Positions 1 to 64,000 of a stretch of DNA of 64,000 bases are shown here, one piece after another. Under the pieces are notes generated by a model, which worked only from the letters and a program-made list of their open reading frames with translations, searched no databases and was not told the origin of the DNA. Origin of the DNA: Psychromonas sp. CD1 (lineage in GTDB: Bacteria; Pseudomonadota; Gammaproteobacteria; Enterobacterales; Psychromonadaceae); assembly GCF_002239585.1 (NCBI RefSeq), contig NZ_NDFH01000003.1:434001-498000 (forward strand), read 5' to 3'. Position 1 is the first letter of the stretch; each line of letters starts with the position of its first letter. The position numbers were made by a program, and so were the translations under genes.

Positions 1-386
1 TCCATGCAAATGTTTGTGACGTACGACTAAAAGCACGAGGTAAAAGTTGCATAATAATATCTTCTTTTAAACTGTCTTTTTCTTTTTTCTTGAGCGCTCT
101 GCCTTGCTCATTTTCAATCGCCTCTACACGCTCATTGAGTTGATCTTTAATAACACCTGCGGGTAGCATTTTTTCTTCTTTTTTAAGGCATATTAAAATT
201 TGTTTATTGGCCAAGTGAGTGAACATCGAACCGGATTTACCCATAGGAAAAACCCAACCAAGCTTAGACACGTCTTGACTAGAGCAGGATTTGAATTTAA
301 ATTCTTCTAAATTACGCTCTAGCGCGTCATTATCTAGTTCCATGGGACGAGTAAAACGATAAACCTGTAGGTTTTTGAAAAACATA
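1..386 (-). CDS. rdgC: RdgC, recombination-associated protein (partial, N-terminal part)
   Basis: The frame reads leftward from an ATG at 384-386 and runs off the window edge, so only about the first 128 residues of a protein usually near 300 are present. It opens with MFFKNLQVYRFTRP and contains GWVFPMGKSG, ICLKKEEKMLPAGVIK and LPRAFSRTSQTF, which match the start of RdgC closely. RdgC is a ring-shaped DNA-binding protein that limits RecA action and influences recombination and replication restart. An AAGGTGT ribosome-binding site lies just upstream of the start. The C-terminal half cannot be judged here. Confidence 0.93.
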
Positions 387-641
387 AAAATACACCTTTA
401 ATATAAAACAGAGGTTGGAGTTTAAAGGAAATGAAAAAAAGTGTTTAGCTCTTTTTAAATAAATACGTATTTATGTCGATGTAAAGTCTATTTTAGCATT
501 TATCTTATGCTTGATCATTGTAAATTGTGTAAGTTAAAGGAAGTCTTTATCATATAAAAATAGGTGCGTGCTTAAGGGAACAGAATTTACTCCTCAGCAT
601 TAGACAGGATAAAAGTAAGCATGAATAATAAGGTATAATTA

Positions 642-1397
642 ATGAAAAACACAAAACTTGCAAATAAATTAGATCAACTTTTAGAAATACATCAATTTAA
701 AGATTATTGTCCTAATGGCTTACAGATAGAAGGGCGACAAGAGGTACAAAAAATAATTTTAGGCGTCACGGCGAATCAAGCTTTAATTGATATTGCTGTT
801 ATTCAAAAAGCGGATGCTATTTTGGTGCATCATGGTTTTTTTTGGAAAGGCGAAACTGAAAATATTGTTGGGATGAAGTATAAACGTATTAAAGCCTTGA
901 TAGAAAATGGCATTAACTTATACGCTTATCATTTACCGTTGGATGTGCATACTCAATTTGGTAATAATACGCACTTGGCAAAATTATTAGGGATCATAGA
1001 TCGTCGGCCGTTAGAGCCTTGGAATAAGCGCAGTGTTGGACGTGTAGGTAAATTTTCAGAGGCACTCACCAGTACACAATTAAGTGCGCGAATAGAAAAA
1101 GTGTTACAGCGTAAACCCTTACATATTGATGGAGGTAAAAGTGAAATTAAAAGCGTTGCATGGTGTACGGGCGGAGGGCAAGATTTAATTAATATCGCAG
1201 CAGAACAAGGTATTGATGCTTTTATCAGTGGTGAAATATCTGAGCGAACAGTGCATATAGCACGTGAGATGGGCATCCATTATTATGCGGCAGGACATCA
1301 TGCAACTGAGCGTTACGGGGTGCAAGCATTAGGAGAATGGTTACAGAGTGAATGTGCATTAGAGGTTTCTTTTATTGATATAGACAATCCCGTGTAG
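642..1397 (+). CDS. ybgI: NIF3/YbgI-family dinuclear metal-binding protein
   Basis: This 251-residue protein is the usual length for the NIF3 (YbgI) family, which forms a hexameric toroid with two metal ions per subunit. The expected metal ligands are visible: the His pair in LVHHGFFW (about residues 63-64), Asp in HLPLDVH (about 101), and His and Glu in AAGHHATE (about 219 and 223). The biochemical role is unsettled; members have been called GTP cyclohydrolase I type 2 on weak grounds. It stands alone between rdgC and gsk, and gsk has its own upstream gap of about 150 bases. Confidence 0.93.
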   Translation: MKNTKLANKLDQLLEIHQFKDYCPNGLQIEGRQEVQKIILGVTANQALIDIAVIQKADAILVHHGFFWKGETENIVGMKYKRIKALIENGINLYAYHLPLDVHTQFGNNTHLAKLLGIIDRRPLEPWNKRSVGRVGKFSEALTSTQLSARIEKVLQRKPLHIDGGKSEIKSVAWCTGGGQDLINIAAEQGIDAFISGEISERTVHIAREMGIHYYAAGHHATERYGVQALGEWLQSECALEVSFIDIDNPV

Positions 1398-1552
1398 TAA
1401 TGCCTGCTCTTATTCCCATGTGCGATGAGATATTGATTATTATTTAACTTTACATTGATGTAAAAAAGGGGTTTTACTCTGCCTTAGTTTTAGTGTCTAT
1501 GCTAGGATCTCGCTTTATTATTAAAATAATTCAATGAGCGAGCTGTAAAAAG

Positions 1553-2857
1553 ATGAAGTTTCCCGGACAACGTAAATCCAAGCATTATTTTCCCGTTAAT
1601 AGTAGAGATCCTCTTCTTGCCCAACTTCATCCTAGGCCGAAACATGGTGCCACATATATTGCAGGCATTGATCAAATTTTAGTGGATATTGAAGCGAAAG
1701 TAAGTAATGAACTTTTACAACGTTATGCATTAGCAGAGGGTAATTCGATACTGATTGATGATGCTCGTGCGCATAAATTATATACAGAGTTGCAAGAGCG
1801 CAAATTAATCAGTGATGAATTTGCAGGTGGGACTATCGGTAATACTTTGCATAATTATTCGGTGTTAGCCGATGATAAGTCGGTTTTATTTGGTGCAATG
1901 AGTAAAAACATTGAAGTGGGAAGTTATTCTTATCGGTATCTTTGCGATACATCTTCAAAAGTGGATTTAAACTATTTACAACCGGTAATGGGGGCGGTTG
2001 GTCGCTGTTTTACATTAATATCTGAAAGTGGTGAACGTACATTTGCGATTAGTAAAGGGGTAATGGATCAACTGAGTACGGCATATATTAATAAAGAGGT
2101 CATACAAGGGGCTTCTGCGTTAATATTAACGGCTTATTTAATGCGTACCAATGACGGTGATACAATTACCGAGGCCACATTACAAGCCATTGAATATGCC
2201 AAAGAAGCGAATGTACCGGTTGTATTAACGCTTGGAACACGTTTTTTAATTGAGCAAGATCCACAATGGTGGAAAAACTTTATTCAAGAAAATGTAACGA
2301 TACTTGCAATGAATGAAGATGAGGGAAAAGCACTGACTGGACATTCAGATCCATTGTTAGCATCTGAAGCTGCTCTTGATCTTTGTGATATGGTGTTAAC
2401 AACAGCAGGGCCGTTAGGTTTATATACTGCAGGTTATACCGAAGAGAGTCAAAAACGAGAAACAACACATCCTTTATTACCAGGACAAATTCCGGAGTTT
2501 AACCGTTATGAATTTTCACGCCCCAAACTTAAAAATACGTGTGAGAGCCCTTTAAAAGTTTACGCGCATATTTCGCCTTATATGGGAGGTCCTGAAAAAA
2601 TAAGTAATACAAATGGAGCAGGAGATGCTGCCCTCGCCGCACTATTACATGATTTAGCCTCGAATAGTTTTCATAAGCAAAACGTTCCAGGCTCGAGCAA
2701 ACATCGCAATAATGGTATTTGTTATTCTTCATTTTCACAAATTTGTAAATATGCAAATCGTGTCGCATATGAAGTTTTAGTACAACATAGCCCGCGTTTA
2801 TCGCGAGGATTACCGGAACGTGAAGATAGTTTAGAAGAGTCTTACTGGGAAAGATAA
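1553..2857 (+). CDS. gsk: Inosine-guanosine kinase
   Basis: Gsk phosphorylates inosine and guanosine with ATP in cytoplasmic purine salvage. The 434 residues equal the length of the E. coli enzyme, and both ends match it (MKFPGQRKSKHYFPVN at the start, PEREDSLEESYW near the end). It is a PfkB/ribokinase-fold protein with the anion-hole and catalytic-base motif TNGAGDAALAAL at about residues 352-363 and FAGGTIGNT near residue 95. No operon partner is evident. A non-coding stretch leading to the tRNA operon follows. Confidence 0.97.
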   Translation: MKFPGQRKSKHYFPVNSRDPLLAQLHPRPKHGATYIAGIDQILVDIEAKVSNELLQRYALAEGNSILIDDARAHKLYTELQERKLISDEFAGGTIGNTLHNYSVLADDKSVLFGAMSKNIEVGSYSYRYLCDTSSKVDLNYLQPVMGAVGRCFTLISESGERTFAISKGVMDQLSTAYINKEVIQGASALILTAYLMRTNDGDTITEATLQAIEYAKEANVPVVLTLGTRFLIEQDPQWWKNFIQENVTILAMNEDEGKALTGHSDPLLASEAALDLCDMVLTTAGPLGLYTAGYTEESQKRETTHPLLPGQIPEFNRYEFSRPKLKNTCESPLKVYAHISPYMGGPEKISNTNGAGDAALAALLHDLASNSFHKQNVPGSSKHRNNGICYSSFSQICKYANRVAYEVLVQHSPRLSRGLPEREDSLEESYWER

Positions 2858-3073
2858 ATATACGAAAAAGAATTTAAAAGAATATTTTAAATTCAAACAA
2901 TTAGAGTCGATTCAAAATTGTTGAATAAATGCTTTATGCAAGATATAGGTTGGTAATTAGTTGAATCTGACGATAATCTTAATCATAAATGCAACAATAT
3001 ATCTCAGTAATGAAGTTTAAATAAGCAAAGCGTTTATTAATTGTGCATACAGTGCGATAAGTGCAAATAAGAT
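2858..3073. other. Non-coding gap between gsk and the tRNA operon promoter
   Basis: This stretch is AT-rich and I see no gene, terminator-quality hairpin or repeat in it. The tRNA promoter begins at its right edge. Confidence 0.5.
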
Positions 3074-3102
3074 TTGACGTGCAGGGTTCAACTCAGTAAT
3101 AT
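3074..3102 (+). promoter_or_regulatory. Predicted sigma-70 promoter of the tRNA operon
   Basis: A TTGACG box at 3074-3079 is followed after exactly 17 bases by TAATAT at 3097-3102. This is a strong consensus match about 90 bases ahead of the first tRNA. A small inverted repeat (CTTCGTTG...CAACGAAG, near 3106-3127) lies in the leader between promoter and tRNA. The assignment comes from sequence alone. Confidence 0.6.
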
Positions 3103-3196
3103 TCGCTTCGTTGGCACAGCAACGAAGTTTAATAAATAAGTAAATACCAATATCTTATTTATTTGTTGCAAGAAGTGTTAGACAAAGAATAAATTT

Positions 3197-3273
<77 letters not shown>

Positions 3274-3317
3274 AATTGATAACGGCACATTTAATTATGT
3301 GCCATTATCCAGGTTAT

Positions 3318-3394
3318 GCGCCCTTAGCTCAGCTGGATAGAGCAACGGCCTTCTAAGCCGTAGGCCACAGGTTCGAATCCTGTAGGGCGTACCA
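3318..3394 (+). tRNA. tRNA-Arg (TCT)
   Basis: 77 bases with encoded CCA. The acceptor stem GCGCCCT pairs with AGGGCGT, and the anticodon stem ACGGC/GCCGT encloses CTTCTAA, giving anticodon TCT, which reads AGA/AGG codons. It resembles E. coli argU. Confidence 0.96.
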
Positions 3395-3410
3395 TTATTT
3401 AAGATATTAT

Positions 3411-3487
3411 GGCGGATGTAGCTCAGTTGGTAGAGCCCCGGATTGTGATTCCGGTTGTCGCGAGTTCAAGCCTCGTCATTCGCCCCA
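3411..3487 (+). tRNA. tRNA-His (GTG)
   Basis: 77 bases with encoded CCA. The anticodon stem CCGGA/TCCGG encloses TTGTGAT, giving anticodon GTG. The extra 5' G typical of tRNA-His is present, opposite the discriminator C. Confidence 0.96.
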
Positions 3488-3521
3488 TCTTTTTTAATAT
3501 TGTTTAAAAGTTTAAATTGAT

Positions 3522-3606
3522 GCGGAAGTGGCGGAATTGGTAGACGCGCTAGATTTAGGTTCTAGTATCGTAAGATGTGAGAGTTCAAGTCTCTCTTTCC
3601 GCACCA
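3522..3606 (+). tRNA. tRNA-Leu (TAG)
   Basis: 85 bases with a long variable arm, as expected for a class II tRNA, and encoded CCA. The anticodon stem CTAGA/TCTAG encloses TTTAGGT, giving anticodon TAG. Confidence 0.96.
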
Positions 3607-3622
3607 TTTAAACAAGAATATT

Positions 3623-3699
<77 letters not shown>

Positions 3700-3703
3700 C
3701 ATT

Positions 3704-3739
3704 AAAAACCGACCAACAAATTTGTTGGTCGGTTTTTTT
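3704..3739 (+). terminator. Rho-independent terminator of the tRNA operon
   Basis: A perfect stem (ACCGACCAACAAA pairing with TTTGTTGGTCGGT) is followed by a run of T. It begins directly after the last tRNA's CCA end. Confidence 0.9.
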
Positions 3740-4150
3740 ATGCCCCTGATAAAATATAATTCCATTGACGTTGTATCCTGTTTTTTATTTAAACCAAATG
3801 TCTATATTCTTATTTATTCGGCTCTGTCGGTAATAGTTCCTGATCAGTTTAATTTTAATAGCGCGTTTTCTGCACAGATCTAGTAACTAAATGAGATTAA
3901 TCATTGTCTATAGATAATATTCATTTTCGTACAATTCTCTTTTCTTGTATTTAAATATAGATGTGCTCGTTGTGACCCCCCCATCGTATTATTTGGATGA
4001 ATCGCTTTATTTAATATCTTTTTCGCATGTGGAGAGGCGAATACAACGATGCTTAATGCGAATAAACACTAAAAGTCATTCTATTTTTAAAAAAATGTAT
4101 TTATTGTTAACTAAGTAGAATTTTTTTTTTGTGTATAGCATATACTGCTT
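3740..4150. other. Non-coding region between the tRNA operon and the gal operator
   Basis: No credible gene is visible on either strand and no repeat stands out. A TATACT hexamer at 4141-4146 just before the GalR-type palindrome could be the gal -10 box, but I could not find a well-spaced -35 box. Confidence 0.4.
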
Positions 4151-4174
4151 CAAAATGTAAACGTTTACATTTTG
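4151..4174. promoter_or_regulatory. GalR-type operator upstream of galE
   Basis: A perfect 24-base palindrome centred on AACGTT, with core TGTAAACGTTTACA. The core has the CG-centred symmetry of LacI/GalR-family operators and resembles the gal operators of enterobacteria. It lies 59 bases before the galE start, so repression by a GalR-like protein relieved by galactose is the likely control. No galR gene is in the window. Confidence 0.75.
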
Positions 4175-4233
4175 TAAAGGTGTCGTATTTATATTAATTA
4201 TCAGTGTTTAATAAAAATAAAAAGAGAGGGCTT

Positions 4234-5247
4234 ATGCAAATACTCGTTACGGGTGGATTGGGTTATATTGGTAGCTTGACATGTATTGAGTTAATCGAAG
4301 CTGGTTTTGAACCTATTATTATTGATAATTTAAGCAATAGTAAGTTACAGGTATTAAACCGTATTGAAGCACTTACGGATGTGCGTCCTGTTTTTTATCA
4401 AGGAGATATTTGTGATAGTGCTTTTATGCAAAGTGTTTTTAGCGCTCAGAAAATAGAGTCAGTAATTCATTTCGCAGGCTTGAAATCGGTTGCTGAATCA
4501 GTAAGTCATCCGCTTGAATATTATGCTAATAATGTAAATGGAACTTTAGTTTTGTTGCATGCAATGCGTAAGGCGAATGTAAAAAGTCTGCTTTTTAGCT
4601 CTTCTGCAACGGTGTATGGCGATCCCAAAGTTGTACCCATTACTGAAAAGACCCCAACGGGAGCAACAACGAATCCATATGGGCGCAGTAAGTATATTAT
4701 TGAATGTATGTTAAGTGACTTATTTCAAGCACAATCAGATTGGAGTATTACGATTTTGCGCTACTTTAATCCGGTTGGAGCACATCCATCTGGAACGATG
4801 GGAGAAGATCCTCAAGGTATCCCTAATAATTTAATGCCATATATCGCACAAGTTGCTGTTGGTCGCCGTGATGTTTTATCTGTTTTTGGTGATGATTATG
4901 CGACAGAAGATGGAACGGGAGTGCGTGATTATATTCATGTGATGGACTTAGTAGAAGGGCACCTAGCGGCTCTTAAAACAGTTTCTAAAAAGTCAGGTTT
5001 ACATATTTATAATTTAGGTACAGGTCAAGGCAGTAGTGTTTTACAAATGATCGCTGCTTTTTCACAAGCGAGTAAGAAGAAAATCAATTATAAAATTTGT
5101 CCGCGTCGACCTGGAGATATTGCACAATGTTGGGCAAATACTGATAAAGCTGCGCGGGAATTAAATTGGAAAGCCACAAGAACTTTATTAGATATGGCGA
5201 CAGATACATGGCATTGGCAAGAAAAAAATCCACAAGGCTATGTTTAA
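4234..5247 (+). CDS. galE: UDP-glucose 4-epimerase
   Basis: GalE interconverts UDP-galactose and UDP-glucose with bound NAD+, the last step of the Leloir pathway. From ATG 4234 the protein has 337 residues, close to the 338 of E. coli. The Rossmann motif TGGLGYIGS (residues 6-14), SSSATVYG and the catalytic YGRSK (Tyr about 149, Lys about 153) are present. A GTG at 4204 is in frame, but ATG 4234 is preferred because AGAGAGGG precedes it and the family starts right at this ILVTGG. It is the first gene of galETK. Confidence 0.96.
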   Translation: MQILVTGGLGYIGSLTCIELIEAGFEPIIIDNLSNSKLQVLNRIEALTDVRPVFYQGDICDSAFMQSVFSAQKIESVIHFAGLKSVAESVSHPLEYYANNVNGTLVLLHAMRKANVKSLLFSSSATVYGDPKVVPITEKTPTGATTNPYGRSKYIIECMLSDLFQAQSDWSITILRYFNPVGAHPSGTMGEDPQGIPNNLMPYIAQVAVGRRDVLSVFGDDYATEDGTGVRDYIHVMDLVEGHLAALKTVSKKSGLHIYNLGTGQGSSVLQMIAAFSQASKKKINYKICPRRPGDIAQCWANTDKAARELNWKATRTLLDMATDTWHWQEKNPQGYV

Positions 5248-5254
5248 TCTTAAT

Positions 5255-5433
5255 ATTTTAGATTAATTATCATTTTAGATTAATTATAGAGAATAATAAT
5301 GAACAACATTAATTTTGATCCAACAGAGCATGCGTCATTTTAGATTAATTATCATTTTAGATTAATTATCATTTTAGATTAATTATAGAGAATAATAATG
5401 AACAACATTAATTTTGATCCAACAGAGCATGCG
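5255..5433 (+). repeat. Tandem duplication covering the galT translation start
   Basis: An 80-base segment at 5255-5334 recurs exactly at 5354-5433, an offset of 99 bases. Each copy holds the AGAG ribosome-binding region, the galT ATG and its first dozen codons. The spacer is one more copy of a 17-base unit, TCATTTTAGATTAATTA, which occurs several times here. The upstream start (ATG 5299) gives a 14-codon reading frame ending at TAG 5341-5343, so it does not reach galT. It may be a real duplication or an assembly error. Confidence 0.9.
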
Positions 5434-6459
5434 CATCGTCGTTATAATCCCTTAACTGGGCAGTGGATTTTAGTTTCACCGCATCGTTCAAAACGGCCTT
5501 GGAGTGGGCAAAATGAAGCGCCTACTCAAGTAATATTACCGACTTACGTTAAAGATTGTTTTTTGTGTCCAACCAATGCTCGTATTTCGGGAGAAAAGAA
5601 TCCTGATTATAAAAACACATACATATTTACTAATGATTTTGGCGCATTGATGCCCACTTCACCGGATGCACCTAAATCGGATGATATTTTATTTCAATGT
5701 CAGGGCGTACGTGGTTTAAGTCGGGTGATTTGTTATTCACCGGATCACAGTAAAACGCTTCCTGAGCTTTCACTTAACAGTATTGGGGTTTTGGTGAATA
5801 CTTGGAATGAGCAAATAGAAACATTAGGGAAAGATTACTTGTGGGTTCAAGCATTTGAAAATAAAGGAATAACAATGGGGTGTTCGCAACCCCATCCACA
5901 TGGACAAATATGGGCAAATAATTTCTTACCAAATGAGATAGAGCGAAAAGATAAGTTATTACAATCCTATTATGATGCACAAGGTACGTGTCTTTTAGTC
6001 GATTATGTCAATGCAGAGTTAAAAAATAAAACACGTATAGTCGTTGAAACGGAGCATTGGGTTGCGTTGGTACCTTATTGGGCCGCTTGGCCATTTGAAA
6101 CGATGCTATTACCTAAAATGCATATTCGACGTATGAATGATCTATCTGCGATACAACGTGATGATCTGGCGTTGGCACTTAAAAAATTAACCTGTCGTTA
6201 CGATAATTTATTTCAATGTTCATTTCCCTACTCAATGGGTTGGCATTACGCGCCATTTTTTGAGCAAGGTAAAGACATTGAACATTGGCAGTTACATGCT
6301 TTATTTTATCCTCCTTTATTACGCTCTGCGAGTGTTCGTAAATTTATGGTGGGTTATGAAATGTTGGCGGAAAGTCAACGGGATCTTACTGCTGAGCAAG
6401 CCGCTCAAAAACTACGAGATGTCAGTGATATTCACTATAAAGACACATCAAATCAATGA
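5398..6459 (+). CDS. galT: Galactose-1-phosphate uridylyltransferase
   Basis: GalT exchanges UMP between UDP-glucose and galactose 1-phosphate through a uridylylated histidine. The active-site HPH is seen in [11 protein letters not shown] (His 166 and 168), and a CFLCPTN segment near residue 57 corresponds to the metal-site region. The 353 residues compare with about 348 in E. coli. It starts at the second of two duplicated start regions, which is the only one open to the full gene. It sits between galE and galK in the same orientation. Confidence 0.96.
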
Positions 6460-6487
6460 TCTTTTTCTTTATATATAGGTAAAAAAC

Positions 6488-7591
6488 ATGAATACATTAA
6501 TTGAGAAAGCAAACAATCCATTAATTGAACAAGTTAAGACTTCATTAATGGATCAGGTTAAAAATGCATTTAATAATTTATTTCATTATGCGCCGAGTCA
6601 TATTGTCCAAGCACCGGGACGCGTAAATATCATTGGAGAGCACACCGATTACAACGATGGTTTTGTCTTACCTTGTGCGATTGATTTTAAAACGGTTGTC
6701 GCCGCATCTAAGCGTGATGACAATATTGTAAGAGTGATTGCGCTTAATTATGATGCTCAAGAAGATCAATTTTCATTAGAAGAAGAAATTGTTTTTAATT
6801 CTGAATGTATGTGGCCAAACTATATACGTGGTGTACTTAAATGTTTACAAAATCGAGCTTATAAGTTTCAAGGCGCAGATATTGTTGTGTGTGGTGATGT
6901 GCCTCAAGGTGCAGGATTAAGCTCTTCTGCCGCATTGGAAGTAGTGATTGGTGAAACGTTTAATCAATTATACGATTTAAATATAAGCTCTGCGGAAATT
7001 GCTTTAAATGGGCAGCAAGCTGAAAATGAGTTTGTAGGCTGTAATTGTGGGATCATGGATCAATTAATTTCGGCGCAAGGAAAAGCAGACAATGCGTTAT
7101 TAATTGATTGTCGTTCGTTACAAACAACGGCTGTTTCTATGCCACAAAATATATCAATCATCATCATTAATAGCAACAAAACACGGGGCTTAGTGGACAG
7201 TGAATATAATACACGGCGTCTGCAATGTGAACAGGCAGCATCATTTTTTGGCGTGAAAGCATTGCGCGATGTGACGATGGAGCAATTTAACCAACGCGCA
7301 GATGGGCTCGATGACGTCGTTGCAAAACGTGCTCGTCATGTTATTAGTGAGAATGCTCGTACCTTAGAAGCGGCACAGGCATTAATTGATGGCGATTTGT
7401 CTTTGTTAGGGCGATTAATGGCAGAATCACATATCTCTATGCGAGATGATTTCGAGATCACAGTTAAAGAAATTGATAAAATAGTGGATATTGTTAAAGC
7501 TAAAATTGGAGATCAAGGCGGAGTACGCATGACTGGTGGTGGCTTCGGTGGATCGAAACGTTTGCGCAAACGTTTCGATGGTGGTTCGTAA
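6488..7591 (+). pseudogene. galK: Galactokinase, C-terminally truncated and fused to rbs leader sequence
   Basis: Galactokinase (GHMP kinase family) phosphorylates galactose. The reading frame has the galactose-binding [14 protein letters not shown] near residue 45, the phosphate loop GLSSSAALE near 145 and the third motif TGGGFGGS near 348-355. Right after that motif homology stops: the last dozen residues ([11 protein letters not shown]) are encoded by a palindrome belonging to the rbs control region. About 40 C-terminal residues are missing compared with the roughly 382-residue E. coli enzyme, so activity is doubtful. No galM follows. A deletion or a misassembly could explain it. Confidence 0.88.
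7552..7579. promoter_or_regulatory. LacI-family (RbsR-like) double operator ahead of rbsD
   Basis: A perfect 28-base palindrome holding two back-to-back CG-centred sites, GAAACGTTTGC and its mirror GCAAACGTTTC. E. coli RbsR binds a CGAAACGTTTCG palindrome just ahead of rbsD, and this lies about 50 bases before rbsD, so RbsR control is the likely role. Strikingly, it also forms the last codons of the truncated galK. Confidence 0.65.
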
Positions 7592-7629
7592 GCTATTTCA
7601 GAAAAAAATGATGAATTAAGGTGATTAAT

Positions 7630-8034
7630 ATGAAAAAAACAGCGCTTTTAAATCCAGAGTTATCATATCTGGTGGCTTCTCTTGGTCATTTTGATGAAGT
7701 GACAGTGTGTGATGCAGGATTACCTATTCCAAGTACAACACAACGCATTGATTTAGCGCTCACTCATGGAGTCCCTAGTTTTATAACGACCGTTCAGGTT
7801 TTATTGAGTGAAATGCAGATAACGGGAATTATCTTGGCAAGTGAATTTAAAATTTCCAGTCCACAATTACATCAAGCATTCGTTGATCTATTGGTTCCTT
7901 ATACGGATATCCGCATACATTATATAAATCATGACGCCTTTAAATTACGTACAGGTAAGAGTAAAGCAATTATTCGCACGGGAGAATGCACGGCTTATGC
8001 AAATGTGATTTTTCAATCAGGTGTTGTTTTTTAA
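7630..8034 (+). CDS. rbsD: D-ribose pyranase
   Basis: RbsD converts beta-pyranose ribose into the form that feeds ribokinase. From ATG 7630 the 134 residues are close to the E. coli 139. The conserved His20 and Asp28 (GHFDEVTVCDAGLPIP) and the C-terminal RTGECTAYANV segment are present. AAGGTG at 7618-7623 is well placed for this ATG, so the in-frame GTG at 7621 is less likely. It is the first gene of a ribose import operon that continues with rbsA and rbsC. Confidence 0.94.
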   Translation: MKKTALLNPELSYLVASLGHFDEVTVCDAGLPIPSTTQRIDLALTHGVPSFITTVQVLLSEMQITGIILASEFKISSPQLHQAFVDLLVPYTDIRIHYINHDAFKLRTGKSKAIIRTGECTAYANVIFQSGVVF

Positions 8035-8057
8035 CGATTAGGTAATGGGGCATAACA

Positions 8058-9566
8058 ATGAGACAAGCAATACTTGCATTAGATAATATTTATAAATCAT
8101 TTCCGGGTGTCAAAGCGCTTGATAATGCATGTTTAAAGGTCTATCCAGGAAAAGTTATGGCTTTGTTAGGCGAAAATGGGGCGGGAAAATCTACGTTAAT
8201 GAAAGTATTAACGGGAATTTATCATCTTGATAGTGGGCAGATTAATTATGAAGGTAAAAATGTTAGTTTTTCTGGACCTAGAGACTCGCAACAAGCAGGA
8301 ATAAGCATTATACACCAAGAGTTAAACTTGATTGCAGAGCTCAGCATTGCTGAAAACATTTTTCTGGGTAGAGAAATAACACATGCGTGGGGAGGCATTA
8401 ATTGGAAAGGAATGTATGCACAGGCAGATCTGTTATTACAGCGTTTAAATATTAATTATTCCTCCGCAACTTTACTCGGCGATTTAAGTTTAGGCGAGCA
8501 ACAAATGGTTGAAATTGCCAAAGCGTTATCCTTTAAAGCGAAAGTGATTATTATGGATGAACCTACCGATGCATTAACGGATACAGAAACGCAATCGTTA
8601 TTTAAAGTGATTAATGAGTTACGTGATGAGGGTTACGGTATTGTTTATATTTCGCATCGTTTAAAAGAGATATTTGAAATTTGTGATGATATTACCATTT
8701 TACGAGATGGTAAATTTATAGCTCAAGAAAAAGTCTCTGACATTGATGAAGATAGACTGATTGAATTAATGGTGGGACGTAAATTAAACGATCAGTACCC
8801 ACGTATAGCCGTGCAACATGATGCGGTATGTCTAGATGTTAAAAATATTTCAGGTGACGGAATTTATGATATTAGTTTTATTTTAAAAGAAGGCGAAATC
8901 CTTGGGATCTCAGGACTCATGGGGGCGGGGCGCACTGAATTAATGAAAATGATCTACGGTGCGTTAAAACGCCAACATGGAGATATTTTTTTACAGGGGC
9001 AAAAAATAGATCCCAAAACACCCGCTCAAGCGTTAGCGTTAGGAATTGCTTACATTTCAGAAGATCGTAAAGCCGAAGGTTTAATCCTTGGATTATCTGT
9101 TCAAGAAAATATGTCGCTGTGTGCACTAAAGCATTTTTCAAAGGGGTGGCAATTAGATCATGCAGCCGAAGCCATGGCCGTCGATGACTTTATTAAATTA
9201 TTTAATATAAAAACACCAACTCGTCAGCAAATAATCGGTAATTTGTCGGGTGGAAACCAGCAGAAAGTCGCTATCGCGAAAGGCCTTTTAACTAAGCCTA
9301 AAGTATTGATTTTAGATGAGCCAACGCGTGGTGTAGATGTAGGGGCAAAAAAAGAGATCTATCAATTAATCAATAAATTTAAAGCGCAAGGAATGAGTAT
9401 TATTTTAGTTTCATCAGAAATGTCTGAGGTCCTCGGTATGAGTGATCGTATTTTAGTGATGCATCAAGGCAAAATTAGTGGTGAATTTAGCGCCCAAGAC
9501 GCTGATCAAGAGAAGCTAATGGCTTGCGCTATTGGTAAAAACAGGGAGAAACAAGCGAATGAATGA
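8058..9566 (+). CDS. rbsA: Ribose ABC transporter ATP-binding protein
   Basis: RbsA is the cytoplasmic ATPase of the ribose importer, with two fused nucleotide-binding domains in 502 residues. Domain 1 has Walker [10 protein letters not shown] (38-46), signature LSLGEQQ and Walker [12 protein letters not shown]. Domain 2 has the degenerate Walker [10 protein letters not shown] near 292, as usual for this family, with LSGGNQQKV and [13 protein letters not shown]. The end overlaps the start of rbsC by 8 bases (ATGAATGA), pointing to coupled translation. Confidence 0.97.
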
Positions 9567-10542
9567 GCAACAGTTAGGCACTCAAATGAAGCACAAAAAA
9601 AAACAGGGTATGAGTAAAACGTGGTTAATCGAACAAAAAGCATTAATTGCTTTAATTTTACTCATTGTAGTTGTTTCTTTTTTAAATGAATATTTTTTTA
9701 CATTAAATAATATTTTAAATATTTTACGGCAAACCTCTGTCATTGCTATTTTGGCGGCGGGTATGACGTTAGTTATTCTAACCGCTGGCATAGATTTAAG
9801 TGTTGGTTCCATTTTAGCGTTATGTGGCGCATTTTCTGCCACGATGATAGGTCTTAATATATCCGTCTTTATTGCGGTTCCTGTGTCTCTTTTTGCCGGT
9901 TTAGTTTTAGGCTCTATGACAGGGATAATTATCGCAAAAGGCAAGGTACAAGCCTTCATTGCCACCTTAGTCACCATGACCTTATTACGTGGTGTTACCA
10001 TGGTTTATACGGATGGACGGCCTATTTCAACAGGATTTAGTGATGTATCTGATGCATTTTCATTATTTGGAACAGGTTATTTTTTGTCCGTACCGATTCC
10101 TGTTTGGCTAATGTTTTTGGTGTTTATAAGTATTTGGTATTTGTTAAATCATACTCGTTTTGGGCGTTATATTTATGCGTTAGGGGGGAATGAAGTCGCC
10201 ACACAATTATCCGGCATTAATGTTGATAAAATCAAAATAGGTGTATATGCCATATGTGGTTTATTGTCTGCATTAGCGGGGATTATTATTACTTCTCGAC
10301 TTTCATCGGCACAACCTACGGCGGGTGTGGGTTATGAATTAGATGCGATTGCAGCTGTTGTACTTGGCGGTACCAGCTTGGCGGGAGGTAAAGGGCGCAT
10401 CATGGGTACGTTAGTTGGGGCACTTATCATTGGTGTTTTAAATAATGCACTCAATTTGCTCGATGTTTCTTCATATTACCAAATGATTGTCAAAGCGGTG
10501 GTTATTTTATTAGCCGTTTTGGTTGATAAGAAAGATAAATAA
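9559..10542 (+). CDS. rbsC: Ribose ABC transporter permease
   Basis: RbsC is the inner-membrane channel of the ribose importer. From ATG 9559 it has 327 residues against 321 in E. coli. Many hydrophobic segments and the family motif [19 protein letters not shown] near residue 80 are visible. The start overlaps the rbsA stop and has AGGGAGA about ten bases upstream. The operon should go on to rbsB and rbsK, but host sequence stops about 45 bases after rbsC and cloning-vector sequence begins. Confidence 0.96.
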
Positions 10543-10591
10543 GAGATGTATAAAGGAGATCAGATGCGTCCTTTAAAATGGTGAGGCGTCC

Positions 10592-10614
10592 AGCTTGCAT
10601 GCCTGCAGGTCGAC
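10592..10614 (+). other. pUC-type polylinker fragment, left vector edge
   Basis: The bases from AGCTTGCATGCC to GGTCGAC are the HindIII-SphI-PstI-SalI part of the pUC/M13 polylinker. The HindIII site is incomplete on the host side, so the join to host DNA lies around 10585-10592. This is cloning-vector sequence, not a natural feature. Confidence 0.93.
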
Positions 10615-10617
10615 GAT

Positions 10618-10642
10618 TTAATATTAAATATATTGAGCCTGC
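10618..10642 (+). repeat. Left copy of a 25-base inverted repeat flanking the cloned insert
   Basis: The segment beginning TTAATATTAAATATATTGAG is the exact reverse complement of 11424-11448. Matching ends on a cloned piece suggest a linker or a single primer acting at both ends. This is an inference. Confidence 0.85.
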
Positions 10643-11433
10643 TGCTGCGAAGCGGCTGCACGCTGCTGCTCACGTATCAGTTCGTCGTTACGCGTAAGCC
10701 ACTGAAAATCTTTCTGTTGGCTTTGCTGCTGTGCCAGCAGGACTTTTTCTTCGTCAGTAAGTGCCTGCAAACTTTGCTGCAAGTGCTGCTGCTGTTCCTC
10801 GCTCAGCAGCACAACCCCTGCGGCCTGCGCTTCGCACATCTCCAGCGCGTTACGTGCCGCTTTGTGTTTTTCAAAAACCATGGCGGAAATCTGGCCGTAA
10901 ATTTCCGTGCCGGTCAGTTCTTCCAACAGCTCTGCGCGATCGCTCGGTTTAGCATTCAGGAAGGCGGCAAACTGCCCCTGAGAGAGCAACATCGAGCGGG
11001 TAAAGCGACCATAGTCCAGCCCGGTAAGCGCGGCGGTTTGTTCCAGCTTATCCGTGACTTTGTCGGCCAGAATTTTGCCGTCTTCGCAGCGGGCCAGCTC
11101 AACGCGCGGTGCCTGTAAGTTCCCGTCCGGCTGGTTGCGGGCGCGGTTCTGGCTCCAGAAAGCGCGATAAGCAACGCCTTTGACCTCAAATTCCACTTCT
11201 GCCAGGCATTCGGCGGTATCGCGCGTCATCAGGTCGTTTTGCGCCTGAGAGACCTTATTAAGACGCGGCGTTTCGTGATAAAGCGCCAGGCAGATGGCAT
11301 CCAGCAGCGTGGTTTTACCCGCGCCGGTTGCGCCGGTGATGGCAAACAGTCCGTTGCTGGCGAACGGCTCCGCGGTGAAATCAATTTTCCACTCACCCTT
11401 TAGCGAATTCAGATTTTTCAGGCGCAGGCTCAA
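10624..11433 (-). pseudogene. sbcC: Foreign enterobacterial SbcC N-terminal fragment (cloned insert)
   Basis: SbcC is the ATPase subunit of the SbcCD exonuclease. This frame holds only about the first 265 of more than 1000 residues: the Walker A region [33 protein letters not shown] and the start of the coiled coil, with no Walker B. It is very close to enterobacterial SbcC but not identical, as I recall it, to the K-12 protein. It is visibly far richer in G+C than all neighbours and is bracketed by pUC polylinker on both sides, so it is cloned DNA of another organism. The true ATG is lost. Confidence 0.93.
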
Positions 11434-11448
11434 TATATTTAATATTAA
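11424..11448 (-). repeat. Right copy of the 25-base inverted repeat flanking the cloned insert
   Basis: Reverse complement of 10618-10642. It lies between the sbcC codons and the XbaI-BamHI side of the polylinker. Confidence 0.85.
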
Positions 11449-11449
11449 T

Positions 11450-11722
11450 CTCTAGAGGATCCCCGGGTACCGAGCTCGAATTCGTAATCATGGTCATAGC
11501 TGTTTCCTGTGTGAAATTGTTATCCGCTCACAATTCCACACAACATACGAGCCCGGAAGCATAAAGTGTAAAGCCTGGGGGGTGCCTAATGAGTGGAGCT
11601 ACTCACATTAATTGCGTGCGCCTCACTGCCCGCTTCCAGTCGGAAGCTGTCGTGCAGCTGCATATGAATCACACGCCCCGGGGAAAGGCGATTGGCGAAT
11701 TGGGGGCGCCTCTTTCCGGCTA
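11450..11722 (-). other. pUC-type vector: polylinker, lacZ-alpha start, lac operator and promoter
   Basis: Reading right to left this is the pUC lac region. The lacZ-alpha ATG is at 11495-11497, followed by EcoRI-SacI-KpnI-SmaI-BamHI-XbaI sites. Its frame runs through the polylinker into the insert and stops soon after. From about 11555 onward the match to pUC degrades steadily with single-base gains, losses and changes (for example CCCGGAAGC for CCGGAAGC and GAGTGGAGCTACTCAC for GAGTGAGCTAACTCAC). That is the pattern of the low-quality end of a Sanger read. Vector likeness fades out near 11720. Confidence 0.95.
11515..11535 (-). promoter_or_regulatory. lac operator O1 (vector-derived)
   Basis: An exact lacO1 sequence on the minus strand (AATTGTGAGCGGATAACAAT and one more base). 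The lac -10 box is at 11542-11547 and the -35 box at 11567-11572 in complement. The spacer holds one extra base compared with the true lac promoter, a probable read error. Confidence 0.95.
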
Positions 11723-11973
11723 AGAAGTTTTTTTGAGATATTATATACGTTCATTAAAGCTCGCTATCAATACCCCTTCACACCGTACCTCTCTATAGAT
11801 GTTCAAAAGACAAGTCATTCATAGAGAGTTTAAAATAATTTTCCTGGTTTTGTAATCTAAAGATTAATTTTTATATAATTACGCATCTTAAATCAGAAAA
11901 TAAGGAGATAAATTGGTCTGAAAATTGCTTACTAAACAGAGATAGTTAGATTTTTCTTTGAAAGGCAAAGCAA
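11723..11973. other. Non-coding host sequence after the vector block
   Basis: AT-rich host-like sequence resumes here. A ribosome-binding-like AAAGGCAAAG precedes the frameshifted gene that follows. I see no gene or clear promoter in it, and nothing resembling the expected rbsB. Confidence 0.4.
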
Positions 11974-12650
11974 ATGACTACAAATATAATGAATACACTT
12001 TCTTCTCCTTTAAAAAACACATTAAGTCATGATGTGAAATCAAAAACTGCTCCTCTGGTAGATATCCATAATACAGACCCCAAGATGCTAAAGCTTGATA
12101 AAAAGGCGGTAAATAAAGAGGCTGATGTTGTTTTTTCCGATCGATCTCTCAAAATGCAGGCTATCTCTAAAGATTTTTTTCAACAGGGGGGTTAGCACTA
12201 AGTGATGTTCCAAAATATATACAACGTTTACAAAAAGATGGTTTTATAAGTGCACAACAATCACAAAAACTTTGTGATTCAAATATCGGTAAAGCGGAAA
12301 AATTAAGCCGTAGTACGGCAAAAATCGTTAACTTTTTAAGTGATTTCAAAGTAAAAGTCGTAGCGCAAGATAAACAAGATCCGTTAATAGATATTTTATC
12401 TCAAGCATCAAAAATTGTTGAAAATTTAGGCGAGATGAACGGGAAAACAAGCGCAGAAACGGTGAAAGGCACTTTGTTTAAATTACAAGCTTATTTAGAC
12501 AGCTCCGACGCTTCGAAATGGAGTAAAGCATCATTAAGATCTTTAAATGATGTAAAAAGTATTCTATCGGTGACGGACAAGTTAGCGTTAAATCCAAGCA
12601 ACTCAAAGGCTACAAATCGTTATTTACAAGTATCAAAGGGAACTATTTAA
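11974..12650 (+). pseudogene. Hypothetical protein gene broken by a one-base frameshift
   Basis: The first frame runs 73 codons from ATG 11974 to a stop at 12193-12195. The next frame stays open from the same point to a stop at 12648-12650. Adding one base to the six-G run at about 12186-12191 would join them into a protein of about 225 residues. The composition is consistent across the break: hydrophilic, Lys/Ser-rich, with helical stretches (SDVPKYIQRLQKDGF, AEKLSRSTAKIVNFL). I do not recognise the family, and I see no signal peptide or membrane segment. A sequencing error in the G run is as likely as a real mutation. Confidence 0.6.
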
Positions 12651-12740
12651 GCGTAGTACTATGTATTTTATATGTATTTTATATGTGTTTATCTTGCACT
12701 ACATTACTGCGCCGTTTTCAGCGTATTGTTTAAAGCTTTG

Positions 12741-12775
12741 AAAGCACGCCCATAAAATGTTATGGACGTGTTTTA
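12741..12775. terminator. Probable bidirectional terminator
   Basis: An 11-base stem with one mismatch (CACGCCCATAA against TTATGGACGTG, loop AATG) is followed by TTTT. It sits between the convergent hypothetical gene and the YebC-family gene, so it could serve both. Confidence 0.6.
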
Positions 12776-12782
12776 GAGATAG

Positions 12783-13505
12783 TTATTCCGGTAACACCGC
12801 ATTATGATATATATTTTGTACATCATCACAATCGTGGAGCATTGCCATAAACTTTTCAAATTTCTCTACATGTTCCTGGTCAATATCAATATCAGTTTGA
12901 GCCACAAAAGTAATTTCTTCAATTTCTAATTCGAGATCGGGGTAACTTTCATGTAAAGCACTTTTTGCTTTGAAAAATTCTGTATGAGGACAAAATACGG
13001 TGATCATTCCGTTTTCACCTTCAACATCGGTGACATCAACATCTGCCATCATTAATTCTTCTAAAACGGCTTCATCATCAGCGCCTTTAAAAACAAAAAC
13101 AGCTTGATGTTCAAATAAATGTGCCACGGTACCCGGCGAGCCAATTTTTGCACCGGTTTTAACGAAACAGGTGCGAACATCAGTCCAAGTCCGTTTATTA
13201 TTATCTGTTAAACAATCGACAATAACGGAACATCCACCAGGGCCAAATCCTTCGTAGGTTGCACGTTCATAATCTTCACCCGCGCCACTTTGTGCTTTTT
13301 CAAGGGCGCGATCAATAACATGGCTAGGTACTTGGTCTTTTTTTGCACTGTCAATTAAACGGCGTAAACTTAAATTACCTTCGGGATCAAATCCACCATT
13401 TTTAGCGCAGACATAGAGTTCTTTTGAATATTTAGAATAAATTTTTGTTTTTGCGCCAGCCGTTTTTGCCATTGATTCTTTACGGTTTTGATATGCTCTT
13501 CCCAT
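12783..13505 (-). CDS. yeeN: YebC/YeeN-family translation or transcription factor
   Basis: The 240 residues fit the YebC/PmpR family (TACO1 in mitochondria). Family members act in transcription control or help ribosomes over polyproline stretches. Recognisable segments are [13 protein letters not shown] at the start, [20 protein letters not shown] and [20 protein letters not shown]. The extended N-terminus and the sequence are nearer to the E. coli paralogue YeeN than to YebC of the ruvC operon, and no ruv gene is nearby. It is a single gene, transcribed away from the ygjP gene. Confidence 0.88.
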
Positions 13506-13646
13506 GGATCGGACTCTTTATTGTTAGTTATTTACAAATAATGGCAATAATATTACTCCTATGTAACAGATTAGGCTAGTCAAGGAAGGTAAAATCTCGG
13601 CAGGTAAAATTAATGTAAATTAAGCGATAAAGAAAATAGTAAAGCC

Positions 13647-14165
13647 ATGTTCGATTGTCAATATTTAGAGTTAAAATATCTTGCTGCTTATTCACCCTCT
13701 ATTCTCGATAAAGTGCGTGAAATGCTTCAAAAAAAGACGTTATCTTCTTTTTTATTAGAAAAACATCCGAAGAAGCACTCTATTAATAATGATAGGCACT
13801 TACGTGAATACGTGATGGCATTAAAAAATAACTACTTAAAAAAATCAGCCCCCCTCAGTAAAATAATTTATGATCCTAAAATTCATGTCATTCATAATGC
13901 GCTGGGTTTGCATACCGTTATTTCAAGAGTACAAGGTAATAAATTAAAACGTAAAAATGAGATCCGTATCTGTGATGTTTTTAAAAATTGTCCGGAATCT
14001 TTTTTAAAAATGATTGTGGTACATGAATTAAGTCATTTGAAATATAGAGAGCATGATAAGGCTTTTTATCATTTATGCGAACATATGTTACCGGATTATC
14101 ATCAATTGGAATTTGAAATGCGCGTGTATTTAACTCAAATCGAATTGCTAGGTAATATCTATTAA
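13647..14165 (+). CDS. ygjP: YgjP-like zinc metallopeptidase-fold protein
   Basis: A 172-residue protein of the YgjP/DUF45 family. The zincin motif HELSH (residues 126-130) lies in VVHELSHLKYREHDKAFY, followed by a conserved YHQLEFEMRVYLT tail. The family is annotated as metal-dependent hydrolase, and E. coli YgjP has been reported to act on UTP; the substrate here is unknown. It is divergent from the YebC-family gene and convergent with oleD, which ends only ten bases past its stop. Confidence 0.88.
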   Translation: MFDCQYLELKYLAAYSPSILDKVREMLQKKTLSSFLLEKHPKKHSINNDRHLREYVMALKNNYLKKSAPLSKIIYDPKIHVIHNALGLHTVISRVQGNKLKRKNEIRICDVFKNCPESFLKMIVVHELSHLKYREHDKAFYHLCEHMLPDYHQLEFEMRVYLTQIELLGNIY

Positions 14166-14175
14166 AGGTGACTAT

Positions 14176-15249
14176 CTACTTTTCACTCAAAATGAGTTTT
14201 AAGCGATGCATACCTTCATTAATATCAATCAAGGGTAAATAACCAAGATCGTTTTTGGCTGCACTAATATTGAAATAATGGCTGGTAGAAAGTTGCTTGG
14301 CAACAAAACGAGTAATAATGGGTTCGTGTTGTTTACGGAGGCAAAAATAAAATCCTTCAAGTATCGCTCCGAGTAAATAAGCCATGGATGCAGGCACTCT
14401 TTTACTTACTTTAGGTAAATTTTGGCAAGCCAGTATTTTATTTAGCATATCTGCCATTAAAATAGGCTGATCGTCACTGATAAAATATGCTTTCCCCGCA
14501 CATTTCGAGTGCGAATTATGCAACTCAGCAGCGCCGAGAAGGTGTGCATAGACTGCATTATCAATATAAGTGGTATCGACTAATTTATCTGTTTTTCCAA
14601 GTAGTTTAAGACGACCTGTTTTCGCTCGAGAAAGTACTCGCGGTATTAAATGTCTATCTCCTGGGCCCCAGATAAGGTGGGGGCGCAACGCTACAGTTTT
14701 TAATTGAGTTTGATTGCAATCTAATATTTTTTTTTCTGCAATGGATTTAGATAATGCATAATAATTTAAAAAATTCTTGGCGTAGGGGGTTGACTCGTCA
14801 ATGCCATCTTCGTCAACACCAGAGAAGGTCACACTCGGTGTGCTGGTATAAATAAGCTTATTAATGAGATGTGTTTGACAAGCCGTAATAACATTTTCAG
14901 TACCGAGCACATTACTTTGAAAATAACTTTTTTTACTTCCCCAAACTCCTGCTTTAGAGGCGATATGAAATACAATGTCACATCCAGACATTGCTTTTAA
15001 TAAAGCGTTAGCGTCATTCAAATCGCCTTGATACATTGTTACACCCAGAGCTTCTAGCTCTGGGTAGTAAGTTCGAGCAAAGCCTACTACCGGGATATTC
15101 GCTAAGCGCAAATGCTCGCATAAAGCCTTACCTAAAAAACCGCCAGCACCGGTGACGAACGCACATTTAATTTGTCGCTTTAGCTTAAGAAGAATTGTTT
15201 GTTGTAGGGCTGGTAAGTGTTCAAAAGCTAAAATGCCATGCTCGGTCAT
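14176..15249 (-). CDS. oleD: OleD, NADPH-dependent 2-alkyl-3-ketoalkanoate reductase
   Basis: OleD reduces the 2-alkyl-3-keto acid made by OleA to the beta-hydroxy acid. The 357 residues form an extended short-chain dehydrogenase/3-beta-HSD fold. The nucleotide motif TGAGGFLG is at about residues 33-40, after an N-terminal extension, and the catalytic YALSK lies near residue 165. It is the last gene of oleABCD, starting one base after the end of oleC, so translation is probably coupled. The order A-B-C-D is that of Shewanella and relatives. Confidence 0.93.
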   Translation of the reverse strand: MTEHGILAFEHLPALQQTILLKLKRQIKCAFVTGAGGFLGKALCEHLRLANIPVVGFARTYYPELEALGVTMYQGDLNDANALLKAMSGCDIVFHIASKAGVWGSKKSYFQSNVLGTENVITACQTHLINKLIYTSTPSVTFSGVDEDGIDESTPYAKNFLNYYALSKSIAEKKILDCNQTQLKTVALRPHLIWGPGDRHLIPRVLSRAKTGRLKLLGKTDKLVDTTYIDNAVYAHLLGAAELHNSHSKCAGKAYFISDDQPILMADMLNKILACQNLPKVSKRVPASMAYLLGAILEGFYFCLRKQHEPIITRFVAKQLSTSHYFNISAAKNDLGYLPLIDINEGMHRLKLILSEK

Positions 15250-15250
15250 C

Positions 15251-16930
15251 TTAATTGTCCTGATGTTGTTTTGAATATTTTAATTGGGCCCAGAGTGCTA
15301 ATTTTTCTCTAAATATTTTTGCATTGTGACGAATATCCATCGGGAAGTCTTTATGGATCAAAAAATGATAGATCCCTTGTGTTGTTTGGTGTTGCTCTGC
15401 AATTGCACTTAATTCATTGAACAGACGCAGTGTATCTTTACATTTTGGATGTTTCAGCTCTACACAGAGAAGCGCTTTTGTTTTACCCCGCACATTAATC
15501 GAGACTAATGCACTGCGTTTAATATCTTTATGAGTATTAAATATTCTCTCGCAAGGAATTGAAAAATAACATTTATTTTGATTGTTGTAGTCACTTTTAA
15601 CGCGATGCGCTTTACGACCACACATCCATAAATTACCCTGATTATCGAGATAACCTAAATCTCCCATACGGTGACGAATATCACCATTGTCTTCTATTTT
15701 AGCCAATAAAGTTGCTTCCGGCCGTTGATAATAAGCTTGGCTTACTTGTGTACCTTTAACGACAATTTCACCGATACTATAAGGAGCTAAGCATAGATTA
15801 TCCTGCCAGTCTTTAATGGGTTTTTCTGTGATTTTAATAATAGACAGTGTAGTATTTTTAATTGGAAAGCCGACGCAGATACCACTGCCATTTTGGGTGT
15901 GTTTTTCTGTTTGTAATAATTTAGCGCTGCTTATTTTTGTGATGGGTAAAGACTCTGTTGCACCATAAGAGCTGATAATTTCAGTTCCTTTATTAAGTAT
16001 GCGAGAAAATTGTTGTAATGAGTCAACGCTTGCCGGCGCCCCAGCAGAGATAACACGGCGCAAACTGTCTAATACAATATTTTGCATACAGCCAGCTTTA
16101 CCTAAGCGCTCTATTAATGCAGGATTAGCAAATAAATTAGTACATTGATATTTTTCAATAGCGGCAAATAAATTATTGGGGTTGGCTTTAATAGGTTTAC
16201 TTGCATCCATCAGAGGAATAATTGATGCCATGCCTAATGCAGGCCCAAATAAAGAAAATAGAGGAAAAGTCGCGAGATCACGCTCACCATGTTGAATGTG
16301 GTAATCATTGCGTAAGATATCTATTTGCGTTTCAAACATGGCATGGCTATATATAACGCCTTTGGGATTACCAGTACTACCACTGGTAAATAGGATTGCC
16401 GCCATCGCATGTTTGTTTAATTTTTCCATTTTAAAGGGGTGTTGTAGAATATTTTTTTTCAATAAAGAGGGGATACTTTGAATGCCAAATAAATCAAAAG
16501 GCGCCACACTAAAATAATATTTCAGCGTGTCTTTTCCCCAATCATATAAAATGCGGGCAACATGAGCTTTGTTAATGCCAATAAACGCAGTTGGTTGCGC
16601 TTCAATAAAACATTGTTTAAGGTTTTTAATACCCATACCGGGATCAACTAAAATAGGGATGATGCCGGCTTTAAATAAAGCAAAAGTAATACTAAAAAAA
16701 TCTAAACTTGGGGTGATCATTAAAACTGCTTTATCGCCAGCCTTTAAACCTTGCTTAGTTAAAACATAAGCAATATGGTCACTGCGTTGGTCTAACGCTT
16801 TAAAGGTTAATTCTTTGTATACTAGTTTGTTAAAACTTTTTTGCTGTACTGCCACAGCAAGATCATTGGGAAAGTTCTGTGCCGCTACAGAGAGGTGACG
16901 ACAAAGATTTGCTTCTTTATTTTTACTCAT
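15251..16930 (-). CDS. oleC: OleC, beta-lactone synthetase (AMP-ligase family)
   Basis: OleC uses ATP to close the 2-alkyl-3-hydroxy acid into a beta-lactone. The protein has 559 residues, typical of the family. The adenylation P-loop [16 protein letters not shown] is near residue 180, and the YGATE motif and the GDLGYLD region are present. It looks like an acyl-CoA synthetase in isolation, but its place between oleB and oleD settles the assignment. It begins 3 bases downstream of the oleB stop. Confidence 0.93.
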
Positions 16931-16933
16931 AAA

Positions 16934-17833
16934 TTATAAGTTTTGTTTCAAGAATTTTGTTATTAAAGGGATGACCTGAGCACTTGCATCTTCTAAAATA
17001 TAGTGCCCACAATCAGCAAATTCATTAATCTGTGCATGTGGCATTTTTTCTTTCCACAAGGTCAAAAAATGTTTGTCAAACACGAAATCTTGCATACCCC
17101 AGCAAATAAGAGTCGGTGTGTTTTTAAATTGTGTCACACTTTCACTAATTTTAGAGACTAAGGAATAACTTTTATCATTTTGGTGTAGTGGAATATCCTG
17201 AATAAAACGTAACGTGGAAATCCGATTTCGCCATGAATTAAAGGGCATAACATAAGCGGCTCGAATATTCTTAGGCATGGGTTTACGTTTAACACCAATA
17301 TACGAGGCGACAGAAGAAAAAGCATTTAAACCCCGAACTAATAATGTGCCTATGTACATATTTCTACAAATAAATAGGGCTAGTGGTAATTTTTTGCTAG
17401 CCGGAAGATGAAATGCGCTCGTATTTAATATCACTAAGCGTTTAATTCTATCTGGGTGACGCTGAGCATAGCCCATTCCTATCATTCCACCCCAATCATG
17501 TACAATAAGGGTAATGTTTTTGTGAATATTAAGCGAATCAAGTAAGGCTTCTAGGTCGTCAATACGACTTTTTAAGCAATAATTGTAATTTTTATCGCTG
17601 GGTTTTGAAGAGAAACCACAACCGATATGATCCGGTACAATGCATTGATATTCGTTACGTAATGCTTTTACTAAATTTCGATAATAAAAAGACCAACTAG
17701 GATTACCGTGGAGCATAATGACAGGTTCACCCTGACCTTCATTCAAGTAATGGTATGTATGCCCATTACGTTTTAAATAATTACGCTGAAAAGGAAATAA
17801 GGTCTCTATATTTTTATGTGTGTTCATTACCAT
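16934..17833 (-). CDS. oleB: OleB, beta-lactone decarboxylase (alpha/beta hydrolase)
   Basis: OleB releases CO2 from the beta-lactone to give the cis-olefin. It is a haloalkane-dehalogenase-like alpha/beta hydrolase of about 299 residues. The nucleophile elbow VHDWGG puts Asp at about residue 113, the HGNPSWSFYYRN oxyanion-hole region is near the start, and GHYILED near the end holds the catalytic His. ATG 17833 is chosen because TAGGA precedes it. An upstream TTG is weaker and an ATG at 17827 is also possible. The start overlaps the oleA stop by seven bases. Confidence 0.92.
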   Translation of the reverse strand: MVMNTHKNIETLFPFQRNYLKRNGHTYHYLNEGQGEPVIMLHGNPSWSFYYRNLVKALRNEYQCIVPDHIGCGFSSKPSDKNYNYCLKSRIDDLEALLDSLNIHKNITLIVHDWGGMIGMGYAQRHPDRIKRLVILNTSAFHLPASKKLPLALFICRNMYIGTLLVRGLNAFSSVASYIGVKRKPMPKNIRAAYVMPFNSWRNRISTLRFIQDIPLHQNDKSYSLVSKISESVTQFKNTPTLICWGMQDFVFDKHFLTLWKEKMPHAQINEFADCGHYILEDASAQVIPLITKFLKQNL

Positions 17834-18876
17834 TTTAATCCTAGCATCATACAATTAAGGCCACTGCCTATTCCTAAAAAACTGACGTTATCGCCTTTTT
17901 TCAAAAAACCTTGTTCATTTGCGATAGCGGCTGTAATAGGTAATGAGACTGTACCCATATTGCCTAGGTAAGCGAAAGTGGGGAATTCTTTACTTTCTGG
18001 GATCTGTAACGCACTTAATACTTGTTTCTGATTAGAAGAGCCGACTTGATGGCAAATGACCTTGTCGACATCTTCTACTAACCATCCGCGTTTTTGTAAA
18101 AAATGTTGCCATGTTTCATAGGCGAGTTTAACCCCTTCTCTGAGCAAAGGCACCGCATTGGTGCGCATAAACTCTTGTTGTAATTTGACACCGACTTTGC
18201 GCACTCCCCATTGACAAAGATCATAGTATTCAGGAGCACTTAGGTGGCTGGCACCGAGTAACTGATGTTGGCAATTATTATTTAATTGAAAGCTGCCATC
18301 GGTTAATAGAACTGCCGTTGCACCCGATCCCCCGGTTAAGGTGGCTAAAGACTGTGCAAAATTTTGAATCGTTGGATTTTGGAGCATATTATCAATGGTG
18401 AGATTTACAATATGTCGAGCGGATTCACAAGAAACGACTAATCCCGCTTTAATCTGTCCTAATTCAATACGGTTAGCGATATCTAATATTCCAGATAAAA
18501 CCCCCAAACAAGCATTGCTTATATCATAGATAGCAGTGCTACTATTGACGCCTAGCACAGATGCAATGCGACAAGCTGTTGCGGGCTCATGTTGGTCACG
18601 ACATACTCCGGTATATACGACTGCGCCAATATCATCGATATCAATGCCCGTTTCTGCCATGCTTTTTTTAGCAGCCTGAATCGCTCCGTCGGATAAACGG
18701 TGGTTTTCTGGCCACCAACGTCGTTCTTGAATACCCGTTAATGCTGCCAATTGTCCCATGGGAATATGTAACTTTTTATACAATGGGGCAAGGCGTGATT
18801 CTAGTTCATTACTGCTAATAACGGTTGGTGCTAACTCATAAGCTAGGCTATTGATAAAAACGCGGGAATATTTCAT
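17827..18876 (-). CDS. oleA: OleA, thiolase-fold acyl-CoA head-to-head condensing enzyme
   Basis: OleA joins two fatty acyl-CoAs by non-decarboxylative Claisen condensation, the committed step of long-chain olefin formation. The 349 residues form a FabH-like thiolase. The active-site Cys is in ISNACLGVLSG (about residue 123), and the GSGATAVLLTDG and GNMGTVSLPI blocks of the superfamily are visible. It is first in oleABCD. In marine relatives the product is a polyunsaturated C31 hydrocarbon; whether that holds here depends on the fatty acids available. Confidence 0.94.
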   Translation of the reverse strand: MKYSRVFINSLAYELAPTVISSNELESRLAPLYKKLHIPMGQLAALTGIQERRWWPENHRLSDGAIQAAKKSMAETGIDIDDIGAVVYTGVCRDQHEPATACRIASVLGVNSSTAIYDISNACLGVLSGILDIANRIELGQIKAGLVVSCESARHIVNLTIDNMLQNPTIQNFAQSLATLTGGSGATAVLLTDGSFQLNNNCQHQLLGASHLSAPEYYDLCQWGVRKVGVKLQQEFMRTNAVPLLREGVKLAYETWQHFLQKRGWLVEDVDKVICHQVGSSNQKQVLSALQIPESKEFPTFAYLGNMGTVSLPITAAIANEQGFLKKGDNVSFLGIGSGLNCMMLGLKW

Positions 18877-19045
18877 TAAGCAATTCTGTTTCTCATCTAG
18901 TACACATTAAAAGAGCAAACGTTAATCGTTTGCCTTAAATCGAACGCGTAGATTAACGCAATTATCTATTTTAAAAAAGTGCTAAGCGAAAAGAATACGC
19001 TTTTTGCAGAGCAATTGCATATAAACTCTATTAATTGATTGTATT

Positions 19046-21055
19046 TTACTCGTTTTTTAAGGGCTTTCCCTTTTTTAAATAGCTTAACCATTGTCGGTCA
19101 ATTTGCATCGATTCTAATATCTGTTGGCTTAAAGGTAAAGGCTCTGCATTAATTTGACTGGCTAATAGTTCGGCTAACAAAGGCGAACTAACTAAGCCTC
19201 GTGAGCCTAAGCCACTTAGAATAAATAAGTTTTTATGAGGGGGAACACTACTTATAGCTTGTTTATTATCTCTATTTTCATTTTTTATACGTGTTAATGA
19301 ATAATCAGCTAAGGCACCAACATACGGGAAATGATCGCGAGTTGTGCAACGAATACCGATATGTGCATCTTGATGTTTTATATCGATAGCTTTTATCCAA
19401 GGTTGTGTTGGTAGCGATCGTTCTAATTTTTTTTTGTTTTCTTGTTGTTCTAAAGCAATAAACTCATCATTAGTTTGATGACGTTTAAAAGTGGCGCCCA
19501 TGCAATGCTTTTGTTGATTGGCGGGTGTTAAATAGCCGGCATGGCAAAGAGGAACGCGTAGTTTTTTTAAACCCTCGGTTGATTTTATATGGGTGACTTG
19601 TCCGCGCGCCGCGGAAAAGGGCAGTGCGAAGCATTGTTTAAAATCAAGTGTGTGCATTGAGCAAGCTAAAATAAGTATCGGATGTGTACATGTTTTATTT
19701 GCAAAATGTAATTGCCACTGATTTTTGGTTTGTGTAAAATATTGTAATTTATGTTGTAGTTTAATTGTTACTTTACCTGTTAAACAAGCTTGTTTAAAAA
19801 TAGCATTAACCAACTGTTTGGGACTAAGCCAGCCACCTAAAGGGTAAAATAAAGCTGCTTGATCAATACTCATTTGGGAGATTACATTAGTGGTGCTTGC
19901 TTTGACGTATTGTACTAGCTGTTCGGGTAAATTAACCTGCCGTATTTTATCGAGTCTTATGCTTGTTTCCTTATTGTAATAAAGCTGTAGTAAGCCCTTA
20001 AATTCATGATCGATAGGGGTATTTTGATGGATGTCTTTAATATAATTACGCGCATATAAAAATGCATTGGCAAATAACTGACTGAGAGGGTTATGATTGT
20101 GAGTCAGTAAGGGATAAAGTGTTCCTTGCTCGTTACCTGAAGCTCCTGAGCTTAAAGTGTCATCTTTGCAATAGAGTGTTACATCATAACCCCTTCGTAC
20201 TAAGGCAAGTGTTAAACAAGCACTACTAATACCACCCCCTATAATAGCGATTTCTTTTTTCTCTTGTTTTGCATTTGTATGCCAAAGCGCTAATGTACTG
20301 TGTGGGGGGGATATGCGATGTAATTGTCCAATGAGCATTTCGCGTTTTTTAGCATAACCTTTACGTTTGTTTATTAAAAAACCAGCATCTTGCAGTGCTC
20401 GTCGAACAAATCCTGCTGCGGTAAAAGTCGCTAAAGTTGCTTTATCTTTGCATGTATTTGCGATGAGTTTAAACAGTTCAATGTTCCACATCTCAGGATT
20501 TTTATTCGGAGAAAAACCATCCAAATACCAACAATCAAAAAGACCTGAAGGAGGGATGCAAAGAGTCGGTAATTGCGTCTTTACATCCCCCAGCCAGAGA
20601 TCTAGAGTTACATTTTGTAAGTGAATACGATGACAGCCACTTAAATTAAGTGGATATTGTTCAATTAAAGGCTCAATAAAAGCAGATAATGTTGGCCAAC
20701 GGCGTAATGCTTGCGTAAGATCTTCTTTATTTAGTGGATATTTTTCAAAACTGCTAAAAAAAAGATGTTTTAGTGGTGATTGAGGGTGTTTTTTTAAAAA
20801 ATCTTGAAAATAAAGGCAAGTGGTAAGAAAGTTTAAACCGCTTCCAAAGCCTGTCTCAGCAATACAAAAATGCATTTCTGTTGATGTTTCCCAGCGAGGC
20901 GTAAGATTATTACCCTGTAAAAAAACATAAGTAGATTCCTCAATGCCTTGATCCGTGTTAAAATAAACATCATTATAATGGGTCGAAAAGGGTTCTTGCT
21001 GATCAGACCAGTGAATATGTGCATGTTTAATTAGTATGTTTTTGTCTTCAGACAA
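19046..21055 (-). CDS. mnmC: MnmC, bifunctional tRNA wobble-uridine modification enzyme
   Basis: MnmC finishes mnm5s2U at U34 of certain tRNAs: the FAD domain removes the carboxymethyl group and the SAM domain then methylates. The order is methyltransferase first ([12 protein letters not shown] near residue 67, [16 protein letters not shown]), then the FAD-dependent oxidase ([13 protein letters not shown] near 271). The 669 residues match E. coli. The only supported start is TTG 21055, with AGGAA about eight bases before it. It is divergent from fabB, as in E. coli. Confidence 0.94.
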
Positions 21056-21138
21056 GATATATTTCCTATTATATGCGATTATATTTTTATATTTTAAATC
21101 AATGAGATTGAATAGAATTAATTATTCTCATTGTATGA

Positions 21139-21259
21139 CTACTTCCCCAAGCAATAAAGGTTTAATGATGAAAAGAGCAGTAATAACAGGTATGGGCATT
21201 ATGGCTACTTCCCCAAGCAATAAAGGTTTAATGATGAAAAGAGCAGTAATAACAGGTAT
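21139..21259 (+). repeat. 66-base in-frame duplication at the fabB start
   Basis: Bases 21139-21193 recur exactly at 21205-21259, an offset of 66. Each copy carries the AAAGG ribosome-binding site, the start ATGATG and the codons for KRAVITG. Because 66 is a multiple of three, initiation at the first copy (ATG 21168) would read through into fabB and add 22 residues. The copies differ after the repeat (GMGIMA against GIGIVS). Confidence 0.92.
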
Positions 21260-22451
21260 TGGCATTGTTTCTAGTATTGGTATCAATAAAGAAGAGGTTC
21301 TAGCTTCCCTTAAAAGTGGTCAATCCGGCATTACATTTTCTGAGCAATTTGCGGAAATGAAAATGCGTAGTCAAGTTTGGGGGGCTGTTGATATTGTGCC
21401 TAAAGAGCATATCGATCGTAAAGCTCTGCGTTTTATGGGTGATGCTGCCGCATATACATATATTGCGATGCAACAAGCAATAGACGATGCGGGCTTAGCC
21501 GATGATCAAGTTTCTAATGAACGTACTGGCATTGTTGCGGGCTCAGGTGGCGCTTCGTCGTTAAATCAAGTAGCGGCGGCTGAAATAATGAAAACCAAAG
21601 GCGTGCGCCGTGTAGGTCCTTATATGGTTCCTAGAACAATGGCGAGTACTACATCTGCATGTTTAGCGACACCTTTTAAAATAAAAGGTATTAACTATTC
21701 AATGAGCAGTGCGTGTGCAACAAGTGCACATTGTATTGGCCATGCATGGGAACAGATTCAACTTGGCAAACAAGATATTGTTTTTGCGGGTGGAGGTGAA
21801 GAATTAGATTGGACAATGGCCTGTGAATTTGACGCAATGGGCGCGCTGTCAAGTAAATATAATGAGACCCCTGAAAAGGCATCACGTACTTATGATGTGG
21901 CACGAGATGGTTTTGTTATTGCAGGGGGTGGCGGAATGGTTGTTGTTGAAGAATTAGAACATGCGCTTGCTCGCGGTGCAAAAATTTACGCTGAAATAGT
22001 TGGTTATGGTGCAACATCAGATGGCTATGACATGGTTGCACCATCGGGTGAAGGAGCTGTGCGTTGTATGCGTCAGGCTCTTGCAACCGTTGACGGTAAA
22101 GTTGATTACTTAAATACACATGGAACATCTACTCCGATTGGTGATACAAAAGAGTTAGGCGCCATTAATGAAGTTTTTGGTTTAAATGCACCTAAGATTA
22201 GTGCGACTAAATCTCAAACGGGCCATGCACTCGGTGCGGCTGGAGTACATGAAGCGATTTACAGTCTTATTATGATGGAAAATAATTTTATATCACCATC
22301 AATAAATATTGATGAATTAGATGAATTAGCTGTAAATTTGCCGATTGTAGCCAATAAATCCATTGAGGCAAAATTAAATATCGTGATGTCTAATAGTTTT
22401 GGTTTTGGTGGTACAAATGCAACGCTCGTATTTAAACGTTTTACAAAATAA
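21234..22451 (+). CDS. fabB: 3-oxoacyl-ACP synthase I (KAS I)
   Basis: FabB elongates acyl-ACP by decarboxylative condensation with malonyl-ACP and is needed for unsaturated fatty acid synthesis. From ATG 21234 the 405 residues match E. coli (406). The catalytic Cys is in [10 protein letters not shown] (about residue 161), with the two His in [11 protein letters not shown] and [12 protein letters not shown] 21234 is chosen because homologues start MKRAVITG. The frame remains open upstream through a duplicated start region. A good terminator follows. Confidence 0.96.
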
Positions 22452-22476
22452 AGGCGTATGTTACAAAGAATGAAAG

Positions 22477-22498
22477 AAGGAGCTTCGGCTCCTTTTTT
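22477..22498 (+). terminator. Rho-independent terminator of fabB
   Basis: AAGGAGC and GCTCCTT form a perfect stem around the stable tetraloop TTCG, ending in a T run. It lies about 25 bases past the fabB stop and ahead of pdxB. Confidence 0.93.
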
Positions 22499-22524
22499 GA
22501 TTTTATTGTCGTGGAGTACATGTA

Positions 22525-23652
22525 GTGAAGATTTATATTGATGAAAATATTCCTTATGCCCGTGAATTTTTTGCAGAGCATGGAGAGTTATATTTTTTTT
22601 CTGGCCGAACAGTTTGTGCTGAACAGTTAAGGGATGCAGATATTTTATTAGTGCGTTCTATAACACAAGTTAATGAAGCTCTATTACATTTGAATACTTG
22701 TTTAAAGTTTGTTGGCACTGCAACCATTGGTACCGATCATATCGATTTAGACTATTTAAAATCAAAACAGGTAAGTTTTAGTAGTGCCCCTGGATGTAAT
22801 AAAGTATCGGTTGCAGAATATATACTTAGTAGCTTACTTGTTTTAGCTGAAAGACAGCAGTTTAAGCTAAAAGATAAAAGTGTGGCGATTGTAGGGGCTG
22901 GAAATACAGGAAGTGCTCTTCATCAACGGTTAAATGCACTCGGAGTTCGTTGTAAATTATACGATCCACCCTTACAATTAAGTGCTGATCCTCGCCAATT
23001 TTGCAGTTTTGATGAAGTTTTAAATTCTGATATCATAAGTTTACATGTACCTAAAATTATTCAAGGTGAGTATCCAACCTGGCATTTGTTTGATAGGAGC
23101 ACTCTACAAAAGTTAAATAACAAACAAATTTTATTAAATGCGTCACGTGGTGAAATAATTGATAATAACGCGCTGTTATCTCTAGCAAAAAAAGGATTAA
23201 CCCCCACTTTAGTGCTTGATGTCTGGGAAAATGAACCACATATTAATCGTGAGTTATTAGATTATGTCGACATTACGACTCCCCATATCGCGGGTTATAG
23301 CTTAGAGGGTAAAGCGCGCGGAACAGAAATATTATATCAAGATTTTTGTCAGCATTTGTCATTAGAAAAGCAGTATAATGTAATAAATTTCATGCCTGCG
23401 CCGTTGATTAATAAAGTATCTATTAATGGCATATTGGATGAAAGCTTATTTAAAGTGTTAATGCATATGATTTATGACGTACGTAGAGACGATGCATTAT
23501 TTAGACAAAGGATTGATCAAACAGATGGTTTTGATACCATGCGCAGAAATTATCAGGAACGTCGAGAATTATCTACGTTACAAATAGACTCAGTTATTGA
23601 GCAAGAACAATTATTACAAGCATTGGGCTTACAGCGTGATGTTAATCAATAG
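22525..23652 (+). CDS. pdxB: Erythronate-4-phosphate dehydrogenase
   Basis: PdxB oxidises 4-phosphoerythronate with NAD+ in the DXP-dependent pathway to pyridoxal phosphate. The 375 residues compare with 378 in E. coli. Family marks are VRSITQVNEALL, FVGTATIGTDHID, the NAD motif VGAGNTGSALH near residue 123, NASRGEIIDNNALL and HIAGYSLEGKARGT. The start is GTG 22525 with GGAG about nine bases upstream. usg follows nine bases after the stop, the same order as E. coli pdxB-usg. Confidence 0.96.
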   Translation: MKIYIDENIPYAREFFAEHGELYFFSGRTVCAEQLRDADILLVRSITQVNEALLHLNTCLKFVGTATIGTDHIDLDYLKSKQVSFSSAPGCNKVSVAEYILSSLLVLAERQQFKLKDKSVAIVGAGNTGSALHQRLNALGVRCKLYDPPLQLSADPRQFCSFDEVLNSDIISLHVPKIIQGEYPTWHLFDRSTLQKLNNKQILLNASRGEIIDNNALLSLAKKGLTPTLVLDVWENEPHINRELLDYVDITTPHIAGYSLEGKARGTEILYQDFCQHLSLEKQYNVINFMPAPLINKVSINGILDESLFKVLMHMIYDVRRDDALFRQRIDQTDGFDTMRRNYQERRELSTLQIDSVIEQEQLLQALGLQRDVNQ

Positions 23653-23661
23653 AGGAAAAAA

Positions 23662-24675
23662 ATGAAATCAGAATATAATATTGCGCTAATTGGAGATTTA
23701 AATGGTGCGATTGAAGCAACGCTAGAGTTATTAGCACAACGTAATTTCCCCGTGGCGAAAATATTTCCATTGTATGAGGGTGAAACAGAAAAAACATCGG
23801 TTATGTTCTCTGGGAAACCGGTTGATATCATTGACATTCAAGATTTTGATTGGCAAAAAATAGATATAGCGTTCTTTTTTACAGATATTGAAAGCACTAA
23901 AAAATGGGCAGATATAGCGAGTAAACATTGTATCGTTATCGATAATAGTGGCGCTTTTTTAAGTGATGAAAATGTTCCGTTAATACAAGTGGATGTAAAT
24001 GAAACAGGTTTTGCCGATTTTACGCAGAATAATAAAATTAGTATTCCAAGTAGCGAAGCTGCACAGTTAAGTTTAACCCTTAAAAAGTTACATCAAGAAA
24101 TAGGATTAGTACGTATTAGCGTTTCTAGTTATCAATCGGTTTCGGTTGCAGGGAAAGTCGGTGTTACAACACTTGCAGGAGAGACCGCGCGATTATTAAA
24201 TGCTAAAAGTATTGAACATGAATTGTTTCCACAACAAACGGCATTTAATGTTTTCCCTCAAGTTGGACAATTTAATGATGATGGGCACAGTTTCAGTGAA
24301 GTACGTTTAGTCAATGAGGTGCGTCGATTATTAAACGATCCCGCTATTATGGTTGCAAGTACACAGGTTGTTGTACCAATGTTTTATGGTTGTGCTCAAT
24401 CCGTACATGTACAAACACATTATCCTGTTGACTTAGAAGAAGTGGCACAATCATTGCGTGATAGTGCAGGACTAACATTAGTTGAATCAGTTTGTGATTA
24501 TCCTAATATAATAACCGATGTTGTCGGTAATGATAGCGTTCAAATCGGGCGCTTACGTCAAGATCTTTGTGACCCAAGTGGGTTAAATTTATGGATCTGC
24601 GCGGATAACGTATATTTTGGAGTTGCTTGTAATGCAATAAAAGTAGCTGAAAAACTGATAAAAAATTATATATAG
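23662..24675 (+). CDS. usg: Usg, aspartate-semialdehyde dehydrogenase-like protein without catalytic Cys
   Basis: The 337 residues have the ASADH fold: an N-terminal NADP-domain-like start (YNIALIGDLNGAIEATLELL) and a dimerisation domain. The position where true ASADH has its nucleophilic Cys reads IPSSEAAQLS here, with no Cys, as in E. coli Usg, so semialdehyde dehydrogenase activity is not expected. The function is unknown. In E. coli usg is followed by truA; here truA lies far away, at 46.5 kb. Confidence 0.9.
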   Translation: MKSEYNIALIGDLNGAIEATLELLAQRNFPVAKIFPLYEGETEKTSVMFSGKPVDIIDIQDFDWQKIDIAFFFTDIESTKKWADIASKHCIVIDNSGAFLSDENVPLIQVDVNETGFADFTQNNKISIPSSEAAQLSLTLKKLHQEIGLVRISVSSYQSVSVAGKVGVTTLAGETARLLNAKSIEHELFPQQTAFNVFPQVGQFNDDGHSFSEVRLVNEVRRLLNDPAIMVASTQVVVPMFYGCAQSVHVQTHYPVDLEEVAQSLRDSAGLTLVESVCDYPNIITDVVGNDSVQIGRLRQDLCDPSGLNLWICADNVYFGVACNAIKVAEKLIKNYI

Positions 24676-24704
24676 GCTACTTTATATAATTAACTGGTTG
24701 ATTA

Positions 24705-24740
24705 TAAGGGGCTAGATCTCAATTCTAGCCTTACATTTTA
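24705..24740 (+). terminator. Probable terminator after pdxB-usg
   Basis: GGCTAGA and TCTAGCC form a perfect seven-base stem around TCTCAAT, followed by a loose T-rich tract (TTACATTTT). The tail is weaker than usual. Confidence 0.5.
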
Positions 24741-24810
24741 GGATATTTTAATAATGTATTTATTGATTTAATGTAAGAAAACAATATGACTGGTTTGTGT
24801 AGGAGATAAA

Positions 24811-25827
24811 ATGATAAGACCGCTCATACTCGATGTAAAGGGTTGTGAATTAGAAATACAAGATAGAGAAATACTCGCTCATCCTATGATAGCTGGCGTT
24901 ATTTTATTCACTCGAAACTTTTATGACATTAAACAATTAAAATCATTAGTTCAACAGATCCGTTTAGCCGCTAGCAATGATATTTTAATTGTAGTCGATC
25001 ATGAAGGTGGGCGAGTACAACGTTTTAAACATCAATTTACGCTACTACCATCTGTTGGGTCGTTACAAAAGTTAAATACACCAAATAAAGCAATAGAGTT
25101 GGCTCTTAGTTGTGGTTATATTATGGCTCGAGAATTAATTGCTTGTGATATTGATTTAAGCTTTGCCCCCGTATTAGATTTAAATGGTATTTCAGATATT
25201 ATTGGTCAGCGTGCTTTTTCTGCTTCCCCACTCGAGGTAATTACACTGGCACGTGCTTATATTCAAGGGATGAAACAAGCTGGGATGGCGTGTACGGGCA
25301 AGCACTTTCCTGGACATGGTAGTGTGAAAGCTGATTCTCATATTTCACTACCTATGGATAATCGCACATCAGAAGACATTTTCAAATCTGATATAGTGCC
25401 TTTTAAGGTCTTAATCGAAGAAGGCTTTTTAGATGCTATGATGCCTTCTCATGTCGTTTATAAACAGTGCGATTCAATGCCAGCAAGTTTTTCTAAGTAT
25501 TGGTTACAAACTATTTTACGCCAGAAGTTAAATTTCAAAGGTGTGATAATTAGTGATGATCTCTCTATGCATGGAGCAAGTTTTATGGGTGATCATGTGG
25601 ATAGAGCACGCAGTGCTATTGACGCTGGCTGTAATTTGATTTTGGCGTGTAATGATATTGATGCTGCAGTTTCTATTTTAGATAATTTACAAGTCTCTTC
25701 GCAAAAAGATACCTTTGCGGTAAAATACTTGTCTTATTCAAAAGGCAATGGAAGGTGTGCATTACAACATGATCCTTTATGGCAAAAACATCAGTATAAT
25801 ATACAGTTATTTAATGAACGACTTTAA
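24811..25827 (+). CDS. nagZ: Beta-N-acetylhexosaminidase (muropeptide recycling)
   Basis: NagZ removes GlcNAc from anhydro-muropeptides in the cytoplasm during peptidoglycan recycling. It is a glycoside hydrolase family 3 TIM barrel of 338 residues. The catalytic loop KHFPGHGSVKADSH begins at about residue 164 and ISDDLSMHGA holds the nucleophile Asp near residue 250. VDHEGGRVQRF is also typical. It is followed by ycfP 33 bases on and then convergent ndh; nagZ-ycfP-ndh is the E. coli neighbourhood with ndh inverted. Confidence 0.95.
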   Translation: MIRPLILDVKGCELEIQDREILAHPMIAGVILFTRNFYDIKQLKSLVQQIRLAASNDILIVVDHEGGRVQRFKHQFTLLPSVGSLQKLNTPNKAIELALSCGYIMARELIACDIDLSFAPVLDLNGISDIIGQRAFSASPLEVITLARAYIQGMKQAGMACTGKHFPGHGSVKADSHISLPMDNRTSEDIFKSDIVPFKVLIEEGFLDAMMPSHVVYKQCDSMPASFSKYWLQTILRQKLNFKGVIISDDLSMHGASFMGDHVDRARSAIDAGCNLILACNDIDAAVSILDNLQVSSQKDTFAVKYLSYSKGNGRCALQHDPLWQKHQYNIQLFNERL

Positions 25828-25860
25828 TGATCCTTCTAATAAAATGATAGGACAATCCAA

Positions 25861-26403
25861 ATGATTATTTATTTGCATGGTTTTGATGCGACAAGTCCCG
25901 GTAATCATGAAAAAATAATGCAATTGAAGTTTATCGATACAGAGGTACGTTTAGTTCACTATAGTACCGTGCATCCAAAATATGATATGAGTCATATTCT
26001 CGGAGAAGTACATAAACATATACAAAGTAGTGATGATAAAGCACCGTTAATTTGTGGTGTTGGTTTAGGTGGATTTTGGAGTGAACGAATAGGATTCTTG
26101 TGTGGTATAAAACAAGTTATTTTTGATCCTAATTTATTTCCCGAAGATAATATGGTTGGCAAAATAGAATGGCCAGAAGAATATCTAGATATTAAAAGTA
26201 AATGTGTGCTAGATTTTCGGAAAATGAACCAAAAAAAATGTTTATGTATTTTATCTTCGTTAGAGGACTCGTATACGATGAATTGTATTAAAAAGGCGTT
26301 ATTACCTTATTATCCTATAATATTAGATGCTCAACAAGGGCATAAATTTAAAGATATCGCACATCATTTACAAAGGATTAAAGCATTTAAACTCGCACCG
26401 TAG
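25861..26403 (+). CDS. ycfP: YcfP-family (UPF0227) alpha/beta-hydrolase-like protein
   Basis: The 180 residues match E. coli YcfP almost throughout: [49 protein letters not shown] and [18 protein letters not shown]. It is a small alpha/beta hydrolase-like protein. The nucleophile position in GVGLGG is not Ser, as in E. coli, so a hydrolase activity is uncertain. It is probably co-transcribed with nagZ. Confidence 0.93.
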
Positions 26404-26528
26404 TATATGAGAAGTATAGTTTATTCAAAATAAAAAGATTAAATTATTTATGTGATTTTGTAATATAAGATAAGCCATATAACAAGGTTTACCTTAATCG
26501 TTACCTAAAAAACATAGTGTGTTTAGTT

Positions 26529-27818
26529 TTAATGCAATTTTAACCTTGGTCGTAATACACGATTAATACGCCCTACTATCGTGATCAATACAGTACGAAA
26601 ATAACCATGTAATGCAACTTGATGCATTCGATATAACGAAATATAAACGAGACGTGCCATACGCCCTTCGACTTTCATTGAGCCTTTCATTAAGTTACCC
26701 ATTAAGCTTCCGACCGTACTGTAATGACTCAACGACACTAATGAACCATAATCGGTATATTTATAATCAACAAGTGTTTTGGATGCTAAAGATGCGATGA
26801 TATTCTTAGCAACAAGTGAAGCCATCTGATGTGCAGATTGAGCACGAGGCGGTACAAAACCACCTTTTTCTAACGCACAGCTAGCACAATCACCAATCGC
26901 ATATATTGAATCATCTAAAGAAGTTTGTAATGTAGGTTTAACCACTAATTGATTAATTCTATTTGTTTCTAATCCCGCAATATTTTTTAAAAAATCAGGC
27001 GCTTTTATTCCGGCGGACCAAACGATAAGATCTGCCTCAATGAACTCTCCTGATTTAGTTAATAAGCCTTTCTCCGTTGCTTCGACAACCATTGTTGAAG
27101 TACGTACATCCACACCTAATTTTGATAATTCTTTATGAGCGGATTTAGAAATCCGTTCAGGTAAAGCGGGTAATATTTTATTGCCCGCTTCAATGAGACT
27201 TACTTTTAATCCCTTAGCATCAATATGTTCAAAGCCATAACTTGAAACTTGCTCTAAAGCATTAAATAGCTCAGCAGAGAGTTCAACACCCGTTGCACCT
27301 GCACCAATAATTGCTACGTTAACTTGCTTTGTTTCTTGCACGCACAATTGTAAATATTTATTCAACATTCGATGATGAAATTTTTTCGCTTGTTGCGGTG
27401 TGTCTAAAAAAATACAATGTTCACTAACACCTAGTGTATTAAAATCATTGCTCACACTGCCTAACGCCATAACTAAAATATCATAATTTAACTGACTTTC
27501 AGGCAAAATTATCTGACCGTCCTCTTCGTCAATTAATTCAGACAACTGAATTTTTTTATTCTGACGATCTATATTTTTAAGTTTTCCTAATTTAAAATTA
27601 AAATATTGATTTTTTGCATGAGCAGGATAGCTTAAAGCATCAATACCATCATCTAGAGATCCCGCTGCAACTTCATGTAATAAAGGTTTCCATAAATGTG
27701 TTCTATTCTTATCAACCAATGTGATCTTTGCTTTATTTTTTTTACCTAATTTATTACCTAACTTTGTTGCAAGTTCAAGTCCTCCTGCACCCCCACCAAC
27801 TATCACAATTTTTATCAT
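26529..27818 (-). CDS. ndh: NADH dehydrogenase, type II (non-proton-pumping)
   Basis: Ndh passes electrons from NADH to quinone without pumping protons, acting at the inner face of the cytoplasmic membrane. The 429 residues start with the FAD motif [14 protein letters not shown]. The NADH motif [15 protein letters not shown] lies near residue 170, and [19 protein letters not shown] is the second FAD contact. The basic, hydrophobic C-terminus ([15 protein letters not shown]) fits membrane attachment. The gene is convergent with ycfP and has its own promoter region to the right. Confidence 0.95.
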
Positions 27819-28148
27819 TTAACATCCTTAAATTAAATTTGCTTTCAGCAACGCGCCAAAAAAAAATTGCTGAAAACAAACTTTATAATAATACCTTAAT
27901 CTAGATCATAAAATAATGGAATATAGCAGTGAAAGCAATGGTTTTTATTCGTTCAGAGCATATTAAATAACACTTATATTCAAATAATAAGTGCTTCGAT
28001 TAAAACGGTATGGAAAGCGCTCAATTGAACATATATTCATCGGATTTCCGTCAGAAATATGACAATGGAAACGGAGAAAATCTAATAAAGTTGTTCAACT
28101 AAAGGCGCGTTACATCCCAAAATAACGTTATGATAAGTACCTAGTTCT
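27819..28148. other. Non-coding region upstream of ndh
   Basis: AT-rich sequence that must hold the ndh promoter on the minus strand. I could not pick out a convincing promoter or FNR site by eye. Its right end abuts an IS3-type transposase remnant. Confidence 0.4.
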
Positions 28149-28226
28149 CTAGACAGATCTCAAGTTCTCAAAGTACACTTTTTCAAATTCATGAGGACTT
28201 ACACCATTATTAGTACCATGTTTTTA
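28149..28226 (-). pseudogene. IS3-family transposase C-terminal remnant
   Basis: Read on the minus strand, about 25 codons give HGTNNGVSPHEFEKVYFENL and a short tail before TAG at 28149-28151. The pattern H-x6-SPxEFExxYFExL is the C-terminal signature of IS3-family orfB transposases. A stop lies directly upstream in frame and no catalytic part remains. It is a dead scrap between ndh and the Lon-type gene. Confidence 0.65.
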
Positions 28227-28274
28227 AGGGTAAAAAAATAATGTGTCGTACTTTATATGACAGACTATCAACAA

Positions 28275-29951
28275 TCAACGAAATAGTGCGAGGCAACGGT
28301 AGAATAAACCTTTTGATGATTCATCTATATCGCCTTTTTGTAATAAATCGATACGGTGATTAATTAATGATAGCACGTCCTTAAAGTTACATTGTAAAGC
28401 ATAGGGAAAAGCGTCTTCACAATGCGTAAGGGGGTAAATGTTAATTTTTTTCTGTTTAATTAGATGTAAAGTTTGCTTATCAAGTGTTAAGTTTATTTGA
28501 TTTGCGCTTGGTATTAAAATAGAGACTGGAAAATCTAATAGACCTAATTCAAAAAGCCGAGTGACAGACTGTATTTTTTGATTTATTCCACCAATTGGTA
28601 GAATATTACCATGTTGATCCAATGCTCCCGTTACAAATAAATCCTGTCGGATAGGTTGTTGAGCATAACACGAGGTAACCGCAAGTAACGTGGCAAGAGA
28701 TGCACTATCGCCATCACTTTCTTGATAGGATTGTTCAAATACAACATTACAGGAAAGAGGAAAATTATGCACATGTGTAAAAAAATGATTTAAATAACCT
28801 TGTACAACTAAGAAACTTTTAGCGTGAATATTACCTGCAAGCTCAACTTTACGTTCAACATCAATAATTTCTCCATCGCCAATCATTTCACTGGCAGATA
28901 GGCGAAATATTTCACCAAATTCAGTGGGATAGCCCATGAGTTCAACGACAGCCATGCCATTAACTTGTCCGATAACGCTATCGGAGAGTTGTATATGTAC
29001 TTGTTTCTCAAGTAATGCTTGTTCACTGAAGTTTTGCGCTAAGGAGCGAGATTTCATTTGTATATCGAAAGCTTGCTGCAAATGCTTCGCATCTAAAACC
29101 GTATTTTTTTTGTTGAAAATTTGTGCATAACGGATCAGGTTTTCAATAAAATCAGGTGAAAACAATAATTTTTTCTGGTGCTCTGTTGCTTGAGCAAGGT
29201 AATCAAATAAAAGACAAAGAGCATCATCGGTTAAGGGCATTAATTTCAAATCTTTTAATAGTCCCTGACAATAGTGTTTTAGCGCGTGAATATTCGTAGA
29301 ATTGGCCACCACCGATGAGGATAATTCGGTAAAAAGCGCGCTAACTTGATGATATTCAGGATCAAGAATTTGCAATTCATCTAGTTGATAACGTGTACAA
29401 ATTAAAACTATTTTTGTATTAATTTTGTTTAAAGGAGTCTCGGGATAGCAACCTTTAAAATTATTGGCATTGACAGCTGATCTCGCAGATATGGTTCTAT
29501 TTATTAAAAAAGATTTTAATAAATACCAAAGATCAGGGGATGCAAGTAGCGGGCTAATATGTAATGTTAAAACACCGTTATTCCATTTTTCTATTTCACC
29601 TGGCTGGAAATCAAAATTATGTTGTTTATTTAAATTTATACGGCCAAAAAGCTTTTCTTGGTCATAGTTTTGTAATGTGAGTGATTTTAACTCGTGCGGA
29701 TAACTTGCATGGAGCACTGCTAGTGCAGCTTGCCAATGCGTTGCATTAAATAACAATAATGAATGAGGCAACTGTAAAAAATGTTTGATCGCCTGTGTCA
29801 CAAGAGGAAAAAGAGATAGCCACGTCACATCTGAAGTGGGCGATTGAGAAAGCATTTCACTGAAGTCAACGCCGCACATAGACGCGTCAAGAGGTATAGA
29901 TAAGGTAGCGTTTGGTTGCGTACGCTCAGAAATTAAATTTGTTGTCGGCAA
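28275..29951 (-). CDS. ycbZ: Lon-type (S16) protease, YcbZ/LonP2 family
   Basis: The C-terminal half is a clear Lon proteolytic domain: YQESDGDSASLATLLA has the nucleophile Ser at about residue 416, and PIGGINQKIQSV the partner Lys at about 459. The N-terminal 300 residues are divergent and show no clear Walker A or B, as in E. coli YcbZ, so ATP dependence is not supported by sequence. The 558 residues are slightly short of YcbZ (586). The start is uncertain: TTG 29951 is used and the frame stays open further upstream. fabA, the neighbour in E. coli, is absent. Confidence 0.87.
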   Translation of the reverse strand: MPTTNLISERTQPNATLSIPLDASMCGVDFSEMLSQSPTSDVTWLSLFPLVTQAIKHFLQLPHSLLLFNATHWQAALAVLHASYPHELKSLTLQNYDQEKLFGRINLNKQHNFDFQPGEIEKWNNGVLTLHISPLLASPDLWYLLKSFLINRTISARSAVNANNFKGCYPETPLNKINTKIVLICTRYQLDELQILDPEYHQVSALFTELSSSVVANSTNIHALKHYCQGLLKDLKLMPLTDDALCLLFDYLAQATEHQKKLLFSPDFIENLIRYAQIFNKKNTVLDAKHLQQAFDIQMKSRSLAQNFSEQALLEKQVHIQLSDSVIGQVNGMAVVELMGYPTEFGEIFRLSASEMIGDGEIIDVERKVELAGNIHAKSFLVVQGYLNHFFTHVHNFPLSCNVVFEQSYQESDGDSASLATLLAVTSCYAQQPIRQDLFVTGALDQHGNILPIGGINQKIQSVTRLFELGLLDFPVSILIPSANQINLTLDKQTLHLIKQKKINIYPLTHCEDAFPYALQCNFKDVLSLINHRIDLLQKGDIDESSKGLFYRCLALFR

Positions 29952-30077
29952 TGTAAGAACTCTAAAAGGCTGATTAAGTGAGTCATTATAAGGTTTGCAG
30001 GGAAGGATGCAATCAGTATGCTCTAAATACTGATCGTTATGTAGAGCGTATCGCCATTTATTGCGGGTTTTATCCGC

Positions 30078-30467
30078 TTATAAAAGATATTGATTCGTAT
30101 GTTGTTTATTATATTTTTCAGTGCAACATTGGCAACGTTGCAGGGTTGCATCTTTTTTTAATCTTTCTAATTCAATGCTTTCTTCACAATCAGCACATAA
30201 ACCAAACATTCCAATATTTAAATTACTGAGTGCAGCATCAATATTTTTTATGGTTTTTATTTTGTCTTTAAGTACTTTTATTTCAACATTTTTACTAATA
30301 ATTATCAGTTCATCACAAGAAAATAAAGCCAGTTTTTTTTCTGGAGTGACACAATCTGAAGCCGGTAAGGTCTCTAACGTATCAATAATATTGATACGTT
30401 GTAAATTGAGTTGTTTTAATAAGCTATTTTGAAAATTAGCGAGTTGTTTCTCGGTAAGTAATGACAT
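30078..30467 (-). CDS. DksA/TraR-type zinc-finger protein
   Basis: A 129-residue protein with a C-terminal C4 zinc finger: Cys 91, 94, 112 and 115 in GLCADCEESIELERL and RCQCCTEKY, the CxxC-x17-CxxC spacing of the DksA/TraR family. The N-terminal 75 residues are probably a helical coiled coil (KQLANFQNSLLKQLN, KVLKDKIKTIKNIDAALS). DksA relatives bind the RNA polymerase secondary channel. The DxxDxA-type tip of true DksA is not evident, so the activity is unknown. Confidence 0.82.
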   Translation of the reverse strand: MSLLTEKQLANFQNSLLKQLNLQRINIIDTLETLPASDCVTPEKKLALFSCDELIIISKNVEIKVLKDKIKTIKNIDAALSNLNIGMFGLCADCEESIELERLKKDATLQRCQCCTEKYNKQHTNQYLL

Positions 30468-30602
30468 TTAATTGTCTCTATGGGAATAGTCTACTTATCA
30501 TAGAGAGTCATTTGTGATGTTCTATGATTTAAGTCAAACACTAAGGACTATAACTGAGGGATAAGTAAAAAATTGACATAGATCAGAATTTATAGACGGT
30601 GC

Positions 30603-31388
30603 TTACCATTTTTTCTTCTCTTGAAAAATAAAATCAATATCATTTTTCTTTTCAGCTTCGCGCTCTTTGATCTCTTGTAATTTTTTATCATTTTTTTCGT
30701 GAAGTGCTTTTTTTATTTCAGATCTAAGTTTTATCAATTGAGTTTCTTTTGAGCTTAGATAACTATCTTTATCAGCCATAGAGCTCAATATAATGATTAA
30801 TTTATTAATCATTTGATTGGCACTGCCATATTGATGACTATTTTTAGAATCATAAATCTTTTTTAAACTGTTTTCGATATTAATCTTTAGTTGCATCATT
30901 TCTAAACGACGATCTTCTACGACAAAATTTTGGGTAGAAACTTTACCTTTAGCATGTTCAGAGCGGAGCACTGCACGAATTTTCTTGGCAATTTGTAATA
31001 AGACTAGTGCTTCTCTATCACTTTGAGGTGTTTTAAAAATACTCTCGTCGGGAGGCGTATAACTCTTTTGTAATTCTTTAATTTGTAAATTGGTATTCGA
31101 CAGATGATTTTGAATGGCCACACTAACACTACGCTCACTTGAAGTTTTTAGCATAAAGATTAATGCATTTTTGATTCGATGCTGCAAGATAAGTAATAAC
31201 GATTGACTAAAAGGCATGTTGGTTGCTTGTAAGAGTAGCTCATCAACCTCTGCGATAATCGCGCGTTGTTTGCTCGTTGCAAGGCGTCGCTCGGTATCAA
31301 TTTTTTGTCTATATTGTTGTATTATATTGTACCCAATTAAAACAAAAAGTAATAAACCCACTAATATAAAAATAATTGTATATAACAT
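30603..31388 (-). CDS. Membrane-anchored coiled-coil protein of unknown function
   Basis: I do not recognise this 261-residue protein. Residues 3-23 (YTIIFILVGLLLFVLIGYN) are one membrane anchor, followed by a long, highly charged, helix-rich body and a Lys/Glu-rich tail (EIKEREAEKKNDIDF). No enzyme motif is seen. Its topology suggests a cytoplasmic domain held at the inner membrane. It sits between the DksA-like gene and an orphan histidine kinase, all on the same strand, with gaps of about 110-140 bases, so co-transcription is possible but not shown. Confidence 0.7.
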   Translation of the reverse strand: MLYTIIFILVGLLLFVLIGYNIIQQYRQKIDTERRLATSKQRAIIAEVDELLLQATNMPFSQSLLLILQHRIKNALIFMLKTSSERSVSVAIQNHLSNTNLQIKELQKSYTPPDESIFKTPQSDREALVLLQIAKKIRAVLRSEHAKGKVSTQNFVVEDRRLEMMQLKINIENSLKKIYDSKNSHQYGSANQMINKLIIILSSMADKDSYLSSKETQLIKLRSEIKKALHEKNDKKLQEIKEREAEKKNDIDFIFQEKKKW

Positions 31389-31496
31389 AAAATCTCAAAA
31401 AAAAGGGATAGAAAACTATAATAGATAACAAATCATTAAATGATATTTATCGCTCTAATATATCACGTACAATAAAACAATAGCAGTGAATATAAA

Positions 31497-32198
31497 TCAA
31501 TTGGGAAGAAATAAACTAAATATCCCGCCGGTTTCTTTTCCATTCATTAAGCTAATATACCCGCTTAATGTCTTGTTTTTATGTTTAGCCGCTATTGTTT
31601 TTGCAAACAAAAGGCCTAAACCACTATGGCCTTTACACGCATTAAAAGGCATGTTATCAAAGTTATTATGTAAAAGCATATGCTCTGGATAGCCCGGCCC
31701 ATCATCTTCAACTTGAATAACAAGATAAGATTTTTTTATAAACGCGCGTAAGATAATATTACAATGACTATAACGTAATGCATTAATAAAAATATCACTG
31801 ATTAAATATGTAATAAGATCGTTGTCGTAATACGCATTAAGATTCTCATCAACACTTAAAGTAACTTTTTTATGTTGGCTATTAATATACAGCTTATTTT
31901 TGTCCATGACATCTTCTAAAGTATCACGTACTGAGTGCTCTTCTATTGATATCGGCAATTGTTGTTCATTTCGATATAGTGCAAGTAATTGAATTAATGT
32001 GCTGTTAATACGCATTGTTTGATAATGTAAGCCTGCTAAATCTTGATGCTGTGTAACGGTTAGATTATTAGCTATGTTTAGATTCTCAATTGATTGTAGC
32101 AATATAAACAATGAGTTTTTCATATCATGTGCTGTTGTTGCCAAAATCATATTAAAATCAAGATCGTGTATATTATTCATTATACGGCCCATTAACAT
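31497..32198 (-). CDS. Orphan histidine kinase without sensor domain
   Basis: The 233 residues hold only a kinase core. The H box TTAHDMKNSLFILL (His at about 24) is followed by an N-box region (LISDIFINALRYS), G1 VEDDGPGYP and G2 GHSGLGLLFAK. There is no membrane segment or PAS/GAF domain, and no response regulator adjoins it, so input and target are unknown. ATG 32198 gives the longest form; ATG 32180 (MNNIHDL) is an equally plausible start. Confidence 0.85.
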   Translation of the reverse strand: MLMGRIMNNIHDLDFNMILATTAHDMKNSLFILLQSIENLNIANNLTVTQHQDLAGLHYQTMRINSTLIQLLALYRNEQQLPISIEEHSVRDTLEDVMDKNKLYINSQHKKVTLSVDENLNAYYDNDLITYLISDIFINALRYSHCNIILRAFIKKSYLVIQVEDDGPGYPEHMLLHNNFDNMPFNACKGHSGLGLLFAKTIAAKHKNKTLSGYISLMNGKETGGIFSLFLPN

Positions 32199-32331
32199 GC
32201 TTAAAGCGGTTCATAAGGATTGAATATTAAGTATATAGTTAAATATCCTTAATATTCAATAAATAATATAAAAAGAGGGGCTAGGTCACAAACTCGTCTT
32301 TTTAGGAGTTATAAAAAACAAAAGGGATAAA

Positions 32332-33738
32332 TTACATATCGGTTAATATGGGCAATATTTTTGCCACTTTATCTAAGCATTCTTGATATTCATCAAGAGC
32401 TTGCGAATCGGCGACTAATCCTCCCCCCGCCCAACAATAAATAGATTTTTTATGACAAAGTAGGGTGCGGATAGCAATATTCATATCCATATCACCATTG
32501 GCATTAATGTAACCAATACTACCGCAATAAATATCACGTTGATTGGGCTCTAATTTTGCAATAATTTGCATTGCCCGAATTTTTGGGGCACCAGTAATGG
32601 AGCCACCAGGAAAACAGGAACGCAAAAGCTCTTCCGTACAATATTGTGCAGCAAGGGTTCCTTCAATCGTACTGACAAGATGATGCACCGCAGGAAAACT
32701 TTCAATATTGAATAATTTAGGTACATGAACGCTACCAGGTATTGCGACTTTACCGATGTCATTTCTCAGTAAGTCTACGATCATTAAATTTTCAGCGCGA
32801 TCTTTACTGGCGTTTTGCAAAGCTTGGCGACTGGCTTTATCTTGAATCTCATCTTTAAAACGAGGACGTGTGCCTTTAATGGGTTTCGTTTGAATTTTAT
32901 GATGATTTAAGCTTAAAAATCGTTCGGGTGATAGAGATAAAAGACAGTGGTTGGGGTAACGTAAGAACGCTGCAAAAGGGGGGGCATTTTGTATAAGTAG
33001 GGTCTCATAGGCTCGATACTCATCTCCAACATATATCGACTGGAAACGCTGAGCGAGGTTTACTTGATAACAGTCACCACTTAAAATATATTCGTGAATG
33101 GTATTAAATTTTTCAATATAAGATTTTTTGGTCATATTAGATGACCATTGCTTCGTTAATTTAAAGGGCTCGCTGAGTATTGCTTCTTGTGTTTTAGTGT
33201 TTAGCCACGCTTTTCGTAATTGCCACATTTCATCTAAAGGGAGATGACTAATATTATTATTAACCAGCAAAAAAATCTCGTTGGACTTTATGTTTTGTAA
33301 AAGGGCCCAATCATAAAAACCAAACTGCATGTCAGGAATATCTAATGTCTGCGCATTATCAACATCTATGCATGTTTCAATTTGATAACCTATCTCATAA
33401 TTTATGACGCCTAATACTCCTCCTGAAAAAGGAATACTAGGGATCACTTCAGTATTTTTAAATAATTTTTTACGTAAGGATTTTAATAAATAAAAGGGAT
33501 CTTTTTTGCTATATGTTTTCTCACCTGCTTGTACAATAGTACTTGTACCTCGCTTTGAACTGAGCGTTGCTACCGGATCTGTGCTGAAAATAGACCAATG
33601 ACTATCGCAATGTTGTGTGTCCGCAGATTGCAAAAAAACAGTCCAAGGTAAGGCGCTTAAAGTCGCTTTTAAATTTTCAAACATCGCGCTGTTCGACGTA
33701 AGTGGTTTAATAAGTATATGTTGTGTCGTCTGGATCAT
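32332..33738 (-). CDS. pabB: Aminodeoxychorismate synthase component I
   Basis: PabB turns chorismate plus ammonia (from PabA) into 4-amino-4-deoxychorismate, the precursor of folate p-aminobenzoate. The 468 residues show the chorismate-enzyme core: PIKGTRPR near residue 285 (the Lys form typical of PabB, where anthranilate synthase has Ala), ENLMIVDLLRNDIG, and GGSITGAPKIRAMQII near 378. It is a single gene, divergent from the fumarase gene across about 250 bases. Confidence 0.94.
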   Translation of the reverse strand: MIQTTQHILIKPLTSNSAMFENLKATLSALPWTVFLQSADTQHCDSHWSIFSTDPVATLSSKRGTSTIVQAGEKTYSKKDPFYLLKSLRKKLFKNTEVIPSIPFSGGVLGVINYEIGYQIETCIDVDNAQTLDIPDMQFGFYDWALLQNIKSNEIFLLVNNNISHLPLDEMWQLRKAWLNTKTQEAILSEPFKLTKQWSSNMTKKSYIEKFNTIHEYILSGDCYQVNLAQRFQSIYVGDEYRAYETLLIQNAPPFAAFLRYPNHCLLSLSPERFLSLNHHKIQTKPIKGTRPRFKDEIQDKASRQALQNASKDRAENLMIVDLLRNDIGKVAIPGSVHVPKLFNIESFPAVHHLVSTIEGTLAAQYCTEELLRSCFPGGSITGAPKIRAMQIIAKLEPNQRDIYCGSIGYINANGDMDMNIAIRTLLCHKKSIYCWAGGGLVADSQALDEYQECLDKVAKILPILTDM

Positions 33739-33994
33739 AATATTCTGACTTTAGGCTCGCTTTTGCAATAAATGAGTGATACTTACTATTACAAGATTAA
33801 CATTCTCTGTAGTAGATATCAGCTACATATGAGATTTTTTTAAATCTTAATTATGGGTGCCTGTATTAGGCGACAGAGGAGACAAATCAATATAAATTTT
33901 TATAACCATTGCAATCAGATAAAATTGCTACTTAATGATTGCATTATGTTTTTTAACCCTTATTTATATTTAACATAAAAAAACTGGAGTTTTT

Positions 33995-35533
33995 ATGGCA
34001 CTCATTAAAGAGCAAGATTTTGTAAATAGTATTGCCAACGCATTACAGTTTATTTCTTACTATCATCCCCTTGATTTTATTGATGCGATGAATAGCGCTT
34101 ACATCAAAGAGAAAAATCCTGCAGCCAAAGATGCAATTGCCCAAATATTAATTAATTCACGTATGTCTGCAGAAGGAAAGCGTCCTCTTTGCCAAGACAC
34201 CGGTATTGTTACTGTGTTTGTTAAAATTGGCATGCAAGCTTCTTTTGAGGGTGATTTAACGGTGCAGGAATTAGTGGATGCCGGAGTACGAAAAGCGTAT
34301 TTAGATCCGAGCAACCCTCTTCGAGCCTCAATTGTTAGCGATCCTGCCGGAGCACGTATAAACACTAAAGATAATACACCTTCAGTTGTGCATATAGAAA
34401 TGGTGCAGGGTGAATATGTTGAAATAATGATTGCAGCTAAAGGGGGCGGTTCAGAAAATAAAGCGAAAATGGTAATGTTAAACCCTTCTGATGATATTGC
34501 AGAGTGGGTTGAAAAAACAGTACCGAGTATGGGGGCTGGTTGGTGTCCCCCAGGCATGTTAGGTATTGGCATAGGGGGAACGGTAGAAAAAGCGGCAATT
34601 ATGGCCAAAGAGTCGTTAATGGAGCCAGTAGATATTTATGCATTACAAGAAAAACAAAAACAAAAAGATGTAATATTAACAACGGATGAAAAATTACGTT
34701 TAGATATTTACTCAAGGGTGAATAATTTAGGTATTGGAGCGCAAGGATTAGGTGGGCTGACTACCGTATTAGATGTTAAAATCAAAAGTTGTCCAACACA
34801 TGCTGCTTCTAAACCAGTGGTGATGATTCCAAATTGTGCGGCGACAAGGCACACTCATTTTATATTAGATGGACAAGGAGAGGCTCAATTTGATCCCCCT
34901 AAATTAAGTGATTGGCCGTCTGTAACACGGGAAGCAGGAGATAATGTTTTACGCGTTAATGTTAATAATTTACAAAAATCTGACATTGGAAAGTGGAAAA
35001 GTGGTGATACATTATTACTCTCAGGAAAAATTTTAACGGGTAGAGATGCAGCTCATAAACGTCTTCAAGAATTAATGGAGTCCGGTGAAGGTTTACCTGA
35101 AGGTGTTGATTTTAATGGTCGATTTATTTATTACGTCGGTCCTGTTGATGCCGTGGGAGATGAAGTTGTGGGACCTGCAGGCCCTACAACCGCAACGCGC
35201 ATGGATAAATATACGGATTTCATGCTTGAAGAAATGGGGCTGTTAGGCATGATTGGAAAATCAGAGCGTGGTCAAAAGACGGTAGACTCGATTGAAAAAA
35301 ACAAATCAGTTTATTTAATGGCTGTCGGTGGCGCTGCATTTTTAGTGGCTAAAGCTATTAAAAAAGCTCGTGTGGTCGCTTTTGCTGATTTAGGTATGGA
35401 AGCTATTTATGAATTTGAAATCGAAGATATGCCGGTTACAGTTGCGGTTGATAGCGACGGAAACAATGTGCATGCATTTGGACCGGCTATTTGGAAAGCT
35501 AAAATAGCCGAATTAAGTCAAAAAATGTCATAA
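33995..35533 (+). CDS. fumA: Class I (iron-sulfur) fumarate hydratase
   Basis: This enzyme interconverts fumarate and malate with an oxygen-sensitive 4Fe-4S cluster. The 512 residues are a little shorter than E. coli FumA/FumB (548), as in Shewanella-type members. The expected cluster Cys are visible at about 66 (LCQDTGIV), 184 (GWCPPGM) and 281 (PNCAATRHTHF), with matching spacing. The C-terminal half has YVGPVDAVGDEVVGPAGPTT. No operon partner is seen. It could equally be named fumB. Confidence 0.95.
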   Translation: MALIKEQDFVNSIANALQFISYYHPLDFIDAMNSAYIKEKNPAAKDAIAQILINSRMSAEGKRPLCQDTGIVTVFVKIGMQASFEGDLTVQELVDAGVRKAYLDPSNPLRASIVSDPAGARINTKDNTPSVVHIEMVQGEYVEIMIAAKGGGSENKAKMVMLNPSDDIAEWVEKTVPSMGAGWCPPGMLGIGIGGTVEKAAIMAKESLMEPVDIYALQEKQKQKDVILTTDEKLRLDIYSRVNNLGIGAQGLGGLTTVLDVKIKSCPTHAASKPVVMIPNCAATRHTHFILDGQGEAQFDPPKLSDWPSVTREAGDNVLRVNVNNLQKSDIGKWKSGDTLLLSGKILTGRDAAHKRLQELMESGEGLPEGVDFNGRFIYYVGPVDAVGDEVVGPAGPTTATRMDKYTDFMLEEMGLLGMIGKSERGQKTVDSIEKNKSVYLMAVGGAAFLVAKAIKKARVVAFADLGMEAIYEFEIEDMPVTVAVDSDGNNVHAFGPAIWKAKIAELSQKMS

Positions 35534-35616
35534 AATGACATTTTTTATTACACACCTAAACGGTGATGATATAACAGATTTAAATCTTATCTGTTGCAGT
35601 GGAATAAGGAATTATT

Positions 35617-36807
35617 ATGTTTGAGCAAGTAAGTATGGCACCTGCAGATCCTATTTTAGGTTTAACGGATGCGTTTAAAAAAGACAAACGTGCCAATAAA
35701 ATTAATCTAGGCGTTGGTATCTATAAAAATGAAGAGGGTTTAACGCCTATTTTAAAAAGCGTAAAAGAAGCTGAAAAGCGTTTATTAGCCAATGAAACGA
35801 CAAAAAGTTACTTAAGCATTGAAGGCCTTGCCGCTTATGGTGCTGCTGTGCAAAAATTATTATTCGGTAAAGATTCTGAAATTATCACATCAGGTCGAGC
35901 GCGTACTGCACAAGTGCCAGGTGGCACGGCAGCCCTTCGTACAGGGGCCGACTTTGCATTTAAAAAGTTAGGAATTAAACGTATTTGGGTTAGTAATCCA
36001 ACATGGGCTAACCATGGTAATGTTTTTAAAACGGCTGGCTTACAAGTTATGCCATATGATTATTATAATGAAGAAAAGAAAGAGCTTAACTTTGATGGCA
36101 TGATAGCATCATTACAAAAAGTGGATGCGGGTGATCTTGTTCTTTTTCATGCTTGTTGTCATAATCCTACAGGAATCGATCCGACTCTTGAGCAATGGGA
36201 AATTTTAGCGAAATTAATAGCCGATTTAGGTGCGATTCCTTTCTTTGACTTTGCATATCAAGGGTTTGCTAAAGGGATTCAGGAAGATGCACAAGGCTTG
36301 CGCATCTTTACTAAATATAATAAAGAATTATTGGTCGCGAATTCATTCTCTAAAAATTTCGGGTTATATAATGAGCGGGTTGGTGGTCTAACATTAGTTG
36401 CCGAAGATAAAACAATCGCAGATGCTTCTTTTAGTCAAATAAAAGCGGGAATTCGGTGTAATTATTCAAACCCACCTGCTCATGGCGGAGCCATTGTGAC
36501 GACAGTTTTAGAAGATGAGAAACTTTATCAACAATGGGAGATGGAAGTAGCAGAAATGCGTGAGCGCATTAAAGAAATGCGCGAGTTATTTGTGATGACC
36601 TTAAAAGAAAAAGGTATTAAAAAAGATTATAGTTTTATTTCTCGTCAAAATGGAATGTTTTCTTTTTCTGGTTTATCAAAAGAACAGGTAAAACGTTTAA
36701 AGGATGAACTAGGCGTCTATATTGTTGGCTCTGGCCGGATTTCAGTTGCTGGAATGACAAAAAATAATATGCAACCTCTATGTGAGGCACTTGCTAAAGT
36801 ACTGTAG
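35617..36807 (+). CDS. aspC: Aspartate aminotransferase
   Basis: AspC is the PLP enzyme that interconverts aspartate/2-oxoglutarate and oxaloacetate/glutamate. The 396 residues equal E. coli AspC, with the PLP Lys at 246 in [15 protein letters not shown], and [14 protein letters not shown] and FDFAYQGFA as expected. The family also includes TyrB; start and end sequence favour AspC. A strong terminator follows. Confidence 0.94.
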
Positions 36808-36824
36808 AATGTAGTACAACTACA

Positions 36825-36854
36825 AACAAGGCGTATAGTCGCCTTGTTTTTTTT
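36825..36854 (+). terminator. Rho-independent terminator of aspC
   Basis: AACAAGGCG and CGCCTTGTT form a perfect nine-base stem around TATAGT, followed by a run of T. It ends just ahead of the pssA start. Confidence 0.93.
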
Positions 36855-36867
36855 AATCAATAACATA

Positions 36868-38229
36868 ATGAGATATATGAGTAGTCGTATTAAACAAAGT
36901 TTATCCTATTTAAACAACTTGAAAAAAATACCACTTGATGTGCAATCAGTCGAGTGCTTATTTTCTACTAAAGCATTTAAACATGAGCTATTAAATCAAA
37001 TAGCAAAGGCTCAAACGCGTATCTATCTAGTGGCTTTATATCTTGAAGCCGATACAGCTGGTGCCGAAATATTATTGGCGCTCTATGACGCGAAACGGCG
37101 GATACCAACATTAGATATTGTTGTTTGTATTGATTATCATCGAGCACAACGTGGCTTGATTGGAGAAAAAAATGTCAAATCAACGAATGCATCTTGGTAT
37201 CAAGAAGTAGAACGAATACATAATCTAGGTATTAAAATAGTAGGGATCCCCGTCAAGCGGAAAGAACTATTTGGTGTTCAACACTTGAAAGGGTTTATAT
37301 TCGATGATTTCATCTTATATAGTGGTGCGAGTTTTAATGATATTTATCTTCATCAAAATGATCGCTATCGTTATGATCGTTATTGGCTTATCCAGAATAA
37401 GACATTATCCAATAGCATGGTTGCATTCTTACAAAAAGAAATATTGAGTAGTCCTGCGACGGCATTACTTAATGTGCCTCATATAAAACCCTTTTCAGAA
37501 CTTAAAAAATCGCATAAGAAACTCGTACGTGATTTGCGGCGGAGTTATTTTCATTACCAAGGCGAATTACTCACACAAACGTTATCTATTGTGCCGTTAT
37601 GTGGTCTCGGTGTGCGCCATAATAGTTTAAATCAAAGTATTCGAAAGCTATTACAAAGTACAGAACAAGAGTTGATTTTATTTACCCCTTATTTTAATTT
37701 CCCAGGAGCTATTTCGCGGGATATAGCGGCCCTATTAGGGCGGGGCGTTAAATTAACCATCGTAGTCGGTGATAAAAAGGCCAATGATTTTTATATTCCT
37801 GAAGATAAACCTTTCTCTACGATAGGTGGCTTACCTTATCTTTATGAGTGTAATTTAAAACGTTTTGCAAAGCGCCATCAAGCGCGTTTAAAAACACAGC
37901 AATTATCGATTAATTTATGGCGTCATGACAATAATAGTTTCCATTTGAAAGGATTATATTGTGATCAGCGTTTTATTCTGCTTACAGGACATAATTTAAA
38001 CCCAAGAGCGTGGCGTCTTGACGTTGAAAATGGCTTGCTTATTGATGATCCAAAACAACAGTTAAAAAAACTAATGGATCAAGAGTTAGCACAAATAATG
38101 GCCCATACTCGACGTATTGAAGATGTTGAGGATATTGAGGGTCTGCAAGACTACCCTGAACATGTACGTAAGCTATTAGTACGTATGCGCCGTGTAAAAG
38201 CTGATAAATTGGTACAAGGTATCATCTAG
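36868..38229 (+). CDS. pssA: CDP-diacylglycerol-serine O-phosphatidyltransferase
   Basis: PssA makes phosphatidylserine, precursor of phosphatidylethanolamine. It is the phospholipase-D-type enzyme of gammaproteobacteria, and both HKD motifs are present (HLKGFIFDD near residue 140 and HLKGLYCDQ near 358). GDKKANDFYIPED and TGHNLNPRAWRLD match E. coli PssA (451 residues). ATG 36868 gives 453 residues; ATG 36877 is an alternative with a weak GAG upstream. Its stop overlaps the GTG of the next gene by one base. Confidence 0.94.
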   Translation: MRYMSSRIKQSLSYLNNLKKIPLDVQSVECLFSTKAFKHELLNQIAKAQTRIYLVALYLEADTAGAEILLALYDAKRRIPTLDIVVCIDYHRAQRGLIGEKNVKSTNASWYQEVERIHNLGIKIVGIPVKRKELFGVQHLKGFIFDDFILYSGASFNDIYLHQNDRYRYDRYWLIQNKTLSNSMVAFLQKEILSSPATALLNVPHIKPFSELKKSHKKLVRDLRRSYFHYQGELLTQTLSIVPLCGLGVRHNSLNQSIRKLLQSTEQELILFTPYFNFPGAISRDIAALLGRGVKLTIVVGDKKANDFYIPEDKPFSTIGGLPYLYECNLKRFAKRHQARLKTQQLSINLWRHDNNSFHLKGLYCDQRFILLTGHNLNPRAWRLDVENGLLIDDPKQQLKKLMDQELAQIMAHTRRIEDVEDIEGLQDYPEHVRKLLVRMRRVKADKLVQGII

Positions 38230-39014
38230 TGTTGCTTTTGATAGGTTATATGTTGTTAGGCTCAGTTGCTGGTTTGATTGCAGGAATATTTGGTCTGGGC
38301 GGGGGGGTTATTATTGTACCTGCTTTGATAATGACCTTTAGTTACCTGCATTTCCCCGTTCAGGTATTAACCCATTTAGCTGTCGGCACCTCACTTGCCA
38401 GCATCGTATTTACATCGTTAAGTGCCATTTATGTACATCATAAAAAACAAGCAATAAATTGGCATCTCGCTTTAAAGTTAAGTTGTGGGATGTTTATCGG
38501 TGGTTTACTCGGTGCTTATTTTGCAGATTTCATGTCGGGGGAGTTATTACAGCGTATTTTTTCCTTATATGCACTTTGTGTGGCGCTACAAATGTGGTTT
38601 TCATGGAGACCTAAAGCGCAACTGCACTTACCTAAAGCATCTGGTTGTACTATTCTTGGCCTTGGTATCGGTTGTGTTTCCGGTTTGTTTGGCATTGCAG
38701 GGGGGTCGTTAGTCGTGCCTATTCTTGCCCTTTATGAAGTGCCTATCAAAAATGCGATTGCTACTTCAGCTGCTACCGGTTTTCCTATTGCTTTGGCGGG
38801 TGCATTAGGGTATTGCATTATGGGGATGAATAATAGTTTATTACCAGAATATAGTTTCGGTTATATTTATTGGCCTGCTGGTTTAGGTATTATATTAACC
38901 AGTACTTTTTTCGCAAAAGTAGGGGCGCGTCTTGCACATCAACTTGCACCTCAAAAAGTGCAAAAACTCTTTGCACTGGTACTCGTTCTTATTGCCTTTC
39001 TGCTGTTTTTTTGA
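38229..39014 (+). CDS. TauE/SafE-family (TSUP) membrane transporter
   Basis: A 261-residue integral membrane protein of the sulfite exporter/anion permease family, with about eight hydrophobic segments. The family hallmark glycine-rich repeats are visible once in each half (GIFGLGGGVIIVPALI near residue 20 and GLFGIAGGSLVVPIL near 155). The substrate cannot be told from sequence. The GTG start shares its first base with the pssA stop (TAGTG), so translation is probably coupled although no functional link is evident. Confidence 0.88.
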   Translation: MLLLIGYMLLGSVAGLIAGIFGLGGGVIIVPALIMTFSYLHFPVQVLTHLAVGTSLASIVFTSLSAIYVHHKKQAINWHLALKLSCGMFIGGLLGAYFADFMSGELLQRIFSLYALCVALQMWFSWRPKAQLHLPKASGCTILGLGIGCVSGLFGIAGGSLVVPILALYEVPIKNAIATSAATGFPIALAGALGYCIMGMNNSLLPEYSFGYIYWPAGLGIILTSTFFAKVGARLAHQLAPQKVQKLFALVLVLIAFLLFF

Positions 39015-39062
39015 AGTTTTGCTGTTTAATTAAGCACTTGCGAAGAAAATGTAAAATAGAAG

Positions 39063-39090
39063 TTGTATTCTGTATATTGATAAGTATACT
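39063..39090 (+). promoter_or_regulatory. Predicted promoter of the 4.5S RNA gene
   Basis: TTGTAT at 39063-39068 and TATACT at 39085-39090 are separated by 16 bases. Initiation a few bases later would leave a short 5' leader before the mature RNA, as in E. coli, where RNase P trims it. Confidence 0.5.
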
Positions 39091-39132
39091 GCATCACATC
39101 AAGTCGCTAACGCGAATTGATGCAGAAACAAT

Positions 39133-39245
39133 GGTAGGCTTCTTGGTGCCTCGCATTGATAACTTATTCACCAGGTCAGGGCCGGAAGGCAGCAGCCAGA
39201 GTAAGTAAATCAAGTGCCGAGGGTTCGCTGGGGAGCCTGCCACCC
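39133..39245 (+). ncRNA. ffs: 4.5S RNA, signal recognition particle RNA
   Basis: The apical SRP domain is unmistakable: CCAGGTCAGGGCCGGAAGGC with GCAGCCA following. The ends pair to close the long hairpin (GGTAGGCTTC against GGAGCCTGCC). The length of about 113 bases fits the E. coli 114. It binds Ffh to target inner-membrane proteins. Apparent reading frames across it are spurious. Confidence 0.96.
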
Positions 39246-39296
39246 AAACTACTCTTTCATTAACCTTCATTCTTAGCATTTTCAAAAGGCCTAATA

Positions 39297-40262
39297 ATGA
39301 CGACGTCTAAATCTAGTTTTGATGCCTCTTTAAAAGCAAAACATTTATTGCCTAAATATTGGGGCTCTTGGTCTTTATTGTTTTTACTCTTTATTTTTAG
39401 CTATTGGCCTGTGCGTTTGCGAGATCGTTTTGCTGGATTTATTGCCTCAAAAATTTATTCAAAAAAATTTTTAAATAAACGTAAGAAAATAGCTTTCATT
39501 AATATTGGCCTTTGTTTTCCGGATTATACGGAGCAACAAAAGGATGCATTAATGCAAAAAAATATCCGCGCATTATCTCAGATAACATTGTCCTTAGGTG
39601 AGCTTGCTTTTCGATCTCGTCAGCATATTTTAAGTCGTGTAAATATTCTGGGTGAACAACATATTAAAGATGCAGAAAAAGCGGGGAAATCGATTATTTT
39701 TTTAGGCCCTCATTGCTATGGCCTTGATTTCTCGGGTGTTGGCGCCATCAATGCGAATGGTTATTCCTTATCAAGCATGTTTAAAGATTATAACAATCCA
39801 ATTTTTGATTGGTTTGTTACCGGCTATCGTACGCGTTTTATATCGATAACCGGGCAGGGTAGTTTATACCATCGCAGTGAAGGTTTTAAACAAGTCATCA
39901 AAGACCTACGTAATAAAACGCATTTTTATTACTTACCCGATGAAGATCATGGCCGAGAAAAAAGTCTTTTTGTGCCATTTTATGCCACAAAAAAAGCAAC
40001 ATTACCAGTATTGGGCCGGTTAACTAAATTAGGGAAAGCTGTCGTTATCCCCTTTTATACGTCATATAATGAGAAAAGCGCTAAATATGATGTTTTCTTT
40101 CATGCGCCTTTAGAGGGGCTTGCATCGGGAGATGAATTAAAAGATACGTTAATCATGAGCAAAGCAATTGAACGATTAATTGATGAAGATAGAAGCCAAT
40201 ATATGTGGTCTCTTAAATTATTCAAAACACGTCCAGAACACGATATAGATATTTATAACTAA
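39297..40262 (+). CDS. lpxM: Lipid A late acyltransferase (LpxM/MsbB type)
   Basis: This inner-membrane enzyme transfers an acyl chain from ACP to the lipid A precursor on its cytoplasmic face. The 321 residues have an N-terminal membrane segment (SLLFLLFIFSYWPVRL) and the catalytic HX4D motif HCYGLD (His 139, Asp 144). YLPDEDHGREKSLFVPFY is characteristic of the LpxM branch rather than LpxL. It stands alone between 4.5S RNA and sohB. Confidence 0.9.
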   Translation: MTTSKSSFDASLKAKHLLPKYWGSWSLLFLLFIFSYWPVRLRDRFAGFIASKIYSKKFLNKRKKIAFINIGLCFPDYTEQQKDALMQKNIRALSQITLSLGELAFRSRQHILSRVNILGEQHIKDAEKAGKSIIFLGPHCYGLDFSGVGAINANGYSLSSMFKDYNNPIFDWFVTGYRTRFISITGQGSLYHRSEGFKQVIKDLRNKTHFYYLPDEDHGREKSLFVPFYATKKATLPVLGRLTKLGKAVVIPFYTSYNEKSAKYDVFFHAPLEGLASGDELKDTLIMSKAIERLIDEDRSQYMWSLKLFKTRPEHDIDIYN

Positions 40263-40280
40263 TTGTTTATTTGTGAGAAT

Positions 40281-40312
40281 TAAAAGGCTTTTGGGTTAAC
40301 CAAGGCCTTTAA
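40281..40312 (+). terminator. Possible terminator after lpxM
   Basis: AAAGGCTTTTGG and CCAAGGCCTTT can pair around GTTAA with small bulges. The T tail is poor, so this is tentative. Confidence 0.35.
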
Positions 40313-40386
40313 ATTCATCCGTGCTCTTATGAAAGCGTAGTTTTTGTCATGATAGTCGTTATTATTTTTAATATTTAGGTGATATT

Positions 40387-41436
40387 GTGGAATTTCTTTT
40401 GGATTTTGGTCTTTTTTTAGCAAAAGCGGTGACAATTGTCGTAGCTATTTTGACACTTGTGGGTATGTTGTTTGCATTAAGTAGTAAGCAAAAAAGTAAA
40501 AAAGGAGATCTAGAGATTATAGATCTCTCGGAGCAACTTGAAGACACTAAAAAATGTCTTGAGGAACAGTTATTATCGGATGCAGAGTTAAAATCTCGTC
40601 ATAAAACGCAAAAAAAAGCAGCCAAATGTAAAAAGTCTGCAATGAAAAAAATGGCGAAAAATGGCGACTTTAAAGCTCCCGTTGCACAACTCTACGTGAT
40701 CGATTTTAAAGGCAGTATTGATGCGAAAGAGGTTGTGTCTTTACGTGAAGAAATTAGTGCCATCTTAAGCGTTGCGACAGCGCAAGATGAAGTTTTTATG
40801 CGCCTTGAAAGTGGAGGCGGTATGGTGCATGGTTATGGACTTGCAGCTTCACAGTTACAACGTTTAAAAGATAATCAGATACCTTTAACGATTGCTGTTG
40901 ATAAAGTGGCTGCGAGTGGCGGTTATATGATGGCATGTATTGCAGATAAAATAATAGCAGCCCCTTTTGCGATTCTGGGATCGATTGGTGTGATTGCACA
41001 AATACCCAATTTCAATAAATTATTAAAAAAACATGATATTGAATTTGAACAATTGACGGCGGGCCAATATAAACGCACATTAACGATGTTTGGTGAGAAT
41101 GATGATTTAGGTAGAGAAAAATTTAAGCAAGAGTTACAAGAAACACATGAGCTATTTAAACAATTTGTGAGTCAACATCGTCCTAGTTTAGATATTGAAA
41201 AAATAGCAACGGGCGAACATTGGTATGGATTACAAGCAATAGAGCGCAACTTAATTGATAAGATTCAAGTCAGTGATGATTATCTTATCAGCCAACTAGG
41301 TAAACGTCATATTGTACAAATAAAGTACAGCAAGCATAAAAAGTTAACGGAACGATTGGGCCATGCCGCGAGTTTAGCGGTCGAAAATAGTTTGCTAAAA
41401 TTAATGCAATTCAATATAAAAAATCTTATTAAGTAA
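40387..41436 (+). CDS. sohB: SohB, inner-membrane S49-family serine protease
   Basis: SohB is a signal-peptide-peptidase-like protease with a Ser/Lys dyad. The 349 residues have an N-terminal membrane segment (residues 8-32), a Lys-rich linker and the S49 domain. The nucleophile is Ser177 in DKVAASGGYMMA and the base Lys229 in GQYKRTLTMF. The start is GTG 40387 after AGGTGAT. A strong terminator follows. Confidence 0.93.
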   Translation: MEFLLDFGLFLAKAVTIVVAILTLVGMLFALSSKQKSKKGDLEIIDLSEQLEDTKKCLEEQLLSDAELKSRHKTQKKAAKCKKSAMKKMAKNGDFKAPVAQLYVIDFKGSIDAKEVVSLREEISAILSVATAQDEVFMRLESGGGMVHGYGLAASQLQRLKDNQIPLTIAVDKVAASGGYMMACIADKIIAAPFAILGSIGVIAQIPNFNKLLKKHDIEFEQLTAGQYKRTLTMFGENDDLGREKFKQELQETHELFKQFVSQHRPSLDIEKIATGEHWYGLQAIERNLIDKIQVSDDYLISQLGKRHIVQIKYSKHKKLTERLGHAASLAVENSLLKLMQFNIKNLIK

Positions 41437-41461
41437 TTGATTGTTTTTTAGACGGAAGAGG

Positions 41462-41490
41462 AGCTAAGTAGTCTTTACTTAGCTTTTTTT
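41462..41490 (+). terminator. Rho-independent terminator of sohB
   Basis: AGCTAAGTA and TACTTAGCT form a perfect nine-base stem around GTCTT, followed by TTTTTT. Confidence 0.92.
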
Positions 41491-41644
41491 ATAAAAAAAA
41501 GCCTTTATCGTAAATAAAAGTTGCTATTTTAGGGTGATTTGGATTATAAAAAAGAATTGAAGTTTATATTCACGGAAGAATAAAAAATTATATGCCCTTT
41601 GTGGTATAACCCCTCCCATTATGAACATTAGGGTTACAAGAATT

Positions 41645-44296
41645 ATGAGTAAATTTCTTGTTATTGTAGAATCACCTGCAAAAGCAAAAACCATCAATAA
41701 ATATCTTGGTAATGGTTTTATTGTAAAATCAAGTGTTGGACATATTCGAGATCTGCCAACGAGTGGTAGTGCATCGAAGAAACTTGAAGCTAAGAAAAAG
41801 AAATCTTTGGCGGGAATGACACCAGCAAAGAAAGAAAAAGAAAAAGTGAAGCGGGCGCAAGAAGCGTTGGTTACGCGTATGGGTATCGATCCTAACAACA
41901 ATTGGAAAGCTCATTATGAGATTTTACCCGGCAAAGAAAAAGTAGTTAGTGAATTACAAAAACTTGCTAAAGATGCTCCCGTTATCTATCTCGCAACCGA
42001 TTTGGATAGAGAAGGAGAAGCGATTGCTTGGCATTTACGTGAGATTTTAGGTGGCGATCCTAGCAAATATCAGCGTGTCGTTTTTAATGAAATCACAGAA
42101 AGTGCAATTCAAGAAGCATTTAAACATCCGACTGAATTAAATATAAATGGGGTTAATGCACAACAAACCCGTCGATTTTTAGATAGACTTGTTGGTTTTA
42201 TGGTGTCGCCATTACTGTGGAAAAAAGTCGCGCGAGGTCTATCTGCTGGACGTGTGCAGTCTGTTGCAGTACGTTTATTGGTTGAACGTGAACGCTTAAT
42301 CAAAGCATTTGAACCCGAGGAATATTGGGATCTTCACGCACAAACTCAAACTGCAGATAAAACCGAGTTACGCTTAGAAGTTTTTAAAGAAGATGGGAAA
42401 ACCTTTAAACCGACAACTCACATACAAACGATGCAAGCTTATGATGTATTAAAAGATGCACAATACAGGTTGTTATCACGTGAAGATAAACCGACTAAAA
42501 GTAAAGCCAGCGCTCCTTTTATTACTTCTACACTCCAACAAGCTGCCAGTACACGGTTAAGTTTTGGTGTTAAGAAAACAATGATGCTAGCCCAGCGTTT
42601 GTATGAAGGTGGGTATATTACCTATATGCGTACGGATTCTACAAATCTTAGCAAAGAAGCGGTTATCTCTGCCCGTGAATACATAGCAACTGAATTTGGT
42701 GAAGAGTATTTGCCTGAGAAGGCAGTCGTATTTGCTAGTAAATCTGGCGCTCAAGAGGCGCATGAAGCGATTAGGCCTTCAGATGTAATGCAACTCGCAG
42801 CATTATTAAATGGTGTTGATCGTGATGCCATGCGTTTATATGAGCTTATTTGGCGTCAGTTTCTCGCCTGTCAAATGCTTCCCGCGTTATATGATGCCTC
42901 GACATTAGTGGTTGAAGCGGGTAATTATCAGCTACGCGCTAAAGGTCGTACTTTACGCTTTGCAGGCTGGACAAAAGCGCAACCTGTTGCAAAAAGTAAA
43001 GTGGATGATGTGCATTTGCCAGATATACAATTAGGCGCTATTTTAAATCTAATTGAACTTGATCCTAAACAACATTTTACTAAGCCTGCAGCGCGCTTTA
43101 CGGAAGCTGCATTAGTGAAAGAATTAGAGAAAAAAGGCATTGGACGTCCATCTACGTATGCAAGTATCATTTCTACCATACAAGACAGAGGCTATGTAAA
43201 AGTCGATAAACGTCGTTTTTATGCCGTGAAAATGGGCGAAATTGTCAGTGACCGATTAAGTGAAAATTTTGTTGAGTTAATGAGTTATGATTTTACTGCG
43301 CAAATGGAAGCGAATTTAGATGCCATTGCGGAAGGTAAAATGAACTGGAAAAAAGAGTTAGATCGTTTTTACAAAGATTTAACCTCTTTACTTGATAAGG
43401 CAACTCTACCTGAAGAAGAAGGTGGGATGCGTCTTAATGAGCCCGTTGAGATACCGGAAGTACATTGCCCTACCTGCGATCGTCCTATGGGTATTCGCAC
43501 CGCTTCAACGGGTGTTTTCTTAGGGTGTTCGGGTTATACATTACCTCCTAAAGAACGTTGTAAGACAACCATTAATTTAGTTGATGGTGACGATGTCGAA
43601 GATCTAATACTCTCTGAAGATGCGGAAACGGTTGCATTAATGGCCAAAAAACGCTGTCCTAAATGTAATATGGCAATGGATAGTTACCTTATTGATGAAC
43701 AACGCAAATTACATGTTTGCGGTAATAATCCCTTATGTGACGGCCATGAAGTCGAAATGGGAGAGTTTAAAATTAAAGGTTATGATGGACCTTTAGTTGA
43801 ATGTGATAAGTGTGGCCATGATATGCAGCTTAAAGATGGTCGTTTTGGCAAGTACATGGGATGTACTAACGAAGAGTGTAAAAATACGCGTAAAATTTTA
43901 CGTAGTGGCGAAGTCGCACCCCCGAAAGAAGATCCTGTGCACTTAAAAGAGTTAGGTTGTGAACAAAGCGATGCTTACTTTATTTTACGCGATGGTGCGT
44001 CGGGAATTTTCTTGGCTGCAAATACATTCCCTCGCTCTCGTGAAACACGCGCACCTAAAGTCGTTGAACTGGCGCGCTTTAGAGAGCGGATTTCCCCTAA
44101 GTTTTATTATTTGGCGGATGCGCCACAAAAGGATCCTGAGGGTAACCTTGCTGTTATTCGTTACAGTCGCAAAAATAAAGAGCAATATGTGATGACTGAA
44201 ATTGATAAAAAAGCAACGGGCTGGACCGCTAAATATATAAAAGACCAGTGGATTGAAGAACAAACGAAAAAACGCACGTTAAAGAAAAAAAAATAA
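41645..44296 (+). CDS. topA: DNA topoisomerase I
   Basis: TopA relaxes negative supercoils by single-strand passage. From ATG 41645 it has 883 residues. The toprim domain begins [20 protein letters not shown] and carries [13 protein letters not shown]. The active-site Tyr is at about 327 in [15 protein letters not shown]. Zinc-ribbon repeats ([25 protein letters not shown] with paired Cys) follow, then a basic tail. ATG 41621 is also in frame, but homologues start at this second Met. Confidence 0.96.
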
Positions 44297-44310
44297 GTCT
44301 AAAAAAACAA

Positions 44311-44349
44311 AAAGTATAAAGGGTAATAAACAATGACTCTTTATACTTT
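44311..44349 (+). terminator. Possible terminator after topA
   Basis: AAGTATAAAG and CTTTATACTT form a perfect ten-base stem with a rather long 17-base loop, followed by TT. The large loop lowers confidence. Confidence 0.4.
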
Positions 44350-45204
44350 TACTCCTCTATATTCAATCTACCATCCTACTTTTGGCACAAACTTGACGAA
44401 CAAATGAAATTGTTAATGATTTCTCGAAGCATCAATAACATAAGCATCCATTTTTCAGCGCATCATTAAGCCTCAGATAGATGATAAGTTCCCATTTAAT
44501 AAGCACCTGATTTTTTTATAATTAACAGGTATAAAAATGACACTAGAAGCTATATAAATGTCACCTTTAAATGATAATGTTGAATTTAACACAACAAAAA
44601 GTCATTATTATGTTAAAACTATTTTATAGGTCACATTTATCGAACTCTCAGATCGTTATAATTTATCCAATTAATAGAAATAAAATTTACTCTGCTTATA
44701 AAAACATATAGTGCGTCTATGGCTCTCATTGTGGGATCGTAGTACATGATTGAGTGATCTATCAAAGTCAATAGTTACAATTACGCACCAGTAAGATAGA
44801 TAGGTTCATCTGCGAAAAATTACGTTCATCAACTTTAAATGTCTAAAAAATAAATCTGAATACATGCTCGCTTAAATATTGATGACTGTACGTTAAATAT
44901 GTTATTGAGATATTTAACGCTAGCATTCTTAATTATAAAATAAAAAGATCAGTCATCGCTTTATAGAGTGGGCTAGAAACACGTTAAATCTAATCGTGTT
45001 ATCACGATTAAGCTCCTTTGGTTTTTTTGTTAAAACATTTGGTACGCCAGAACTGTTTATCTTAAAAGAAAATTTTTTGAAGGGAACCCCAATTTCAGAA
45101 CAGAATCGATATCGCTATTTAAAGTAATGAAATAAGCAATTGAACATTAGTTATTACACTTTGTTTAACGGCTCCGTTATCATCAAACCAATTGGAGTAT
45201 TGAA
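44350..45204. other. Long non-coding region with inverted repeats
   Basis: About 850 bases of AT-rich sequence without a credible gene. Two clean inverted repeats stand out: CGTTAAATAT...ATATTTAACG at 44891-44919 and TAATCGTG-TTAT-CACGATTA at 44991-45010. The second is followed shortly by a T-rich tract. They could be terminators, protein sites or debris of mobile DNA; I cannot decide. The promoter of the following symporter gene should be near the right end. Confidence 0.4.
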
Positions 45205-45849
45205 ATGTGGAAGAAGTTAGAACCTTATAAATCATCAATAATATTGTTATCCGCTTTGGTTATAGGAGGGGTGATAGGGATTAATTTTCCTGATTTAGCC
45301 CTTAAATTAAAACCGATAGGGAAGATATTTTTAAATCTTCTCTTCATGATCATTGTACCGTTAGTAAGTGTGAGTGTTATGTCCTCGATAGCCAGTATGA
45401 CGGACCTAAATAAATTAGGAAAAATATTAGGCATAATCATGACTGTTTCAATTATTATGGCAATAATTCCTGCAGTTGGCATCATAGGTTTAGCATCAAT
45501 CTTTGATCCTGCACAAGGCGTGACATTAGCATTAGCCCAAGACTTTACAACCGAAGCGGGGACCATGGATTTTGCCAACATGCTAACAACCAATGATTTT
45601 GTTGGTTTGTTATCTAAATCTAATATTTTAGCTCTTATTGTTATGTCCATTATTACTGGAATTGCGATTGGTCAGTCAGGTGAAAGTGGTAAAAAAATCA
45701 CCGAACTTCTTAGCAACCTAAACGAAGTTATCATGAAAGTTGTTTCTATTATCATGATAGCTGCCCCTATTGGCCTAGGCTCATATTTCGCATCAACAAT
45801 GGCAAGTCAAGATCCTGAATTGTTAGTAACTTTTGCTAGAGGGATATGA
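45205..45849 (+). pseudogene. Dicarboxylate/amino acid:cation symporter (DAACS), N-terminal half only
   Basis: The 214 residues are the N-terminal half of a DAACS (GltP/DctA/SstT-like) sodium- or proton-coupled symporter, normally over 400 residues. The opening hydrophobic helices, NLLFMIIVPLVSVSVMSSIA and the AAPIGLGSYFA helix region are present. The substrate-binding re-entrant hairpins of the C-terminal half are missing. The frame ends at TGA 45847-45849, exactly where a cystathionine lyase C-terminus begins in another frame, so the gene is truncated by a junction and should be non-functional. Confidence 0.85.
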
Positions 45850-46009
45850 GTCCTTAGTTCTGGCAAACCAACCTGAAGAAATTGATGCAATTCGCCCAGC
45901 TGGCGGTATAGATTTTTCTGGTACGTTAATACGTTTACACATTGGCTTAGAAGATGCTGATGATTTAATTGACGACCTTATTGCTGGTTTTGAGCGTATT
46001 GCGCTTTAA
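45842..46009 (+). pseudogene. metC: Cystathionine beta-lyase-type C-terminal remnant
   Basis: From about 45842 the second frame reads [20 protein letters not shown] and later [20 protein letters not shown] before TAA 46007-46009. This 55-codon piece is the C-terminus of a Cys/Met-metabolism PLP enzyme, where GxLIRxHIGLEDxDDLIxDL is the classic ending, and MetC is the best guess. Nothing of the PLP-binding part precedes it; the symporter half-gene does instead. It is therefore the far side of a rearrangement or chimeric join. Confidence 0.85.
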
Positions 46010-46557
46010 TATTCAGTTCTCATCTAGAGTTTTTATGATTGACTGAACGTTTTTGAAAAATCCTCAGTGAGGAAGCTCTAAATATGCTTTTTACAATGTT
46101 TGCCTAAATGAAATTGCGATTATTTAGGCTCATTTTCGTATGGACCGTGGCGGTGCCGTAGTTAAAGTTTACCGTGATACAACGTCAAGCATATCAAGTA
46201 ACAATAAAGTGTAAACACAAAGGTCACGTCGCTGATAATGTAATATTTTGATATTTGCAAAGGACGGATCGGTTGCTCTATCTCGAAACGTATAAAACAA
46301 CGGCTTTCATGAGTCATCTCTGTGCGGGTTTAGATAATGCGGAGGAAGAATCATTTTTAGTGGCTTAGCATGTATTTCAACCTTTATCTATGATGGGCGA
46401 TTTAATGCAACTAGTTGATTGATAAATAAAGTAAAGGTTTGATTATTTTACATAGGTATAAAGCTGTTTTTAATTTATTGTTCTCTAAAAATATTTCATT
46501 GCTCTCTTTTTATCTGATATTATCCTCGGTATAATTGAGAATTTTAGGATTGTAGTA
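46010..46557. other. Intergenic region with possible decayed coding sequence
   Basis: Some plus-strand stretches read like protein but are interrupted: MDRGGAVVKVYRDTTSS from about 46140, and LETYKTTAFMSHLCAGLDNA from about 46280, which continues into EEESFLVA before a stop. They are in broken frames with stops between them. I cannot name a family. A second reading is that this is simply non-coding DNA. No promoter for truA was identified with confidence. Confidence 0.3.
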
Positions 46558-47343
46558 ATGCGTATAGCACTTGGTATTGAATATGATGGGACTGCATATT
46601 ATGGTTGGCAGCGCCAAAAAGATGTTATTTCAGTACAAGAAGAGCTTGAAAAAGCACTTTCTCTTGTGGCAAATCATCCTGTAAAATTGCATTGTGCAGG
46701 TCGCACTGATGCGGGTGTACATGGCACGGGACAAGTAATACATTTTGATACGCATGCTATTCGCCAAAATGTGGCGTGGACATTGGGCGTGAATGCCAAC
46801 TTGCCAAAAGATATTAGCGTGCGTTGGTGTAAATTAGTGGATGAAAACTTTCATGCGCGTTTTAGTGCGACAGCGCGTCGCTATCGCTATATTATTTACA
46901 ATAATGCATTCCGCCCGGGTATACTCAATACTGGATTGAGCCATTATCATTATGCGCTGGACGCAGATAGAATGCATCAAGCAGGGCAATTTCTTGTAGG
47001 TAAACATGATTTCACATCATTTAGAGCCTTACATTGCCAAGCAAATAATCCAATTAGAACGATTCAATATTTAAAAGTAACACGACGTGATGATTTTATT
47101 ATTATTGATATTAAAGCAAATGCTTTTTTACATCATATGGTGCGCAACATTGCGGGTAGTTTAATTGAAATAGGTCGTGGCAATCAAAATATTGAGTGGC
47201 TAATGACGTTATTAGAGTATAAAAATCGTGCTCGCGCAGCCGCTACGGCAAAACCTGGAGGTTTATATTTTGTTGAAGTGGAATATCCCGCTCAATATGA
47301 ATTGCCTCGTCCTGCATTAGGCCCTTTATTTTTAGAGATGTAA
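46558..47343 (+). CDS. truA: tRNA pseudouridine(38-40) synthase
   Basis: TruA converts uridines 38-40 in the anticodon arm of many tRNAs to pseudouridine. The 261 residues have the catalytic Asp at about 51 in [15 protein letters not shown], and RYRYIIYN and [17 protein letters not shown] as expected. It is followed two bases later by folC. In E. coli truA belongs to usg-truA-dedA, with accD-folC-dedD nearby; here those intermediate genes are absent. Confidence 0.96.
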
Positions 47344-47345
47344 GT

Positions 47346-48608
47346 ATGCAAAAAAACTTAACGCAGTGGCTTAAATATATTACGGAATTACATCCTTGTG
47401 AAATAGAATTAGGCCTTGATCGTATTACACAAGTGGGCAAACGCCTCGGCGTGATAAACTTTGATGCGCAAATCATTACCGTTGCGGGAACGAATGGTAA
47501 AGGCACTACCTGCGCTTTTTTAGAAGAGATATTAATCCAAGCGGGTTACAAGGTTGGCGTTTATAGTTCGCCACATATTTTATCTTATACGGAGCGTTTA
47601 CGTATTACACAGAACGAGTTAAGTGCACAAGCGCATTGTCTTGCTTTTGAGCAGGTTGAGGCGTATCGAGGTTTAATTTCATTAAGTTATTTTGAATACA
47701 TTACATTAGCGTGTTTGATTTTACTTAAAAATGCGCACTGTGATTTTATTCTTCTTGAAGTTGGTCTAGGTGGCCGTTTAGATGCGACTAATATGGTGCA
47801 ATCCGATATTAGCGTTATCACTACCATTGCGCTTGATCATATCGATTTACTTGGAGATAGTCGTGAAAAGATAGGTTTTGAAAAAGCCGGTGTTTTCAGA
47901 GCGAATAAGATAGCGATTTGTGGAGAGTTAGAGCCTCCACAATCTTTACGTGCGCATGCAAAAAAAACAGGTACAAAAATTCGCTATGCAGGTAAGGACT
48001 TCTCGTACTTAGAAACACAAAATAGTTGGCAGTGGTCAGGTAAGTCAACACTGATAGATTTAGAGAAAACATTAATGCCTATACAAAATGCAAGTACGGC
48101 ATTGGCCGTAATAGAAGCATTAGATATTAATATTAATGAAAATGTTTTACGTAAAGCGATAGCAAAAGCACATCTTGCGGGCCGATTACAACGCGTAGCG
48201 CGGGACTCAAAGATAGAAACGTATTTAGATGTTGCGCATAATCCTCAATCCTCTTTGTATTTAAGTACACAATTACAACGCATCGCTAATAATAAATCAA
48301 CGGAATGTCGTATTTTTGCTATCATTGGTATGCTTGAAGATAAAGATATTATTGGGACCTTTGATGCACTTAATGTGCAACTCTATGAACTGAACTTAAT
48401 ATCATTATCTTGCCCTCGAGGTGCATCAGCGAAGACCTTATTAAATAAGTGTAAACAAAGCCAACGACAATATGCGAATGTAAATTGTTATGAAAATATT
48501 GAACTGGCCTATCAAAGCGTGTTAAAAAGAGCACGTAATACTGATATTATTATTATTTTCGGATCTTTTTATACTGTTTCCGATTTTTTAACTTATATGC
48601 AAGGATAA
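47346..48608 (+). CDS. folC: Bifunctional dihydrofolate synthase / folylpolyglutamate synthase
   Basis: FolC adds glutamate to dihydropteroate and to folates. It is a Mur-ligase-like enzyme of 420 residues. The P-loop VAGTNGKGTTCAFLEE is near residue 45, with LEVGLGGRLDATNMV and TIALDHIDLLGDSREKIG later. DVAHNPQS marks the C-terminal domain. It lies directly after truA and three bases before dedD, so a truA-folC-dedD transcript is likely. Confidence 0.96.
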   Translation: MQKNLTQWLKYITELHPCEIELGLDRITQVGKRLGVINFDAQIITVAGTNGKGTTCAFLEEILIQAGYKVGVYSSPHILSYTERLRITQNELSAQAHCLAFEQVEAYRGLISLSYFEYITLACLILLKNAHCDFILLEVGLGGRLDATNMVQSDISVITTIALDHIDLLGDSREKIGFEKAGVFRANKIAICGELEPPQSLRAHAKKTGTKIRYAGKDFSYLETQNSWQWSGKSTLIDLEKTLMPIQNASTALAVIEALDININENVLRKAIAKAHLAGRLQRVARDSKIETYLDVAHNPQSSLYLSTQLQRIANNKSTECRIFAIIGMLEDKDIIGTFDALNVQLYELNLISLSCPRGASAKTLLNKCKQSQRQYANVNCYENIELAYQSVLKRARNTDIIIIFGSFYTVSDFLTYMQG

Positions 48609-48611
48609 TTT

Positions 48612-48860
48612 GTGGCATCTCAGTTTAAAAACAGACTCGTTGGGGTCACGATTTTGGTTGCTTTGGTTGTTATATTTTTACCTTCGATTATAGATGGTGA
48701 AAAAATAACCTATGAGGATGAATTTGTATCAACTCCAATTAAACCTCAACTTAAAATGCATCGCCAAGAGCAAACTACGTTAAATACAAATAGGCCAGAA
48801 GAGACGGCTGCGCAGAATAATAATGGTCAATGGAAAATAGAACAAATAGCGCAACCTTAG
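48612..48860 (+). pseudogene. dedD: DedD, truncated before the SPOR domain
   Basis: DedD is a division-septum protein with one membrane anchor and a C-terminal peptidoglycan-binding SPOR domain. These 82 residues start as DedD does (ASQFKNRLVGVTILVALVVI, then FLPSIIDGEK) but stop in the Gln/Asn-rich linker, far short of the about 220 residues of E. coli. No SPOR-like sequence is found in any frame in the next 260 bases. Its location after folC supports the name. It is probably non-functional for septal binding. Confidence 0.75.
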
Positions 48861-49121
48861 ACTTTATATTAATTCCAGAGTGATGATAATTGAATTTTTC
48901 AAGGGGTTTTATCACGGGCAAGATAGACCAATGAATTACTGGAAATAGGAGAAGTAATTCGTTAAAGAATGATGCATGCAGGGCGCATCTCAATATATAA
49001 GTATTATCAACCAATTTGAACAGAAGTAGAATTGAAACATATATTAATATTATGGCGCGGAAATTTGAGCGCAATAATACCGGAAAAAATTCATTAACTA
49101 TCTAAAGAAAGGCGTGTATTT
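48861..49121. other. Gap where the dedD 3' end and cvpA would be expected
   Basis: In many gammaproteobacteria dedD is followed by cvpA and then purF. Here only 261 bases separate truncated dedD from purF and no cvpA is present. One short frame (MIIEFFKGFYHGQDRPMNYW, about 21 codons from 48883) looks protein-like, but I cannot assign it. Confidence 0.4.
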
Positions 49122-50636
49122 ATGTGTGGAATTGTTGGTATTGTCGGCTCTACTCCAGTTAATCAGAGTATATATGATGCATTAACGGTATTACAACATA
49201 GGGGCCAAGATGCAGCGGGAATCGTCACTGTTTCGGGCAATAATTTTAAACAACGTAAGGCAAATGGCTTAGTCAAAGATGTTTTCGGCTCGAAACATAT
49301 GCGACGCTTACAAGGTAATATTGGCATTGGGCATGTACGTTATCCGACTGCGGGTTGTGCGAGTGCTGCAGAAGCTCAACCTTTTTATGTTAACTCTCCT
49401 TGGGGATTATGTTTAGCACACAACGGTAATTTAACCAATGCGTGTGAATTACGTGAGACTTTACGTCTTTCTCGCCGTCATCTTAATACTACCTCAGATT
49501 CTGAGATTTTATTGAATATTTTCGCTGCTGAATTAGATAACTTTCCCGATGACAGTCTTAGTCCTGAAAAAATATTCAGTGCGGTCAGTGAGCTGCATAA
49601 AAAAGTAAGAGGCGCCTATGCCGTTGTATCTTTAATGATTGGTCATGGCATGATTGCTTTTCGCGACCCACATGGGATCCGTCCTTTAGTATTAGGCTCT
49701 CGTAAAACAGAAGAAGGCGATATTGAATATATCGTTGCGTCTGAAAGTGTCGGATTAGACACTATTGGTTTTGAAGTGATTAGAGATGTTGAGCCTGGAG
49801 AAGCCATTTATATTACAGAAGATCGTCAATTATTTAGTAAAAAGTGTGCCCCACAAAGTACTCTACATCCTTGTATCTTTGAATATGTGTATTTAGCTCG
49901 TCCTGATTCTAAATTAAACGGTATTTCAGTGTATGAAGCGCGCCTTGAAATGGGTCGGAAACTCGGAGCTAAAATAAAACGTGAATGGCAAGATATTGAA
50001 ATTGATGTTGTTATTCCTATTCCTGAGACGTCGAATGAAATTGCGCATCAAATCGCTAATGAGCTAGATTTACCATACCGACAAGGTTTTGTAAAAAATC
50101 GCTATATTGGGCGTACTTTTATTATGCCGGGACAAACTCAGCGTCGTAAATCAGTACGTCGTAAATTAAATGCAATTACTGCTGAGTTTAAAGGTAAGTC
50201 GGTGTTATTAGTGGACGATTCTATTGTGCGAGGTACAACCTCGGAGCAAATTGTTGAAATGGTACGTGAAGCTGGTGCTAAAAAGGTTTATTTTGCCTCT
50301 GCCGCGCCTCAGATTTGTTACCCTAATGTTTATGGTATCGATATGCCAGATGTTAATGACTTAATTGCTTATAATCGTACAGTTGAACAAATTAGTGATT
50401 GTATTGGTTCAGATAAATTGATTTATCAAGATCTAAAGGATTTAAAAGACGCTGTAAAAAAACAAAATCCAAACGTTGATGGTTTTGAATGTTCAGTTTT
50501 TGATGGGTATTATATTACCGAAGATATTGATCAAGCTTATTTTGATAGATTAGTGATATTACGCAAAGAGCAACTCGATAATGGCAGTGAAAATAAAGAA
50601 GAGACTACTTGCTTAGAAATGTATAATGGAGCTTAG
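49122..50636 (+). CDS. purF: Amidophosphoribosyltransferase
   Basis: PurF makes 5-phosphoribosylamine from PRPP and glutamine, the first step of purine synthesis. The protein starts [10 protein letters not shown], so Cys2 becomes the N-terminal nucleophile of the glutaminase domain. [13 protein letters not shown] belongs to the same domain. The PRPP loop [16 protein letters not shown] is near residue 363. The 504 residues match E. coli (505). A bidirectional terminator follows. Confidence 0.96.
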
Positions 50637-50653
50637 TTACATTATTTGTTAGT

Positions 50654-50683
50654 AAAAAACCACGTAAATAACGTGGTTTTTTT
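50654..50683. terminator. Bidirectional terminator between purF and asnS
   Basis: AAAAAACCACGT and ACGTGGTTTTTT form a long perfect stem around AAATA, with A and T runs on either side. It serves purF rightward and asnS leftward. Confidence 0.93.
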
Positions 50684-50692
50684 GTTTTAGGA

Positions 50693-52093
50693 CTAAAAAT
50701 CTGCACTGCCTGGCGAACGAGGGAATGCAATAACATCACGAATGTTTTGTACACCTGTAACATAAGACACTAAACGTTCAAAACCTAAACCGAATCCGGC
50801 ATGAGGAACGCTACCGTACTTACGTAAGTCGCGATACCAACTATAATCATCTTTATTAAGGTTCATTTCAGCAAGACGTTTATCCAACGCTTCTAGATTC
50901 TCCTCACGTTGACTTCCTCCTATTATCTCACCGATTCCAGGTGCAATAACATCCATAGCAGCCACTGTTTTACCATCGGCATTCAATTTCATATAGAAAG
51001 CTTTAATATCTTTTGGATAGTTTTGTAGAATAATTGGCGCACCGACATGTTTTTCAGCTAAATAACGTTCATGTTCGGATTGTAAATCAATTCCCCATTT
51101 TACTGGGTACTCAAAATCTTGACCGCAATTTTCTAAAATCGTAATGGCTTCACTGTAATCCATGCGTACAAATTTTGATTGGATCATACTTTCGAGTCGT
51201 GTGATAGCTTCTTTATCAACTCGTTGTGCGAAAAAGGCCATATCATCCGCCCGTTCGTTTAAGACGGCTTTAAAAATGTATTTAAGTAAATCTTCAGCAA
51301 GCTGAGCAACATCATTAAGATCAGCAAACGCAATTTCAGGCTCCACCATCCAAAATTCAGCTAGGTGGCGCGTTGTATGAGAATTTTCTGCTCGAAATGT
51401 TGGACCAAAAGTATATACATTCGTTAATGCACACGCATAGGTTTCAGCATTTAATTGGCCGGAGACTGTCATAAAGGTTTCTTTACCAAAGAAATCTTGT
51501 TTGTAATCAACTTTACCCTCTGCGGTTTTAGGCAAGTTTTCTAGATCTAGGGTACTTACTCGAAACATTTCTCCAGCGCCTTCACAGTCGCTTCCGGTAA
51601 TAATGGGTGTGCTGATCCAGTTAAAACCACGTTCATAAAAGAAGTTATGAATCGCATGAGACAAACAGTTACGTACCCGTGTGACCGCACCGAACATATT
51701 GGTACGTGGTCGTAGGTGTGCATGTTCACGCATATATTCAATACTATGACGTTTTGCCGACATTGGATAAGTATCGGGATCTTGTACAAAGCCGACAACT
51801 ACAACTTGTGTCGCTTGAATTTCGAAATTTTGTCCTTTACCCGGGCTTTCTACTAATTCGCCAGTGACTTCAACACTACAACCTGCCGTTAGACTTAACA
51901 CATCAGAACTATAGTTTTTAAGTGTTGTTGCAACTACTGCCTGAATAGGATCAAAACAAGAGCCATCATATATAGCTAAAAAAGAGATCCCGGCTTTGGA
52001 ATCGCGACGAGTACGGATCCAACCTTTTACGGTAACTTGACTACCGATAGGCAATTTTCCGTTGAAAATATCAACAATTGCTGTTTTTGACAT
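50693..52093 (-). CDS. asnS: Asparaginyl-tRNA synthetase
   Basis: AsnS charges tRNA-Asn. It is a class IIb synthetase of 466 residues from ATG 52093, the E. coli length. The N-terminal OB-fold ([20 protein letters not shown]), motif 2 region ([19 protein letters not shown]) and motif 3 ([15 protein letters not shown]) are visible. The frame extends to an ATG at 52117, but [10 protein letters not shown] matches homologue starts. It stands alone on the minus strand. Confidence 0.95.
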
Positions 52094-52272
52094 GAGAATG
52101 AGGCTCCATAAGCACAACTTGTACTGTTTTTTATAAGAAATTATTAGAAGTATATATTACCTTGGCGCGCGTGAGATACAAGCTTATGCTTTCAGGAACT
52201 TGCATTTTTTACTGATTTTTAACCCAGTAAGGCTGATGTGGGCTTATTTAACTTTAATGCTGTTTTAAAACA

Positions 52273-53556
52273 CTACAATAATTTGTTTATAACATAAAAG
52301 ATAGCATCACATAATTTTTTTAATTGTCCTTGAGTGATAATATATGGAGGCATAATATAAATAAGTTTACCAAAGGGGCGGATCCAAACCCCTTGCTCAA
52401 CAAAAAGTTTTTGTACTTTTGCCACATCAATGTTCTGTTTTAATTGAACCACGCCAATGGCACCTAATACGCGTACCGCTTCAACATTATCTAATGTTGT
52501 ACAAGGCTTAAGATAAGTGTTTAATTGAAGGCTTATTTTTGCGACTTTATCAAGCCATGAGCCACTGAGTAATTTATCAATATTTGCATTGGCGATTGCA
52601 CAAGCAAGTGGGTTAGCCATGAAGGTAGGCCCATGCATAAAGACTCCTGCTTTACCTTGGCTGATAGTCTTTGCAATATTATCGGTACAAAGTGTGGCAG
52701 CAAGGCTCATATATCCACCCGTTAACGCCTTTCCTAGACATAAAATGTCAGGGCTTATTTGTGCATGTTCACAAGCAAACATTTTTCCTGTACGGCCAAA
52801 ACCAGTAGCAATTTCATCGGTAATCAATAATATATTATATTTATCACATAAAAGTCGTAACCCTTTTAAATATTCAGGATGGTAAAAAAACATTCCACCA
52901 GCGCCTTGAACAATGGGCTCTACAATGATTGCTGCCAAATTATCCTTATGCTTGATGACCATTTGTGTAATAGCGAAGAGATCGCGACTATCCCATGTTT
53001 CACCAAATGCAATGTTAGGTTGGGGAGCAAAAAGTTGTTCACTTAAAAAATGATGATATAACTCATGCATTGCACTATTAGGATCCGTCACACTCATCGC
53101 CCCAAAGGTATCTCCATGGTAAGCATTACGCAAACTTAAAAACTGAGAGCGTGGTGTGCCTCGTGCATGCCAATATTGTAATGCCATTTTAAGGGCGACT
53201 TCAACGCTAACACTCCCTGAATCACAGAAAAAAACTTTATTAAGTGGTTTTGCGGTAATTTGTATTAGTTTTTTACCAAGTTCAATAGCTGGTGAATGTG
53301 TTAACCCGCCAAACATGATATGCGCCATTTTATCTATTTGTTTTTTAGCCGCGTCATTTAGTTCGCGGACATTATAACCAAATAAAGATGCCCACCAAGA
53401 AGACATACCGTCGATAAGCTGTTGGTTATTTTCAAGTTGGATCATACATTTTGAGGCGCTAAGTACTCCATAGCAGGGCAAAGGACTTTGCATTGAAGTA
53501 TATGGGTGCCATAGATGTTCTTTGTCAAAGGCGAGATCTAACGCTTTATTGTTCAT
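52273..53556 (-). CDS. bioA: Adenosylmethionine-8-amino-7-oxononanoate aminotransferase
   Basis: BioA transfers the amino group of S-adenosylmethionine to KAPA, giving DAPA, in biotin synthesis. The 427 residues form a class III PLP aminotransferase. The opening LWHPYTSMQSPLPCYGV is typical of BioA, ITDEIATGFGRTGKMFAC holds the PLP-contacting Asp, and the PLP Lys is in LCLGKALTGGYMS. It is divergent from bioB across a short control region, as in E. coli. Confidence 0.96.
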   Translation of the reverse strand: MNNKALDLAFDKEHLWHPYTSMQSPLPCYGVLSASKCMIQLENNQQLIDGMSSWWASLFGYNVRELNDAAKKQIDKMAHIMFGGLTHSPAIELGKKLIQITAKPLNKVFFCDSGSVSVEVALKMALQYWHARGTPRSQFLSLRNAYHGDTFGAMSVTDPNSAMHELYHHFLSEQLFAPQPNIAFGETWDSRDLFAITQMVIKHKDNLAAIIVEPIVQGAGGMFFYHPEYLKGLRLLCDKYNILLITDEIATGFGRTGKMFACEHAQISPDILCLGKALTGGYMSLAATLCTDNIAKTISQGKAGVFMHGPTFMANPLACAIANANIDKLLSGSWLDKVAKISLQLNTYLKPCTTLDNVEAVRVLGAIGVVQLKQNIDVAKVQKLFVEQGVWIRPFGKLIYIMPPYIITQGQLKKLCDAIFYVINKLL

Positions 53557-53567
53557 TATATAACCAC

Positions 53568-53621
53568 TTGTAAAGTTAAAGTCTATTAATAGGTTGACAG
53601 TGTATCTGTGAACCTTAAACT
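53568..53621 (+). promoter_or_regulatory. Predicted bioB promoter with overlapping BirA operator
   Basis: TTGTAAAGT (53568-53576) and GGTTGACAG (53592-53600) fit the two half-sites of the BirA box (TTGTAAACC / GGTTTACAA), 7 of 9 each, with a 15-base spacer. The right half-site contains a -35 TTGACA (53594-53599), followed after 16 bases by TAAACT (53616-53621). BirA with biotinyl-AMP would block bioB transcription and probably bioA as well. No birA is in the window. Confidence 0.6.
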
Positions 53622-53653
53622 AACCTAATAAATTTATAGGCATGAAGGTAAAT

Positions 53654-54709
53654 ATGAGTAATACAAGGTCAATGCGTCACGATTGGAAGGTCTCGGAAGT
53701 AAATATGCTTTTTGAATTACCTTTTATGGATCTTTTATTTGAAGCACAAATGGTACACCGAGCTAATTTTCCTAATAATGAAATACAAGTAAGTACTTTG
53801 TTATCTATAAAAACAGGTGCTTGCCCTGAAGATTGTAAATATTGCCCTCAAAGTGCTCGCTATACAACGGGTATTGAAAAAGAGTCTTTGATGCAAGTTG
53901 AAAAAGTGCGTGTGGCGGCTCAAGATGCAAAAAAACAGGGCTCCACGCGATTTTGTATGGGGGCGGCTTGGAAAAATCCAAAAGCTCGAGATATGCCTTA
54001 TTTGGTACAAATGATCCAAGAAGTTAAAGCGTTGGGTCTAGAGTCATGTATGACTCTAGGCATGCTTAATAAAAAGCAAGCCTTAGAACTTGCCGATGCA
54101 GGTCTTGATTATTACAATCATAATTTAGATACTTCACCTGAGTATTATAAAAAAATAATTACGACTCGTAGTTACCAAGACCGTTTAGATACTTTGGATA
54201 ACGTTCGTCAAGCAGGGATGAAAGTATGTAGTGGAGGGATTGTCGGCTTAGGTGAAAAAAGTATTGATCGCGCAGGGCTTCTCGTGCAACTTGCAAATAT
54301 GGATATTCACCCGGAGAGTGTGCCGATTAATAAATTGGTAAAAGTAACGGGTACGCCTCTTGCAAATGTACCTGATTTAGATGATTTTATTTTTATTAAA
54401 ACAATTGCCATTGCACGTATTATGATGCCTAAATCGTATGTACGTTTATCTGCAGGTCGTGCAGATATGTCAGAGCAAAGCCAAGCACTTTGTTTTATGG
54501 CTGGCGCAAACTCTATATTTTATGGTTGCAAATTGCTAACGACGGCGAACCCCGATGAAAATTCAGATATGTCTTTGTTTAAAAAGTTAGGTATTAATAA
54601 AGAGAAAGTACATTTTTCACCTTTTGAAAAAGAACAAAAGATAGACGCAAGCATCATTCGTTACCGTGAAAAAGATGAATTGTTTTATGATGCGACAGCG
54701 ACAGTATAA
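53654..54709 (+). CDS. bioB: Biotin synthase
   Basis: BioB inserts sulfur into dethiobiotin by radical SAM chemistry. The radical-SAM cluster motif is [11 protein letters not shown] (Cys 57, 61, 64). GMAAWKNP-like [13 protein letters not shown] and [13 protein letters not shown] are family marks. ATG 53654 has AAGG at 53645-53648 and gives 351 residues; an ATG at 53642 is also in frame. bioF starts two bases after the stop. Confidence 0.96.
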
Positions 54710-54710
54710 A

Positions 54711-55877
54711 ATGGCCTTTGAATTTATACAGCACGATTTAATGCAACGTAAAGAAAATGGATTATATCGTCAATCTCAAATTAGTGAAACAGCGCAAGGT
54801 AGATATATAAAAGTCGCCGGTAAACATTATCTTAATTTCTCGAGTAATGATTATTTGGGCCTTGCATCGGATCCTCATTTAATTAAAGCTTGGCAAAAAG
54901 GAGCACAACTTTTTGGTGTAGGTAGTGGAGGCTCATATTTAGTGACTGGCTACCAACAAGCGCATGCTGATTTAACCGCACAATTAAAAGAATGGTTGGG
55001 AGTTCCTGCTCTGGCTTTATTTAATTCCGGTTACTCGGCCAATCAAGCCATTATTAAACTTCTACTCGATAAAAATGCACTCTTAGTACAAGATAAACTT
55101 AATCACGCCTCATTAATAGAAGCGGGGGTGCTTAGTCCCTGTAAAATGTTACGTTTTAAACATAATGATATGCAACATTTAAATCAATTACTTAAGCGTT
55201 CAATTAAGAGTGATACTCTCATTATCAGTGAGGGAGTGTTTAGTATGGATGGCGATAGTGCGCCAATTAAAAAATTACATACGCAAGCTAAGCTTTTTAA
55301 TGCTTGGTTAATGATAGATGACGCACATGGTTTAGGGGTGCTTGGTCAACAAGGCCAAGGGAGTGTCGTACAAGCGGGTCTTAAAAATAATGCAATGCAT
55401 ATTTATATGGCGACCTTTGGCAAAGCCCTAGGTGTCGGGGGGGCCTTTGTTGCAGGCTCGCAAGATTTCATAGATCACCTTACTAATTTTAGTAAGCCTT
55501 ATATATATACAACAGGGCTTCCTCCCGCGATGGCCTATACCATTATGATAGCCAGTGAAATGGTGGCTCAAGATAACTGGCGACGTGATAAATTACAGCA
55601 TTTGATAACCAAATTTAAATATTTAGCCTCTCAAAATGGAATTTTACTGGCGCCATCTATGACCGCTATCCAGCCATTAATAATAGGCTCTACGGAGAAA
55701 AGCATACAAATGGCGACAAAACTCAAAGAAGAAGGTTTTTGGGTGACGGCTATTCGTCCACCGACAGTGCCGGTAGGGCAGTCTCGATTACGTATAACAT
55801 TAACCACTCGGCATGAACTCGAAGATATTAAGGCATTGATTAAATCTATTTGTTTGGTATTACATGATGATAAATAA
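54711..55877 (+). CDS. bioF: 8-amino-7-oxononanoate synthase
   Basis: BioF condenses pimeloyl-ACP (or CoA) with alanine to KAPA, using PLP. From ATG 54711 the protein has 388 residues (E. coli 384). NFSSNDYLGLAS and GVGSGGSYLVTGYQ lie near the start, IDDAHGLGVLG follows, and the PLP Lys is at 238 in TFGKALGVGGAF. Its last 14 bases overlap bioC, so translation is coupled in bioBFCD. Confidence 0.96.
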   Translation: MAFEFIQHDLMQRKENGLYRQSQISETAQGRYIKVAGKHYLNFSSNDYLGLASDPHLIKAWQKGAQLFGVGSGGSYLVTGYQQAHADLTAQLKEWLGVPALALFNSGYSANQAIIKLLLDKNALLVQDKLNHASLIEAGVLSPCKMLRFKHNDMQHLNQLLKRSIKSDTLIISEGVFSMDGDSAPIKKLHTQAKLFNAWLMIDDAHGLGVLGQQGQGSVVQAGLKNNAMHIYMATFGKALGVGGAFVAGSQDFIDHLTNFSKPYIYTTGLPPAMAYTIMIASEMVAQDNWRRDKLQHLITKFKYLASQNGILLAPSMTAIQPLIIGSTEKSIQMATKLKEEGFWVTAIRPPTVPVGQSRLRITLTTRHELEDIKALIKSICLVLHDDK

Positions 55878-56643
55878 ACAAGCGGTTGAGGCTTCTTTTT
55901 CTAAGGCAGCTGCGCAATATGATGATTTTGCACAATTACAATGCTCAATTGGAGATAAACTTTTTTCTGATATCACATTGACGGCAGCACCTTATATTTT
56001 AGATATGGGCTGTGGAACGGGGTTCTTTAGTGCAAAATTACGGAAAAAATTTACCAAAAGTAATATTAGTTGTTTTGATCTTAGTGCGAAGATGCTTCAT
56101 GAAACAAAAAAAAGAGTACTGCCAAAAGTCATTTATATACAAGGAGATATAGATGCATTGCCTTTTTGTAAAGCAACATTTGATTTGATTTATAGTAATT
56201 TAGTGGTGCAGTGGAGCGCTGATTTACAGGGGTGTTTAAAACAAATACAAGTTTGCTTAAAAAAGGGAGGAACAGCTTATATTTCTACGTTATTAGACGG
56301 TTCACTCGATGAGCTTAAACAAGCTTGGAAGCACGTTGATAATTATCCTCATACCAATAATTTTATCGGCTTGGATTTACTTCGCAAACAGTTAAAATTA
56401 GCCGATTTAACAATAGTTAAAATACGTGTTGAAACGCGAATTTTAACCTATAGCAACGTGTTGCAAGTGATGCGATCATTAAAAGGAATTGGAGCCAATC
56501 ATGTACATGCTTCTCGGGGATGTACCTTAGGTGCTAAATCTTTAATCAAAACACTACAAAGGGGCTATCAGCCCTTTACAAATACTCATGGGGAATTGCC
56601 CTTAACTTATCAAGTGTGTTACATGGAGCTAACGAAAAAATGA
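55864..56643 (+). CDS. bioC: Malonyl-ACP O-methyltransferase
   Basis: BioC methylates malonyl-ACP so that the fatty acid machinery can build pimelate for biotin. It is a class I SAM methyltransferase of 259 residues. The SAM motif LDMGCGTGFFSAKL is near residue 43, and QGDIDALPF and LIYSNLVVQWSADL are typical of BioC. ATG 55864 lies inside the end of bioF, with a second ATG three bases on. The stop overlaps the bioD ATG. Confidence 0.94.
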   Translation: MMINKQAVEASFSKAAAQYDDFAQLQCSIGDKLFSDITLTAAPYILDMGCGTGFFSAKLRKKFTKSNISCFDLSAKMLHETKKRVLPKVIYIQGDIDALPFCKATFDLIYSNLVVQWSADLQGCLKQIQVCLKKGGTAYISTLLDGSLDELKQAWKHVDNYPHTNNFIGLDLLRKQLKLADLTIVKIRVETRILTYSNVLQVMRSLKGIGANHVHASRGCTLGAKSLIKTLQRGYQPFTNTHGELPLTYQVCYMELTKK

Positions 56644-57311
56644 AAGCTTTTTTTATAACAGGAACAGACACGGACGTTGGGAAAACGCTTTGTAGCCGAG
56701 CGTTACTTATGGCCGCAACGAAACAAAAACTAACGACATTGGGTTACAAACCAATTGCCGCGGGTTCTGAGATAACGAGTGAGGGGTTACGTAATAAGGA
56801 TGCGTTACTTCTACAAGCATCGAGTAGTGTAAAATTAGCCTATGAATATATTAATCCCATTACCTTGTATCAACCGATAGCCCCGCATATAGCGGCTCAT
56901 TTAGAAAATAAATTAATCCAATTACCGGCTTTGGAAGATGCCTTTACAAGAATACAGCAACAAGCAGAAATTATTATCATTGAAGGTGCTGGTGGGTGGC
57001 GTTTACCTATAAATACGACGCAATACCTTTCTCAATGGGTACAACATGAAAAATTGCCGGTTATTTTAGTGGTGGCGATGAAATTAGGATGTTTAAATCA
57101 TGCGATCTTGACCTATGAGAGTATACTTGGCGATGGTTTACAGGTTGTTGGTTGGATTGCTAATCAAGTGCAATTAACTCAGATGCCTTTTTATCAGCAA
57201 AATTTAGATTTTATTAAACGGCAAATCAATGCGCCCCTTATTGCTGAAATTCCTTATATTAAACATATAGTCACAGCGGATTTGGGACAGTATGTCAATT
57301 TTGAGTTTTAA
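56640..57311 (+). CDS. bioD: Dethiobiotin synthetase
   Basis: BioD closes the ureido ring of dethiobiotin from DAPA, CO2 and ATP. From ATG 56640 it has 223 residues, starting MKAFFITGTDTDVGKT with the P-loop at about residues 8-16. EGAGGWRLPIN marks the DAPA/carbamate site. The ATG overlaps the bioC stop (ATGA). It is the last gene of the biotin operon. Confidence 0.95.
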   Translation: MKAFFITGTDTDVGKTLCSRALLMAATKQKLTTLGYKPIAAGSEITSEGLRNKDALLLQASSSVKLAYEYINPITLYQPIAPHIAAHLENKLIQLPALEDAFTRIQQQAEIIIIEGAGGWRLPINTTQYLSQWVQHEKLPVILVVAMKLGCLNHAILTYESILGDGLQVVGWIANQVQLTQMPFYQQNLDFIKRQINAPLIAEIPYIKHIVTADLGQYVNFEF

Positions 57312-57425
57312 ATGGGTGCTGGAAGTATGATAAAAAATAGAAGCGTAAACCGAATGGCTCCTTATCGCTAAAGGTTTATTTTACAAGCATAATAAAAACT
57401 TAAATGAAATTATAGGATTAATTCA

Positions 57426-58427
57426 GTGCAAAAAAACATTATTTTATTCGCCTTATCATTATTGTTCATATCTCCTACATGGGCCAATAACGCAACGTTA
57501 GAAAAACTGACCGTTTATACTTATAATTCATTTACTTCTGACTGGGGACCTGGCCCGGCAATAGAAAAAGCTTTTGAAGCGAATTGTCATTGCGATCTTG
57601 AATTTGTTAGTTTGGAAGATGGTATTTCTGTTTTAAATCGTTTACGTTTAGAAGATAAAAATAGTGTTGCCGATATTATTTTAGGTCTTGATGATAGTTT
57701 GATGGCCGATGCCGAAAAAACAGGTTTATTAGTTAAACATAATATGGATTTAAGTTTTCTTAACATGCCAACAACGTGGGAAGATCTTACTTTTGTTCCT
57801 TATGATAAAGGTTATTTCGCTTTTGTTTATAATAAAAACAAATTAAAAAATCCCCCTAAAAGTTTAAAAGAGCTGGTGGAGCGTAAAGACGATTTAAAAA
57901 TAATATATCAAGATCCACGGACTTCGACTCCAGGTTTAGGTTTGTTGCTCTGGATGAAATCGATATATGGCACATCAGTGAGCGAGGCTTGGAAAAAGCT
58001 AGATAAAAAAACCATTACGGTAACTAAAGGTTGGACCGAAAGTTATAACATGTTTCTAAATGGAGAAGCAGATATGGTGCTTTCTTATACCTCCTCGCCT
58101 GCGTACCATATTATGATGGAAGGCAAAAACCAATATGTTGCGGCTGATTTTAGTGAAGGGCATTATATGCAAACGGAAGTCGCTGCGATCGTTAAAAGTA
58201 GCCAACATAAAAAATTGGCCAGAAAATTTATGACTTTTATGCTTAGCGACGCATTTCAAAGTAAAATCGCAACGGGTAATTGGATGTATCCCGTAACTGA
58301 TGTTGCCTTACCGGAACAATTTAAACAATTAACACTTCCCAAAAAAGTGTTCTCTATAAAAAGTGAAACGGTATTTTTACAGCGCAAAGCGTGGACGAGA
58401 GAATGGTTAAATGCGTTAATTGAGTAG
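57426..58427 (+). CDS. thiB: Thiamine ABC transporter substrate-binding protein
   Basis: ThiB captures thiamine and its phosphates in the periplasm. The 333 residues begin with a clear signal peptide (about residues 1-20, ending SPTWA before NNAT). LTVYTYNSFTSDWGPGPAIE and ADIILGLDDSLM are ThiB-like. The start is GTG 57426. thiP follows with no gap. No TPP riboswitch pattern was found in the 114 bases upstream. Confidence 0.93.
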   Translation: MQKNIILFALSLLFISPTWANNATLEKLTVYTYNSFTSDWGPGPAIEKAFEANCHCDLEFVSLEDGISVLNRLRLEDKNSVADIILGLDDSLMADAEKTGLLVKHNMDLSFLNMPTTWEDLTFVPYDKGYFAFVYNKNKLKNPPKSLKELVERKDDLKIIYQDPRTSTPGLGLLLWMKSIYGTSVSEAWKKLDKKTITVTKGWTESYNMFLNGEADMVLSYTSSPAYHIMMEGKNQYVAADFSEGHYMQTEVAAIVKSSQHKKLARKFMTFMLSDAFQSKIATGNWMYPVTDVALPEQFKQLTLPKKVFSIKSETVFLQRKAWTREWLNALIE

Positions 58428-60026
58428 ATGTTGCTAAAAAAAATACAAATACCCGGTTTATTATTGACTGGGTTTATTAGCATTTTTGTGGCGGGAGCGG
58501 TGATCACCTTACTCTTTCATTCTCCCTCTTTAAAAATCGGTCCACTTTGGTCAGATCCTTATTATCGACATATTACTGTTTTTAGTTTTTATCAGGCTTT
58601 TTTGTCAACGTTATTAAGCGTACTTTTAGCAATTCCTCTTAGTCACGCTTTATATCGGCGTGAATTTTGGGGTAAATCTCTATTATTAAAACTTTTTGCA
58701 AGTACTTTAGTGTTACCGGTGCTGGTGGTTATTTTTGGTTTATTAGGGATTTATGGTAACAGCGGTTTACTGGCGAAATTATATTTGCAATTTCACTCTG
58801 TTTTACCTTTTTCTATATATGGCTTAAAAGGTGTCTTATTAGCGCATGTTTTTTTTAACTTGCCTTTTGCGACCCGCCTTTTTTTGCAAGCGTTGCAATC
58901 TATTCCAAAGCAGCAACATCAACTAGCCGCACACTTAGGTATGACGCATTGGATTAAATTTAAAGGGTTAGAGTGGCCACATATACGGACGCAATTAGCA
59001 CACGTTTCAGGGCTGATTTTTATGCTTTGCTTTACCAGTTTTGCAACGGTTATGGCTCTTGGTGGAGGGCCCAAAGCAACGACGATTGAACTGGCTATCT
59101 ATCAAGCTATAAAGTTTGATTTTGATTTGCAAACAGGGGCGTTATTAGCTTTATGGCAAATGTCACTTTGTGCACTGCTGGCTTTTTTTCTACAAAAAAC
59201 AACACGTAGCGTTTTATTAAATGCATCTTATATTCCGATAAAAGTTTATTTATTTGACGACCGATTTAGGGATAAATGTTGGGATTTTTTATGTATTTCC
59301 TTGGTTGTCCTCTTTGTGGTGCCTCCTTTGATAATCGTTGTTATTTATGGGTTAAATGAAAAAATATTATTTGTCTTAAGTGATATTAATTTTTGGATGG
59401 CATTTAAAAACTCAATGATCATTGCTATTTTTTCTGGTTTTTTTGCATTGCTAATGGCCTTTTTTATCTTACTTTGTAGCCGAGTCTGGCGCATGGGTAA
59501 TAAGCACTCTTATGCAGATAAAATTGAGCTTTTGGCAACGATTATATTGGTTACTCCTAGTTTAGTTATTAGTACCGGATTATTTTTGTTTCTACGTGAA
59601 TTTAATCATTTTTTGATGCTTCCTCTCTTTATTGTTATTGCGGTTAATGCATTAATGGCTTTGCCTTTTGCACTAAAGAATTTAGCTCAACCCATGTTAC
59701 ATAATGCTCAAAAGTATGAGAAACTTTGTATCAGCTTAGGTATATTTTCATTTTCGCGTTTTTATCTTATTGAGTGGAAAGCGTTAAAAGTGCCCATCGT
59801 TCAGGCTTTTAGCCTTAGTTTTGCACTTTCAATTGGTGATTTAAGTGCCATTGCTTTATTTGGGAATCGAGACTTTAGTACATTGCCTTTATATCTTTTT
59901 CAATTAATGGGTAGTTATCAAATGCAGTCTGCAGCCGTAGTCGCTTTAATTTTATTATTATTGAGTGTCGGAATATTTATACTGACAGAAAAAATATTCC
60001 ATATTAAAAGAGTGCAACATGATTAA
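58428..60026 (+). CDS. thiP: Thiamine ABC transporter permease
   Basis: ThiP is the inner-membrane channel of the thiamine importer. The 532 residues (E. coli 536) are two fused permease units with about twelve hydrophobic segments. The cytoplasmic EAA-like loops are near QLAAHLGMTHWIKFKGLEWP and KYEKLCISLGIFSFSRFYLI. It begins directly after the thiB stop. The ATPase gene thiQ, normally next, is absent here. Confidence 0.93.
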   Translation: MLLKKIQIPGLLLTGFISIFVAGAVITLLFHSPSLKIGPLWSDPYYRHITVFSFYQAFLSTLLSVLLAIPLSHALYRREFWGKSLLLKLFASTLVLPVLVVIFGLLGIYGNSGLLAKLYLQFHSVLPFSIYGLKGVLLAHVFFNLPFATRLFLQALQSIPKQQHQLAAHLGMTHWIKFKGLEWPHIRTQLAHVSGLIFMLCFTSFATVMALGGGPKATTIELAIYQAIKFDFDLQTGALLALWQMSLCALLAFFLQKTTRSVLLNASYIPIKVYLFDDRFRDKCWDFLCISLVVLFVVPPLIIVVIYGLNEKILFVLSDINFWMAFKNSMIIAIFSGFFALLMAFFILLCSRVWRMGNKHSYADKIELLATIILVTPSLVISTGLFLFLREFNHFLMLPLFIVIAVNALMALPFALKNLAQPMLHNAQKYEKLCISLGIFSFSRFYLIEWKALKVPIVQAFSLSFALSIGDLSAIALFGNRDFSTLPLYLFQLMGSYQMQSAAVVALILLLLSVGIFILTEKIFHIKRVQHD

Positions 60027-60077
60027 TATTTGTCTTCAAATAAAATCATAAATCGGTTTTTCTCTATAAGGATTTAT

Positions 60078-61265
60078 ATGAGCATGTTAAATAAATTTCA
60101 ATTAAATAACGATGTATTAACGTTACGTGATTTTAGTATTAATACGCGTCGTGATCTGCATATGATGCCTGAATTGTCAGGAAAAGAAGTTGAAACATCA
60201 AAATACTGTAAAGCGTTGATGCATCAATATGGTTTTAAAATTAAATCTTATGTGGGACATACAGGGTTTATTGCGGATCTTATTATTGATGACACATTGA
60301 CAATGCTCGCATTTCGAACCGATATGGATGGTCTTGAAATGGAAGATCTAACGAATAATCAATATACATCAAAAAATAAAGGCTGTGCACATAATTGTGG
60401 GCATGATACACATATGAGTATTGCCTTAACTACTGCCAATTATCTTGCTAATCACCCTCAAAGATTACGATATAATGTGCGTTTTATTTTTCAAATGGCA
60501 GAAGAAGATATGCGTATTGATGGTGCTAATAAGATGGTTGAATTGGGTTGTATGCACGGAGTTAGTGAAGTTTATGCTTTACACAATGATGCATCTCAAG
60601 AATGTGGGAAATTGTCAATTAACGACCATATTATGTCTTCATACGGAAGTATGTGGACGTTAGATATTCAAGGTAAATCAGCTCATAGTGCCATGCCAAA
60701 TAAGGGACTCGATGCAATTCGAGAAGGAGCGCGTATTATTGCAGATATGGACTACATTGTTGCAAAAAAAACAGATCCGTTCTCTCCCGCGGTTTTTGTC
60801 TGTGGAATGTTTAATGCTGGCACTATGCCTAATGTTATCGCGGGCAATGCGCAAGCAAAAGGCACTATCCGTGCAATGGATAATGCAACAAATCAAATTC
60901 TAATCAATAGCTTTGTATCTATTGTTGCGCAAAGTGAATTACGTGGTTATACAACATCGTTTAGCCATTGTGGTTATCCTGCGGTTGTAAATCATACGAT
61001 TGCTTATCAACGCGTTGTACAAGCCGCACAAAAAATAATTCCGGTTGAACTTTTAGATGTTAATTGTCGCTCTACAACAGGAAGTGAAGATTTTAGTTAT
61101 ATGATAGAGGCGACAAAAAACAAATGTGGGGCGATGTTTTTTCTTGGCTCTGGTAATAAAGAAAAAGGTATTGAGAATTATTTGCATGCAACGCCTTACT
61201 TTGTAGAAGATGATTTTTTACTTGTTGGCGCGCAAATTTTTATTAATTTAGCTACTGATGCTTAA
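60078..61265 (+). CDS. M20-family amidohydrolase
   Basis: The 395 residues belong to the M20D amidohydrolase/aminoacylase family (hippurate and N-acyl-amino acid hydrolases). Metal-site motifs are FRTDMDGLEMED and AHNCGHDTHMS. The lid-domain segment GKSAHSAMPNKGLDAIREG follows, and TTGSEDFSYMIE is near the end. ATG 60078 is chosen because AAGGA precedes it; an upstream in-frame start at 60030 lacks support. The substrate is unknown. Confidence 0.88.
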   Translation: MSMLNKFQLNNDVLTLRDFSINTRRDLHMMPELSGKEVETSKYCKALMHQYGFKIKSYVGHTGFIADLIIDDTLTMLAFRTDMDGLEMEDLTNNQYTSKNKGCAHNCGHDTHMSIALTTANYLANHPQRLRYNVRFIFQMAEEDMRIDGANKMVELGCMHGVSEVYALHNDASQECGKLSINDHIMSSYGSMWTLDIQGKSAHSAMPNKGLDAIREGARIIADMDYIVAKKTDPFSPAVFVCGMFNAGTMPNVIAGNAQAKGTIRAMDNATNQILINSFVSIVAQSELRGYTTSFSHCGYPAVVNHTIAYQRVVQAAQKIIPVELLDVNCRSTTGSEDFSYMIEATKNKCGAMFFLGSGNKEKGIENYLHATPYFVEDDFLLVGAQIFINLATDA

Positions 61266-61275
61266 ATTAAGCGGC

Positions 61276-61478
61276 AGATTCAACCTTGAAGTGCATAACC
61301 GCTAAGCCGCAAGTGCGGTTATGTGTTCTGCCATAATTTGAAGTGGCGTTTTAAAAAAAAGTTTCTTTCTCGGTCTATTATTTAGCTGTATTAAATTCAC
61401 CCTTACATCCTCATCACTGACCAATCACATATTCAAGGGCTGATCGCGATACAAGTTATGCACTTATTATTTGAATCT
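61276..61478 (-). mobile_element. Internally deleted IS30-family element with both terminal inverted repeats
   Basis: Two imperfect 24-base inverted repeats face each other at 61276-61299 and 61455-61478; they agree at 19 of 24 positions (AGATTCAA outside, AAGTGCATAAC inside). AGATTCAA recalls the IS30 end. Inside, the minus strand from about 61422 to TAG at 61302 encodes VNLIQLNNRPRKKLFFKTPL and the rest of an IS30 transposase C-terminus. The whole unit is only about 200 bases, so it cannot make transposase but may still be mobilised in trans. Confidence 0.75.
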
Positions 61479-61490
61479 AAGTATCATAGG

Positions 61491-62105
61491 CTAAATAAAA
61501 CGTAGATATAATAAGTAAAAAGCAATGACTACAAATAAAATGCCAATAATTTTATTTGTATATGCTCCCTGCATAAACGACATCTTAATTTTAGATGATA
61601 GTAAGGCTAAAAAACTGAGATAAAAGAAGCCGATTACATTTAAAATGAAACCTAATATTAAAGCTTGCTGTAACATTCCGATAGGCGTTGATGTAGTGAC
61701 AAATTGTGGGATCAAAAAGAGAAAAAAAGTCAAAGCTTTAGGATTAGACAAGTTACTCATAATAGACGTTGTGATAATTTTTGTTTTCTTAATACTAAGA
61801 CTTCCTTTTTGCATGTTGGGCTCTGTATTAAAAATTTGCCATCCCATTCTTAAAAGGTAGAGTGAACTTGCAACTTGAATGGCGGTATTGAGCGTTTCAT
61901 TCAGACTTAAAAATCCTGCAATCAATAGGGCACTGGTAATGGTTAAACTTACCCCTGCTATTAAATTACCAGTTGCAACGAGTAGCCCAGCTTTCCAATT
62001 GAGTGTTTTAGTCATTGTAATGGTTAATAAACTATCGACCCCCGGCATAATAACGAGGATGGTTACGGCGCTGATATAGCCAAATAAAAGCTCTGCTGGA
62101 AACAT
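61491..62105 (-). CDS. LysE/RhtB-family exporter
   Basis: A 204-residue inner-membrane protein of the LysE superfamily, which exports amino acids and related compounds. Six hydrophobic segments are visible. The family signature near the start reads ILVIMPGVDSLLTITMTKTL, GLLVATGNLIAG follows, and LSNPKALTFFLFLIPQF is the conserved central segment. The substrate is unknown. It ends just beside the IS30 remnant. Confidence 0.9.
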   Translation of the reverse strand: MFPAELLFGYISAVTILVIMPGVDSLLTITMTKTLNWKAGLLVATGNLIAGVSLTITSALLIAGFLSLNETLNTAIQVASSLYLLRMGWQIFNTEPNMQKGSLSIKKTKIITTSIMSNLSNPKALTFFLFLIPQFVTTSTPIGMLQQALILGFILNVIGFFYLSFLALLSSKIKMSFMQGAYTNKIIGILFVVIAFYLLYLRFI

Positions 62106-62334
62106 AAATGTACTCTTTTTAAATAATTTTTTAGGTTTGTATTATTATCTTATTCTAATAAGATGAATCGCTATTTTTTAAACATGACCAAATGTGTTGA
62201 TCATCAATTAAACACATTGAGTGGTTGTTTTTATGGTTAATATACTTAAACATAAAAATGTGAATAGGGTGGTTTTAAATACTTATTGATAACTTACAAT
62301 GCACTTAGCCGAATAAACAATATAGAGAAATAAT

Positions 62335-62555
62335 ATGAGAAAAATCATTCTAACGTCAACTCTCACCTGTCCGGAATGCGGAGGCAAGAAAAAAGAAATT
62401 ATGCCGACAAATGCTTGCTTATATTTTTATGAATGTACATATTGTCATAAAACATTTAAACATTTAAACCTTTAACGGGTGATTGTTGTGTGTTTTGTTC
62501 TTTTGGTAACGTTAAATGTCCGCCTATACAAGAAAATATAGCGTGTACCCATTAG
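62335..62555 (+). pseudogene. Small GDCCVxC-type cysteine-rich protein, frameshifted
   Basis: From ATG 62335 the frame reads a Cys-rich domain (LTCPECGGKKKE, CLYFYECTYCHKTF) and stops after 46 codons. The next frame continues the same family at once: LTGDCCVFCSFGNVKCPPIQ, ending at TAG 62553-62555. The break is an 8-base tandem duplication, CATTTAAA at 62453-62460 and 62461-62468. Removing one copy restores a 70-residue protein. The GDCCVxC family is of unknown function and some members are selenoproteins; here the codons are TGT, so Cys. Confidence 0.75.
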
Positions 62556-62590
62556 TTTTAACCTAATACATTTAAAATAAGGAATTATAT

Positions 62591-62980
62591 ATGCAGCCGG
62601 CTCCTATTAAAAAACTAATAACCTTCGATGATTTTGAAAAGTTAGATATTCGTATCGGCACAATAATTTCTGTTTTGGACGTTGCAAAATCAAATAAATT
62701 AATGAAACTTATCGTGGATTTTGGCGATCATACTCGTTCCATTCTTTCTGGTATTAAGCAGGAACGGGGGAATCCTCAAGAATTAGAAGGTAAGCAAGCA
62801 TTATTTGTCGTCAATATTGCAGAACGTAAAATGGCAGGGGAACTATCACAAGGAATGTTATTTGACATCGGCTATGCAGATAAACAAGGAATGTTATTTG
62901 ACATCGGCTATGCAGATAAACAATGTCCTTGTTTAGCGATGCCGGAAGTTCCGGTTGCAAATGGAAGTAGAGCTGGATAG
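62591..62980 (+). CDS. tRNA-binding OB-fold domain protein (CsaA/YgjH/MetG C-terminus type)
   Basis: The 129 residues form one EMAPII-like tRNA-binding domain: FDDFEKLDIRIGTIISVLDV, then KLMKLIVDFGDHTRSILSGI, then ALFVVNIAERKMAGELSQGML. Free-standing versions bind tRNA or act as small chaperones. A 36-base tandem repeat (62852-62887 and 62888-62923) doubles GMLFDIGYADKQ in frame, inserting 12 residues near the C-terminus. That would disturb the last strands, so function is uncertain. Confidence 0.82.
   Translation: MQPAPIKKLITFDDFEKLDIRIGTIISVLDVAKSNKLMKLIVDFGDHTRSILSGIKQERGNPQELEGKQALFVVNIAERKMAGELSQGMLFDIGYADKQGMLFDIGYADKQCPCLAMPEVPVANGSRAG
62848..62923 (+). repeat. 36-base in-frame tandem duplication
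   Basis: Two identical 36-base units, 62852-62887 and 62888-62923, with four further shared bases on the left (ACAA). Homologues have one copy of the encoded GMLFDIGYADKQ. Confidence 0.93.
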
Positions 62981-63503
62981 TAGTAGAGATTTGATTTTAT
63001 ATTTAAGATAGTTAACCTTATTTTTCAGAGCATATCAATATCTGGCGATAACTGTAACAAGAATGGTTACAGCTTGTTTTAACTTCATCTTTAAATCCTA
63101 AATGTATAAAACACCTAAAGGATAATAGTATATTATACATTTTATGTTAAATACAATTATGTTCAATAGCAGGTAAAAAAACAGTAATAACTTCTTTTTA
63201 TTATCTTTACATTCAAGCTATTTAACATAATATGCATTATGCGCAGTATGTGGTTTTGATAAATAGTTGGTTTATCTTTCAATTGCTTATAGATTTATAT
63301 CTGGAACTCATCTTTAAGCCGTTACAGAATACAATTAACTAGCCAAAAGTGAAATACATTTAATAAAAGGAATAAAAAACACCCTATCATTTTACCTGCG
63401 TTTATATACAGTTATTTTGAGATCGTCGCAAAAATGTGACTTTTTCTTAGATTAATAATTAGTATTCATACTTTTAAATATTTTATCTATGACACTTAAA
63501 ATA
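62981..63503. other. AT-rich non-coding region
   Basis: No gene is visible on either strand. A small inverted repeat CTGTAAC...GTTACAG at 63052-63072 is the only clear structure, and it lacks a T tail. The region lies between the tRNA-binding-domain gene and a truncated insertion sequence. Confidence 0.4.
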
Positions 63504-64000
63504 TCACGAATACATTGAATTGAGGTATTTAACCGCTAATACTTCGACCATGCACAGCATGTACCCGCCAAACCAAAGGTGAATATTAAGAGTATCTAGC
63601 GCAGCTGCATTCGCACCACTTTTATCAATGACAACTTTACGGGGTAAGCCACTGCTCTTTATCGCTTTATCAAAGAATGCCCGTGCATCCTGCTCATTAC
63701 GGTTTTCACTTAAATAGAAATCAATAATGGCGCCATATTTATCGACAGCTCTATAGTAATAGACCCACTTACCTTTCACCTTTATGTAAGTTTCATCCAT
63801 TCGCCATGAGTCAGCTACTTTACGTTTGCTTTTTCTGAAACTGGCTTCGAGTAATGGAGCATATTTGGTCACCCAACGGTTTAACGTTGAGTGACCAAAA
63901 TGAATATTACGCTCAGCGAATATCTCTTCTATGTCACGATAGCTAAGTTTGTAAGCAAGATAATAACGCAGTGCCATTATGATGATATCTGGTGGGTAAT
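63504..64000 (-). mobile_element. IS6/IS26-family transposase, truncated at its C-terminus, running off the window
   Basis: Read leftward from the right edge, the protein goes YPPDIIIMALRYYLAYKLSY, HSTLNRWVTKYAPLLE, then the DDE-domain pieces WRMDETYIKVKGKW (first Asp) and VIDKSGANAAAL (second Asp). These are typical of IS6-family transposases. Homology runs on to VEVLAVKYLN and then stops at TGA 63504-63506, before the block that carries the catalytic Glu (usually near VEQDHR). The element is therefore 3'-deleted and inactive; its 5' end lies outside the window. Confidence 0.88.

Follow-up and report, generated by a model that had tools for sequence, protein, structure and literature searches.

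The window, by which we mean the whole stretch of 64,000 nucleotides that was analysed, lies on contig C3 of a Psychromonas assembly of 1,688,234 bp in 3 contigs with a listed completeness of 79.91%, and carries an rbsC reading frame (9532-10542, stop codon 10540-10542) that is followed by cloning vector, a foreign insert and, from 11907, host sequence again. Host gene order was compared with that of G010, a single-contig genome of 3.05 Mb from the same genus whose RbsC, at 92%, came nearest of those in the 30 relatives searched. From left to right, the features between and including the two host flanks are the following:

10540-10561, + strand: 3' end of rbsC and the last host bases aligning to G010; the alignment stops at 10561
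10562-10590, no strand: low-quality start of a Sanger read, with degraded vector 5' of the polylinker
10591-10617, + strand: left arm of a T-vector, SphI-PstI-SalI, ending in GTCGAC-GATT (EcoRV half site plus T); 27/27 identity to the vector record at 10592-10618
10618-10642, + strand: first copy of a PCR primer, a 25-mer that recurs at C3:7110-7134
10643-11423, - strand: insert of foreign DNA holding the 5' portion of sbcC, its source Enterobacter hormaechei-like (protein, DNA and family matches)
11424-11448, - strand: second, inverted copy of the PCR primer
11449-11483, + strand: right-arm polylinker of the T-vector, XbaI-BamHI-SmaI-KpnI-SacI-EcoRI (restriction sites)
11484-11726, - strand: start of the vector lacZ-alpha, lac operator/promoter and beyond, with identity decaying rightward as at the end of a Sanger read
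11727-11906, no strand: AT-rich stretch with no G010 match in the search made; candidate origins are a host contig end or a read tail
11907-12650, + strand: right host flank, frameshifted homologue of a 226-aa G010 gene; the alignment starts at 11907

The gene adjoining the right join (11974-12650) is split into two frames, its G010 homologue being a single 226-aa frame. Elsewhere in the window, a galK-like frame (6488-7591) and its homologue in G010 part ways close to the 3' end, with 337 of 383 residues aligned.

The left arm holds sites for SphI (10597), PstI (10603) and SalI (10609), and the right arm those for XbaI (11451), BamHI (11457), SmaI (11462), KpnI (11466), SacI (11472) and EcoRI (11478); no AAGCTT, and hence no intact HindIII site, occurs anywhere in 10400-11800. 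Compared with the cloned-vector record GQ149348.1 (L139), positions 10592-10618 are identical at 27 of 27 bases and the right arm is 91% identical over 269 aligned bases, the identity standing at 100% across 11457-11546 and then at 97, 87, 91, 83 and 71, down to 63% by 11726, which is the drop toward the read end that characterizes an untrimmed read. The insert is bounded by T/A junctions, GTCGAC-GATT on one side and AATC-TCTAGAGG on the other, which are present in this island at 10591-11483 and in two others on the contig (L009 and L010), while the single arm of a further island (L011) has a junction of the same type and the vector record has identical GATT/AATC junctions. We take GATT/AATC between SalI and XbaI to be an EcoRV site with T overhangs after T/A cloning, as in pMD18-T, and EcoRI adjoining the lacZ start to represent pUC18 polarity. 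The record itself, deposited as an 'E. coli plasmid', resembles over L139:880-1260 a concatemer of PCR primers cloned in a T-vector, the insert having the look of 16S-primer pieces in a row.

The initial annotation had recognized a cloning vector embedded in the assembly, and the identity of both arms and the ordered sites bear this out; its polylinker order stands from SphI to EcoRI but loses the HindIII site that it had placed first, and the vector that it named pUC keeps the pUC18 polarity, although it is not plain pUC but a T-vector derivative with T/A junctions. The rightward decay, which it had likened to the end of a Sanger read, is likewise upheld by the identities given above, and to this we add that the left edge of the island is ragged too, as at the start of a read, and that 10578-10642 recurs with 100% identity in a second vector island, at C3:215012-215076. 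At the level of sequence, the reading of window positions ~10578-11726 as one untrimmed Sanger read of a T-vector clone, an artefact that is no part of the host genome, is confirmed. A pMD18-T clone (TaKaRa; the vector named in PMC5893861) is like the island in its pUC18 polarity and its SalI-GATT / AATC-XbaI T/A junctions, and the vector would, according to the paper, be pMD18-T, an identification that combines PMC5893861 with the general features of this vector and a comparison with the junctions of the L139 record.

The insert contains a 269-aa reading frame that represents the N-terminal part of SbcC (N-terminal 267 residues of the SbcC family). At 99% amino acid identity, the sequence from Enterobacter hormaechei (L015) is the top match among the best 80 of 567 confirmed relatives, and the DNA is 96.6% identical over 800 bp to sbcC of Enterobacter hormaechei DSM 14563 (L015; genome G031). 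This, together with a G+C content of 56.5% against 36.4% for the window minus the island, agrees with the enterobacterial sbcC fragment of higher G+C described by the initial annotation. E. coli was ruled out as the source of the insert, its best sbcC match being 80.6% identical. Natural horizontal transfer from enterobacteria, against which the initial annotation had cautioned, is ruled out as well, the fragment having copies of the PCR primer and arms of the T-vector at its borders, and the gap-cloning methods given in PMC5893861 point the same way. There is no host sbcC gene at the join, and the fragment should be neither annotated as a gene nor read as an enterobacterial transfer.

Two observations go beyond the initial annotation: the pair of PCR primer copies that flank the insert, and three more vector islands on the same contig. 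The exact 25-mer stands at both insert ends in inverted orientation, at 10618-10642 (+) and 11424-11448 (-), giving 2 matches against a mean of 0.00 in 100 shuffles when up to 3 mismatches are allowed; the first T of the first copy may be the vector T, and the last two bases of the second also supply the two A's of the AATC junction, with one A fewer than in L009 and L010. Outside the vector islands the assembly has it once, upstream of aspA at C3:7110-7134. The alignment of this copy to the aspA upstream region of G010 is imperfect, and a primer with this 5' to 3' sequence would be directed away from aspA; because of this single copy, the 25-mer very probably served as a primer for closing gaps in the host genome. 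G010 gene order breaks at the same place, alignments stopping at L012:1581 and restarting at 1628 on opposite G010 strands, and L012:1581-1635 (C3:7080-7134) may be a contig end or another closed gap.

When both vector arms were searched against the assembly, four islands came up, all on contig C3: 10578-11726 of the window, C3:214.4-215.9k, 866.9k and 1179.4-1180.5k. The one at L009:1880-3560 (C3:214379-216059), which has a stretch resembling RNase P RNA (recognized by eye) upstream of it, comprises two clone reads, with a GC-rich insert (L009:2028-2440, about C3:214.5-214.9k), whose 131-aa ORF gave only a sub-threshold Pfam match, and with Enterobacter rmuC. The third island, at L010:1890-2960 (C3:1179389-1180459), has the same rmuC product, 603 bp long and letter-identical in L009 and L010, in opposite orientation relative to the vector arms. 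This insert has a Pfam match to RmuC, for which reason a motB label was dropped, and is 97.4% identical in DNA over 571 bp to Enterobacter hormaechei DSM 14563 (L111, G031), the best rmuC match among the 5 Enterobacter genomes compared; the 27 (sbcC) and 15 (rmuC) mismatches to DSM 14563 point to a different strain. The rmuC repeats are not biology, because one clone product occurs twice, 0.96 Mb apart and both times inside vector. In the remaining island, at L011:1359-2612 (C3:866858-868111), there is a single vector arm, after which comes a phage-terminase-like stretch (Pfam Terminase_3); a portion of this stretch recurs at C3:667682-668454 with 94% identity. The 25-mer, sought in this 866.9k insert, was absent. 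The terminase-like stretch may be the host's own DNA, and this join, though untrimmed, is therefore not demonstrated to be a false one.

PMC5893861 describes Psychromonas sp. CDP1 (NDFH00000000; three contigs, 1,688,241 bp) as a gut bacterium of a Challenger Deep amphipod, assembled from metagenomes and reported to be 99.3% complete with 0% contamination, a 'nearly complete' reduced genome; it and the present assembly both have three contigs, and their totals differ by 7 bases. Going by contig number and size, the window would belong to this deposited genome, with the 7-base difference counting against the match. By the same account, 11 SPAdes contigs were ordered by alignment to other Psychromonas genomes, gap PCR was performed on amphipod metagenomic DNA with primer pairs flanking adjacent contigs and with Phusion as the polymerase, and the products were cloned in pMD18-T, Sanger-sequenced and 'manually linked', closing eight gaps (PMC5893861). 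The deletion of torCAD is also reported there, and an inspection by eye of ORFs listed for G010 intervals turned up no torA-like gene. A literature search by strain and accession, most subscription journals lying outside its coverage, yielded just PMC5893861 itself and one unrelated paper, and so no published correction of the CDP1 genome.

The island almost certainly stems from a gap-closing PCR that failed. A primer based on the host sequence upstream of aspA would have annealed wrongly, at both ends, to contaminating DNA of an Enterobacter hormaechei-like bacterium; the amplified fragment would have been T/A-cloned into a pUC18-derived T-vector (pMD18-T according to PMC5893861), the clone would have been read through by Sanger sequencing from the HindIII side of the vector, and the untrimmed read would have been joined by hand between two host contigs whose order agrees with that in a relative. 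Gap PCR, pMD18-T, Sanger sequencing and manual linking are steps taken from PMC5893861, and the present analysis contributes the T-vector arms, the inverted primers, the Enterobacter insert, the mispriming at the 3' end, the read-like decay and the recurrence of primer and vector. For the mispriming, the last 8 primer bases match the Enterobacter template at 7, 8, 7 and 8 of 8 positions at the four ends of the sbcC and rmuC inserts, and the first 17 at just 5, 7, 6 and 1 of 17, the template being that of a related Enterobacter strain rather than of the actual contaminant; at least 7 of the last 8 bases are matched at 0.11% of 14,690 template positions.

This pattern, in which the 3' 8 bases match the native template and the 5' 17 match it poorly, argues for mispriming rather than for ligated adaptors. 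Had a clone from a shotgun library, with adaptors ligated to contaminant DNA, entered the assembly, it would likewise display vector, a foreign insert and the same sequence at both ends, but adaptors would not fit the native insert sequence at 7-8 of 8 bases at four of four ends, the 25-mer also sits upstream of aspA in the host, and PMC5893861 describes T-cloned PCR products, which together make such a clone highly improbable. A real integration, engineered or natural, of a plasmid with Enterobacter sbcC into the bacterium has nothing in its favour except contiguity in the assembly, and it is so improbable that it can be set aside: the read start is ragged and the read end decays, the same read-start letters recur at the second island, a letter-identical 603-bp rmuC product stands at two further places in opposite orientation to the vector arms, and the bacterium of PMC5893861 is known from metagenome assembly.

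As regards the failed gap-closing PCR itself, we infer which reaction used the 25-mer, and amplification from a single primer appears to have taken place, against which counts the statement of primer pairs in PMC5893861. One primer stands at both ends of three complete inserts (two distinct products), and a further point against is the insert at 866.9k, from which this primer is absent. Phusion leaves blunt ends, and cloning in a T-vector would therefore need an A-tailing step that is unstated in the available text of the published account, a point that counts against the explanation.

In G010, 16,188 bp separate the flanks of the rbsC join, an interval with 15 genes of at least 150 aa, including rbsB, rbsK, radA, an M18 aminopeptidase, an RbsR-like repressor (below the curated cut-off) and recX (below cut-offs). 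When these 15 genes were searched against the window with tblastn, none was present, as against 31 of 38 flanking G010 genes (8/8 on the left, 23/30 on the right), a count that is confined to genes of at least 150 aa, omits four unmatched G010 genes (1330564-1338877) lying past the left edge of the window, scores gene 1398544 with its weak 28% match as absent, and scores as present the partial matches of 1339007 (cut by the window edge) and 1369439 (frameshifted here). A DNA search of the whole assembly with the interval yielded two weak patches elsewhere, at 67 and 70%, its sole positive control being the right flank, recovered at 71%; a DNA search of the assembly with the stretch from rbsB to an emrD-like gene was empty.

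The initial annotation had held that the true sequence after rbsC is probably missing, and a loss of host sequence from the assembly at this point is indeed likely from the gene comparison, albeit not proven, because genes are also absent where no artefact lies. It could be that the join is artefactual and the 16.2 kb were nevertheless truly lost by genome reduction, with little host sequence missing: away from the artefact, 7 of the 30 right-flank G010 genes are absent, up to three in a row, and the 15 absences are not independent events, because losses can run together, as in that control. Set against this are the contrast between the interval and its flanks, the severing of the ribose operon just after rbsC, without rbsB and rbsK, and the listed completeness, and we regard such a true loss as unlikely, though deserving of serious attention. 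Our inference is that the join leaves out genes which the host still carries, and not ones that it shed in the course of evolution.

Opposite the other islands, the G010 intervals measure 18.1 kb (L009), 39.1 kb (L010), which includes recA and mutS, and 8.3 kb (L011), the intervals at the four vector-bearing joins totalling 81.7 kb and including rbsBK, radA, recX, recA and mutS. The 18.1-kb interval is partly represented in the assembly, a chemotaxis-receptor-like gene to the right of the L009 join being 64-71% identical to three copies inside it. We lean toward the view that the published genome reduction is partly an artefact, in which false closures hide host sequence at three or more joins, and, if this reading is true, some of the 'lost' functions may exist in the living bacterium, as follows from the G010 genes that lie opposite the joins. 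Provided that the match to the source holds, a genome that serves as an example of symbiont genome reduction has vector left untrimmed at four joins, three of which also hold foreign DNA, and claims of gene absence that rest on regions beside vector joins need to be rechecked against the raw reads.
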